Part shown: piece after piece, positions 1 to 42,052 of the stretch
Layout of the letters: the number at the start of each line of letters is the position of its first letter
Position numbering within the stretch: the first letter of the stretch is position 1
NCBI GenBank assembly: GCA_937916845.1
Contig: CALFSK010000048.1
Location: 1-42,052, forward strand
DNA length: 42,052 nt
Direction of reading: 5' to 3'
Origin: an uncultured Lactobacillus sp.
GTDB taxonomy: Bacteria > Bacillota > Bacilli > Lactobacillales > Lactobacillaceae
Notes under the pieces: generated by a model
The model's input: only the letters and a program-made list of their open reading frames with translations
Databases searched by the model: none
What the model was told of the DNA's origin: nothing
Program-made: the position numbers and the translations under genes

Positions 1-236
1 ACATATTATATGTACGAAGGCATTTCATTTACACAAGATTCTTGACGCTACCCAAAAAATACCCTAAGTTCTTATTTTATACCTAAAGATTAGTATATGG
101 AAACGTTACAATGCCTATTTGGTGAGAAAACCGGACTTTTAGTACTAAAATAGTCCAATTAATCGTTTTAAATGAATGCCATCAGTTTAATTGAAAAGAC
201 TGTTAGGTTGCGGAAAACAAGCTATATAAGTGAATA
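1..236. other. gene-free start of window
   Basis: I find no convincing gene here. A sequence resembling a CcpA cre box lies at about 98-111 (TGGAAACGTTACAA, one mismatch to TGNAANCGNNNNCA), roughly 240 bases upstream of the NADH oxidase gene. It is too far away and too degenerate to be called confidently. Confidence 0.4.
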
Positions 237-266
237 GTGACCAATAGTCGTGATTCATGCTATAAA
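237..266 (+). promoter_or_regulatory. promoter of NADH oxidase gene
   Basis: An extended -10 element TGCTATAAA ends at 266, with a weak -35 (GTGACC, 237-242) 18 bases upstream. The predicted start of transcription near 273 leaves a leader of about 78 bases before the gene. Confidence 0.5.
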
Positions 267-350
267 TTATTTTAAAAAATGGTTATAATGAAAATTGAGG
301 TTGATTTAAATTTACCTAAACGAATTAAATCATTAATAGGGGGTTCAACA

Positions 351-1763
351 ATGAAAATTGTTATTGTTGGCTGTACGCACGCTGGGACTGCGGCAGCCTC
401 ACAAATATTAAAGAACCATCCGGAGGCTGAGGTCACCGTTTATGAACGAAATGATAATATCTCGTTTTTATCATGTGGTATTTATTTATATTTAGGTGGT
501 AAAGTCCAACGGCTAGAAGACATGTTCTATTCGTCACCAGAAGAATTGACGGCGGCTGGGGCAAAAGTCCTGACAAAGCATAACGTGTTAAAGATCGATG
601 CTGCGACTAAGACCTTGCAAGTAGCGAATATGAAGACTGGTGAAGTGTTTGATGATCATTATGACAAATTAATCATGACGACCGGTTCAAGTGTTGCGGT
701 ACCACCAATCTTTGGGATTGATGAATCAAAGGTCTTGTTATGCAAGACTTATGATCAAGCCAAAGAGATTTACAAGACGGCCAAGGATAACCAGCGGATT
801 GCGATTATTGGTGCTGGTTATATTGGGACTGAGTTATCAGAAAGTTATGCGAACACGAATCATGACGTTACGCTGTTCCAATCCCATGATCAAATCTTAA
901 ACCATTATATTAGTAAAGACATGTCGGATCGAGCGGTCAAAGTTTTACAAGACCACGGTGTTGACGTGAAGCTCAATCACAAAGTAACGGCCTTTACGAG
1001 TAACGACGACGGCGAACTAGTGATTGAAACGAATCAGGGTGACTTTGTTGCGGATTTAGCGATTGTTGGGACTGGCTTTGTGCCAACGACTGAATTACTC
1101 CGTGGTCAAGTCAAGATGGATAAACATGGCGCAATTATCATTAATGACTATGTTCAGACGTCCGACCCAGATATTTATGCAGCTGGTGACTCTTGCGTGG
1201 TTAACTTTAACCCGACCGGCGCGTCAGCTTACACACCATTAGCAACCAATGCGGTTCGTCAAGGGGCGTTAGCTGGGACGAACGTTTTCGGTAATACCCA
1301 CCGTTACATGGGGACGCAGGCAACTTCAGCTATGCAGCTATTCAATTACACGCTTGGAACGACGGGGCTGACGTACGAAATTGCTAAGCAGTCACACGTT
1401 CCGGTTAAGCGGGTTGTATACGAGGGCACGTGGCGGCCAAAGTACATGCCAAGCACGGATCCGTTAGTCATTGAATTGACCTATAATCCAGAAAATCGCA
1501 AAATTTTGGGTGCGCAATTCTGGAGTCCACACGAGGTCGCGCAATCGGCCAACACGATTTCAGTGGCCATTCAAAACGGCAATACGATCGATGATTTAGC
1601 ATACGTTGATATGCTATTTTCACCAAACTTTGATGACCCGTTTAACTACTTAAATGTTGTGGCCCAAATGGCCGTTGCACAAGAAGCAGAGGCTGGTCAT
1701 GATCAACCACGGATTACGGCAATTGGTGGTTGGGCAAAAGCTAACCATGAGGATCAGGATTAA
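351..1763 (+). CDS. nox: NADH oxidase (FAD-dependent, Cys42 type)
   Basis: This is a 470-residue flavoprotein of the NADH oxidase / NADH peroxidase / CoA-disulfide reductase family. Such enzymes oxidise NADH to NAD+ with oxygen in the cytoplasm, helping redox balance and oxygen removal. The N-terminal FAD-binding fold starts at residue 2 (KIVIVGCTHAGT). The redox cysteine is Cys42 in SFLSCG, the position used by water-forming oxidases. A second dinucleotide fold (IAIIGAGYIGTE) binds NADH, and YAAGD marks the FAD-binding C-terminal part. An upstream in-frame ATG at 279 would add residues unlike the family. ATG 351, preceded by AGGGGG at 338-343, is the better start. Distinguishing oxidase from peroxidase or CoA-disulfide reductase by sequence alone is not secure. 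Confidence 0.88.
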   Translation: MKIVIVGCTHAGTAAASQILKNHPEAEVTVYERNDNISFLSCGIYLYLGGKVQRLEDMFYSSPEELTAAGAKVLTKHNVLKIDAATKTLQVANMKTGEVFDDHYDKLIMTTGSSVAVPPIFGIDESKVLLCKTYDQAKEIYKTAKDNQRIAIIGAGYIGTELSESYANTNHDVTLFQSHDQILNHYISKDMSDRAVKVLQDHGVDVKLNHKVTAFTSNDDGELVIETNQGDFVADLAIVGTGFVPTTELLRGQVKMDKHGAIIINDYVQTSDPDIYAAGDSCVVNFNPTGASAYTPLATNAVRQGALAGTNVFGNTHRYMGTQATSAMQLFNYTLGTTGLTYEIAKQSHVPVKRVVYEGTWRPKYMPSTDPLVIELTYNPENRKILGAQFWSPHEVAQSANTISVAIQNGNTIDDLAYVDMLFSPNFDDPFNYLNVVAQMAVAQEAEAGHDQPRITAIGGWAKANHEDQD

Positions 1764-1856
1764 ATTAGGTTATTAATATTAAAATAACTGTGGCTCAAGC
1801 GATGTATGGGGGAGCTGGATAAATTAAATTTACGATGGAAATGAGGTTTTCTATAG

Positions 1857-2534
1857 ATGTATCGCTTTTTTGTTCAACCACAAGTTGATCAGCAACAAAA
1901 ACAAGTTTTTGGTTATGAATTATTATTACGTAAAGAGTATCAGGGACGTTGGATCGTACCTAAAAAATTTACAGAACTGCCCCTTGATAAGCAGGGCCAG
2001 TTGTTAGAAACTTTGGCGCACCAATTATCCACTAAGGCGACTAACCAAGTGTTGGCACTGAACTTGAATCGGGAACAAGCTGAAGATCGTTTGATGCTTG
2101 GAACGATTATATATTTGAAGAAACGGCTAAACCCGGCCGCCTTAACGATCGAGTTGACGGAAAACCCGACGTTGGATGAAATTCAAAAGTATAGTCTATT
2201 TTTCCACCAATATGGCATTAAATTAAGCATCGACGATGTTGGTACGGGATCCAATACGTTTGACAATATTCATCACTTACTACCGTTTGTAGATCAGATT
2301 AAATTTGCCATGCAGAATTTGAGAATGCATGGGCAGGCTGGCTTGATTCCACAAGCCGTTTCCTTTTGGCATAAAATTGCAGATCGCTACCAGTTAGAAT
2401 TTATTTTGGAAGGAATCGAAGATGATAACGACTTGTTAATGGCCCAAAAATCCGGAATTAATCTACATCAGGGTTACTACTACGGTAAACCACAGTTAAT
2501 TACGGCGACCACCGATACTAAAGATGGTCATTAA
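1857..2534 (+). CDS. EAL-domain cyclic-di-GMP phosphodiesterase
   Basis: This is a 225-residue protein that is almost entirely one EAL domain, without sensor or membrane segments, so it is likely cytosolic. The family hydrolyses c-di-GMP to pGpG. Active-site features visible are the first glutamate (YELLLR, Glu21, in place of EAL), the asparagine of LNLN, IELTEN, the metal pair IDDVGTG, the lysine of DQIKFA, LEGIE and HQGYYYGKP. One deviation stands out: the usual K-I-D signature reads K-F-A, losing a conserved acidic residue. It is followed 17 bases later by a GGDEF gene, so the two probably form an operon that makes and removes the same messenger. It may be active, or a c-di-GMP receptor. 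Confidence 0.85.
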   Translation: MYRFFVQPQVDQQQKQVFGYELLLRKEYQGRWIVPKKFTELPLDKQGQLLETLAHQLSTKATNQVLALNLNREQAEDRLMLGTIIYLKKRLNPAALTIELTENPTLDEIQKYSLFFHQYGIKLSIDDVGTGSNTFDNIHHLLPFVDQIKFAMQNLRMHGQAGLIPQAVSFWHKIADRYQLEFILEGIEDDNDLLMAQKSGINLHQGYYYGKPQLITATTDTKDGH

Positions 2535-2551
2535 TCGAAGGGACGATAAAT

Positions 2552-3682
2552 ATGACATGGTCATACTGGCGGGTACCGCCATTTGTAACCAGTATTTTCT
2601 TCGTACTAGGCGTTTTAACATTATATTGGGTGATTTTAAATTGGATGATTTCGTGGGTCCATCGGCATCACATTAATATTGCTGATGACATGCTGAACGC
2701 GTGGTTTGGTGTGATTTACATGTTACTGTTTGTCTTTAGCATGCAATCGCTAATCGTTGGCACGTCCATTAGTTGGCAATTCATGAATTTTCAAATCATT
2801 GCGTTGATATTCTGTGGGTACTTTTTAAATATCCATTTGCGTTACTATGCGTTGCTTCCCGTTGTGTTAGTCTTTATGGTGTTTAACCACTCCATATTCT
2901 ACTGGCAGTCTTGGGGTCACGCGACCACGTTGCTTCTATTTTTCTGGTCGTTGAATTATGCGCGTATCCATTTTCAGAAGCACCGGTACGCTTGGACTTA
3001 CTATATGCTGGTTACAACGTTTTTTGGTGGCATGCTGTGGGTCTGGATGAAACTTAAGTTTAACCTAGACTGGACGACCTTTTTCCAAGAATGGATCTAC
3101 CTGATTATTTTCGAAGTCTTATTATATGGGTACGTCACAATGCTCACTAATGATAGCGAACTCAAATTGCGGTTAGCAAAGTTTGCGAATCACGATGCGC
3201 TAACACAGACTGAAAACTACGGTGCGTATACTAGTGAAATTGAAGGGCTGTTTAGTGATAGCACTAAAAATCACTTGAACTTATCCATGATGATGTTTGA
3301 TATTGATCATTTTAAACATGTTAACGACACCTATGGTCACTTAGCAGGTGACCGGGTGTTACAGCACGTTGTGACGGTTGCTCAGACCGTGATTGATGAA
3401 AACGACCCGAGAGTTAAACTGTATCGAACCGGGGGCGAGGAATTCAACATTGTCTTTCCGGGATACGATTTGGTTAGCACGACAACGATCGTTAATCAGA
3501 TTTTCACGGCGATTAATAACTTAGACGTCAAATTTGATGATCAGCAGATTCCAATTTCAATTTCAGTTGGTGTCTCATCGTTATCATGTGATGACGAGAC
3601 TGATAATGATTTCTATAATCGAGTCGATCAAAATTTGTATCACTCCAAACGTAACGGGCGGATGCAAATTACGACGGCTTAA
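2552..3682 (+). CDS. membrane-bound GGDEF diguanylate cyclase
   Basis: This is a 376-residue protein whose first ~200 residues contain about six hydrophobic membrane segments, followed by a GGDEF domain. The family joins two GTP into c-di-GMP. The substrate and metal signature FDIDHFKHVNDTYGH is intact and the catalytic loop reads GGEEF (294-298), an active variant. The product-inhibition I-site (RxxD five residues before GGEEF) is absent: the aligned residues read DPRV. The protein may therefore lack feedback inhibition. The membrane part resembles a sensor of unknown input. It is co-transcribed with the EAL gene just upstream (GGGA ribosome site, ATG 2552), and a strong terminator follows. 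Confidence 0.88.
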   Translation: MTWSYWRVPPFVTSIFFVLGVLTLYWVILNWMISWVHRHHINIADDMLNAWFGVIYMLLFVFSMQSLIVGTSISWQFMNFQIIALIFCGYFLNIHLRYYALLPVVLVFMVFNHSIFYWQSWGHATTLLLFFWSLNYARIHFQKHRYAWTYYMLVTTFFGGMLWVWMKLKFNLDWTTFFQEWIYLIIFEVLLYGYVTMLTNDSELKLRLAKFANHDALTQTENYGAYTSEIEGLFSDSTKNHLNLSMMMFDIDHFKHVNDTYGHLAGDRVLQHVVTVAQTVIDENDPRVKLYRTGGEEFNIVFPGYDLVSTTTIVNQIFTAINNLDVKFDDQQIPISISVGVSSLSCDDETDNDFYNRVDQNLYHSKRNGRMQITTA

Positions 3683-3703
3683 TGATGGTGTTAGAACTTA
3701 TCT

Positions 3704-3756
3704 AAAGACCCATCCTTAACTGGTTGAATGACCAGTTGGGGATGGGTCTTTTTATG
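3704..3756 (+). terminator. terminator after EAL/GGDEF operon
   Basis: A long hairpin has outer arms AAAGACCCATCC / GGATGGGTCTTT and a second inner stem AACTGGT / ACCAGTT, followed by a T run. It closes the c-di-GMP operon. Confidence 0.9.
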
Positions 3757-3826
3757 CCCAATTAGTGGGTTCAGAAGTGATTATGGCGTTAAAATGAGTA
3801 AACTTAAATTTAAGCAACATTTTTAC

Positions 3827-3855
3827 TTGCGATTTCTCATTTAAAGCGACATAAT
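3827..3855 (+). promoter_or_regulatory. candidate promoter of Ldh2-family gene
   Basis: TTGCGA (3827-3832), 17 bases, then CATAAT (3850-3855). The predicted transcript would have a leader of about 120 bases that includes the palindrome at 3923-3940. Confidence 0.45.
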
Positions 3856-3922
3856 TAGCACTGTTAGTGTAGTTGTCCTTTAGAAAATAATGAATTTACG
3901 CTTAAAACATTTACTAATGAAG

Positions 3923-3940
3923 TTAATTAATATTAATTAA
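3923..3940. promoter_or_regulatory. perfect 18-bp palindrome, candidate operator
   Basis: TTAATTAATATTAATTAA is a perfect dyad 42 bases upstream of the dehydrogenase start and downstream of the candidate promoter. Its position would suit a repressor site. No regulator is identifiable, and an AT-only palindrome may arise by chance. Confidence 0.35.
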
Positions 3941-3982
3941 TACGTATTTGTTAGCAATTTACATACAAGGGAGAAATTGATT

Positions 3983-5077
3983 ATGAGAATTAGTGCAGAA
4001 GTGGAACGACAGTTTTTGGAATCAGTGTTTAAGGCCCAAAAGTTTAGTGCAAAAGATGGCGCGTTATTGGCCGATACGTTAGTTGATGCTGACTTACGGG
4101 GGATTTCTTCTCACGGGATTCAGCGACTCGCTTGGTATTCAAGAATGATTAAAGACCATACTTTGGAACCAGAACGCCAACCTAAAATTTTGAAGGAAAC
4201 ACCAACGAGCTTACTCGTTGACGCAAATAAGAGTATGGGGCAGATTGCGTCCGCCTTCACAATGGAAAAATTGATTGAAAAGACCAAGCAGATGGGGGTC
4301 TCATTAGCCGTCATTCGTAACTCTAATCACTTTGGGACGGCCGGTTACTACTCACGGATGGCCTGCAAAGAAGGGTTGATTGGGATTTCAACAACGAATA
4401 CCCGTCCGTTAGTCGTTCCAACAAACTCACTGGAAGCCTTCTTAGGGTCGAACGCCCTGGCATTTACGTTCCCAGCAGACCCACACCCATTCGTTTTTGA
4501 TGGTGCAACCGCCGTTGTTTCAAGTGGTAAGATTCAGGTCCTAGCTAAAAAAGGTGAACAAATTCCTGGTGACTGGGCCGTGGATGAAAATCGGAACGTG
4601 TTACACGATGCTAAGACGGTTGAAGACAACTTGGCTAAGATCGCCTTTTCAGAAGACCGTCCCGGTGGTGGGGTCCTCACGTTAGGTGGCCAAGATGAAG
4701 TCAACTCTAACTACAAGGGCTTTGGGAACTCGCTCATTATCGAATTGTTGACTGGGATTTTGGCCCAAGGTTCCTTATCTGCGGATACTAACAAAGGGAA
4801 GCACGACTTCAGTCAGTTCTTCATGACCATCGATCCAGCGTTGTTTGGAGATTTAGACGTCCTCAAAGCTAACGCCACAAAGATGTTCGACCGCATCCGG
4901 CACTTGAAGCACTTACCAGGGACGAAGATTATGATCCCTGGTGACCGCGAATATCGCCACTATGATGAAAATCTTGAACAAGGCGTTTCGATTGATGAGA
5001 CGACCTTAGCTGAAATGCAGGCCGTGGGTGACGAGTTTGGTGTCACCGTCCCAACGGAAGCAACCGTTGAAGACTAA
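3983..5077 (+). CDS. Ldh2-family NAD(P)-dependent 2-hydroxyacid dehydrogenase
   Basis: This is a 364-residue member of the malate / L-sulfolactate / ureidoglycolate dehydrogenase (Ldh2) family, whose fold differs from classical lactate dehydrogenase. Family enzymes interconvert a 2-hydroxyacid and 2-ketoacid using NAD(P)H. Visible family marks are DLRGISSHGIQRL with the conserved histidine near the N-terminus, NSNHFGTAGYYS, and the central STTNTRP and NALAFTFPA segments. The substrate cannot be fixed from sequence. A TTG six bases upstream is possible, but ATG 3983 sits a proper nine bases after AGGGAG. It stands alone between two terminators, with its own promoter and a palindrome upstream. 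Confidence 0.85.
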   Translation: MRISAEVERQFLESVFKAQKFSAKDGALLADTLVDADLRGISSHGIQRLAWYSRMIKDHTLEPERQPKILKETPTSLLVDANKSMGQIASAFTMEKLIEKTKQMGVSLAVIRNSNHFGTAGYYSRMACKEGLIGISTTNTRPLVVPTNSLEAFLGSNALAFTFPADPHPFVFDGATAVVSSGKIQVLAKKGEQIPGDWAVDENRNVLHDAKTVEDNLAKIAFSEDRPGGGVLTLGGQDEVNSNYKGFGNSLIIELLTGILAQGSLSADTNKGKHDFSQFFMTIDPALFGDLDVLKANATKMFDRIRHLKHLPGTKIMIPGDREYRHYDENLEQGVSIDETTLAEMQAVGDEFGVTVPTEATVED

Positions 5078-5108
5078 GATTCAGTTTAAGAATTGAACAA
5101 ATTAAAAT

Positions 5109-5146
5109 AAAACGGATGATGCTTGAAAAAGGATCATCCGTTTTTT
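5109..5146 (+). terminator. terminator after Ldh2-family gene
   Basis: The 12-bp stem AAAACGGATGAT / ATCATCCGTTTT is followed by T residues. Confidence 0.9.
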
Positions 5147-5168
5147 GTGAGCAATAAATTCAAAAATA

Positions 5169-5184
5169 ATGAAAGCGCTTAAAT
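5169..5184. promoter_or_regulatory. cre box (CcpA binding site)
   Basis: ATGAAAGCGCTTAAAT matches the consensus WTGNNARCGNWWWCAW with one mismatch and has the AGCGCT core. It is centred about 49 bases before the predicted transcription start of the next gene, just upstream of its -35 region, where CcpA can activate as well as repress. Confidence 0.65.
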
Positions 5185-5189
5185 TAATA

Positions 5190-5219
5190 TGCTCACTTCC
5201 ACACAAACAGGTGTATAAT
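5190..5219 (+). promoter_or_regulatory. promoter of small gene at 5253
   Basis: A consensus TATAAT lies at 5214-5219. The -35 (TGCTCA, 5190-5195, spacer 18) is poor, in keeping with a promoter that depends on a regulator bound at the adjacent cre box. Confidence 0.55.
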
Positions 5220-5252
5220 CGATAGAAATGAGCCAAAACGGAGGAATTCATC

Positions 5253-5576
5253 ATGACTGATACAACGGTATGTCAGCAGTTTGATCGGGTCGTACGGCAA
5301 ATGCCAGCTAAAGAGCGGGTTGCATTTTATCATTTCTGGCAGGCTTTTTTGGATTCGCACTTAGAACAATTGATCAACAAGTATGATTGTTCGGATGTTT
5401 ATGAATTGGCAACGCATCATCCCACAGTTTACCGCGAGTGGATTGCTCAGTTTAAGGGCGTCTTGTACGCACACGGGGTCAACGAGCACTATGTCGACCA
5501 CATGGCATACGATGATGCGGGCAATTTGAAGATTGAAAAATCCCGCGGTACGTTGACGATTCCGGTTGGCGTTTAA
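5253..5576 (+). CDS. hypothetical protein, 107 residues
   Basis: I do not recognise a family. The product is small and soluble, rich in aromatic residues and histidine (for example REWIAQFKGVLYAHGVNEHY), with no signal peptide, membrane segment or cysteine cluster. The N-terminal half looks helical (PAKERVAFYHFWQAFLDSHL) and the end reads like a short beta tail (GTLTIPVGV). It has a good ribosome site (GGAGG, 5241-5245), its own TATAAT promoter and a cre box, so a real gene under carbon control is likely. It is monocistronic, followed by repeat element A and the convergent prsA gene. Confidence 0.7.
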   Translation: MTDTTVCQQFDRVVRQMPAKERVAFYHFWQAFLDSHLEQLINKYDCSDVYELATHHPTVYREWIAQFKGVLYAHGVNEHYVDHMAYDDAGNLKIEKSRGTLTIPVGV

Positions 5577-5596
5577 GCTAAGTATTACGGTAGACA

Positions 5597-5657
5597 CTGA
5601 TGATATGCGGTCGTGGAACCGTCCCGCTTAGCACACCAAGGCTGCCCGACGAAGCGG
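5597..5657 (+). repeat. intergenic repeat family, copy A (short form)
   Basis: This copy contains the 5' box (TGCGGTCGTGG, 5605-5615) also found in copies C and E. It is fused directly to the 27-nt 3' box (5631-5657, starting GCACACC and ending CGACGAAGCGG). The structured middle seen in C and E is missing. CCGCTT (5624-5629) can pair with AAGCGG (5652-5657). It lies between two convergent genes. Confidence 0.7.
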
Positions 5658-5670
5658 AAAATGAAAGTAC

Positions 5671-5705
5671 AAAAAAAGATCGCGATTTTAAAATCGCGGT
5701 CTTTT
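5671..5705 (-). terminator. terminator of prsA
   Basis: A near-perfect hairpin GATCGCGATTTT / AAAATCGCGGTC has an A tract on its left, which is a T run for the minus strand. The right side also has TTTT, so it may act in both directions. Confidence 0.9.
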
Positions 5706-5713
5706 AAATTGCA

Positions 5714-6616
5714 TTATTTAAGTGAGCTTGATGAAGATGAGGTTGAAAGGTATGAAGATAAGATATCCTTCAAATCTTTATCCTTGATTGAAACGTTCCC
5801 ACTCTTAAGAACTTTAGAAACAACGTTGTGCAAGACGGTTGAGTCGCTCATGTCGTTGTTCCAGATTTGGTCCTTCAAATCCTTCGTGTGATCAGACATC
5901 TTACCCTTACCAGGATTCTTGATCATCCGAATGATTTCGTAACCGTTCGTGGTCTTAACTGCAGAAGTCGTGTATTCACCATTCTTCAGCTTGAAGGCGG
6001 CGGTCAAGAATTTAGATGATTGGGTTGTGTCGGTGTTGTCAAAGGCAGCCATCTTCCCACCATCGTTCTTAGTCGTCGTATCCGTTGAATACTTCTTAGC
6101 TAACTTGGTGAAGTTAGCTTGACTGGAATCTTTCTTCAATTCCTTCAAAACAGTGTCAGCAGTTGCGCTCTTAGCAACGAGAATATGTTGAACCGTTACC
6201 TTAGGTGAGTAAGACTTCCATTGCTTCTTCAAAGCAGCATTAGAAATCTTAACCTTGTCTTTAACGGCTTCCTTCAATAACAAGTTAGAACGAAGTTGTT
6301 CCTTGAAGGTCTTAGTTGTCAAACCGTTTTGTGATAAGACGGTTGCAAATGAAGAACTACCGTATTGAGACTTGTAAGTGTTGTATTGCTTGTCAACAGA
6401 CTTACTTGAAACCTTTGAGCCGTATTCTTTTTCAAGAACTTTGTTCAGGATCATTTGTTGCAAGACTTGCTTACCTGAAGAAGTTCCCTTCATACTACTG
6501 TAATATTGGCTTTCAGTGATTTTACCACCGGAAGTTGATGCAACTGTCTTGCTACCACAGCCAGCCAACGTAAACGTCAGTAACACTCCGGCAAAGGCAA
6601 TAAGCCATTTTTTCAT
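5714..6616 (-). CDS. prsA: PrsA-type foldase lipoprotein (parvulin peptidyl-prolyl isomerase)
   Basis: This is a 300-residue lipoprotein anchored outside the membrane that helps secreted proteins fold. The signal peptide ends in a lipobox LAGC, with the lipidated cysteine at residue 20. A central parvulin domain begins at VQHILVAKS (about residue 139) and contains LAKKYSTD and NGYEIIRM. The flanking helical regions are lysine and serine rich, and the C-terminus ends in a serine run. It lies near hit and ecsAB, which also neighbour prsA in Bacillus. An extended -10 promoter lies upstream and a strong terminator downstream. Confidence 0.93.
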
Positions 6617-6670
6617 ACCAAAAACACATCCTATTCTTGAAATCTTCTGCTCTAGCAGACTTACCAGACT

Positions 6671-6679
6671 ACTATACCA
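6671..6679 (-). promoter_or_regulatory. prsA promoter (extended -10)
   Basis: On the minus strand the sequence reads TGGTATAGT, an extended -10, about 55 bases before the start codon. The -35 is not recognisable. Confidence 0.55.
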
Positions 6680-6872
6680 TATCTGACACGGCTTCTGCAG
6701 TTCGTTGCAAATCTTTACAAAATTTTCAGAGAATTCACAACCTCTTCACAACTGTAACGCTTTGATTATTTTTTTAAAACGATTTGCAAATGCAAGTTCA
6801 CCAAATTAAACGGTAACTGTCAGGCTTACGGCCCAGGGGAGGTTTGCTAATTCGTCAAACAATCAAGCCAAC

Positions 6873-6909
6873 AAAAAAACCAGCTGACGGCTAAAAGGAC
6901 GTCAGTTGG
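6873..6909 (-). terminator. terminator of hit operon
   Basis: The stem CCAACTGACG / CGTCAGCTGG is followed on the minus strand by seven T residues, just downstream of the yhaH-like gene. Confidence 0.9.
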
Positions 6910-6916
6910 CTAAAAT

Positions 6917-7258
6917 TTACTTCTGGTCACCACTCAAATGGTCGAGGGTGGCTTGTAAGTGATCCGCGTGTTTTTGAAGCAGAGCCACGTGGGGTTCAAT
7001 TTTAAATTGGAACTTATCAATATCAGTTTGAATATCATCGAAAACTTCGGCTGCGTGTTGCAATTCAACGTTTAAGTTGCTAGTTGCGTCACCAAAGTCT
7101 TCTCTGGCAGTTTGTAAGTCATCAGCCGCATCCATGACGTCTTGAACGTAACTTTTAACGTCGTGATAAACATCCTTAGGCGTCTTACGATTGATCAACA
7201 TGTACGCGGCGGCACTGAGACCAATCCCAATCAGACCGTTACGAATAAATTTTGCCAT
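6917..7258 (-). CDS. YtxH/YhaH-like small membrane-anchored protein
   Basis: This is a 113-residue protein with one N-terminal membrane helix (GLIGIGLSAAAYMLI, about 8-22), then a long helical, probably coiled-coil part rich in D, A, Q and V. This is the layout of YtxH-domain proteins. Its function is unknown in the family, with general links to stress or envelope. It starts 12 bases after hit, its AGGAGG ribosome site touching the hit stop codon, so the two are translated from one transcript. The same neighbours (yhaH, hit, ecsAB, prsA) occur in Bacillus. Confidence 0.75.
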   Translation of the reverse strand: MAKFIRNGLIGIGLSAAAYMLINRKTPKDVYHDVKSYVQDVMDAADDLQTAREDFGDATSNLNVELQHAAEVFDDIQTDIDKFQFKIEPHVALLQKHADHLQATLDHLSGDQK

Positions 7259-7270
7259 CCAATCTGCCTC

Positions 7271-7723
7271 CTAGTTTTGCAATTCTGCCTTAATGGCATT
7301 TTGTAAACGGGTGTAGTCGGTTTCATCATACTTCTTAGCGTTATCTTTAAAGATCATTCGGAAATCATCCTTGTCACTGTAACGTGGAATTAGATGGAAA
7401 TGGGAGTGAAAGACGGATTGGTACGCAACCGCACCGTTGTTGTTCACAATATTCATCCCAATGATCCGGTCGTCGGATGCTTTGATAGCACGGGCGATTT
7501 CAGGAATCCGGGCAAAGACTAGGCTAGCCAAGTCGCGGTCGTAACCAAAAATGTCAGCAACGTGCGTCTTAGGAACGACTAAGGTATGGCCTGGTGTGCC
7601 TTGTGAAATGTCAAGAAAGGCCTTGACCATGTCATCTTCGTAAATCGTGTAGCTAGGAATGTCACCCTTAATTATTTTACAAAAGATACAATCGTCATCG
7701 AGTTGCGGTTCAAAAGCGTTCAT
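7271..7723 (-). CDS. hit: HIT family hydrolase
   Basis: This is a 150-residue histidine-triad protein. These are small cytosolic nucleotide hydrolases or transferases acting on substrates such as adenosine 5'-phosphoramidates. The triad is seen at HSHFHL (His106, His108, His110). The N-terminal CIFCKIIKGDIPSYTIYED and the GHTLVVPKTH segment are typical. The two N-terminal cysteines (12 and 15) could form part of the zinc site seen in some family members. It is first in an operon with the yhaH-like gene and is divergent from ecsAB. Confidence 0.92.
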   Translation of the reverse strand: MNAFEPQLDDDCIFCKIIKGDIPSYTIYEDDMVKAFLDISQGTPGHTLVVPKTHVADIFGYDRDLASLVFARIPEIARAIKASDDRIIGMNIVNNNGAVAYQSVFHSHFHLIPRYSDKDDFRMIFKDNAKKYDETDYTRLQNAIKAELQN

Positions 7724-7773
7724 TCAATAACACCTTCTAGTTTAAGATTTAGTTTAATTAATCTGTTGTTTCC

Positions 7774-7803
7774 ATTATACACTAATCTAAACATCCCAAT
7801 CAA
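7774..7803 (-). promoter_or_regulatory. promoter of hit operon
   Basis: On the minus strand TTGATT (7798-7803) is 18 bases from a consensus TATAAT (7774-7779). Confidence 0.7.
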
Positions 7804-7864
7804 AGGGGAGTTGGCACCGGTTGCACTTGCCTAGGGTGACGTGGTAAAAGATTGTGCGGGCCTA

Positions 7865-7873
7865 TGCTATAAT
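7865..7873 (+). promoter_or_regulatory. ecsAB promoter (extended -10)
   Basis: TGCTATAAT is a perfect extended -10, 37 bases before the ecsA start. No clear -35 is present. Confidence 0.65.
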
Positions 7874-7909
7874 GGATGCACTTATCCCATACAGAAAGAG
7901 GTTCACACC

Positions 7910-8647
7910 ATGGCATTAACGGTGAGTCACTTAGTCGGTGGCTATTCACAAATTCCAGTTTTAAAAGATATTAGTTTTGAAGTCCGTCCCGGCGAATTAG
8001 TCGGTCTGATCGGTCTTAACGGTGCTGGTAAATCAACAACCATCAATCATATTATTGGGTTGTTAACGCCGATGAAGGGGAAGATTACGCTAAATGACGT
8101 GACGTTAGCCACTGACCCCCAGGCGTATAAGGCGCAGATCGCCTATATTCCAGAAACGCCAATCTTATATGAAGAGTTAACGCTAAAAGAACATTTGGAA
8201 ATGACCATGTTAGCGTATGGCTTGGATCAAAAAGCCGCGTGGGAACGCGCAAACGACTTATTAAAGATCTTTCGGTTAGATAATAAGTTGGATTGGTTCC
8301 CAGCCAACTTTTCTAAAGGTATGAAACAAAAAGTGATGATTGTCTGTGCGTTCATCACTAATGCAAAGTTGTTTATTATTGATGAACCGTTTTTAGGGCT
8401 TGACCCGTTGGCAGTTCATGACTTACTGCATCTCATTAAGACGGCGAAGGAAAACGGGGCGGGCGTCTTGATGTCGACTCACGTTTTGGATACCGCTGAA
8501 AAAGCCTGTGACCGGTTCGTATTACTGCATTCTGGTGAAGTTCAGACGCAGGGAACCTTTGCAGAAATCAAAGCCAACTATCCGGACGCCGGGGACTCCT
8601 TGAATGACATTTACCTCAGTTTGACAGGGGTGACCCGTGATGAATGA
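7910..8647 (+). CDS. ecsA: ABC transporter ATP-binding protein EcsA
   Basis: This is a 245-residue ATPase subunit of an ABC exporter. Visible are Walker A GLNGAGKS (35-42), a signature in the form FSKGMKQK, Walker B LFIIDEPFLGLDP and the switch histidine in STHVLD. In Bacillus, EcsAB affects secretion, intramembrane peptide processing and competence. The substrate here is unknown. In-frame codons extend upstream to about 7841, but ATG 7910 has the correct spacing after AAAGAGG, and the promoter lies inside that upstream stretch. The end overlaps ecsB by eight bases. Confidence 0.92.
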   Translation: MALTVSHLVGGYSQIPVLKDISFEVRPGELVGLIGLNGAGKSTTINHIIGLLTPMKGKITLNDVTLATDPQAYKAQIAYIPETPILYEELTLKEHLEMTMLAYGLDQKAAWERANDLLKIFRLDNKLDWFPANFSKGMKQKVMIVCAFITNAKLFIIDEPFLGLDPLAVHDLLHLIKTAKENGAGVLMSTHVLDTAEKACDRFVLLHSGEVQTQGTFAEIKANYPDAGDSLNDIYLSLTGVTRDE

Positions 8648-9845
8648 GTTATACCGAAACCGCTCGCAACGCCATTTGCGACAAATGTTGCGGTACTTAC
8701 GGTTAGTTTTTAACGATCATTTTGTGATTGCATTAATGTTCTTTGTCGGTGGTTTAGGATTGACGTATTCCAATTGGCTAAAAACGGTTGGACCCAAGGA
8801 TACGTGGATCATTGCCGTTGTTGGGCTTATTCTGTGGGGTGGCTTAGGAATTGGCCGGGTGGCAACGTTACTGGAACCTGCCGACACGGTTTTCTTACTC
8901 CCGCGGGAGCACGACCTCCATGGCTACTTAGTTCACGCTTGGCGCTACAGTTGGTGGCTTGCACAGATTGTCCAAGTCTTCCTAGTCGTCGTAACGATTC
9001 CGTTACTAATATTAGTCGATAAAATTTCAGGAATTGCGTTGTTAGCGTTGCTCGTGACCCAATTAGCTTTGAAAGATAGCCAGATGACGTTAGCGGTAAC
9101 GCATTTGTACCGGTTAAGTCCAACGATGAAACGGTGGTCCAAACCAGCCAACTGGTTGGTGGCGCTAGTAATTCTTGCTCTGGGCCTAGTCGTATCGCCT
9201 TGGTTGAGTCTCGTGCTTGCGCTTGGGCTAGCCGCCGCACAACGGGTATGGCATCAGCGGTTATGGTCAAAAAGTGTCGTGGCTTGGCGGGATGACGTTA
9301 AGTTGGAAGCCAACCGCATGTTGGGGATTTACCGCTTCTTCAACTTGTTCACGGACGTGCCAATGGTTCAAGGGACCGTTAAGCGGCGCCGTTATCTCGA
9401 TTGGCTATTGCGGTGGTTGCCAAAGGATCAGACCCATGCGTTTGGCTATTTATTTAGTCGCGGGATGCTTCGGGGAACCGAATTTAGTGGCTTAGTTGCA
9501 CGGTTAACTGTAATTGGCGCTATCTTGCTGTATTTCAGTGGTCATGGCTGGTTGGCAATGGCGTTAGATGTCGTTTTTATCTACTTAATTGGGTTTCAAT
9601 TGTTGCCGTTTTATAAACGTTACGATAATATAGTTTTTACGCACATTTATCCGCTAGCCGTTAAACAACGGTTGGCTAACTTTCAACGATTACTAACAAA
9701 CATACTCAGTGTCACGGGAATAATTTTTTTAATCGCTTTTTGGCTAAGCAACGCATCGTTAGCTCAAGTCGGGATTTTGCTAGTCATTAACGTGATTGAA
9801 ATCTATCTCTTAGTTGCTTGGTACGCAAAGCTCAGACTAGCTTAG
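8640..9845 (+). CDS. ecsB: ABC transporter permease EcsB
   Basis: This is a 401-residue integral membrane protein of the EcsB family, partner of the ATPase encoded just upstream. It has several strongly hydrophobic segments: the early FVIALMFFVGGLGLTYSN and TWIIAVVGLILWGGLG, a central cluster around residues 110-220, and two or three near the end. A basic hydrophilic stretch lies between. The start ATG overlaps the ecsA stop, with AGGGG at 8626-8630, indicating translational coupling. No clear terminator follows, and the next promoter begins about 30 bases later. Confidence 0.9.
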   Translation: MNELYRNRSQRHLRQMLRYLRLVFNDHFVIALMFFVGGLGLTYSNWLKTVGPKDTWIIAVVGLILWGGLGIGRVATLLEPADTVFLLPREHDLHGYLVHAWRYSWWLAQIVQVFLVVVTIPLLILVDKISGIALLALLVTQLALKDSQMTLAVTHLYRLSPTMKRWSKPANWLVALVILALGLVVSPWLSLVLALGLAAAQRVWHQRLWSKSVVAWRDDVKLEANRMLGIYRFFNLFTDVPMVQGTVKRRRYLDWLLRWLPKDQTHAFGYLFSRGMLRGTEFSGLVARLTVIGAILLYFSGHGWLAMALDVVFIYLIGFQLLPFYKRYDNIVFTHIYPLAVKQRLANFQRLLTNILSVTGIIFLIAFWLSNASLAQVGILLVINVIEIYLLVAWYAKLRLA

Positions 9846-9875
9846 AATGCTGACGTAACAACGGTTAAAAAGGAC

Positions 9876-9904
9876 TTGACGGGAGCCGTTTTGGTCTTTA
9901 GAAT
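9876..9904 (+). promoter_or_regulatory. promoter of ytmP-like gene
   Basis: TTGACG (9876-9881), a 17-base spacer and TAGAAT (9899-9904), 57 bases before the start codon. Confidence 0.7.
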
Positions 9905-9961
9905 GTGATTGTTAAGTAAGTTGAATGACGAAAATAAATTTTTTTGAGAGGAGTGGGGCTG

Positions 9962-10747
9962 ATGGATTTCGAACTTGATGACGGCTGGGATATTTATCCA
10001 ATTTATGGGAATACGAACAAAGCTTTCATGGGCAAAAAAGATCACCAACGATTGTTCCTAAAACGAAATGCTTCGCCGTTTTTAGCGGCGCTGTCGATGG
10101 AAGAAATTACCCCGCGATTAATCTGGACGAAACGGATCTCGAGTGGCGACACGTTAACTGCCCAAGAGTGGTTGAATGGTCAAACTTTAACAAAGCAACA
10201 AATGCGTTTGCCTAAAGTGGCGCATTTATTGGCACGTGTGCACAATTCCAAGTTGCTTCATCGGATGTTAACTAAGGTCGGTGGCCAGGTCGTTTCACCC
10301 CATGATTTTATTCGCGAGTATTTACAGGACTTACCTGATGATTTACGTCAGCACCCGCTAATGACTAACGTTTTAAGCGAGTTGAAAGGGACGTTACCAA
10401 CGTTACCCGTCGCTGACTATCGGGTTTGTCACGGTGATTTAAATCATAAGAACTGGCTATTGTCCGACCACCGCCAATTGTACTTGGTGGATTGGGATTC
10501 GGCGCGGTTTGCCGACCCGGCCTCAGATATTAGTATGCTCCTTTGTGAGTACATCCCGTTACCCGACTGGCAAAAGTGGTTTGAAGAATATGGTGAAACC
10601 ATGACGGCCGATTTGCGCACCCGGGTTGTCTGGTACGCAAAAATTAATTTATTACTGAATATTAAAGATAATTATTATCGCAACCAGTACCACCAAATGA
10701 ATCATGAGATTATTTTCTTAGAAGAACTTTCTCAGTACGAAGTTTAA
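9962..10747 (+). CDS. ytmP: YtmP-like small-molecule kinase (aminoglycoside/choline phosphotransferase fold)
   Basis: This is a 261-residue protein of the phosphotransferase family with a kinase fold. The catalytic loop CHGDLNHKNWL and metal-binding LVDWDSARFADPASD are intact. The substrate is unknown; annotations of relatives as thiamine or choline kinase are guesses. The gene directly precedes trmB, as ytmP precedes ytmQ (trmB) in Bacillus. An in-frame TTG upstream would place the start inside the ribosome site, so ATG 9962, eight bases after GGAG, is chosen. Confidence 0.82.
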   Translation: MDFELDDGWDIYPIYGNTNKAFMGKKDHQRLFLKRNASPFLAALSMEEITPRLIWTKRISSGDTLTAQEWLNGQTLTKQQMRLPKVAHLLARVHNSKLLHRMLTKVGGQVVSPHDFIREYLQDLPDDLRQHPLMTNVLSELKGTLPTLPVADYRVCHGDLNHKNWLLSDHRQLYLVDWDSARFADPASDISMLLCEYIPLPDWQKWFEEYGETMTADLRTRVVWYAKINLLLNIKDNYYRNQYHQMNHEIIFLEELSQYEV

Positions 10748-10764
10748 CAGGCTTGAACCGAGCG

Positions 10765-10797
10765 CCGCGGGTTCCAATCGGAATTCGCGGTTGTTTT
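10765..10797 (+). terminator. possible terminator or attenuator before trmB
   Basis: The 11-bp stem CCGCGGGTTCC / GGAATTCGCGG (two G-T wobbles) with a 4-base loop is followed by TTGTTTT. The interrupted T run makes it a weaker terminator that could reduce read-through into trmB. Confidence 0.55.
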
Positions 10798-10826
10798 ATG
10801 CCAATAATTAAGGAGTTATTTAACGT

Positions 10827-11474
10827 ATGCGTGTAAGAAATAAACCATGGGCACCCAAATTAATCGCTGCCCATCCGGAGTTCATTACGGAAGATCCAGC
10901 TCAGCTCAAAGGGCAGTGGCAAAGTCGGTTTGAAAAAGACCAACCGCTACAAATTGAAGTTGGGAGCGGCAAGGGCCAATTTATTATTAATATGGCCAAA
11001 CGCCATCCCGAAATTAATTACGTGGCGATTGAAATTCAAACGTCGGTAATTGCGGTGATTTTGAAGAAGTTGGTGGAGGAACCACTACCTAACTTGCAAT
11101 TAGCACACGCTGACGGTGAAGCCGTGACGGCGTTCTTTGAACCACACGAAGTGGACCGGGTCTACTTAAACTTTTCTGATCCGTGGCCTAAAGCGCGTCA
11201 CGAAAAGCGCCGTCTGACGTATAAGACGTTCTTACAGTCTTATCAAGAAGTTTTAAAGCCAAAAGGGCAAATCGAATTTAAGACCGATAATCGCGGCCTG
11301 TTCGAATTTTCACTGACTAGCATGAATAACTACGGCTTGCACTTTGAACAGGTCTGGTTGGACTTACACGCGGTTGTAACGCCCGAAGAGAACGTCGAAA
11401 CAGAATACGAACAAAAATTCAGTGCTAAGGGTCCAATCTACAAAATTATTGCGACTTTTCCAACTGAAAAATAA
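10827..11474 (+). CDS. trmB: tRNA (guanine-N7-)-methyltransferase
   Basis: This is a 215-residue SAM-dependent enzyme that makes m7G46 in the variable loop of tRNA. The SAM-binding motif is EVGSGKGQFI, followed by the acidic YVAIEIQTSV. The family-specific catalytic segment NFSDPWPKARHEKRRLT and the C-terminal TEYEQKF are present. Length is normal. It follows the ytmP-like gene with a hairpin between and is closed by a strong terminator. Confidence 0.96.
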   Translation: MRVRNKPWAPKLIAAHPEFITEDPAQLKGQWQSRFEKDQPLQIEVGSGKGQFIINMAKRHPEINYVAIEIQTSVIAVILKKLVEEPLPNLQLAHADGEAVTAFFEPHEVDRVYLNFSDPWPKARHEKRRLTYKTFLQSYQEVLKPKGQIEFKTDNRGLFEFSLTSMNNYGLHFEQVWLDLHAVVTPEENVETEYEQKFSAKGPIYKIIATFPTEK

Positions 11475-11480
11475 GCTTTC

Positions 11481-11530
11481 AAAACACACCGTTCAGAAAT
11501 TTCAATTTAATTTCTGAACGGTGTGTTTTT
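11481..11530 (+). terminator. terminator after trmB
   Basis: A roughly 19-bp near-perfect stem starts ACACACCGTTCAGAAAT and returns ATTTCTGAACGGTGTGT, then a T run. Confidence 0.95.
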
Positions 11531-11570
11531 ATTTTGGCTTAAGTTCTGATCATGGCTGAAACTTTGGACA

Positions 11571-11579
11571 TGCTATAAT
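11571..11579 (+). promoter_or_regulatory. promoter of fic gene (extended -10)
   Basis: TGCTATAAT, a perfect extended -10, lies 39 bases before the start. The -35 is not recognisable. Confidence 0.65.
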
Positions 11580-11617
11580 CTTTTTAAGAAAATCAGGCTA
11601 AAAAGGTGGTGGTCAGT

Positions 11618-12271
11618 GTGTTTACGGATAAATTTGAATTATCAAGGTACGATGAAAAAGGCCTTATTGATAATAATCTCACGCGACTAGTTTATACGAC
11701 CGGTAAGTTCGAGGGCTTATCAACGACGCTGGCACAAACCGATGCAATTATTCATCGTTTTGAGGTGCGGGACGTCTCGCCGGAAGATCAGGCGACGGTG
11801 TTGAACCTGAAGCATGGGTATCAGTTCTTGATGGATCATCAGGCTAGCGACGTTACGATTGCTGATATTTTAAAAATTAATCAGATCGTTAAGGGTGGGC
11901 AAGCGAACTCGGGAAATGTTCGTACCGTCGAGGTTCAAGTCCCGTTAACGAATGCTGTTTGGGTGCCACCAATACCAGGTGAACAGACAATCCAGCGTGT
12001 TCAGAGAATCTTGAACGCCGACAAGTCGGCAATTGATCGCGCATTAGAACTAAACTTGAGCTTGTCGCGCTGGCAACTATTTGTGGATGGTAACAAGCGG
12101 ACTGCTTTGATTGCTGCTAACTTAGTGCTCGTCCAAGCGGGGGCGGGGATTTTAATGATTCCTGAAGGTAAAATGCACTGGTATGGGTCTCAACTGGCAA
12201 AATTTTATCGAACTAACAACATGGTGGGACTCAAGCAATGGTTGTATGACAATTGTTTGTTTGGCATGTAG
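11618..12271 (+). CDS. Fic/DOC family protein with altered catalytic motif
   Basis: This is a 217-residue Fic-fold protein. Family members usually transfer AMP from ATP to target proteins, using a histidine in HxFxDGNxR. Here the motif at 153-161 reads QLFVDGNKR, so the catalytic histidine is glutamine while the phosphate-binding DGNKR is intact. The N-terminal part holds an apparent inhibitory motif TxxxEG (Thr28 to Gly33), the class II arrangement in which a glutamate blocks ATP. A flap-like segment is seen near VWVPPIPGEQ. It may be inactive, bind nucleotide without transfer, or do other chemistry. It has its own promoter and no antitoxin partner. GTG 11618 is chosen by spacing after AAGGTGG; earlier in-frame GTGs overlap that site. 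Confidence 0.8.
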   Translation: MFTDKFELSRYDEKGLIDNNLTRLVYTTGKFEGLSTTLAQTDAIIHRFEVRDVSPEDQATVLNLKHGYQFLMDHQASDVTIADILKINQIVKGGQANSGNVRTVEVQVPLTNAVWVPPIPGEQTIQRVQRILNADKSAIDRALELNLSLSRWQLFVDGNKRTALIAANLVLVQAGAGILMIPEGKMHWYGSQLAKFYRTNNMVGLKQWLYDNCLFGM

Positions 12272-12336
12272 CGGTTTAAACAAACTGTGAGTATGTTAAG
12301 CTTTGAATGAGTCTCATAGGTTGGAGGAAAATTATT

Positions 12337-12801
12337 ATGACAGAACAGTTACCACGCCAAATTAAAGTTGTCTGGCGCTACGCTGCTTGGATTAGCGGTG
12401 CGGTTGGCTTACTCATTAGTGCGGGGTTATGGGTGGCATACGTATATTGGCATTGGTGGTTGTGGCTATGGATCGCCGCAATTATTTTAAGCGTTTTGGA
12501 CGTGATCGTTGAGTTAGCCTTGATTCCATACCGGTACGCTTTTTGGCGGTACCGGATTACGGATAATGCCGTTTATTTAAAAAATGGCGTCATTTTCCAG
12601 CATGAAATTGCTGTGCCAATTAGCCGGATTCAAAACGTGACGTTGGCGGCCGGGCCCTTATTACAATTGAATAAATTACAGTCGGTGACCGTGGAAACGG
12701 CGGCGTCCGGCTATAAAATTGATGGGGTCACGAGCGACGTGGCGGACCGGTTACGGGATCGGATCATGGTTTTGGCTCAGGAGGCGCGGGATGAAGCCTA
12801 A
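12337..12801 (+). CDS. ydbS: bacterial PH-domain membrane protein, YdbS-like
   Basis: This is a 154-residue protein with two N-terminal membrane helices (about 16-38 and 42-62) followed by one bacterial PH-like domain (bPH2, formerly DUF304), including PYRYAFWRYRITDNAVYLKNG and PISRIQNVTL. The role in the family is poorly defined. In Bacillus the ydbS-ydbT pair gives resistance to some antimicrobial compounds. ATG 12337 follows GGAGG by ten bases. The gene overlaps the next by 11 bases, so the two are translationally coupled. Confidence 0.85.
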   Translation: MTEQLPRQIKVVWRYAAWISGAVGLLISAGLWVAYVYWHWWLWLWIAAIILSVLDVIVELALIPYRYAFWRYRITDNAVYLKNGVIFQHEIAVPISRIQNVTLAAGPLLQLNKLQSVTVETAASGYKIDGVTSDVADRLRDRIMVLAQEARDEA

Positions 12802-14266
12802 GCGATTAGCCTGGCCCGCGTTTTTGCAGTTGCTATGGCAGACGGGTCAAAACGTCATATTAGTGGTCATCGTGGCCTTTCTCTTATTGAGTAAGCTACA
12901 CTTGTCAGACGGGATGATGCAACTCAGCTTCATTGGCCTAGTCATTTTTATAATCTTATTGTTTCTGTTAGCAGTGGTGCGTTATTGGCGCTTTAAGTAC
13001 GTGGTTGCGCCTGATGGGGTAACGATTCAGCAAGGAATTTTTGTCCGCCAAGTCACGCACATTCCGTATGATAAGATTCAGACCATTCAGCATAAACAGT
13101 GGTTCTACTTGCGGCCGTTTCACTTAGAAAGTTTGACGATTGAAACGGCCGGCAAGACGGACAAAAAAGGTGAGGGCCAGTTATTGGCAGTACCACAATC
13201 CGTCGGTACTTTAATTGAACGTTACCGGCATGGTGAGCCTGTAGACGATGGCTTAGCCGAAACTAATGTTGTTGATCAGCCGAGTGAAGCGTTGGGTTAT
13301 CAGATTAATGTACGGGATTTAAATGCGTATGCAATCAGTTCACTCGGCGTTGTCCCCGTTATTTTAGTGCTCGGGTGGTTATACGATAAGGGTCATAAAT
13401 TATTACCACAACGGGATCTAAGTGCGGTGGAACATCAATTGGTGGCGTTGCGCGGCACGATTCTGATTGGGCTCGTCGTCGGTGTTTTGTTACTCGGAAT
13501 CTTTGCGTCATATTTAAACGTGATCCAACGGTATTATCGCTTTACGTTAAGACGCGAAGAACAGCTGTTAACGATGACGCGTGGTTATTTTCAACGCAAC
13601 GAAGTCAACGTACACGTTGATCGAATTCAGGCCGTTCGCTTTAAGCAAAACGTGCTCCGCCAGTGGTTACACCTCAGCACAGTCCAAGCGCTGACGGCTG
13701 GTCAGGCGGGCGAAGATGAGGACGACGATACGTTAGTGCTCCTGCCAGTCGTTAAAACGGCGGCAGCGTATCAGGTATTGGCGCCATTCATTGATTGGTT
13801 GCCAACGGAAGCGCCGAAATTAACACACGTTGCCGTTAAACAACGGTGGCATTTTAGCCGCAATAGCGGGTTGTTGTGGCTGGCAGCCTTAGCTTTAATA
13901 ACTGGCCTTATTCAGTGGTGGATTCCCCAGTTTACGATGGGAGTCCTGTTGAGTTGGCCGGTGGGGTTGATCATTGCGTTTGCTCAGGGACGGTATGCGA
14001 GTCGCAATGCGGCAGTCGCCGTCATGACCCCAGAATTATTAGTGTTGCAAACGGGTTCGATATTTACTCGCGAACAAGTAGTTGTGCCGCGGGTGAAAGT
14101 CCAGTCGGTGGAAATTGCGCAAACGGTGTGGATGAAGAAGGCCCATTTAGCGCATTTATTGGTTCAATTGCGCTCCGGTAATCACGGTAAAGCAATTGAA
14201 GTACGCTATTTGGATGCTGAAGTGGTTCAGCGAATTCAAACTTGGTATTTACCATCAGAAAATTAA
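12791..14266 (+). CDS. ydbT: bacterial PH-domain membrane protein, YdbT-like
   Basis: This is a 491-residue membrane protein with repeated units of paired helices plus bPH2 domain. Each PH unit carries the recurring pattern of a basic start (YWRFKYVVAPDGVTIQQG; YYRFTLRREEQLLTMTRG) followed by a conserved VDRIQ or YDKIQ segment. A third, weaker copy near the C-terminus has RVKVQSVEIAQ. The start ATG lies inside ydbS and six bases after AGGAGG. It is the usual partner of YdbS; the two presumably form one membrane complex. Confidence 0.87.
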   Translation: MKPKRLAWPAFLQLLWQTGQNVILVVIVAFLLLSKLHLSDGMMQLSFIGLVIFIILLFLLAVVRYWRFKYVVAPDGVTIQQGIFVRQVTHIPYDKIQTIQHKQWFYLRPFHLESLTIETAGKTDKKGEGQLLAVPQSVGTLIERYRHGEPVDDGLAETNVVDQPSEALGYQINVRDLNAYAISSLGVVPVILVLGWLYDKGHKLLPQRDLSAVEHQLVALRGTILIGLVVGVLLLGIFASYLNVIQRYYRFTLRREEQLLTMTRGYFQRNEVNVHVDRIQAVRFKQNVLRQWLHLSTVQALTAGQAGEDEDDDTLVLLPVVKTAAAYQVLAPFIDWLPTEAPKLTHVAVKQRWHFSRNSGLLWLAALALITGLIQWWIPQFTMGVLLSWPVGLIIAFAQGRYASRNAAVAVMTPELLVLQTGSIFTREQVVVPRVKVQSVEIAQTVWMKKAHLAHLLVQLRSGNHGKAIEVRYLDAEVVQRIQTWYLPSEN

Positions 14267-14690
14267 TTGGAATAATGAAAAATGGATTCTTGAAATCACA
14301 AGTGTGGTACTGAAATACGTGCACTAACTGTGTGAAAAAAAGATTTAATTGCAAAAATTAAAGAACGGTATTCAAATCTAAAAATTATAGTTTGTATGAA
14401 GTATAGTTGATGGTTAAAATATCGTTAAGTTAATTAATAATCGTAAAAACAGATTTTATTTATAATCATTTGAGATTTCGAATAGTTGTGTCCAGCAAAA
14501 CACTTCGTCGGAGGGGGGGAATGTTTTCGATTCGTATTTATTTATTAATAGCTTAAATCCGAGCGGAAATATCCTTGAAAATATTCTATTTTAAAACATA
14601 ACTAAAGATGCTAATATTCGACGTGAGAAGCTGGCACTAAGGCGCTAACCTCTTTATAAAGCAATAACATTTCTACTGGGAGATGGGAAA
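14267..14690. other. AT-rich gene-poor stretch
   Basis: This stretch is clearly more AT-rich than its flanks. I see no full-length gene. It holds one very strong ribosome site (GGAGGGGGG, 14510-14518) leading into an 11-codon ORF. A CTTCGTCGG next to it matches the reverse complement of nine bases of the repeat 3' box. No clear terminator follows ydbT. Confidence 0.5.
14521..14556 (+). CDS. possible leader peptide, 11 residues
   Basis: ATG is directly preceded by a G-rich ribosome site and encodes MFSIRIYLLIA before a stop. The peptide is hydrophobic. It could be a leader peptide or the residue of a lost gene. Only the ribosome site supports it. Confidence 0.2.
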   Translation: MFSIRIYLLIA

Positions 14691-15218
14691 ATGAATGAAG
14701 AACGCACATTTTTTCTGGTAGCAAAAAAGATATTGTTTGGAATTCAGGGGGACTTAAACGATAAGAAAATTCACACGGTAAATCGGATTGGTAGTAATGC
14801 CTTTTTATTATTACTCACCTACATGCTGATTAGCAACGTACTCATATTGGTAATTGAACCCTCAAAAGGGGCTGAGACTTTAGTATCGTTTAGTCTGATA
14901 AATCTTTTCTTCTCGTTAGTTATAATATTGGGTTATGTCACAGACGCAATATCAAAATCCTATGTTAATACGGATGAAATTGAATCACTTAGCTTTCCAC
15001 AAAATATAATACGATTGAGAAAAGAGGCTGTCAGAGTAGCAACCTACATGTCTATCTATCTGATTGGCAGTCAGCTTTTCTTTGATCACTACTTTGATCA
15101 TATCACCTATAAAACGGGGATAAAGTCACTTTCTATTTACGTTTCCTCATTAGTTCTGGGAACAATTGGCGGCCTCGTAATTTACTTTTATTGGAGAATT
15201 AAAATTTCAAAAAAGTAA
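14691..15218 (+). CDS. small multi-pass membrane protein (DUF3278-like)
   Basis: This is a 175-residue protein with about four membrane helices (near 37-56, 64-85, 117-133 and 145-168) and a charged cytoplasmic start. The pattern GIQGDLNDKKIHTVNRIGSNAF before the first helix resembles DUF3278 proteins of lactobacilli, which usually follow a gene for a helix-turn-helix regulator; none is present here. Function is unknown. Codon use is more AT-rich than in the neighbours, suggesting recent acquisition. The family call is from memory and uncertain. Confidence 0.7.
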   Translation: MNEERTFFLVAKKILFGIQGDLNDKKIHTVNRIGSNAFLLLLTYMLISNVLILVIEPSKGAETLVSFSLINLFFSLVIILGYVTDAISKSYVNTDEIESLSFPQNIIRLRKEAVRVATYMSIYLIGSQLFFDHYFDHITYKTGIKSLSIYVSSLVLGTIGGLVIYFYWRIKISKK

Positions 15219-15240
15219 CAAGTTAGATCTTCTGAGTCAC

Positions 15241-15279
15241 AAAAAAAGTCGATTCCGTGTTGGAAGCGACTTTTTTTCA
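15241..15279 (+). terminator. terminator after DUF3278-like gene
   Basis: The stem AAAAAAAGTCG / CGACTTTTTTT has an inner TTCC / GGAA extension and a T run. The A and T tracts suggest it may act in both directions. Confidence 0.9.
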
Positions 15280-15534
15280 TGCAGAGTTCATTATTAGACC
15301 AACGTATTTAAAGGGAAATACCAATCGAGCATGGCCCTCTTAAATGTATAATTTTAGAATCATCGGAATTAACTAGCACAATGCGTAAGTAAATATAAAT
15401 ACGATATTTTGGCTTCAATCTTAAACACTGTGAATTCTATAATGACACATAAACAATACTTACTTCAATACATCTGGATGTGAAGTAACATTGCAATCAG
15501 ACTAGATAACTACATCACCAGAATGGAGGTTCAA

Positions 15535-15621
15535 GTGGATAAACAGCCAATTAACCCAAAACGGTTGTCATCGAAAAGTGATAGCGACATACATCAAGCG
15601 TTACCTGAACAAATCCAATAG
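15535..15621 (+). CDS. possible small protein, 28 residues, or gene remnant
   Basis: A GTG start lies five bases after GGAGG (15525-15529), and the polar, lysine- and serine-containing frame runs 28 codons to TAG. I recognise no family. An in-frame ATG at 15523 lacks a ribosome site. It could be the decayed 5' end of a lost gene. Confidence 0.25.
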   Translation: MDKQPINPKRLSSKSDSDIHQALPEQIQ

Positions 15622-15680
15622 AAATGTTACTAGGCTTTTATCAACGGCGTGGGCTATTCGTCTTTGAAGTGAGGTTTTAG

Positions 15681-15737
15681 ACCGTACTTTGGCTGAAACC
15701 GTCCCTCAGAGCACACCGGTTCTGCCCGACTGAGCGG
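15681..15737 (+). repeat. intergenic repeat family, copy B
   Basis: The 27-nt box (15711-15737) starts GCACACCGG and ends CTGAGCGG. The preceding ACCGTCCCTCAG resembles copy A. CTCAG (15705-15709) can pair with CTGAG (15730-15734). It lies next to the 3' end of the minus-strand gene at 15785. Confidence 0.65.
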
Positions 15738-15784
15738 TTATTTCAGGTCTTTCAATCTTTATATATCCGTTTTGTCAGGAAATA

Positions 15785-16240
15785 TTAGTCAATCGGCCGG
15801 TCGTTTTGGCGGTCGTAATTTTGCCAGTCTTTTGTCAGAAAGGCGTAGCACTGTTCCAAATTATTGCGGTGTGTCCGGCAGTAGATAATCTTAAAAATTT
15901 CGTAGAGTTCGTGATTGAAGTGGTAACAACAGTAGGCAACAATCAAACTTGCTAGCGCAAATTCCCAGAAAGGGGCGCCACGACTTAGTAAAAAAGCAAG
16001 TGAGGCAATAAAAACGAGGATGCTTACGATGGCATTTTCGCGTTTATTGCGCTTAAGCGCGTGTTGAATATTAGTTGCGGTTGCTAGGGCAGCCTGATCA
16101 ACATCCTTAACGGCCCACTTTCCTTCTTTAAATGAGGATAGGACCACAAAGGCGTGAAACGGAATAACGTATTTTCGTCCGTAGGCAACCAGCCAAATGA
16201 TAAAGACCACGGCTAGTTCAAGTAATGGTAGGACAAACAT
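15785..16240 (-). CDS. hypothetical membrane protein, 151 residues
   Basis: I do not recognise a family. The protein has an N-terminal membrane helix (LPLLELAVVFIIWLVAYG), a charged middle, and two further helices around residues 68-105. A basic, aromatic tail (CRTHRNNLEQCYAFLTKDW) follows. An AAAGGAG ribosome site and an extended -10 (TGCTACACT, minus strand, 16282-16290) support a real gene. No terminator was found except that copy B of the repeat lies just downstream. Confidence 0.7.
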   Translation of the reverse strand: MFVLPLLELAVVFIIWLVAYGRKYVIPFHAFVVLSSFKEGKWAVKDVDQAALATATNIQHALKRNKRENAIVSILVFIASLAFLLSRGAPFWEFALASLIVAYCCYHFNHELYEIFKIIYCRTHRNNLEQCYAFLTKDWQNYDRQNDRPID

Positions 16241-16281
16241 TGAGAAAGCTCCTTTCTATAACTATTTTTATCAATAAATTC

Positions 16282-16290
16282 AGTGTAGCA
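16282..16290 (-). promoter_or_regulatory. promoter of membrane protein gene
   Basis: On the minus strand TGCTACACT fits an extended -10, about 42 bases before the start codon. There is no clear -35. Confidence 0.45.
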
Positions 16291-16335
16291 CAGCTATTTT
16301 TTCGGTGGTTAGTTTAGTATATCGTCATTAAGACA

Positions 16336-16379
16336 TGAAAAATGGGTCCTTGAAAACCAGCACGTGGTTTCAAAGACCC
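16336..16379 (-). terminator. terminator of PepSY-like gene
   Basis: On the minus strand the stem GGGTCTTTGAAACC / GGTTTTCAAGGACCC is followed by A then a T run. Confidence 0.88.
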
Positions 16380-16397
16380 GTTTGTTAATTTTTTAAA

Positions 16398-16721
16398 TTA
16401 AAGACGGTAAATATCTAAGATACTTCCCGTGTTGGCATCGGCTAAAAATTCGTATTGAACAAGTTGACCGTCTTCGTAGCGGGTGATACCGCCATAGTAG
16501 ACGTCGGTGCGTAGGGCGAATTTTTGTAACGGGGACTTTTTCATTTCAATCCAGGAGCCCTCAATCGGGGCTTCTTTTAGGAAGGCCCGTTTGACCTGAT
16601 TTAAAATCTGGTTGGGGGTTGGTCGGCGCAACCGTTTTAATAGGCCGCCAATGGAAAAGCCTCCGGCGATACCAGCCATTCCAACTGCCAATAAGCCGCT
16701 ATATTGTAATTGTTTATTCAT
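16398..16721 (-). CDS. small membrane-anchored PepSY-like protein
   Basis: This is a 107-residue protein with an N-terminal hydrophobic glycine-rich helix (YSGLLAVGMAGIAGGFSIGG) and a basic stretch. It ends in a domain resembling PepSY: YYGGITRYEDGQLVQYEF followed by ADANTGSILDIYRL, the usual DxxTGxI ending. PepSY proteins are thought to modulate peptidases or act outside the membrane; no specific function can be given. It has its own promoter and terminator. Confidence 0.75.
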   Translation of the reverse strand: MNKQLQYSGLLAVGMAGIAGGFSIGGLLKRLRRPTPNQILNQVKRAFLKEAPIEGSWIEMKKSPLQKFALRTDVYYGGITRYEDGQLVQYEFLADANTGSILDIYRL

Positions 16722-16771
16722 GTTGCGTACTCCTTTCGACCAACTTTGGTGGGATTTTTTTGTTCAGATTT

Positions 16772-16799
16772 AGTATACCAATGATTGACGATAAAACAA
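16772..16799 (-). promoter_or_regulatory. promoter of PepSY-like gene
   Basis: On the minus strand TTGTTT (16794-16799), a 16-base spacer and TGG-TATACT, an extended -10 (16772-16777). Confidence 0.65.
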
Positions 16800-16841
16800 A
16801 GAAAAGTCATAATTAATCAGTAAGATTTAGTAAAAATACGC

Positions 16842-16847
16842 TATAAT
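16842..16847 (+). promoter_or_regulatory. -10 box upstream of ytpR
   Basis: A consensus TATAAT lies 39 bases before the start codon. The -35 is not clear. Confidence 0.5.
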
Positions 16848-16886
16848 TAAATATTGAACGCTAAAATGAATATAAAGGGGTTTCCT

Positions 16887-17528
16887 ATGTTAATTACAAG
16901 TTATAATCCAACTGAATTAGGCGATACTTTAATCGCTGTTTTACGACCAGATACGGCGAGTCAGAAAGTTGAAACGCACGCAACCGTCACCCGGATTAGT
17001 GACGAAAAAACGGATCAAACCCTTGGCTACAATTTCTTTAACGTTTCTGAAACGTTAGGCCAACTTGATGTTAATGGTCAGGTCCATTTAACTGCGGACC
17101 AAGTCGACCAATTAAATAATTTATTAAAAACGAATGATTTTGATCCTGAATTGGAACAAGATACTGATCCTAAATTTGTTGTCGGGTACGTTGCATCCGC
17201 TGAAGCTCATCCTAAGTCCGATCACCTGCAAGTGACTAAGACCGAGGTCGGGGCGGATAAACCACTTCAAATCGTCAGTGGTTCACCTAACATGCAAGCT
17301 GATATCTTAGTCGTTGTGGCTAAGGTTGGAGCGATGATGCCTGATGGGTTGATTATTTGGCCTGGCGAACTACGTGGGGTTGAAAGTGATGGGATGATCG
17401 TGTCCGGCCGTGAACTACAATTGCCGAATGCGCCACAACATCCCGGTGCCTTAATTTTACCAGCTGATTACCAGCCAGTCGGGGCGGCGTTTGATTTCAA
17501 ACGTGCCCAGACATTATTTACCGACTAA
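16887..17528 (+). CDS. ytpR: YtpR-type tRNA-binding domain protein
   Basis: This is a 213-residue protein with an N-terminal DUF4479-like part and a C-terminal tRNA-binding OB fold. The fold is recognised by FVVGYVASAEAHPKSDHLQVTKTEVG, QIVSGSPNM and LRGVESDGMIVSGREL, like the N-terminus of the phenylalanyl-tRNA synthetase beta chain. The precise job is unknown. In Bacillus ytpR also lies directly before the SftA gene, as here. ATG 16887 follows AAAGGGG at the right distance. Confidence 0.9.
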   Translation: MLITSYNPTELGDTLIAVLRPDTASQKVETHATVTRISDEKTDQTLGYNFFNVSETLGQLDVNGQVHLTADQVDQLNNLLKTNDFDPELEQDTDPKFVVGYVASAEAHPKSDHLQVTKTEVGADKPLQIVSGSPNMQADILVVVAKVGAMMPDGLIIWPGELRGVESDGMIVSGRELQLPNAPQHPGALILPADYQPVGAAFDFKRAQTLFTD

Positions 17529-17556
17529 TTATGTCTACGAAATAGGATGATTGAAA

Positions 17557-20331
17557 ATGAACCATTATGATGGCCCGGCTTTTTTCCGGAAATATCGATT
17601 AAAAACACCACAAGTGAATCATTCGGCAGCGGCCAGTCAATCAACTCCTGCCGCGTCGGCCGCGAGTTCGCAGTCGTCACGGGCGACGTCTCAGGCGGAC
17701 CGGCCAACGCCGCGAGCAGCACGACCGGTTCAACCAGTGCGCTCAAAAGCACCGGCACGTCCAAAAGAAGCTAGTGAACCCACGAGTAACGCACCGTTCA
17801 ATGGTGGGACGCATGGGTCGTTTCACCCGTCACACATTCCAGCACAATTAACGAATGCGATGACGAACGGTGGGATCATTCGACAAAAGGATGACCAAAA
17901 CTACCTTGAAATTGAAGTGAGCCTGCATAAAGCGACAGACTCGTTTATGTTGTTTGCGGATGAAGCTAGTGAACATCTACCAGAAGTTGATTTACAACGT
18001 CCGTTGACTAAGGCCGTTAACGAAACGGTCCAACCAACAAGTAATGTAGCAACAGAAGTCTTTGAGCCGCACGCTAGCGGGTTTAGTGACCGACCAACGG
18101 AAACTTTTGAACCAACGAGGCCGGTTAGTCAAGCGGCCGCGCAACCAACCAGTGGCCCAACGGTGGTCTTTAAACCAACCCAGTCATTGTCGGCAGCCGC
18201 GGAACCAGTTGAATCGACCGAACAAAGTGGTTTAACTTCAGCGCAGTCTGCCGTTACGGAAGCAGCTAGTGAAGCTGCTGTTCCGGCAATTGCCAGTGCG
18301 GCGTTACCGACAGTGGTTTTTGAACCCGCTTCAGCTGTCCAGCGTGCGCGTCATGAAGTCGCTAATCAGGCCGCGCAGTCCGCGGCTCCAACGGAAGTCT
18401 TTGAACCGACAACGCCGGTGATGGCCACGATGCCAGCAGGCCCAACGGTGGTCTTTGAACCAACACATCCCGTCAGCGCAGCTTCTGCGGTGGCCAGTGC
18501 GGCTGCGGTTGAGCCCCAATCTGAGGCCCGACCTAGTCGCGGCTTAGGGTTGTCATTAGATGCCATCATGAGCGCTGAACACGATGCGCAGTCTGATTTA
18601 GCCTTATTTAAGGACCAAGATGAGCCGACTTCGGAAGCGTCTTCGGATGAAGCCCAGACGGATACTGAAACCGCAGCAATGTCGTCTGAAGCGACTCCGG
18701 TTCAGTCCTCAGTGGCGGTCGACGATGACGATGAGCCTTATCAACCAGTCGGGATGCGACCAGCACCTGCAGCGGTCGATAAAGCGCCACGGGAACCGGT
18801 CGAAGTTATTGAACAGAGTGCAGCACCAGTTTCAGCCAGTGAACCAGTGCCTGAATCGGCCGTACACACGGGTGATTCTGCGGCGCCAGTTTTGGGTGCC
18901 AAGGAGTTAGCGGCGTACCATTTTCCACCGCTCGACTTGTTAAAGGCGCCGGTTATTTTAGATGAATCTGAAATGGATGACTGGATCGAACAGAAGGCGA
19001 CCGCCTTAGAGGAAACGCTAAGTGCGTTTAAAGTTAACGCTAACGTGGTCGACTGGACAGTTGGCCCAACGATTACCCAGTTCCAAGTCAAATTGGCCCG
19101 GGGCATCAAGGTCAGCAAGATTACCAACCTCGAAGATGACATTAAGATGGCACTGGAAGCAAAACAGCTCCGTATTGAGGCGCCAATTCCAGGTCGGAAC
19201 ACGGTCGGAATTGAAATTCCTAATAAGAAGTCGCGGCCGGTTATGCTCTCAGAAGTGTTAAATTCTAAACCGTTCAAGGAAAGTAAATCACCGTTAACGG
19301 TAGCGTTAGGGGTCGACTTGTTTGGACAACCACAAGTCACGGACCTGCGTAAAATGCCGCACGGTTTAATTGCTGGTTCAACGGGGTCTGGTAAGTCTGT
19401 CTTCATTAACAGTATTTTGGTTTCGCTGTTATACCGCGCTAATCCGCAACAGGTCAAATTATTATTGATTGACCCGAAAGCCGTTGAATTAGCACCGTAT
19501 AACGAGATTCCACACTTGTTAGCACCAGTGATTTCTGACCCTAAGGCGGCTTCAGCGGCCTTGAAGTGGGTCGTCGATGAGATGGACAATCGTTATGATC
19601 GTCTGGCTGCTGGTGGGGCACGGAATATTGAACAATTTAACCATTTGGCGGAAGAACACCATGAGCCGGGCTTGAAGATGCCATACATTGTCATCGTGAT
19701 TGATGAATTAGCCGACTTGATGATGGTTGCTTCCAGTGAATTCCAAGATTACATTGCGCGCATCACGGCGAAAGCCCGGGCTGCGGGGATTCATTTGCTA
19801 GTGGCCACGCAACGGCCAAGTGTCGACGTGGTTACGGGTGTGATCAAGAACAACATTCCGACCCGGATTGCGTTTATGACTTCAAGTCAAGTGGACTCAC
19901 GAACCGTCCTCGATACGAGTGGGGCGGAGCAATTGTTGGGTCGTGGTGATATGCTGTACTTAGGTAACGGTCAAAGTAATCCAATGCGGTTGCAGGGGAC
20001 CTTTGTGGACCGCGAAATTGATGCCATTACACAATTTGTTCGGGACCAAGCCGCACCACACTACGAGTTTCAGCCGGATAATTTGTTGAAGCACGAAGAA
20101 GCCGCTAAAAATGAAGATGATCTGATGCCAGAAGTTTTGGCCTACATTTCTGATGAAGACACAATGTCGACGTCAAAATTGCAGCGAAACTTTTCGATTG
20201 GTTACAATCGGGCGGCTAATATTATTGATGACCTAGAAGCACGGGGGTATATTTCCGCTGCTAAGGGTTCCAAACCGCGTGATATTTATTTCACTGCGGA
20301 TGATTTAACTAAGATACAAGCCAACTCATAA
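17557..20331 (+). CDS. sftA: DNA translocase SftA (FtsK/SpoIIIE family)
   Basis: This is a 924-residue ATP-driven double-stranded DNA pump that clears chromosome ends from the closing septum. It has no N-terminal membrane segments, which marks it as the soluble SftA type. A long disordered, alanine/proline/serine/threonine-rich linker (about 20-440) holds six near-repeats of T-V/E-V/T-F-E/K-P between residues 165 and 305. The motor follows, with Walker A GSTGSGKS (about 606), Walker B YIVIVIDELADLMMV (about 710) and LLVATQRPSVDVVTGVIKNN. A winged-helix gamma domain with LQRNFSIGYNRAA closes the protein and would read polar DNA motifs. ATG 17557 fits AGGATGA. Confidence 0.93.
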   Translation: MNHYDGPAFFRKYRLKTPQVNHSAAASQSTPAASAASSQSSRATSQADRPTPRAARPVQPVRSKAPARPKEASEPTSNAPFNGGTHGSFHPSHIPAQLTNAMTNGGIIRQKDDQNYLEIEVSLHKATDSFMLFADEASEHLPEVDLQRPLTKAVNETVQPTSNVATEVFEPHASGFSDRPTETFEPTRPVSQAAAQPTSGPTVVFKPTQSLSAAAEPVESTEQSGLTSAQSAVTEAASEAAVPAIASAALPTVVFEPASAVQRARHEVANQAAQSAAPTEVFEPTTPVMATMPAGPTVVFEPTHPVSAASAVASAAAVEPQSEARPSRGLGLSLDAIMSAEHDAQSDLALFKDQDEPTSEASSDEAQTDTETAAMSSEATPVQSSVAVDDDDEPYQPVGMRPAPAAVDKAPREPVEVIEQSAAPVSASEPVPESAVHTGDSAAPVLGAKELAAYHFPPLDLLKAPVILDESEMDDWIEQKATALEETLSAFKVNANVVDWTVGPTITQFQVKLARGIKVSKITNLEDDIKMALEAKQLRIEAPIPGRNTVGIEIPNKKSRPVMLSEVLNSKPFKESKSPLTVALGVDLFGQPQVTDLRKMPHGLIAGSTGSGKSVFINSILVSLLYRANPQQVKLLLIDPKAVELAPYNEIPHLLAPVISDPKAASAALKWVVDEMDNRYDRLAAGGARNIEQFNHLAEEHHEPGLKMPYIVIVIDELADLMMVASSEFQDYIARITAKARAAGIHLLVATQRPSVDVVTGVIKNNIPTRIAFMTSSQVDSRTVLDTSGAEQLLGRGDMLYLGNGQSNPMRLQGTFVDREIDAITQFVRDQAAPHYEFQPDNLLKHEEAAKNEDDLMPEVLAYISDEDTMSTSKLQRNFSIGYNRAANIIDDLEARGYISAAKGSKPRDIYFTADDLTKIQANS

Positions 20332-20394
20332 TTTAAATAAAGACCGATTCACCGCTTAATTGATGAATTGCGAACACGGGAGATTAAGATAATA

Positions 20395-21708
20395 ATGGAT
20401 AAAGCAACGGTTTATTATTTTGTTGGAATCAAGGGTTCTGGGATGAGTTCCCTCGCCTTAATTTTGCATGATAAGGGCTTCCAAGTGGAAGGTTCCGATA
20501 TTGAACAATACACGTTTACGCAAAAGGGGTTAGCCGCCGCTGGCATTAAAATGCTGCCATTTTCTGCTGACAACATTCACGAAGGCTTAACGGTGATTGC
20601 TGGTAATTCCTTTACCGACGAACATCCTGAAATTAAAAAAGCGCGTGCAATGGGTCTTCCCGTTTACCGGTACCATGAATTCTTAGGTAAATTGATGGAA
20701 GGTTACACGAGTATTGGGGTAGCGGGAACTCACGGTAAGACGTCAACGACCGGTTTGCTTTCCCATGTCTTGAGCCACATTGCCCCAACTAGTTACTTGA
20801 TTGGTGATGGGACCGGGAAGGGGACACCGGATGCCCGCTTCTTCGTCTTTGAAGCTGACGAATACCGTCGTCATTTCGTGGCTTATCATCCTGATTACGC
20901 CATCATGACTAACGTGGACTTTGATCACCCAGATTATTACAAGGATTTAGCTGACGTTCAATCTGCATTTGAACAGTTCGGTAGCCAAGTTAAAAAGGGA
21001 ATCTTTGCTTGGGGTGACGACGAAAGTCTCCGCAAGTTAGACGTTAAAACGCCAATTTATTATTACGGGACTAGCGACCGTGACGATTTTCAGGCGGTCA
21101 ACATTAAGCGGACCACGAAAGGGTCTTCCTTTGAAGTGAAGTATCACGACGAATCCCTTGGTGAATTCGAAATTCCGTTGTTTGGTGAACATAACGTTCT
21201 GAACAGTACAGCTGTCATTGCCGTATCTTACTTTGAAAAGGTCAACTTGGATGAAATCCGGCGTGAACTGTTGGACTTTAGTGGGGTTAAACGGCGTTTC
21301 TCTGAACACCAAGTTGGTGGCGGGATGATGCTGATCGACGACTACGCGCACCATCCATCTGAAATCAAAGCAACCTTGGATGCTGCTCGTCAAAAGTACC
21401 CAGACAAGAAGATTTTGGCAGTTTTCCAACCTCATACCTATTCACGGACGAAGGCTTTAATGGATGGTTTTGCAACGAGTTTAAGCAAGGCGGACCACGT
21501 GTTCTTAACGAACATCTTTAGTTCAGCTCGTGAAGAATCTGGCGATGTTTCGTCGAAGGACTTAGCAGCCAAATTACCTAACGGCGGCGAAATCATCACA
21601 ATGGATGACATGCACGCCTTGGAAGCTTATCATGATGCCGTGGTTGTCTTCATGGGCGCCGGCGACATTCAAAAATACGAAAAACGTTACGAAGAAGAAA
21701 TGAAATAA
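20395..21708 (+). CDS. murC: UDP-N-acetylmuramate--L-alanine ligase
   Basis: This is a 437-residue cytosolic Mur ligase that adds the first amino acid, L-alanine, to UDP-MurNAc in peptidoglycan synthesis using ATP. The N-terminal UDP-binding loop [12 protein letters not shown], the ATP loop GTHGKTSTT and the late [14 protein letters not shown] are all present. Length is normal. The start ATG is 12 bases from GGGAG, a little far, but matches the family start. It follows sftA, as in other lactobacilli, and is closed by a terminator. Confidence 0.96.
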
Positions 21709-21738
21709 GGGCAATTATCCCTGTTCGTTGTAACGCTC

Positions 21739-21778
21739 AAAAAATCCTTTAGAAGTCTAACTTTTAAGGGATTTTTTA
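21739..21778 (+). terminator. terminator after murC
   Basis: An imperfect stem AAAAAATCC / GGGATTTTTT with an inner AAGT / ACTT is followed by a T run. Confidence 0.8.
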
Positions 21779-21830
21779 GTAGCTTATGAATATTGTCTTG
21801 AGGTTGAAAGCTAATGAAAACTAACCTCTA

Positions 21831-21994
21831 GTCCGGCCGTCGCTGATAACGTGCGGTCGTGGGACCGGGGCTAGCCTGGGGAGCGGTCTAGCCCCTCGCT
21901 CGGAACGCTCTTTGGATGACAGCTGTCCCGGGCCGTCCGTGGTGTAAGGCCGAAAAATCATCGGCCAACACACCGAGGCTGCCCGACGAAGCGG
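21831..21994 (+). repeat. intergenic structured repeat, copy C
   Basis: This about 164-base element aligns with copy E at 34470. After GTCCGG come a left arm GGCCGTCGCTGATA and the box TGCGGTCGTGG. Next is a perfect 8-bp hairpin GGGGCTAG / CTAGCCCC (21867-21874, 21888-21895) with a 13-base loop. A hairpin flanked by CGGAAC and GTCCCGG follows, then one with GGCCGA / TCGGCC. It ends in the 27-nt 3' box (21968-21994). The partner arm TATCAGC present in copy E is missing, so this copy looks shortened at its right. It is an intergenic element between murC and the BI-1 gene. Confidence 0.75.
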
Positions 21995-22297
21995 TTAATT
22001 TGAAAGTAGCGATTCCTGTTGTTAGGGGCGCTGGCGGTAATCTGAGTGGTGTTAAATATAATAAAATCTTATATATTTATCTAGTACAAACCGTTTTACC
22101 TTCCCTGACTAATCTGATACACTAGATGACAAGAAAGTTGAGGTGTCTGATTGAGATGGCTAGAGAAGTGCATTTGATTGATAAACTAGCGTGAGGAGGT
22201 CACTGACGCTAGGCGTTGGTGGCATCTGAAGACTCAATAAGAGCTTTAACTCGGAATTAATAATCTAATTAAATTTTAGGTGGAAGAGGGATAATCG
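21995..22297. other. leader region of BI-1 gene without clear gene
   Basis: This holds no recognised gene. A 12-codon frame MAREVHLIDKLA starts at ATG 22156 and stops at 22194. Its end lies inside a 7-bp hairpin CTAGCGT (22186-22192) / ACGCTAG (22206-22212) whose loop contains GAGGAGG. An AT-rich patch near 22055-22085 could hold a promoter, but none is of consensus form. Confidence 0.4.
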
Positions 22298-23014
22298 ATG
22301 AATAACTTTCAAAATGATCCGCAACCGCGTACGATTAACACCCAGATTGGGCTACGCAGTTTCTTATCCAAGATGTACGGTTTCATGGCGTTGGCAGTGT
22401 TAGTTTCCGCTATTACGGCTTACCTGTCGATGACGGTGTTTGCTGAAGCGATTAACAGCGCATTTGCAGCCCATCCATTCTGGTTCTTGATGATTTTCAT
22501 TGTCAGCATGTTTGTGATGATCGGTGGGATTCAGAAAAATGCGACGCGAAATCCCGCGATGAGCTTTACGTTACTAATGGTCTTCGCAGTGGTGTTCGGC
22601 GTTGAAATGTCCGTTACGTTGCAGCTGTACACTGGCGCAACGATTGGCGGGGCCTTCGTTGCTGCAACGGCCGTCTTTGGAACCATGGCTGTGATTGGTA
22701 ATACGACGAAGCGCGACATCTCTAAATTAGGGACGCATTTGTTTGCCGCTTTGATTGGGTTAGTCGTTGCTTCAATCGTTAACTTGTTCTTGCAAAGTGA
22801 AATGATCAGCTACATTTTCTCATACATCGGTGTCTTAATTTTCGCCGGGTTATCCATGTGGGATAGCAACAACATGCGGAAGATGTACTTGCAATACGGT
22901 GACCAAGTTTCTTCAACTGGGTTAGCCGTTACCGGTGCTTTACAATTGTACTTGGACTTCGTTAACTTGTTCTTGTACTTCATTCAAATCTTTGCCGGCT
23001 CAAGCCGTGACTAA
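22298..23014 (+). CDS. Bax inhibitor-1 / YccA family membrane protein
   Basis: This is a 238-residue integral membrane protein with seven predicted helices, of the BI-1 family (YccA, YbhL, YetJ type). YetJ of Bacillus is a pH-sensitive calcium leak channel; a similar role here is inference. Visible marks are LRSFLSKMYGFMALAVLVSA at the start, the central TAVFGTMAVIG, and the C-terminal LSMWDSNNMRKMY and GALQLYLDFVNLFLYFIQIF with the conserved aspartates. It stands alone with a long leader and its own terminator. Confidence 0.9.
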   Translation: MNNFQNDPQPRTINTQIGLRSFLSKMYGFMALAVLVSAITAYLSMTVFAEAINSAFAAHPFWFLMIFIVSMFVMIGGIQKNATRNPAMSFTLLMVFAVVFGVEMSVTLQLYTGATIGGAFVAATAVFGTMAVIGNTTKRDISKLGTHLFAALIGLVVASIVNLFLQSEMISYIFSYIGVLIFAGLSMWDSNNMRKMYLQYGDQVSSTGLAVTGALQLYLDFVNLFLYFIQIFAGSSRD

Positions 23015-23031
23015 TAATTAAAATAACTTTT

Positions 23032-23064
23032 AGGATTGTAACCAACTGGCTACAATCCTTTTTT
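23032..23064 (+). terminator. terminator after BI-1 gene
   Basis: The perfect 9-bp stem AGGATTGTA / TACAATCCT is followed by T residues. Confidence 0.92.
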
Positions 23065-23121
23065 AATGGCAAACACTCGTTCAATTTTCTAGGTGCCGAA
23101 TGCCCGTTTTACCCAATAGTT

Positions 23122-23130
23122 TGGTACAAT
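23122..23130 (+). promoter_or_regulatory. polA promoter (extended -10)
   Basis: TGGTACAAT is an extended -10, about 118 bases before the polA start. The -35 is weak. Confidence 0.5.
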
Positions 23131-23248
23131 TAAAGGTGTACTATGGCTAGTAGTCACTAGCTTTAGCAAAGTAATTGAGGTCGTTTTGGCACCAGCGAAC
23201 CAGAACAAAACTAGTAATCGAATCTATCAAAACGGGGAGCAAATAAAT

Positions 23249-25897
23249 ATGGCAAAAAAATTATTATTGATCGATGGTAACAGTGTGGCGTTCCGGGCGT
23301 TCTTTGCGTTACATAACCAACTTGAACGCTTTACTAACGCGGATGGCTTACATACCAATGCCGTCTACGGGTTTAACACCATGCTGGACCACATGATCAA
23401 GGCCGTTGAGCCGACTGATATGCTCGTCGCCTTTGACGCTGGTAAAACAACGTTTCGGACTAAAATGTTCGATAACTACAAGGGCGGTCGTGCGAAGACC
23501 CCGGGTGAGTTTTCTGAACAGATGCCATACATCAAGCAACTTTTAGATGCGTATGGGATTCAACACTATGAATTAAAAGATTTTGAAGCCGATGATATTA
23601 TTGGGACCCTGTCCAAGCAGGCTGACGACGCCGGTTATACGACGACGGTCGTTACGGGTGATCGTGACCTGACCCAGTTGACGACGGATCACACGACCGT
23701 TGCTGTGACGGTTAAAGGCGTTTCTGAAGTAGAACGTTATACGCCTGAACACGTCCAAGAAAAATTAGGCATTACACCACTGCAGATCATTGATATGAAG
23801 GGACTAACGGGTGATACGTCGGATAATTATCCGGGAGTCACCAAAGTTGGTGAAAAAACGGCCCTGAAACTTTTGAAGGAATACGGGTCAATTGAAGGCG
23901 TCTACGAAAACGTCGATGCAATGAAGAAGAGCAAGATGAAGGAACACTTGATTGAAGACCACGACTTGGCTACCCGTGCGAAGGTACTGGCAACAATTAA
24001 GCGTGACGCGCCAATCACAGTTGGCTTAGCTGACCTCGCCTATGATGGGCCAGACATTGATCAATTGGCCGAGTTTTACAGCGCGATGGATTTCCAATCC
24101 TTCTTAAAGAAATTGCATATTCAATCCGATGAACCAGAAAAGCCCATTGATTTCACGACGTTAACGTCCGCTAACTTAGGTGAACTAGCACAGTTAGGTG
24201 ACCAAATCGACTTCTACTTAGAGATGCCGACGCCTAATTACCACACGTCTGCGTTTGCCGGGTTTGCGATTGGCGCAAACGGTAAATGGTACATCAGTCG
24301 TGACGTTGAATTGTTAATGAAACCAGAAGTGAGTGACCTGTTAAGCAGCACGACGGTCAAAAAAGACGTCTTTGACATGAAGCGCACGATGGTTGGGTTA
24401 CACCGCCTAGGAATCGAATTGAAAACGGTCGACTTTGACCTACTGTTAGTCTCTTATTTGCTGGACACTAACGATAATAGCAATGACTTGGGCAATCTGG
24501 CTGAACAACACGGCTACACTGATTTGCCAAGTGATGAAGTGGTTTATGGCAAGGGTGTTAAGCGGGCGATTCCTGAAGATGACCAGGTTTTCTTCAGTCA
24601 CTTAGCGCGGAAGTTAGCCGCCATCGCTGCCTTGAAGCCAGAATTATTGAAGAAGTTAAAGGCTAACGAGCAAGACCCACTTTACGACGATATTGAAAAA
24701 CCGATGGCCGTTGTCTTAGCACAGATGGAAATGGCCGGAATCACCGTGGACAGTGGTACGTTAAAAGCAATGGGGAGCCAGTTCAAGGAACGGTTGAGTG
24801 AAATTGAACAAACCATTTACCAAGAAGCTGGCGAAGAATTTAATATTAATTCACCAAAGCAGTTGGGCCACATTTTATTTGAAGAGATGAAGTTACCCGT
24901 CATCAAGAAAACCAAGACGGGCTATTCAACGGCGGTCGACGTGTTAGAGAAGTTAGCACCGGAAGCCCCAATTGTGGCCAACATTTTGGAATATCGACAG
25001 ATTTCAAAAATCAACTCGACTTACGTTGAAGGGTTGTTAGAGGCCATTCATTCGTCGGATCAAAAAGTCCACACGCGCTATTTACAAACGTTGACGCAAA
25101 CGGGCCGCTTGTCTTCCGTGGATCCGAACTTGCAAAATATTCCCGTTCGGCTGGAAGAAGGTCGTAAGATTCGCCAAGCATTTGTCCCTAGCCATGCGGG
25201 TTGGCAGATTTTCTCGTCTGACTACTCACAGATTGAATTGCGGGTGCTCGCACACATTACTGGCGACGAGAATATGCAGGAAGCCTTTAAAGAGGGCGAC
25301 GACATCCATGCAGCAACGGCGATGCGGATTTTTAATATAAGTTCACCAGAAAAAGTGACGCCAAACATTCGGCGACAAGCAAAGGCCGTGAACTTCGGGA
25401 TTGTCTACGGCATCAGCGATTACGGGCTGTCACAAAACATTGGCATTACCCGTAAAGAAGCAAAGCAGTTTATTGACTCGTATTTCCGCGAATATCCGGG
25501 CGTTAAAGCGTACATGGATCAAGTGGTTAAATCCGCCCATGACCAAGGATACGTTGAAACGATTGCCCATCGGCGGCGTTACTTGCCAGACATTAACTCC
25601 AAGAGTTTTAATCAGCGGTCTTTCGCTGAACGGACGGCGATGAACACGCCGATTCAAGGGAGTGCAGCGGATATCATCAAAATTGCGATGATCAAGATGC
25701 AAGACCGGTTAAAGGCGGAAGGGCTTAAAGCCACGATGCTATTACAAGTCCATGATGAATTGATCTTTGAAGCACCCAAGGAAGAAATTCCAGTGCTAGA
25801 AAAATTGGTACCAAGCGTGATGGATTCAGCCGTTAAGCTGGACGTGCCGTTGAAAGTGGAAAGTCACTTTGGCGATACCTGGTACGATGCAAAGTAG
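23249..25897 (+). CDS. polA: DNA polymerase I
   Basis: This is an 882-residue family A polymerase for repair and Okazaki fragment maturation. The N-terminal 5'-3' exonuclease has LLIDGNSVAFRAFFAL, the metal-binding DFEADDIIGTL and VTGDRDLTQL. The polymerase part shows motif A DYSQIELRVLAH, motif B RRQAKAVNFGIVYG and motif C QVHDELIFEAP. The middle 3'-5' exonuclease domain is present as a fold, but the usual D-x-E at its start reads FYLEMPTP, so proofreading is probably lost, as in other Bacillales and lactobacilli. Later in-frame ATGs are inside the domain. ATG 23249 follows GGGGAG. It heads the run polA-mutM-coaE-nrdR-dnaB-dnaI. Confidence 0.96.
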   Translation: MAKKLLLIDGNSVAFRAFFALHNQLERFTNADGLHTNAVYGFNTMLDHMIKAVEPTDMLVAFDAGKTTFRTKMFDNYKGGRAKTPGEFSEQMPYIKQLLDAYGIQHYELKDFEADDIIGTLSKQADDAGYTTTVVTGDRDLTQLTTDHTTVAVTVKGVSEVERYTPEHVQEKLGITPLQIIDMKGLTGDTSDNYPGVTKVGEKTALKLLKEYGSIEGVYENVDAMKKSKMKEHLIEDHDLATRAKVLATIKRDAPITVGLADLAYDGPDIDQLAEFYSAMDFQSFLKKLHIQSDEPEKPIDFTTLTSANLGELAQLGDQIDFYLEMPTPNYHTSAFAGFAIGANGKWYISRDVELLMKPEVSDLLSSTTVKKDVFDMKRTMVGLHRLGIELKTVDFDLLLVSYLLDTNDNSNDLGNLAEQHGYTDLPSDEVVYGKGVKRAIPEDDQVFFSHLARKLAAIAALKPELLKKLKANEQDPLYDDIEKPMAVVLAQMEMAGITVDSGTLKAMGSQFKERLSEIEQTIYQEAGEEFNINSPKQLGHILFEEMKLPVIKKTKTGYSTAVDVLEKLAPEAPIVANILEYRQISKINSTYVEGLLEAIHSSDQKVHTRYLQTLTQTGRLSSVDPNLQNIPVRLEEGRKIRQAFVPSHAGWQIFSSDYSQIELRVLAHITGDENMQEAFKEGDDIHAATAMRIFNISSPEKVTPNIRRQAKAVNFGIVYGISDYGLSQNIGITRKEAKQFIDSYFREYPGVKAYMDQVVKSAHDQGYVETIAHRRRYLPDINSKSFNQRSFAERTAMNTPIQGSAADIIKIAMIKMQDRLKAEGLKATMLLQVHDELIFEAPKEEIPVLEKLVPSVMDSAVKLDVPLKVESHFGDTWYDAK

Positions 25898-25908
25898 GGG
25901 GAATCAGA

Positions 25909-26733
25909 ATGCCTGAATTACCAGAAGTTGAAACGGTCCGGCGGGGGTTAAACCGCCTCGTGAAGGGGGCCACGATTGCCAGTATCGACGTTTTTTGGCC
26001 GAAAATCATTAACAATGATGTTGAAAGCTTTAAACAACGCTTAAAACAACAAACGATTGAAAAAGTCGACCGGCGTGGCAAGTATTTGCTCTTTCGTTTC
26101 AGCAATGGTTTGACCATGGTGTCACACCTTCGAATGGAAGGTAAGTATAACGTCGCACCACGTGGTCAGGAGCAGACCAAGCATACCCACGTTGTCTTTC
26201 ACTTAACTGATGATCGGGATTTACTGTATAACGATACCCGAAAGTTTGGGCGAATGACGCTTGTGCCGACGGGCGAAGAAAATACGGTTGGTGGGCTCAA
26301 AAAAATGGGCCCCGAACCGGTCGCTGATCAGCTGACCGTAGCGTATATGACGAGCATTTTCAGTCAATCAAAAAAGATGATCAAGCCATTACTTCTTGAC
26401 CAGAGTAAGATTGCTGGAATTGGTAATATCTATGCGGACGAAACGTTATGGATGAGCAAGATTCACCCGATGCGTCCAGCCAACTCCTTGACGGAAGATG
26501 AAATCGCTAGTTTACGGCAGAGCATTATTGACGAGATGGCAATGGCCATTAAGGGTCATGGAACGACCGTGCATTCATTTTCAACGGCGTTTGGTGAAGC
26601 TGGTCAGTTCCAAAACCAGTTGCACGTTTACGGCCGGGAAGGCGAACCGTGTGAACGCTGTGGGACCCTGATTGAAAAAATCAAGGTTGCCCAGCGTGGC
26701 ACCCACTTCTGCCCGCACGAACAGCGTTTGTAG
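25909..26733 (+). CDS. mutM: formamidopyrimidine-DNA glycosylase
   Basis: This is a 274-residue base-excision repair enzyme that removes 8-oxoguanine and related lesions. It has the catalytic start MPELPEVETVRRGL (proline 2 after Met removal), the beta-F lysine region FGRMTLVPTG, and the helix-two-turn-helix LLDQSKIAGIGNIYADE. The zinc finger is unusual. Cys248, Cys251 and Cys268 are present but the fourth cysteine is replaced: the end reads CPHEQRL, with Glu271 at the cysteine position and His270 beside it. It starts 11 bases after polA and is followed directly by coaE, so it is co-transcribed. Confidence 0.95.
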   Translation: MPELPEVETVRRGLNRLVKGATIASIDVFWPKIINNDVESFKQRLKQQTIEKVDRRGKYLLFRFSNGLTMVSHLRMEGKYNVAPRGQEQTKHTHVVFHLTDDRDLLYNDTRKFGRMTLVPTGEENTVGGLKKMGPEPVADQLTVAYMTSIFSQSKKMIKPLLLDQSKIAGIGNIYADETLWMSKIHPMRPANSLTEDEIASLRQSIIDEMAMAIKGHGTTVHSFSTAFGEAGQFQNQLHVYGREGEPCERCGTLIEKIKVAQRGTHFCPHEQRL

Positions 26734-26742
26734 GTGGTTGCC

Positions 26743-27339
26743 ATGACACAAATTATTGGACTTACCGGTGGTATTGCAACCGGAAAATCAACGGTTTCTA
26801 AGATGTTAGCGGAGGCGGGATTGCCGATCGTGGATGCTGATAAGATTGCTTGGCAGGTCGAAGGCCCCGGTCAGCCGACCACGGCTAAGATTGCGGCGTA
26901 CTTTGGGCCCCAAGCATTATTAGCGGATGGCCAGTTAAACCGGCCGTGGTTGGGCAAAAAAGTCTTTTCCGACCCTCAGGCGCTAGCCGCACTGACGGCA
27001 ATTACGAGCTTGCCCATTCAATACGCAATGCTCAAAGCCACCGTTGCAGCTGGAAAAACGCAGCCGAGCGCGGTTATCCTGGACGTCCCGTTATTATTTG
27101 AAAGTGGATGGCAAAACGTCTGTGACCAGGTCATGGTCGTCACGGCCCCAGCGGACGTTGTGTTACAACGATTGATGGCACGAAATCACCTCAGTCGTGG
27201 GGATGCGCAGGCTCGAATTGCGAGTCAATTACCGTTGGCTAAGAAGGTCGCCATGGCGGATGTCGTGATCGATAACGGAGAAAACGTTGATAAAACAAGA
27301 ACTACCGTGTTAAAATGGCTGAAAACTATAAATTATTAA
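26743..27339 (+). CDS. coaE: dephospho-CoA kinase
   Basis: This is a 198-residue P-loop kinase carrying out the last step of CoA synthesis, phosphorylating dephospho-CoA. The P-loop is GGIATGKST (9-17). IVDADKIAWQV and VVIDNGENVDKT are family segments, and VPLLFESGW is the conserved lid region. It begins nine bases after the mutM stop codon. ATG 26743 is chosen over a GTG at 26734 that overlaps the AGGTGG ribosome site. Gene order mutM-coaE-nrdR is common in Firmicutes. Confidence 0.95.
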   Translation: MTQIIGLTGGIATGKSTVSKMLAEAGLPIVDADKIAWQVEGPGQPTTAKIAAYFGPQALLADGQLNRPWLGKKVFSDPQALAALTAITSLPIQYAMLKATVAAGKTQPSAVILDVPLLFESGWQNVCDQVMVVTAPADVVLQRLMARNHLSRGDAQARIASQLPLAKKVAMADVVIDNGENVDKTRTTVLKWLKTINY

Positions 27340-27380
27340 AGAAATGTTTATGACTACTAGCAAAACGAGGTGAGAAGTCT

Positions 27381-27893
27381 ATGCAATGTCCACATTGCCA
27401 TCATAATGGTTCCCGCGTGGTTGACAGCCGACCGACCGATGACGGTCGCGTCATTCGCCGTCGCCGTGAATGTGAAAACTGTGGGTTCCGGTTTACAACC
27501 TTTGAACGGGTCGAAGCAACACCATTACTAGTTATTAAGAAGAATGGTGCGCGGGAAGAATTTAACCGCGAAAAGATTTTACGCGGGATTATTCGGTCCG
27601 CTGAAAAACGGCCTGTTAGCATGGAGACCATGACTAGCATTGTCGATGACGTTGAAAATAAAGTTCGCGCACTAGGTGAAAATGAAATTTCAAGTCAAGT
27701 GATTGGCGAGTACGTGATGGAAAAATTAGCAGATATCGATGAAATTTCATACATTCGTTTTGCAAGCGTGTATCGACAATTCAAAGATATGCACGTTTTC
27801 TTAAACGAACTTCAAGATATGATGGAGCGCGACAAAGTTAAATTGGCCAAACAGCCTAAGAATAGTCGCGCGCCAAAAACGAAAAAAGATTAA
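27381..27893 (+). CDS. nrdR: transcriptional repressor NrdR
   Basis: This is a 170-residue repressor of ribonucleotide reductase genes. An N-terminal zinc ribbon has CPHC (3-6) and CENC (31-34), followed by RFTTFER. An ATP-cone domain (about 50-135) includes [19 protein letters not shown], which senses ATP or dATP. The tail is basic. Its usual targets (nrd genes) are not in the window. It lies between coaE and dnaB in the conserved order. Confidence 0.96.
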
Positions 27894-27903
27894 AAGATAA
27901 AGA

Positions 27904-29328
27904 ATGGTGCAGGCAATGCAAACGAATAACGAACCGCAGTTAACACCTAAAACGGGGTTGGTGGTACCGTCCGTACCCGCATTAAGTGCGTCTGACCAGG
28001 CCGTCTTAGCGGAATTGTACTTGCCGTTAATTGGACCGTTGGCGTATAGCTTGTACGCGGCGTTACGTTCCCTTCAGAGTTCTGAAAATGAACTCAGTAA
28101 CCGACGGAGTCACGCCGAGCTACTAGGCGTACTGGGCGCTGATCTACCGAGTGTTTTAAGTGCCCGCAAAAGGTTAGAAGCAACTGGCTTATTGCGAAGC
28201 TACTATCAAGAAGACGAACTGGGTGCGGTCTACGTTTACCGGTTACAAGTTCCCATGACTGCGCTGCATTTCTTTGCGGATGACTTACTGAGTATCTTGT
28301 TGTTAGATACGGTCGGCGAGTTGCGGTATCAACAGTTAGCATCGGATTTTACGCCGGCTAGCGTTGATCTCTCAAAGGCACAAAACGTGACCGCCGATTT
28401 GTTGGAAGTCTTCCACATTGACCGGCGAAAAGTGACGAACGACGCACCGTTGTCGGTTCAAAAAGCCCGTGCACAGTTGGCGGCGCAAGAACCGGCGGAG
28501 GCAACGAATCCGGTTATTGGGGACGATGATTTCGATTGGCAATTGTTAGGGCAAGTGCTTAAGCAAAACTACGTCGACTTGAAGCAGGTGGCTGGGTCAC
28601 GCCAGCTCATCATCACGGAGAGCCGGGTCTACGGCATTAGCGAGATTGAAATGGCTAAGCTGATCAGTGAGGTGGCTAGTTTGACGACTGGTCAGTTCGA
28701 TGAAAGTCAGCTGAAGTTGTTGATTGCGCGGCGCTATGAACGACCAAGTGCACCCGCAGTAGCGGAAACGCCCGCACCGGCGACAGCGGCAAAGGCGAGT
28801 TCCACGGCTAAGGGTCAGCTGACGGCTGCTGAACAGCAGTTAGTGAGCTACGCAAAAAGTACGACACCGTACGACTTTTTGGCCGATTTAAAACAAGAAA
28901 AACACGGGTTTGTCACGTCCGGTGAAAACCGGTTGGTTCATGATTTAGTCAATCGGGGTGTTTTGCCGAGTGCCGTGATCAATATGCTCGTCTTTTACTT
29001 GTTACAAAACCGGGAGTTGGCGGCGCTGAACCGGAACTTATTAGAAACGGTTGCAAATGACTGGCAGCAGCATTCCTTGACGACGCCAGAAGCCGCGTTA
29101 GCCTACATTAAGACGCGGCAACAACCGAAAAAACGGCCAGCGCGTCGCCAGAATAATGGGCGGTCGGTCCGTAAAGAAATTGTGCCGAAATGGGCGCAAG
29201 AACAGACCAAGGGTAAGCAAGCGGCGCCAAAGTCTAAGTCAGCGGCTAATCAGTTAACTGAAGCGCAGCGGAAGCAGCTTGCCGAACGGGTCGCAAAATT
29301 AGATGCTAATTCCAAAAAGGAGGACTAA
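27904..29328 (+). CDS. dnaB: replication initiation and membrane attachment protein DnaB
   Basis: This is a 474-residue Firmicute DnaB-type co-loader of the replicative helicase, working with DnaD and DnaI at the origin and at restarts; it is not the helicase itself. The N-terminal winged-helix-like part (LSASDQAVLAELYLPLIGPLAYSL) and the C-terminal DnaB/DnaD DDBH2-like domain (TPYDFLADLKQEKHGF, NRGVLPSAVINMLVFYLL) are visible. They are joined by an alanine-rich linker, with a basic tail. The start is uncertain: ATG 27904 and ATG 27916 both have weak ribosome sites. dnaI follows after three bases. Confidence 0.92.
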   Translation: MVQAMQTNNEPQLTPKTGLVVPSVPALSASDQAVLAELYLPLIGPLAYSLYAALRSLQSSENELSNRRSHAELLGVLGADLPSVLSARKRLEATGLLRSYYQEDELGAVYVYRLQVPMTALHFFADDLLSILLLDTVGELRYQQLASDFTPASVDLSKAQNVTADLLEVFHIDRRKVTNDAPLSVQKARAQLAAQEPAEATNPVIGDDDFDWQLLGQVLKQNYVDLKQVAGSRQLIITESRVYGISEIEMAKLISEVASLTTGQFDESQLKLLIARRYERPSAPAVAETPAPATAAKASSTAKGQLTAAEQQLVSYAKSTTPYDFLADLKQEKHGFVTSGENRLVHDLVNRGVLPSAVINMLVFYLLQNRELAALNRNLLETVANDWQQHSLTTPEAALAYIKTRQQPKKRPARRQNNGRSVRKEIVPKWAQEQTKGKQAAPKSKSAANQLTEAQRKQLAERVAKLDANSKKED

Positions 29329-29331
29329 AAA

Positions 29332-30267
29332 ATGGAGAATGTCTCAGATACATTAAAAATGTTGATGAATCGCCGTAATTTGAATCATCGTTATGAAGCC
29401 TTGATGGACGTGGTCTACCAAGACGTGGATGTTCGTCGCTTTTTAGCCGCTCACCAAAAGGAATTATCCAAGGATGCGCTCGAACGATCGTCTGCTAAAC
29501 TCTATGAGTTTTGTGAAGAAAAACGAAAACTGGCGCGGCATGAACCAACGCAAGCACCAGGTTATCAACCTGAACTTGTCATGAGCAATCATTTGATTGA
29601 TATTGCCTATCAACCAACGCCACAGTTGCAAGAAGAGCAGGCAGCCCGTGAATTGCAGCACCGGGTCCGCTCGATTAGTATGCCGAAAAATATTCAGAAC
29701 GCGACGCTTCAGTCTTACGATCAGGACGGGGACCGTGCCACGGCACTAATGTCAGCCATGGACTTCATTGATGCGTACACCCAAGCACCCAAACGATTTC
29801 ACCGGGGCTTGTACTTGTACGGGTCGTTCGGGGTTGGGAAGACGTACTTGTTAGGCGCGATGGCGAACGCTTTAGCGACGAATGGGTTTCAAACGACCTT
29901 GATTCATTTTCCAAGTTTCGCGGTAGAAATGAAACGTTCCATCAGTAACAATACTTCCGCGGACAAAGTGGACGCGATTAAGCGCGCACCGATTCTGATG
30001 ATTGATGATATCGGTGCCGATGCGTCGTCGACGTGGATTCGTGACGACGTTCTCGGGGTGATCTTGGAATACCGGATGCAAGAAGAATTGCCAACGTGTT
30101 TCTCATCGAACTTCTCGATGCAGGAGCTCCAAGACGGTTACCTGACAATTTCGCAAAAGGGTGACGAAGAACCTGTCAAGGCTCAACGCATCATGCAACG
30201 GGTCCGCTATTTAGCGACTGAAATTGAAATGGTCGGTCAAAACCGGCGTCTCAATCCAGAACAATAA
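29332..30267 (+). CDS. dnaI: primosomal protein DnaI (helicase loader)
   Basis: This is a 311-residue AAA+ ATPase that loads the replicative helicase DnaC. The N-terminal helicase-binding part covers about residues 1-110. It is followed by Walker A YGSFGVGKTYLL, Walker B ILMIDDIGADASS, and arginine-finger and sensor segments near QRIMQRVRYLATEIEM. The ribosome site AAGGAGG lies inside the end of dnaB, so the two genes are coupled. A terminator closes the operon. Confidence 0.95.
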   Translation: MENVSDTLKMLMNRRNLNHRYEALMDVVYQDVDVRRFLAAHQKELSKDALERSSAKLYEFCEEKRKLARHEPTQAPGYQPELVMSNHLIDIAYQPTPQLQEEQAARELQHRVRSISMPKNIQNATLQSYDQDGDRATALMSAMDFIDAYTQAPKRFHRGLYLYGSFGVGKTYLLGAMANALATNGFQTTLIHFPSFAVEMKRSISNNTSADKVDAIKRAPILMIDDIGADASSTWIRDDVLGVILEYRMQEELPTCFSSNFSMQELQDGYLTISQKGDEEPVKAQRIMQRVRYLATEIEMVGQNRRLNPEQ

Positions 30268-30274
30268 AATTAAC

Positions 30275-30312
30275 GCAATTTCTTGATGTGAAGTCTTGAA
30301 ATTGCTTTTTTT
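30275..30312 (+). terminator. terminator after dnaI
   Basis: The 8-bp stem GCAATTTC / GAAATTGC with a 15-base loop is followed by seven T residues. Confidence 0.9.
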
Positions 30313-30543
30313 ATTTAGAAACAGAAGGTTAAAATCATAAAAATCTGATACCAACGTTAATACTAACAAAGCCAGTAAGCTTGTCGCTTGCGAGCCGCAA
30401 CCCCACGTCTCACAAGGCGTCGGTGGCGTAAACCAGAAGAACACCGGTTTACGCCACTTTTGCGGCAGATTCATCATGGTCGACCTCCAGCTAAGGTAAT
30501 TTTTCTATGAAAATTGATTTAGCTTATTTTCAACCAATCCTAG
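30313..30543. other. intergenic stretch with nested hairpin element F
   Basis: There is no gene in this stretch. At 30394-30466 an outer 7-bp stem GCCGCAA / TTGCGGC encloses a perfect 11-bp hairpin TGGCGTAAACC (30424-30434) / GGTTTACGCCA (30446-30456) with an 11-base loop. There is no T run, so it is not a terminator. Function unknown. Confidence 0.5.
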
Positions 30544-30714
30544 CGCAGCCGGCAGAACCAGTGGGCAGTGTCGGCCATGTTGCCTGGCGTTGTGTGCCAG
30601 GCGACATGGCGGGGCGTCTTGAAAGACTTGGGCTTTAGGCTTTCAAGCGAGGCGGAAGCCCGTCCCTTGGCTGTAGCCGACCCCACAGCCCACTGATTCT
30701 GTCCGGCGAAGCGA
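30544..30714 (+). repeat. intergenic structured repeat, copy D (long inverted repeat)
   Basis: The left arm (30544-30570) and right arm (30686-30714) are near-perfect inverse copies sharing GCCGG, CAGAA and CAGTGGGC. The right arm is also a diverged 27-nt 3' box of the family (30688-30714, ends GTCCGGCGAAGCGA). Inside are a 13-bp hairpin CATGTTGCCTGGC / GCCAGGCGACATG (30576-30588, 30596-30608) and an 8-bp hairpin CTTGAAAG / CTTTCAAG (30618-30625, 30640-30647). It lies just upstream of the thrS promoter. Confidence 0.7.
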
Positions 30715-30751
30715 TAAAGCAACTAATCGAAAATAAAAAGGCCTAATCCAG

Positions 30752-30779
30752 TTGACTTTTTTGGTAGAAGTGGTTTAAT
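30752..30779 (+). promoter_or_regulatory. thrS promoter
   Basis: TTGACT (30752-30757), a 16-base spacer, then TTTAAT (30774-30779) with an upstream TGG giving an extended -10. Confidence 0.8.
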
Positions 30780-30784
30780 GAAAA

Positions 30785-31018
30785 CAGATGCAGGAGACAC
30801 GCTTCGTTTACTTGTGATTACAGAGATCTCGGCCTAGTTCTGGAAGCTGAGGACCAAGTTAATGGGGATACCACTTTTGCGAACATGCTCAAATGAGCCG
30901 GAACGCGTCCGTTATTAGCGCTAATGAGTCGGTACGTTTAACGTATCGAAAAATCGGGTGGAACCACGTCAATCACGTCCCTAGTATTAGACTAAGTCTA
31001 GTATTAGGGACTTTTTTG
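30785..31018 (+). promoter_or_regulatory. T-box leader controlling thrS
   Basis: This is a tRNA-sensing leader RNA of the T-box class. The T-box sequence GGGTGGAACCACG is at 30956-30968. The likely specifier is the threonine codon ACC at 30870-30872. It is followed by a terminator stem GTCCCTAGTATTAGAC / GTCTAGTATTAGGGAC (30977-31011) and a T run. Uncharged tRNA-Thr would stabilise the antiterminator and let thrS be transcribed. Another ACC at 30853 is less well placed as specifier. Confidence 0.93.
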
Positions 31019-31075
31019 TCGTCCCGGCGCGGTGTTTTGGTGAGTGGGTAATTTTTTAAGGAGAGTGTCAAATTT

Positions 31076-33040
31076 ATGGCAAGTATTAATGTTAAGTTCC
31101 CAGATGGTGCTGAAAAGCAATTTGATGCCGGCGTAACGACGGAAGATATTGCAAAGTCGATTAGTATTTCATTGGCGAAACGGTCAGTTGCAGGGAAGTT
31201 CAACGACCAAATCGTTGATTATCGCCAACCTTTAACCACTGACGGTTCAATCGAAATTATCGCGGGTGATAGCGAAGACGGTATCAACGTCCTTCGCCAA
31301 ACCGCAGCGCAAGTATTAGCAAATGCAATCAAGCAATTGTTCCCAAACATTCACTTTGGGAGTGGTGAAGGGAACCAAGACGGTTTCTTCTTCGACACTG
31401 ATAATGCTGAAGCCGACGGGAAACAAATCAGTAAAGATGATTTGGAAGCAATTAGCTTAAAGATGAACGAAATCGTTAAGCAAAACTTGCCAATTACTCG
31501 TGAAGTCTTATCAAAAGACGACGCGTTGGCTTTAGTTGGCGACGATCCTTACCAACAAGACTTAGTTAACGACCGTGCCGCTGCAAATGACGGACAAGTG
31601 GTTGTTTACAAGCAAGGGGACTTCGTTGATTTATCCGATGGGGCTCAATTAGCTTCAACTGGTAAAGTTAAAATCTTTAAGTTATTGTCCGTTGCCGGTG
31701 CATACTGGCAAGGTAAGTCCAGCAATCCAATGCTTCAACGGATTTACGGGACGGCCTTCTTGAAGCAAAAGGACTTGGATGCCGACTTAAAGCGGCGTCA
31801 AGAAGCCCGCGAACGTGACCACCGGGTAATCGGGAACGAATTAGACTTATTCTTCGTTGACCCTAAAGTTGGGAACGGTCTACCTTACTGGATGCCAAAC
31901 GGTGCGACGATCCGTCGTCAAATCGAACGTTACATCATTGATAAGGAAGTTGCTAACGGTTACCAACACGTTTACACCCCAGTTTTAGCTAACTTGGATG
32001 TTTACAAGCAGTCTGGTCACTGGGACCACTACCGTGAGGACATGTTCCCACCAATGGACATGGGTGATGGCGAACAATTGGAATTACGTCCAATGAACTG
32101 CCCATCTCATATCCAAATTTACAACCATCATATTCGCTCATACCGTGAATTACCATTACGAATCGCTGAACTTGGGATGATGCACCGTTACGAAAAATCT
32201 GGTGCCTTGACTGGGTTATCACGTGTTCGTGAAATGACCTTGAACGATGGTCATACCTTCGTTGCCATGGATCAAATCGAAGACGAATTCAAGAAGATCT
32301 TAAGCTTGATGGTTGAAGTATATGAAGACTTCGATATTTCTGACTACCGGTTCCGCTTAAGCTACCGTGACCCAGAAAACAAAGCTAAATACTTTGATGA
32401 CGATGCAATGTGGGAACGGAGCCAAAAGATGTTGAAGTCCGCCATGGATGACATGGGTCTGGCTTACTTTGAAGCCGAAGGGGAAGCAGCCTTCTACGGT
32501 CCTAAGTTGGACGTGCAAACGAAGACGGCCCTTGGTGGTGAAGAAACGTTATCAACTATCCAATTAGACTTCTTATTACCAGAACGCTTCGACTTGAAGT
32601 ATGTCGGTGCTGATGGTGAAGAACATCGTCCAGTTATGATTCACCGTGGCTTAGTTTCAACGATGGAACGTTTCGTGGCTTACTTGACTGAAATCTACAA
32701 GGGTGCCTTCCCAACTTGGTTAGCACCAAAGCAAGTTACGATTATCCCAGTTAACAACGGTGCCCACGGGCCTTACGCTGAAACGGTTCGTCGTCGTTTA
32801 GCTGAAGCCGGTGTCCGGGTCAGCATTGATGACCGCAACGAAAAGATGGGTTACAAGATTCGTGAATCACAAACGAAGAAAGTACCATACTTGTTAGTTG
32901 TCGGTGACCAAGAAGTTGCCAACGGGAGCGTTTCGGTACGGAAGTACGGTGAAGAACGGACTGAATCTGAAGGGGTCGACATGTTTATCGGCGCCATCAC
33001 CCAAGAAATTCAACACTACAGCCGTGGTGCTAACAAATAA
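31076..33040 (+). CDS. thrS: threonyl-tRNA synthetase
   Basis: This is a 654-residue class II synthetase that charges tRNA-Thr. An N-terminal TGS domain (about 1-63) and the editing domain are followed by the catalytic core. The core has [10 protein letters not shown], whose cysteine is a zinc ligand, and class II motif 2 around [20 protein letters not shown]. Motif 3 [12 protein letters not shown] and the C-terminal anticodon-binding domain ([12 protein letters not shown]) come last. Full length. It is preceded by AAGGAG and by a threonine T-box. Confidence 0.97.
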
Positions 33041-33053
33041 CATCAAGATATAG

Positions 33054-33082
33054 TTGACATCAACTTTGGATGCTGGTATAGT
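33054..33082 (+). promoter_or_regulatory. promoter of infC operon
   Basis: A consensus TTGACA (33054-33059), a 17-base spacer and TATAGT (33077-33082) with TGG before it. This is a very strong promoter. Confidence 0.92.
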
Positions 33083-33088
33083 ATTGGA

Positions 33089-33212
33089 GTTGAGAAAAAA
33101 AGCAGAAGCACCCGCTTCTCGCCTTGGTGACTAGAGTCATCGGGCAGATGAACGATGAATTGATTCCCATTAACGGGGTTGAGCGGGCGCACTGTGTGCC
33201 CGCTCTTTTTGT
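33089..33212 (+). promoter_or_regulatory. infC leader (L20-type autoregulatory leader) with terminator
   Basis: The transcribed leader between promoter and infC ends in a strong terminator, GAGCGGGC / GCCCGCTC (33181-33204) followed by five T. Leaders of this type before infC-rpmI-rplT bind ribosomal protein L20 and stop transcription when L20 is in excess. Assignment rests on position, gene order and the terminator. I did not fold it against the family model. Confidence 0.8.
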
Positions 33213-33240
33213 GAATTTCTCTAAAATTTTACGGAGGTGA

Positions 33241-33762
33241 ATTACCATAGCTAAAGATTCAATGGTTAATGACGGCATCCGTGCTCGCGAAGTACGTTTG
33301 ATCGCCAGTGATGGTGAACAATTAGGTGTCAAGTCACGACAAGATGCAATGAAGATTGCCGAAGATGCCAGCTTAGACCTGGTATTGGTTGCTCCGAAAG
33401 CGAAGCCACCCGTTGCCAGAATTATGGATTATGGGAAGTATCGCTTCGAACAACAAAAGAAGCAACGTGAAGCGCGTAAGAAGCAAAAAGTGGTCAGCAT
33501 TAAAGAAGTCCGCTTGAGCCCAGCGATTGACACTAACGACTTTAACACGAAGCTGAAACATGCTGAAAAGTTCTTGTCGAAGGGTGACAAAGTTCGCGTT
33601 TCGATTCGGTTTAAGGGCCGGGCCATTACCCATAAGGATATTGGTCGTCAAGTTTTAAACCGAATGATTGAAGCTACTAAAGAATATTCAACGGTTGAAG
33701 CCTATCCTAAGATGGACGGCCGGAGCATGTTCTTAGTGCTTGCACCAAAAACAGATAAGTAA
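33241..33762 (+). CDS. infC: translation initiation factor IF-3
   Basis: This 173-residue factor binds the 30S subunit, prevents premature 50S joining and checks the initiator codon. It has the usual N-domain ([13 protein letters not shown]), a lysine-rich linker and the C-domain ([18 protein letters not shown]). No ATG, GTG or TTG fits the strong site GGAGGTGA (33233-33240). The frame instead offers ATT at 33241 (next residues TIAKDSM) or ATA at 33247. Rare starts are a known feature of infC and let IF-3 repress its own translation. I use ATT by family resemblance, although core spacing would suit ATA. The first ordinary ATG, 33262, would cut into the N-domain. Confidence 0.93.
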
Positions 33763-33783
33763 TTTCTAGGAGGATTATTGATT

Positions 33784-33978
33784 ATGCCAAAACAAAAGAC
33801 AAACCGCGCCGCTGCTAAGCGTTTTAAAGTAACCGCTAAGGGTAACATTAAGAGCGCCAACGCTTTCACTAGTCACCGTTTCCATGGTAAGACTAAGAAA
33901 CAACGTCGCCAATTACGTGGTACGGCTATCATTGAAAAGCCAATGGTAAAAACATACCACAAGTTATTACAAAAATAA
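33784..33978 (+). CDS. rpmI: 50S ribosomal protein L35
   Basis: This is a 64-residue, very basic protein with the family start [20 protein letters not shown]. It lies in the conserved order infC-rpmI-rplT. ATG 33784 is ten bases after GGAGG. A TTG at 33778 is too close to the ribosome site. Confidence 0.97.
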
Positions 33979-34014
33979 TTCACAACGTTTTAGTTAAATC
34001 TAGGAGGAAATAAG

Positions 34015-34371
34015 ATGGCTCGAGTAAAAGGTGGAACTGTAACACGTAAGCGTCGTAAACGCATTTTAAAATTAGCTAAAGGTTACCGTGGTGCTAAGCA
34101 TATCCAATTTAAGGTTGCTAAGGACCAAGTAATGAAGTCATACGAATATGCTTTCCGCGATCGTCGGAAGCGTAAGAGTGACTTCCGTCGTCTTTGGATT
34201 GCTCGTATCAACGCAGCAGCCCGGATGAACGACTTAAGCTACAGCAAGATGATGCACGGTTTGAAGTTAGCTAACGTTGACGTTAACCGTAAGATGTTAG
34301 CTGATTTAGCTGTTAACGATGCCGATGCTTTCAAAGCATTAGCTGACACGGCTAAAAAGGCCCTTGCTTAA
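34015..34371 (+). CDS. rplT: 50S ribosomal protein L20
   Basis: This is a 118-residue, strongly basic 23S-binding assembly protein, starting [20 protein letters not shown] with [13 protein letters not shown] in the middle. Besides its structural role it probably represses its own operon through the infC leader. A GGAGG site precedes it and a terminator follows. Confidence 0.98.
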
Positions 34372-34406
34372 TTAAAAAATAATCCGTCCTAGTTCTAGGT
34401 TCGGTT

Positions 34407-34445
34407 AAAAGGTGATGTCACATTCGGTGGCGTCACCTTTTTTAA
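34407..34445 (+). terminator. terminator of infC operon
   Basis: The stem AAAAGGTGATGTCAC / GTGGCGTCACCTTTT (two G-T pairs) is followed by T residues. Confidence 0.95.
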
Positions 34446-34469
34446 TACGGTGGATTGTGATTGAGCCAA

Positions 34470-34726
34470 GTCCGGTTGCTGCTGATAACATGCGGTCGTG
34501 GGACCGGGTTAAGCCTGAGGAGCGGTCTTAACCCTCGCCCGGAACGATTGCAAAAAGCACAATCGTCCCGGACCGTCCGTGGCCTAAGACCGGAAAAAAA
34601 ACGCCAGTCTAATGCCACCTTCACAACCGATGCTATCAGCGACAGCCTATGAGTATCCGACGACAATAACAACAGTCAATACATTTTAGCGTAGGCGGGG
34701 CACACCGTTTCTGCCTGCCGAAGCGG
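34470..34726 (+). repeat. intergenic structured repeat, copy E (most complete)
   Basis: An outer stem of 14-nt arms (34474-34487 with 34634-34647; core GCTGATA / TATCAGC, one mismatch) encloses four hairpins. The first is GGTC / GACC. The second is GGGTTAAG / CTTAACCC (34506-34513, 34527-34534) with loop CCTGAGGAGCGGT. The third is CCGGAACGATTG / CAATCGTCCCGG (34539-34550, 34560-34571). The fourth is GTGGC / GCCAC with inner pairs (34579-34618). A spacer of about 50 bases leads to the 27-nt 3' box (34700-34726). It sits between the convergent rplT and the minus-strand gene at 34801. Confidence 0.78.
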
Positions 34727-34747
34727 AAAATTTAGAAATTGTTTGAC

Positions 34748-34776
34748 AAAAAAAGCCTGAGACGATTGCCTCAAGC
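34748..34776 (-). terminator. terminator of small membrane protein gene
   Basis: On the minus strand the stem GCTTGAG / CTCAGGC is followed by seven T residues. Confidence 0.88.
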
Positions 34777-34800
34777 TAGGTTGCATGAATAAAATAGGGT

Positions 34801-35139
34801 TTAGTGACTGAAAGAAAGTAACGAATTGAGAATAGTTGCGAATAATGCAAAATATAAGACAAAGATTGCAATGGCAAGAATGAATTGTACGATTCCGGCA
34901 CGGTTCCAAGTTGCTTGGACCGCTTTGAAAGTTTCGACATCTTTGTAATCGCCTTTTTGCCAAGCCCAGTCATTACCTTTGAAGCCAACGACGAATACCC
35001 AAACGATGTTGAAAAATGGAATTAATGTTAGTAATGGTAAATACGTCTTGTTACCGATCCCCCAAATAAAGCTGAACATGAACGCGCCCCAGTTCCAGCC
35101 TTTAACTTCGTCAGGAACAAGTTTCCCGTTTTCTTCCAT
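34801..35139 (-). CDS. small tryptophan-rich membrane protein, 112 residues
   Basis: The N-terminal segment KGWNWGAFMFSFIWGIGNKTY precedes two membrane helices (LLTLIPFFNIVWVFVVGF and a C-terminal one from about residue 85). Proteins with this WNWGAF.W.IWGI pattern are common in Gram-positive bacteria and have no known function. Some are labelled ribonuclease G, which nothing here supports. The gene is monocistronic with a GGGGGAA ribosome site, an AGTATA (-10 TATACT on its own strand, 35204-35209) upstream and its own terminator. Confidence 0.8.
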   Translation of the reverse strand: MEENGKLVPDEVKGWNWGAFMFSFIWGIGNKTYLPLLTLIPFFNIVWVFVVGFKGNDWAWQKGDYKDVETFKAVQATWNRAGIVQFILAIAIFVLYFALFATILNSLLSFSH

Positions 35140-35314
35140 GATGATTCCCCCAAAATTTGCCAGCTTTTTACGACGTCGGTATTTGGTCGTTACTACTAAA
35201 ATCAGTATACCTAATCGAAAATCGCTTGAATAGGGGATTTACGAAAATGATACATCAACTTTCAGAAAATTAGCCGTTGATAAGAGTTGCTTATTTTTGA
35301 AAAACAAATTAATA

Positions 35315-35320
35315 TATAAT
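35315..35320 (+). promoter_or_regulatory. -10 box of yqeG operon
   Basis: A consensus TATAAT about 143 bases before yqeG. No good -35 is at the usual distance. It would give a leader containing the nested stems described next. Confidence 0.5.
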
Positions 35321-35340
35321 GATGACTAAAAACGTCTTTT

Positions 35341-35426
35341 AAGGCGCTAGAATCCGACTAATCTGGCTTTTTGAATCGGTATTTACGGATTCAGTATGAT
35401 AAAATGGGCTAGTAGGGTAACGCCTT
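35341..35426 (+). promoter_or_regulatory. candidate structured leader of yqeG operon
   Basis: Nested pairing is possible: AAGGCG (35341-35346) with CGCCTT (35421-35426), CTAG (35347-35350) with CTAG (35409-35412), and AATCCG (35351-35356) with CGGATT (35386-35391). No terminator run is present. The family is unknown. Confidence 0.4.
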
Positions 35427-35462
35427 GAACCAATAATTTAGCGAGAAGCGAAGGGGATAACG

Positions 35463-35990
35463 ATGATTAAGCAATTTAAACCAACTTGGATGATACCAGC
35501 AATCTATAATGTCACACCCGCGCAGTTACGTGCGCAGGGGATTAAAGCGGTGTTTGCCGATTTAGACAATACACTGATTGCCTGGGATAATCCGGATGGT
35601 ACCCCGGAGCTGAAAAAGTGGATGCACGCATTACAAGACGCGGGGATTCCGTTAGTTGTGGTTTCCAATAACTCGGAGCCCCGGATTGCTAAAGCATTAG
35701 CAGCCTTAGAGTTACCATTCGTGTCGCGGGCATTAAAGCCGTTACCATTAGGTATTGCGAAGGCTCGACATAATTTGAACCTACGTCGTAGTGAAGTGGT
35801 GATGGTCGGTGACCAGTATATTACTGACATGTGGGCGGCGCATTTAGCCGGCGTCAGCAGTATTTTAGTGCGGCCGTTAGTGACGACCGACGCTTGGAAT
35901 ACGCGGATCAATCGCTTTTTTGAACGCTTTATTAAGTTACGGTTAGCACATTTATATCCAGACATGCATTTTCAGGAGGAACTTAAATAG
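35463..35990 (+). CDS. yqeG: YqeG family HAD phosphatase
   Basis: This is a 175-residue HAD-type phosphatase with the catalytic DLDNTLIAWD (nucleophile plus acid Asp), VVSNNSEPR and the late VGDQYITDMWAA. The substrate is unknown. Bacterial relatives of this type resemble the mitochondrial phosphatidylglycerophosphate phosphatase PTPMT-like/Gep4 group, but function here is inference. It heads an operon with yqeH, with which it overlaps by one base. Confidence 0.92.
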   Translation: MIKQFKPTWMIPAIYNVTPAQLRAQGIKAVFADLDNTLIAWDNPDGTPELKKWMHALQDAGIPLVVVSNNSEPRIAKALAALELPFVSRALKPLPLGIAKARHNLNLRRSEVVMVGDQYITDMWAAHLAGVSSILVRPLVTTDAWNTRINRFFERFIKLRLAHLYPDMHFQEELK

Positions 35991-37126
35991 TGAGTGAAAC
36001 ATCTCAAGAAACTTTATATTGTATCGGCTGTGGAGCAGCAATCCAAACAACTGATCCTGACGCAGCGGGTTACACCCCAGCGAGTGCTTTAAAGAAAGCA
36101 ATGGACAGTGAAACGCGTGACTTATATTGTCAACGCTGCTTCCGGTTACGGCATTACAACGAAATCGTTCCCGTTGCGTTAAGCGATGACGATTTCCGTC
36201 GGTTACTCGCGACTATTCGTGAAGCCGACGCACTAGTCGTCTACGTCGTTGATATCTTTGACTTGAACGGTAGCATCATTCCCGGACTCCAACGGTTCGT
36301 TGGGGACAATCCGGTCTTGCTAGTCGGTAATAAGGAAGACGTCTTACCACGGCAGTTACGACGGACTAAGCTACGCGAATGGATGAACCAACAAGTTCGT
36401 GCACAGGGCATTAAGCCTGTCGACGTGGCGTTGACGAGTGCCAAAAAGGGCCACGCCATCGACGACTTATTAGCTTTAATTGAAAAGTATCGGCGGGGCC
36501 GCGACGTTTACGTCGTTGGGGTTACTAATGTCGGTAAATCGACCTTGATCAACCGTATCATTGCGAACAACACGGGCTTGAAAGATCTCATTACGACGTC
36601 ACGGTTCCCAGGAACGACGTTGGACAAGATTGAAATTCCGTTGGATGACGGGCACAAGATGGTCGACACCCCTGGGATTATCCATCCTGAACAAATGGCG
36701 CACGTTTTGAGTGGTGATGATTTGAAATTGGTCTCACCTCAAAAAGAAATTCGTCCAAAGGGATACCAACTTGGTAACGGCCAGACGTTGTTCTTAGGTG
36801 GGGTTGCGCGGTTAGACATTATCGACACCATCAAACCAGCCGGGACCGTTTACGTGGACAACAACTTACCACTTCACCGGACGCGGACTGAAAACGCCGA
36901 CAACTTTTATGAGAAGCACGTTGGTGAATTAATCACACCGCCAACTGGTGATGCCGTCAAGGACTTCCCACCGTTAGTGCGGCATGAATTTAAGACCACG
37001 ACCGTTAGTGACGTGGTATTTGAAGGTTTAGGCTGGGTTACTGTTCCAGCTGATACCCGAGTTGCGGGCTGGGCACCGAAGGGTGTGGACGTCTTGACGC
37101 GTTCTGCCATGATCAATAAAAATTAG
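35990..37126 (+). CDS. yqeH: YqeH, circularly permuted GTPase for 30S ribosome assembly
   Basis: This is a 378-residue GTPase required for small-subunit maturation. An N-terminal treble-clef zinc finger has Cys11, Cys14, Cys47 and Cys50. The G motifs come in permuted order: NKEDV (G4), TSAKKG (G5), then GVTNVGKSTL (G1) and DTPG (G3). A C-terminal RNA-binding region follows. GTG start overlaps the yqeG stop by one base, with AGGAGG ten bases before. Confidence 0.95.
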   Translation: MSETSQETLYCIGCGAAIQTTDPDAAGYTPASALKKAMDSETRDLYCQRCFRLRHYNEIVPVALSDDDFRRLLATIREADALVVYVVDIFDLNGSIIPGLQRFVGDNPVLLVGNKEDVLPRQLRRTKLREWMNQQVRAQGIKPVDVALTSAKKGHAIDDLLALIEKYRRGRDVYVVGVTNVGKSTLINRIIANNTGLKDLITTSRFPGTTLDKIEIPLDDGHKMVDTPGIIHPEQMAHVLSGDDLKLVSPQKEIRPKGYQLGNGQTLFLGGVARLDIIDTIKPAGTVYVDNNLPLHRTRTENADNFYEKHVGELITPPTGDAVKDFPPLVRHEFKTTTVSDVVFEGLGWVTVPADTRVAGWAPKGVDVLTRSAMINKN

Positions 37127-37141
37127 GAGTACGTTTAATTA

Positions 37142-37456
37142 ATGGAAAACTTACGTGGAAAACAAAAACACTACTTACGTGGAGAAGCGCATAACATGCG
37201 GCCACTCTTTGCAGTAGGTAAAAATGGTTTAACTGACGAATGGTTATCGCAATTAGTTGGTGCGCTGGACAAGCGTGAACTGATTAAAGTAAACATTTTA
37301 CAAAATGCCGACGTGACGACCGCTGAAGTAAAGGACGCCATTGAAAGCAAGACCCCAATCACAGTCGTACAAACGATTGGTCGGGTATTAGTCCTCTACT
37401 TACAAGCGAGTCACGATGACGATCGGCGCTATTCAGTCGAAGTCGAGAAGTTGTAG
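37142..37456 (+). CDS. yhbY: YhbY/YqeI CRM-domain RNA-binding protein
   Basis: This is a 104-residue single CRM domain protein associated with pre-50S ribosomal subunits. Visible are LRGKQKHYLRGEAHNMRPLF at the start, the GKNGLTDEW loop typical of the RNA-binding GxxG turn, and the IGRVLVLY strand. It begins 15 bases after yqeH, with AGGAG overlapping the previous stop. In Bacillus aroE lies between these two genes; it is missing here. Confidence 0.94.
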   Translation: MENLRGKQKHYLRGEAHNMRPLFAVGKNGLTDEWLSQLVGALDKRELIKVNILQNADVTTAEVKDAIESKTPITVVQTIGRVLVLYLQASHDDDRRYSVEVEKL

Positions 37457-37469
37457 GGAGGAATAACGG

Positions 37470-38105
37470 GTGCATACGGTTAATCAAACAGCGACGAAGG
37501 TCCTAACGGAGACGGTGACGAATTTACCGCACCGACGCGTTGGTATTTTAGGTGGCACGTTTAACCCACCGCATTTAGGGCATTTGATCATGGCCCAACA
37601 AGTTGGCGATCAGCTTGGATTGGATGAAGTCCGGTTTATGCCGGACGCGCAACCGCCCCACGTCGACGAAAAGAAGACGATTGCGGCGCAAGACCGGGTG
37701 AACATGGTTCAGGCGGCCATTGCGGACAATCCCTTATTTCGACTTGAAACGGCCGAAATCAAGCGGGGTGGCAAGAGCTACTCGTATGACACGATGAAAA
37801 TGCTCAAAGCACAACATCCCGATACCCAATATTATTTTATTATTGGTGGGGACATGGTCGATTACTTGCACACGTGGTATCACATTGATGACTTGCTAAA
37901 ACTGGTCACTTTTGTGGGTATCAAGCGGACTGGTTACCCGACAACGAGTCGTTATCCAGTGATCTGGGTCGACGCGCCGTTGATCGATGTCAGTTCGACG
38001 GCGATTCGTAAAAAAATTAACCACGGTCACACGGTTCGGTACCTTGTGCCGGATGCAGTGGCCGCTTATATTGAGGAGCATCATCTTTATGAGCAAAACG
38101 ATTAA
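37470..38105 (+). CDS. nadD: nicotinate-nucleotide adenylyltransferase
   Basis: This 211-residue enzyme makes nicotinate adenine dinucleotide from NaMN and ATP in NAD synthesis. The nucleotidyltransferase loop GGTFNPPHLGHL and the late SSTAIRKKI are present, with FIIGGDMVDYLHTW between. GTG 37470 follows AGGGAGGA by seven bases. The first ~20 residues extend beyond the catalytic core. The end overlaps yqeK by 17 bases. Confidence 0.95.
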   Translation: MHTVNQTATKVLTETVTNLPHRRVGILGGTFNPPHLGHLIMAQQVGDQLGLDEVRFMPDAQPPHVDEKKTIAAQDRVNMVQAAIADNPLFRLETAEIKRGGKSYSYDTMKMLKAQHPDTQYYFIIGGDMVDYLHTWYHIDDLLKLVTFVGIKRTGYPTTSRYPVIWVDAPLIDVSSTAIRKKINHGHTVRYLVPDAVAAYIEEHHLYEQND

Positions 38106-38706
38106 GTACCAGGAAAACCTTGTGCCGTATACGCACGAAGAATTGATGGCCAAGGTTGCCGCACAGTTAACGGATAAACGTTATCAGCATTGTCTGCGCG
38201 TTGAAACGACGGCCCGGGAATTAGCAAAAGCTAACGGGGTCGACGTCGAGCTAGCAGGGATCACCGGATTACTTCATGATTACGCGAAGCAACGCGACGA
38301 TGCGACGTTCATTGACCTGATTAAGACGCGCGGCATGGACCCGAACTTAGTTTCGTACGGGAACGGGGTCTGGCACGGTTACGTGGGTGCTGAGCTGATC
38401 AAAGATGAGCTCCACATTTACAATGAAGCGATTTTAAACGCGGTGCGCCTGCATACCGTTGGGGCACCAGTGATGACTAAACTTGAACAGATCGTGTTTA
38501 TGGCTGATTTTATTGAGCCTGCACGCGATTTTCCAGGGGTCGACGAAGCGCGCAAGGTGACGGAAAAGTCACTGGCCGCCGGGGTGCGTTATCAAATTCA
38601 ACACACTTTAGACTACCTCGTTCAAAAGGGTGCGCCGGTCTACCCACAAACGCTAGCAACTTATAACGCGTGGGTGGGTAAGATTCCCGCACTATTCAAT
38701 AAATAA
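38089..38706 (+). CDS. yqeK: YqeK, HD-domain diadenosine tetraphosphatase
   Basis: This is a 205-residue HD-fold hydrolase. The family splits Ap4A symmetrically to two ADP. HD motif residues are seen at RYQHCLRV, GLLHDYAKQ, NGVWHGYVGAEL, VRLHTVGA and MADFIEPARDF. The start ATG lies inside nadD with GAGGAG before it, so the two are coupled; further upstream in-frame codons would overlap nadD deeply. The yqeK-rsfS order is conserved in Firmicutes. Confidence 0.93.
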   Translation: MSKTIKYQENLVPYTHEELMAKVAAQLTDKRYQHCLRVETTARELAKANGVDVELAGITGLLHDYAKQRDDATFIDLIKTRGMDPNLVSYGNGVWHGYVGAELIKDELHIYNEAILNAVRLHTVGAPVMTKLEQIVFMADFIEPARDFPGVDEARKVTEKSLAAGVRYQIQHTLDYLVQKGAPVYPQTLATYNAWVGKIPALFNK

Positions 38707-38725
38707 ACATTTAAGGGAGAATTAC

Positions 38726-39082
38726 ATGGAAAGCAAAGAACTTTTAAAATTAACCGTTGAAGCAGCTGATGATAAGCGCGGTGAAGACATCGTCGCATTG
38801 GACGTTGCACAGGTCAGCTTAATGGCTGACTACTTTGTGATTGTTTCCGCAGATTCCAAGCGGCAGGTTCAAGCAATTGCTGATAATATCGTCGATTTTG
38901 TCCGGCAAGCCGGTTCAGACGTTAAGAGTGTCGAAGGTCGTACGGCCGGAGAATGGATCTTAGTTGATGCGGGCGACGTCATCGTGCACATCTTCCAAAA
39001 GGATGCCCGGTCACATTATAACTTGGAAAAGTTATGGTCGGATGCGCCATTGGTTGACGTTAAGCAGTGGGTCAACGCATAA
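38726..39082 (+). CDS. rsfS: ribosomal silencing factor RsfS
   Basis: This is a 118-residue factor of the Iojap/RsfS family that binds L14 and blocks subunit joining during starvation. Family segments are DYFVIVSADSKRQVQAIADN, EGRTAGEWILVDAGDVIVHIF and YNLEKLW. GGGAGA precedes the start. The stop codon is immediately followed by the ATG of the next gene. Confidence 0.96.
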   Translation: MESKELLKLTVEAADDKRGEDIVALDVAQVSLMADYFVIVSADSKRQVQAIADNIVDFVRQAGSDVKSVEGRTAGEWILVDAGDVIVHIFQKDARSHYNLEKLWSDAPLVDVKQWVNA

Positions 39083-39817
39083 ATGATTTATCAAACGTTT
39101 GCCGAACTTTACGACGAACTCTTCGATCCAGCCATGTACCAGCAATGGCTGGATTTTGTGCGTCGTGAAATTCCTGACCAAAATGGACAATTGTTAGAAC
39201 TCGCATGTGGGACCGGCCGTTTAGGGGTCTTGTTGGCCCAAGGCGGCTATCACGTGACTGGCCTGGACTTATCAGACAACATGTTGGCACTAGCACAAGA
39301 ACACGCCGATGAGGCCCAGGTCACGTTGCCGTTATTACAAGGCGACATGCTCGATCTATCTGAAATCGGGACCTTTGACGCGGTGACTTGTTTTGCCGAT
39401 TCGTTTTGTTATTTACCAGATATTGAAACGGTGCAAAAGGCGTTTGCCCAGGTGGCGAGTCACTTAACGCAAGACGGCAAGTTCTTATTCGATGTCATTA
39501 CGCCCCATCAGACGGATGATGTTTATCCGGGTTATATGTATAACTATCGGGATGATGAACGGGCCTTCATGTGGACGAGCTACGCGGGTGAAGAACCGCA
39601 CAGTGCCGAACACGACCTTAGCTTCTTTATTTATAATGAACATAAGGAATCCTTTGATGAGGTTAGTGAACTGCACCATGAGCGTACTTATGAACTACCA
39701 GCGTACCAGCAAGCTTTAGCAGCGGCTGGGTTTAGTCACGTTCGGGTAATGGCCGATTTCGGTCGTCAATCACCGGATGACCAAACGACGCGTTGGTTCT
39801 TTGAATGCCAGAAGTAG
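39083..39817 (+). CDS. yqeM: class I SAM-dependent methyltransferase, YqeM-like
   Basis: This is a 244-residue Rossmann-fold methyltransferase. The SAM motif LLELACGTGRLGVLL and the following HVTGLDLSDNMLALAQ are clear, as is the GTFDAVTCFADSFCYL segment. The substrate is unknown. It starts directly after rsfS without a gap, matching the yqeK-rsfS-yqeM order of Bacillus. Confidence 0.9.
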   Translation: MIYQTFAELYDELFDPAMYQQWLDFVRREIPDQNGQLLELACGTGRLGVLLAQGGYHVTGLDLSDNMLALAQEHADEAQVTLPLLQGDMLDLSEIGTFDAVTCFADSFCYLPDIETVQKAFAQVASHLTQDGKFLFDVITPHQTDDVYPGYMYNYRDDERAFMWTSYAGEEPHSAEHDLSFFIYNEHKESFDEVSELHHERTYELPAYQQALAAAGFSHVRVMADFGRQSPDDQTTRWFFECQK

Positions 39818-39835
39818 ATTAGGGGAGGTGGCCAA

Positions 39836-40984
39836 ATGCGGGCCGTTGGTTTAATAACTGAATACAACCCACTGCATAATGGCCACCGCTACCATCTTCA
39901 GCAGGCCAAGCAATTGAGTGGCGCTGACTGCACGGTTGCGGTGATGAGCGGCAATTGGCTACAACGTGGCGAGCCGGCTATTTTAGACAAGTGGACGCGC
40001 GCGCAATTGGCACTCCAAGCGGGGGTTGACCTAGTGGTTGAACTTCCCGTTTTTTACGCCACTCAGCCCGCGCACCTGTTTGCCCGCGGTGGGGTCGAAA
40101 TCTTAGGCGCTTTAGGCGTTGATAGTCTCGTTTTTGGTGCTGAGCACCCGGAATTGGACTTTGAGCGTCTGACGACGGCGTTAGCCGAGCATACGGGCGC
40201 GTTTAAGCACTACAACGCCACCTACGCGACCCAGTTCAACGCAGCCTTAAAAGCAGCCACTGGGGTCACGCTGACGCACGCGAATGACATGCTTAGCTTT
40301 TGTTATTACGTCGCTAATCAGCAACTGGCGCACCCAATGACCTTGATCCCAATTCAGCGTCAACACGCTGATCACGGGGAAGCGGCAATCACTGATACGC
40401 ACTTTGCAAGTGGGACCGCTGTTCGCAAGGCGGCCTTTGCCCAGCAGTGGGACGAGCTAGCCGGAGTTGTGCCGGAAAATACCTTACACCAGTTACGGAC
40501 GCAAAGGTTGCAACGCTGGGATGACTTTTGGCCGTTATTACAATATCAACTTTTGACGGCCAGTATCGCACAAAGCGGATCGTATGACCAAATGGCGGAG
40601 GGGCTCGAGTACCGGATGCATGAAATGGCCCAGACGGCGACTAATTTCGATGATTTTATTCACCAAGTTAAGTCTAAGCGGTATACGTACACTCGCTTGC
40701 AACGGGTCGCAACCGCGGCACTCTTGCAACTGACACAAGCGGAGGTACAGCGAGCGCAGACCCAAAACTACGTACGCGTTTTGGGATTTAACACTACTGG
40801 TCAAGCTTACTTACACCAAGTCAAAAAATCATTATCGTTACCACTATATACAAAAATTAATAAAGATTTGCGGCTACACGCCCTTAGCTTAGATTACCGG
40901 GCTGGGCGGGTCTACCAACTGATTAACGGGGCTTCACAAGACCTTTATCGCAAACCATGGCGATTAGATGAGTCGTTCGGTTGA
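39836..40984 (+). CDS. tmcAL: tRNA(Met) cytidine acetate ligase TmcAL (YlbM)
   Basis: This is a 382-residue nucleotidyltransferase-like enzyme. TmcAL of Bacillus makes N4-acetylcytidine at the wobble base of elongator tRNA-Met from acetate and ATP. The N-terminal GLITEYNPLHNGHRYHL carries the HIGH-like motif (HNGH), with MSGNWLQRGEPAILDKW following, and the C-terminal helical domain holds the RNA-binding part. GGAGGTGG precedes the start. In Bacillus ylbM lies beside ylbN and rpmF, as it does here. Confidence 0.93.
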   Translation: MRAVGLITEYNPLHNGHRYHLQQAKQLSGADCTVAVMSGNWLQRGEPAILDKWTRAQLALQAGVDLVVELPVFYATQPAHLFARGGVEILGALGVDSLVFGAEHPELDFERLTTALAEHTGAFKHYNATYATQFNAALKAATGVTLTHANDMLSFCYYVANQQLAHPMTLIPIQRQHADHGEAAITDTHFASGTAVRKAAFAQQWDELAGVVPENTLHQLRTQRLQRWDDFWPLLQYQLLTASIAQSGSYDQMAEGLEYRMHEMAQTATNFDDFIHQVKSKRYTYTRLQRVATAALLQLTQAEVQRAQTQNYVRVLGFNTTGQAYLHQVKKSLSLPLYTKINKDLRLHALSLDYRAGRVYQLINGASQDLYRKPWRLDESFG

Positions 40985-41051
40985 CCTGTCGCCACTTTCT
41001 TGGTAGAGTAGTGAACGTTGATGGGCTTTTTTAGCTGTCAAGGAAAAAACA

Positions 41052-41080
41052 TTGACAAAGAATTTTTACACAGGTATAAT
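41052..41080 (+). promoter_or_regulatory. promoter of ylbN-rpmF operon
   Basis: Perfect TTGACA (41052-41057), 17-base spacer, perfect TATAAT (41075-41080). It is the strongest promoter in the window, fitting a ribosomal protein gene. Confidence 0.95.
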
Positions 41081-41108
41081 TTATCACGTTGCATTAGGAG
41101 GTCTTTAA

Positions 41109-41663
41109 ATGAAATGGTCACTTTCACAGCTGAAAAGCTACCGTGAAGCACCACTTCAGTTTGATGAAGCGTTGGATTTAAAACATCCCCTGATGACGCG
41201 TTACCCAGAAATTATTGACGTTAAGTCCGTTCACGCAAAGGGCTACGTCAGTTATGATAAGGATAACGTTTTAATCTCAGCGACGATCGACGCAACGATT
41301 ACGTTGCCATCGAGCCGGTCGCTGACGCCAGTTGACGTTCCGCTGGCCTTTCAAATGACAGAATATTATGTCCCAGAGGGAACTGACTTGAGTCGGTTTG
41401 ACGAGGAACAGGATACGGTAATTATTTTACCGGAAGATGATATTTTGGATTTTGATGTCGCTGTGGAGGATAATATTTTAATTCATATCCCCATGCAGAT
41501 TCTTTCTGAAGCTGAGTTAGACGGTGGCCCGATGCCAACTGGCAAAGGGTGGGAAGTCTTAACCGAAGACGACCTTGCCGATCAAGCTGCAGAACTTAAA
41601 ACTGTTGATCCGCGTTTAGCTAAATTGAAAAACCTGTTCCCTGATCAGGAAACCCAGGATTAA
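41109..41663 (+). CDS. ylbN: YceD/YlbN family protein (DUF177)
   Basis: This is a 184-residue acidic protein of the DUF177 family, associated with 23S rRNA metabolism or large-subunit assembly and nearly always encoded before rpmF. The family core VKSVHAKGYVSYDKDNVLISATIDATITLPSSRSL and the late DPRLAKLKNLF are visible. It has no membrane segment. AGGAGG precedes the start. Confidence 0.92.
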   Translation: MKWSLSQLKSYREAPLQFDEALDLKHPLMTRYPEIIDVKSVHAKGYVSYDKDNVLISATIDATITLPSSRSLTPVDVPLAFQMTEYYVPEGTDLSRFDEEQDTVIILPEDDILDFDVAVEDNILIHIPMQILSEAELDGGPMPTGKGWEVLTEDDLADQAAELKTVDPRLAKLKNLFPDQETQD

Positions 41664-41722
41664 ATTAGCTAAACCTATCAAAACATCACATTTGTGAAAT
41701 TATTTTAAGGAGGTGTTCGTTG

Positions 41723-41902
41723 ATGGCTGTACCTAAGAGAAGAACATCAAAGATGCGTAAACGCAACCGTCGTGGTCATATTAAATTGGCTACGCCTAAT
41801 TTGGCACCATGCCCAAATTGTGGTGAATTACGTTTATCTCACCGTGTTTGCCCAAGTTGTGGATTCTACAATGGCAAGCAAGTCGTTAAAGTAAACAACT
41901 AA
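41723..41902 (+). CDS. rpmF: 50S ribosomal protein L32 (zinc-containing form)
   Basis: This is a 59-residue basic protein with the family start [19 protein letters not shown]. Two CxxC pairs (Cys30, Cys33, Cys43, Cys46) show the zinc-binding C+ form; a zinc-free paralogue may exist elsewhere. AAGGAGGTG (41707-41715) supports ATG 41723 over a TTG three bases earlier. Co-transcribed with ylbN. Confidence 0.97.
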
Positions 41903-41975
41903 TTTTGATTAGCTGATGAAAAACGTCAGTGCGGCCATGGCGCATGACACTTTTCTTTACAATCTAACGATTTTA

Positions 41976-42000
41976 AAAACTCGCTTAGGCGAGTTTTTTT
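41976..42000 (+). terminator. terminator after rpmF
   Basis: The perfect 9-bp stem AAAACTCGC / GCGAGTTTT is followed by a T run. The last bases of the window beyond it hold no gene I can support. Confidence 0.92.
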
Positions 42001-42052
42001 GGCTCTTTGTCAACGGCTGTTGATGAGGAACTTTATGAGGAAACCAATTCAT

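Follow-up and report, generated by a model that had tools for sequence, protein, structure and literature searches.

A putative MITE-like family of inverted, multibranched palindromes in Lactiplantibacillus and some other Lactobacillaceae

Results

Folded repeats within the window

The window, i.e. the whole 42,052-nucleotide stretch of contig CALFSK010000048.1 which we analysed, originates from an uncultured Lactobacillus sp. whose nearest named relative is Lactiplantibacillus xiangfangensis (MurC 99% identical). Between a Mur ligase gene (murC) and a Bax1-I gene (both assigned by Pfam) lies a folded repeat, copy C, and a related repeat, copy E, follows an L20 gene (Pfam). A preliminary description of these two copies had reported a stem, a loop and flanking segments, and when we read the sequence directly we found them where they had been placed. 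In copy C, hairpin H1 consists of GGGGCTAG (21867-21874), the loop CCTGGGGAGCGGT (21875-21887) and CTAGCCCC (21888-21895); in copy E (34506-34534) it consists of GGGTTAAG (34506-34513), the loop CCTGAGGAGCGGT (34514-34526) and CTTAACCC (34527-34534). The two loops are the same at 12 of 13 positions, the stem is changed on both sides at three adjacent pairs and the hairpin after H1 retains CGGAAC and GTCCCGG, all of which agrees with what had been described. The earlier statement that no known RNA family can be assigned also holds, as Rfam reported nothing at the element, either for the whole window at gathering score or for 21780-22060 at E ≤ 5. A known RNA of an ordinary kind, the Ribosomal protein L20 leader (RF00558), lies elsewhere in the window, at 33094-33217.

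The copies and parts of copies found in the window are as follows, with scores in bits referring to R1, our covariance model of the arm:

5585..5657, + strand: copy A, a short form in which the left end is joined to the right end; no R1 match
15724..15762, + strand: possible copy B, a right-end remnant with a terminal inverted repeat (TIR)-like end at 15749-15762 on the minus strand; 2 mismatches each, weak
21797..21810, + strand: degenerate left TIR of copy C, CTTGAGGTTGAAAG, with 2 mismatches to CTAAAGGTTGAAAG
21832..21976, + strand: left arm of copy C, with H1, H2 and H3 kept and the outer-helix partner deleted
21867..21895, + strand: hairpin H1 of copy C, 8-bp stem GGGGCTAG/CTAGCCCC (direct reading)
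21901..21931, + strand: hairpin H2 of copy C, CGGAAC ... GTCCCGG, with the uncommon inside CTCTTTGGATGACAG (direct reading)
21939..21974, + strand: hairpin H3 of copy C, GTGGTGT ... GGCCGA/TCGGCC; outer part cut by the deletion, longer in L. xiangfangensis (L164)
21981..21994, + strand: right-end remnant of the right arm of copy C, GCCCGACGAAGCGG; exact matches at 5644 and 21981
30376..30714, + strand: copy D, with a weak left arm at 30376-30490 (+, 19.6 bits)
30543-30710, read on the − strand: right arm of copy D (56.5 bits); end motif to 30714 (3 mismatches)
34471..34652, + strand: intact left arm of copy E (193.2 bits)
34653..34726, + strand: spacer and shortened right arm or right end of copy E

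Copy C has lost sequence by deletion: in L. xiangfangensis (L164) both arms are present at this site, after murC. R1 matched copy C at 21832-22004 with 87.6 bits and several outer-helix pairs flagged as unpaired, and GCCCGACGAAGCGG is the end motif of longer copies. It should be noted that the TIR CTTGAGGTTGAAAG rests on its position, as a search for it as a pattern gave 6 matches in the window (≤ 3 mismatches) where 5.1 were expected.

Repeat copies across the Lactobacillaceae

A 25-base core pattern gave 87 matches in the genome to which the window belongs (45 forward and 42 reverse, ≤ 3 mismatches) and 0 matches when reversed as a control. The family numbers about 100 copies in this Lactiplantibacillus genome, with comparable numbers in several relatives. 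We extracted 92 copies and used 89, leaving out 3 which had 7 mismatches. A recognisable arm end was present in 74 of these, 67 of which were 150-215 nt long; after L086 was left out by hand, 66 left arms formed alignment A1. These arms fold into an outer helix P1, a helix P2, a helix P3 containing hairpins H1 and H2, and then hairpin H3, with compensated double changes in 32 of 53 pairs.

The preliminary description had proposed a search of related genomes with a covariance model, together with a test of covariation. In the search, R1 found the arm in 12 of 21 Lactiplantibacillus genomes, the other 9 being without a match, at 20 to 129 matches per positive genome (the upper figure is the number that was scored, and the counts include antisense echoes and right arms). 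The genome of the window itself gave 132 matches, including echoes of the same palindromic arms. Across the order, 5 of 295 sampled genomes contained the arm, namely this genome and four genomes from three other genera of the family. A distant-mode blastn search of plasmids and phages, using one copy from the related genome G016 as the query, gave no match, and our searches of the open-licence literature turned up no description of this repeat family in Lactobacillaceae. An arm-like match (56.6 bits) was also seen after murC in Levilactobacillus cerevisiae (L178, 4442-4609). The genome of the window has a second subfamily (L145-L150, L153, L154) with a different left-arm sequence (TCCGGTCGTCCGTGATTTCATCTGCCGTGGCGACCGG), and right arms of the TCCGGTCGTCCGTGATTTCATCTGCCGTGGCGACCGG-subfamily type are also found behind first-subfamily left arms (L003, L010, L026).

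Full copies are about 520-620 bp long and comprise two multibranched arms of ~180 bp in inverted orientation. In 15 of 20 loci R1 matched the right arm over the full length of the model (30.1-93.6 bits), each time on the opposite strand alone, and the arms of these loci were spaced 25-140 bp apart; on the right arms of other species the score reached 99.7 bits (L117). Left arms on the wrong strand score 27.6-48.2 bits owing to their palindromes, and low R1 scores alone prove no homology. In genomes G005, G018 and G020, 17 of 17 neighbouring arm pairs faced inward (by eye, same-place echoes left out). Judged from its sequence, the element is a pair of inverted, diverged multibranched palindromes whose arms are homologs of each other. 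Whichever side a transcript or a replication fork arrives from, the first arm that it meets is of the left type. The G+C content of the arms is 44-65%. In G005 (L333, L334) a left and a right arm flank a hairpin resembling a terminator, and the genes around them seem to be convergent (by eye).

Insertion sites and ends of the element

A subset of copies carries terminal inverted repeats of the CTAAAGGTTGAAAG type beyond the arms, and the pattern gave 115 matches compared to 27 for a control (≤ 2 mismatches). Target duplications of 7-8 bp were clear by eye in 4 of 20 end-to-end rows (19 copies, some from other genomes): CTAGTTAA (L053), TTAAATAA (L070), TAACCGA (L026) and CTAGCTTT/CTAGCTTC (L003, 7 of 8 positions agreeing). 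Direct repeats were also seen by eye in 3 of 5 short end-to-end derivatives, CTCAGAC in L322, TTAGAAT in L321 and CTGAAAT in L323; most other copies showed none by eye. The derivative at L322 (515-650) is 136 bp long and has perfect terminal repeats, a 7-bp direct repeat and almost no arms. At right ends such as those of L021, L023 and L024, a short hydrophobic ORF, starting with ATG, GTG or ATA, ends at the terminal repeat.

When loci were compared between genomes, 28 of 43 loci in G016 shared their site with a copy in the genome of the window and the other 15 matched no locus fetched from it. One case of an empty site was found: in G016 a composite copy lies between two TTAATAA (L252), and the corresponding site in our genome (L038) is a single TTAATAA with no element. 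The site after murC, which holds a two-arm element in L. xiangfangensis and the deleted copy C in the window, is without the element in plajomi, garii, daowaiensis and songbeiensis, which have the same next gene. A second candidate for an empty site, L255, the one of these 15 loci that was checked, was dropped since our genome has an old remnant there in the opposite orientation. At 4 of the 28 shared sites the whole element is in opposite orientation (L250/L089, L254/L008, L274/L082 and L282/L062), which may reflect either inversion in place or separate insertion.

The element leaves no room for a transposase: in the 15 loci above the space between the arms is 25-140 bp, and at L148 the arms are overlapped by short mechanical ORFs only. 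We found no autonomous partner among the TIR places listed (100 of 115), of which those fetched for having TIR-like ends but no arms showed no paired ends over 1 kb, and none among the arm pairs of G005, G018 and G020. The only widely spaced pair seen, a 1.8-kb arm pair in G018, was rejected as an autonomous partner as it holds an IS3-type insertion. This insertion (L332, 1857-3224; rve and HTH domains) lies inside a copy of the element, the arms of which are partly masked as N. Together, the repeats, the target duplications, the inverted arms, the empty site and the lack of room for a transposase point to a MITE-like transposable element.

For the genomic position of the copies we considered the 84 of 89 copies which had a gene on each side, genes being mechanical ORFs of at least 90 codons, which overlapped 15 of the 84 copies. 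Convergent genes flanked 35 copies, another 35 were in tandem gaps where a gene precedes the left arm, 10 had the opposite tandem arrangement and 4 were between divergent genes, compared with 48 tandem, 25 divergent and 9 convergent among comparison gaps in the same loci (n = 82). The left gene pointed toward the left arm in 70 of 84 copies, and some ORFs ended 8-20 bp from the arm. The orientation bias between tandem genes was 35:10 in this genome (P = 0.0002) and 14:7 in other species, and 9 of 13 unshared copies in G016 were between convergent genes. This positional bias may be due to targeting or to selection. T-runs were found before the left end in 43 of 89 copies and A-runs in 33 of 89, compared with 9 and 13 further upstream; that insertions might target terminators is only a suggestion from these runs.

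Base pair changes in the arms

To the 53 pairs of the arm we applied the covariation test in alignment A2, which contains 70 arms, drawn from 16 genomes and from one named record. Here 52 of 53 pairs change on both sides and 92.8% of cells are paired; the covariation score was 0.635, whereas shuffling gave 0.169 and sliding the partners gave 0.058-0.097. The stem of H1 shows compensated variation in both A1 and A2. The compensated changes between copies C and E had been taken as a strong sign that a helix of RNA or single-stranded DNA is under selection, and the conserved pairing behind this claim stands far above the controls. That the pairing demonstrates such selection is not supported by the left-arm base pair counts that follow, and the element also bears the marks of transposable DNA.

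A helix required on one strand tolerates G.U (G.T) but not A.C. We therefore compared G.U and A.C counts (GU:AC), restricted to pairs that form whichever of the two strands is folded, so that neither strand was favoured. The left arms of the genome of the window gave 61:69 (ratio bootstrap 95% 0.64-1.22), whereas RNase P RNA from the same bacterial family gave 67:7 (4.9-25) with the same choice of pairs in 30 RNAs (those of the 41 matches that came as loci). Under a Watson-Crick-only fold RNase P RNA gave 74:8. For the right arms, which in 41 of 89 copies passed the length and end filters, the count on the element's + strand was 53:20 (1.7-4.7), a ratio which is above 1 yet below that of RNase P (P = 0.006). 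An initial fold which allowed only Watson-Crick pairs lost hairpin H2 and gave 39:28 for left arms and 33:11 for right arms.

Across species, the A2 arms read inward contained 81 G.U and 93 A.C cells (ratio bootstrap 95% 0.63-1.19), which split into 67:69 for left-type and 14:24 for right-type arms; on the + strand of the element the 17 right-type arms have 24:14 in favour of G.U over A.C. G.U made up 2.2% in total in A2 vs 4.1-11.8% in RNase P. Since neutral decay of dead copies would add G.U and A.C equally, we also counted only hairpin alleles found in at least 3 copies, and these had 10 G.U and 8 A.C among 339 pair cells. The consensus fold of the left arm is more stable on the − strand (−87.7 vs −67.2 kcal/mol) and that of the right arm on the + strand (−67.0 vs −42.1 kcal/mol). 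Left arms thus covary between Watson-Crick pairs with no preference for G.U and are without a single-strand signature, and right arms carry a partial one; the right arms may have an RNA role or a strand-specific DNA role.

Changes between orthologous copies were counted in the 20 pairs with at least 40 scored pairs, out of 29 tried and 22 with both arms. Double changes numbered 64, compared to 14.5 expected from independence, and 41 of them led from one Watson-Crick pair to another; without the sites in opposite orientation there were 49 compared to 11.2 expected, including 32 Watson-Crick changes. Single changes in left arms comprised 37 to G.U and 33 to A.C (34 and 27 without the opposite-orientation sites). 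Many of the double changes resemble swaps to hairpin alleles which are present in other copies, indicating that exchange between copies contributes to them; due to these swaps and to the opposite-orientation sites, double changes between orthologs cannot be read as selection alone. Template switching homogenises the arms of inverted repeats and inverts their spacers, according to excerpts of one study (PMC8604942). In our data the loop of H2 is inverted between orthologs L260 and L013, the 1 true case among 147 arms, and nearly all arms retain the polarity of their loops. The constancy of the branching plan and of loop polarity across genera speaks for a function besides mutation.

Discussion

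We consider it probable, at roughly 0.66, that copy C arose by deletion from a MITE-like element which is non-autonomous, occurs in many copies and has palindromes that persist mainly as folding DNA. The putative MITE-like family belongs to Lactiplantibacillus and some other Lactobacillaceae. Such an element would be moved in trans by a putative enzyme, and hairpins or cruciforms would be needed in transposition, with the element requiring folded DNA ends in order to move. Its palindromes would then persist mainly through the folding of the DNA itself and not through the need for a folded transcript, and template switching from arm to arm, along with exchange between copies, may help to keep the stems paired. 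The recount on both strands, with 61:69 for left and 53:20 for right arms, lowered our estimate for this DNA reading from about 0.72 and raised that for a structured RNA. In addition to the G.U preference of the right arms on the + strand, several findings speak against the MITE-like explanation: no autonomous partner was found, clear target duplications are few (4 of 20 rows and 3 of 5 short derivatives), loop inversions are rare, at 1 of 147 arms, and would be expected if template switching were frequent, the arms are 44-65% G+C, the 35:10 orientation bias beside tandem genes is without explanation, and L255, where an empty site was expected, holds the old remnant in opposite orientation.

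A reading which we regard as rather doubtful is that the ends are recognised by their shape. Each ~180-bp arm would have to adopt the shape of a branched hairpin or a cruciform as DNA. An undescribed enzyme would move the element, making duplications of 7-8 bp and favouring sites 3′ of genes in one orientation, and the element could flip in place. If the arms had to fold as DNA in this manner, the stems would stay Watson-Crick while their sequence drifts.

We think it unlikely that the element is a structured RNA, either a 3′-UTR element or a small RNA, present in many copies with its fold under selection and stabilising or ending the mRNA of the preceding gene. Such an RNA would agree with the extreme covariation and with the retention of loop polarity in nearly all arms, and also with the 70 of 84 copies whose left gene is directed toward the left arm, some ORF ends being 8-20 bp away, as well as with the G005 arms on both sides of the terminator-like hairpin (by eye). 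The lean of the right arms toward one strand (53:20) also argues for it; however, the left arms stand at 61:69 compared to 67:7 in RNase P RNA. The terminal repeats, the target duplications and the empty site also speak against it, as do the 9 of 21 genomes of the genus which are without a match. Promoter-like sites are not in excess at copy C (1 found, 1.1 expected) and number 4 at copy E where 1.0 were expected, although this promoter and terminator scan was not used as evidence.

Equally improbable in our view is that the palindromes are functionless and maintained by mutation alone, template switching during replication copying one side of a stem onto the other and exchange between copies spreading the result. 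The effect of template switching on inverted repeats outlined above (excerpts of PMC8604942), the lack of a G.U preference in left arms, the surplus of double changes between orthologs (64 vs 14.5, or 49 vs 11.2) and the loop inverted between L260 and L013 are all in keeping with such a process. Yet loop inversions amount to just 1 in 147 arms, the branching plan and loop motifs are the same across genera, and the right arms lean toward one strand. It is very unlikely that the family is of the REP/BIME type, with a Y1 (RAYT-like) transposase as its mobilising enzyme, despite its high copy number, its palindromes in inverted pairs and its extragenic position, as Y1_Tnp gave 0 matches in the genome of the window (G000) and in G016, both of which are drafts with many copies, and was present in 6 of 12 element-bearing vs 7 of 9 element-free genomes of the genus, and as the arms are ~180 bp long and target duplications are present.

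Among known systems, the MITE-like element we favour may be compared with the prokaryotic MITEs QMITE1, QMITE2 and Chunjie of Coxiella, which as described in excerpts of PMC10969869 also have no transposase, carry TIRs, are intergenic, have a strong predicted fold and include many truncated copies; QMITE2 likewise has direct repeats of 7-9 bp. Prokaryotic MITEs are typically under 500 bp long, whereas our element is about 520-620 bp long and has two inverted multibranched arms of ~180 bp with stems compensated across genera. Typical MITEs are AT-rich, in contrast to the mostly G+C-rich arms found here, and no source insertion sequence was found. The element has the defining features of a MITE except for a known parent, and it differs in its size and in its paired branched arms. 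ERIC sequences are also intergenic palindromic repeats in many copies with a predicted fold, but they are set apart by their description, in excerpts of PMC2267715, as a single long stem-loop of about 127 bp in another host group. REP/BIME/REPIN sequences with TnpA_REP, in the partial accounts we draw on, share palindromes in alternating orientation and more than 100 copies per genome; our element differs from these in its much larger, multibranched arms, its terminal repeats and target duplications, and the absence of a Y1 match in its own genome. Ornate large RNAs such as ROOL, OLE and GOLLD, the last of which takes its name in part from Lactobacillales, resemble the element, again in partial accounts, in their large multibranched fold, but the element has no Rfam match, occurs in about 100 copies per genome and has left-arm pairing without a preference for G.U.

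Covariation as strong as that found here would pass a test for RNA structure, even though the arm to which the original observation belongs is without a single-strand signature when G.U is counted against A.C. This count could be used to sort orphan candidates for structured RNAs into RNAs and DNA palindromes. If the arms of this family are recognised by their shape, this would point to an undescribed mechanism of transposition.
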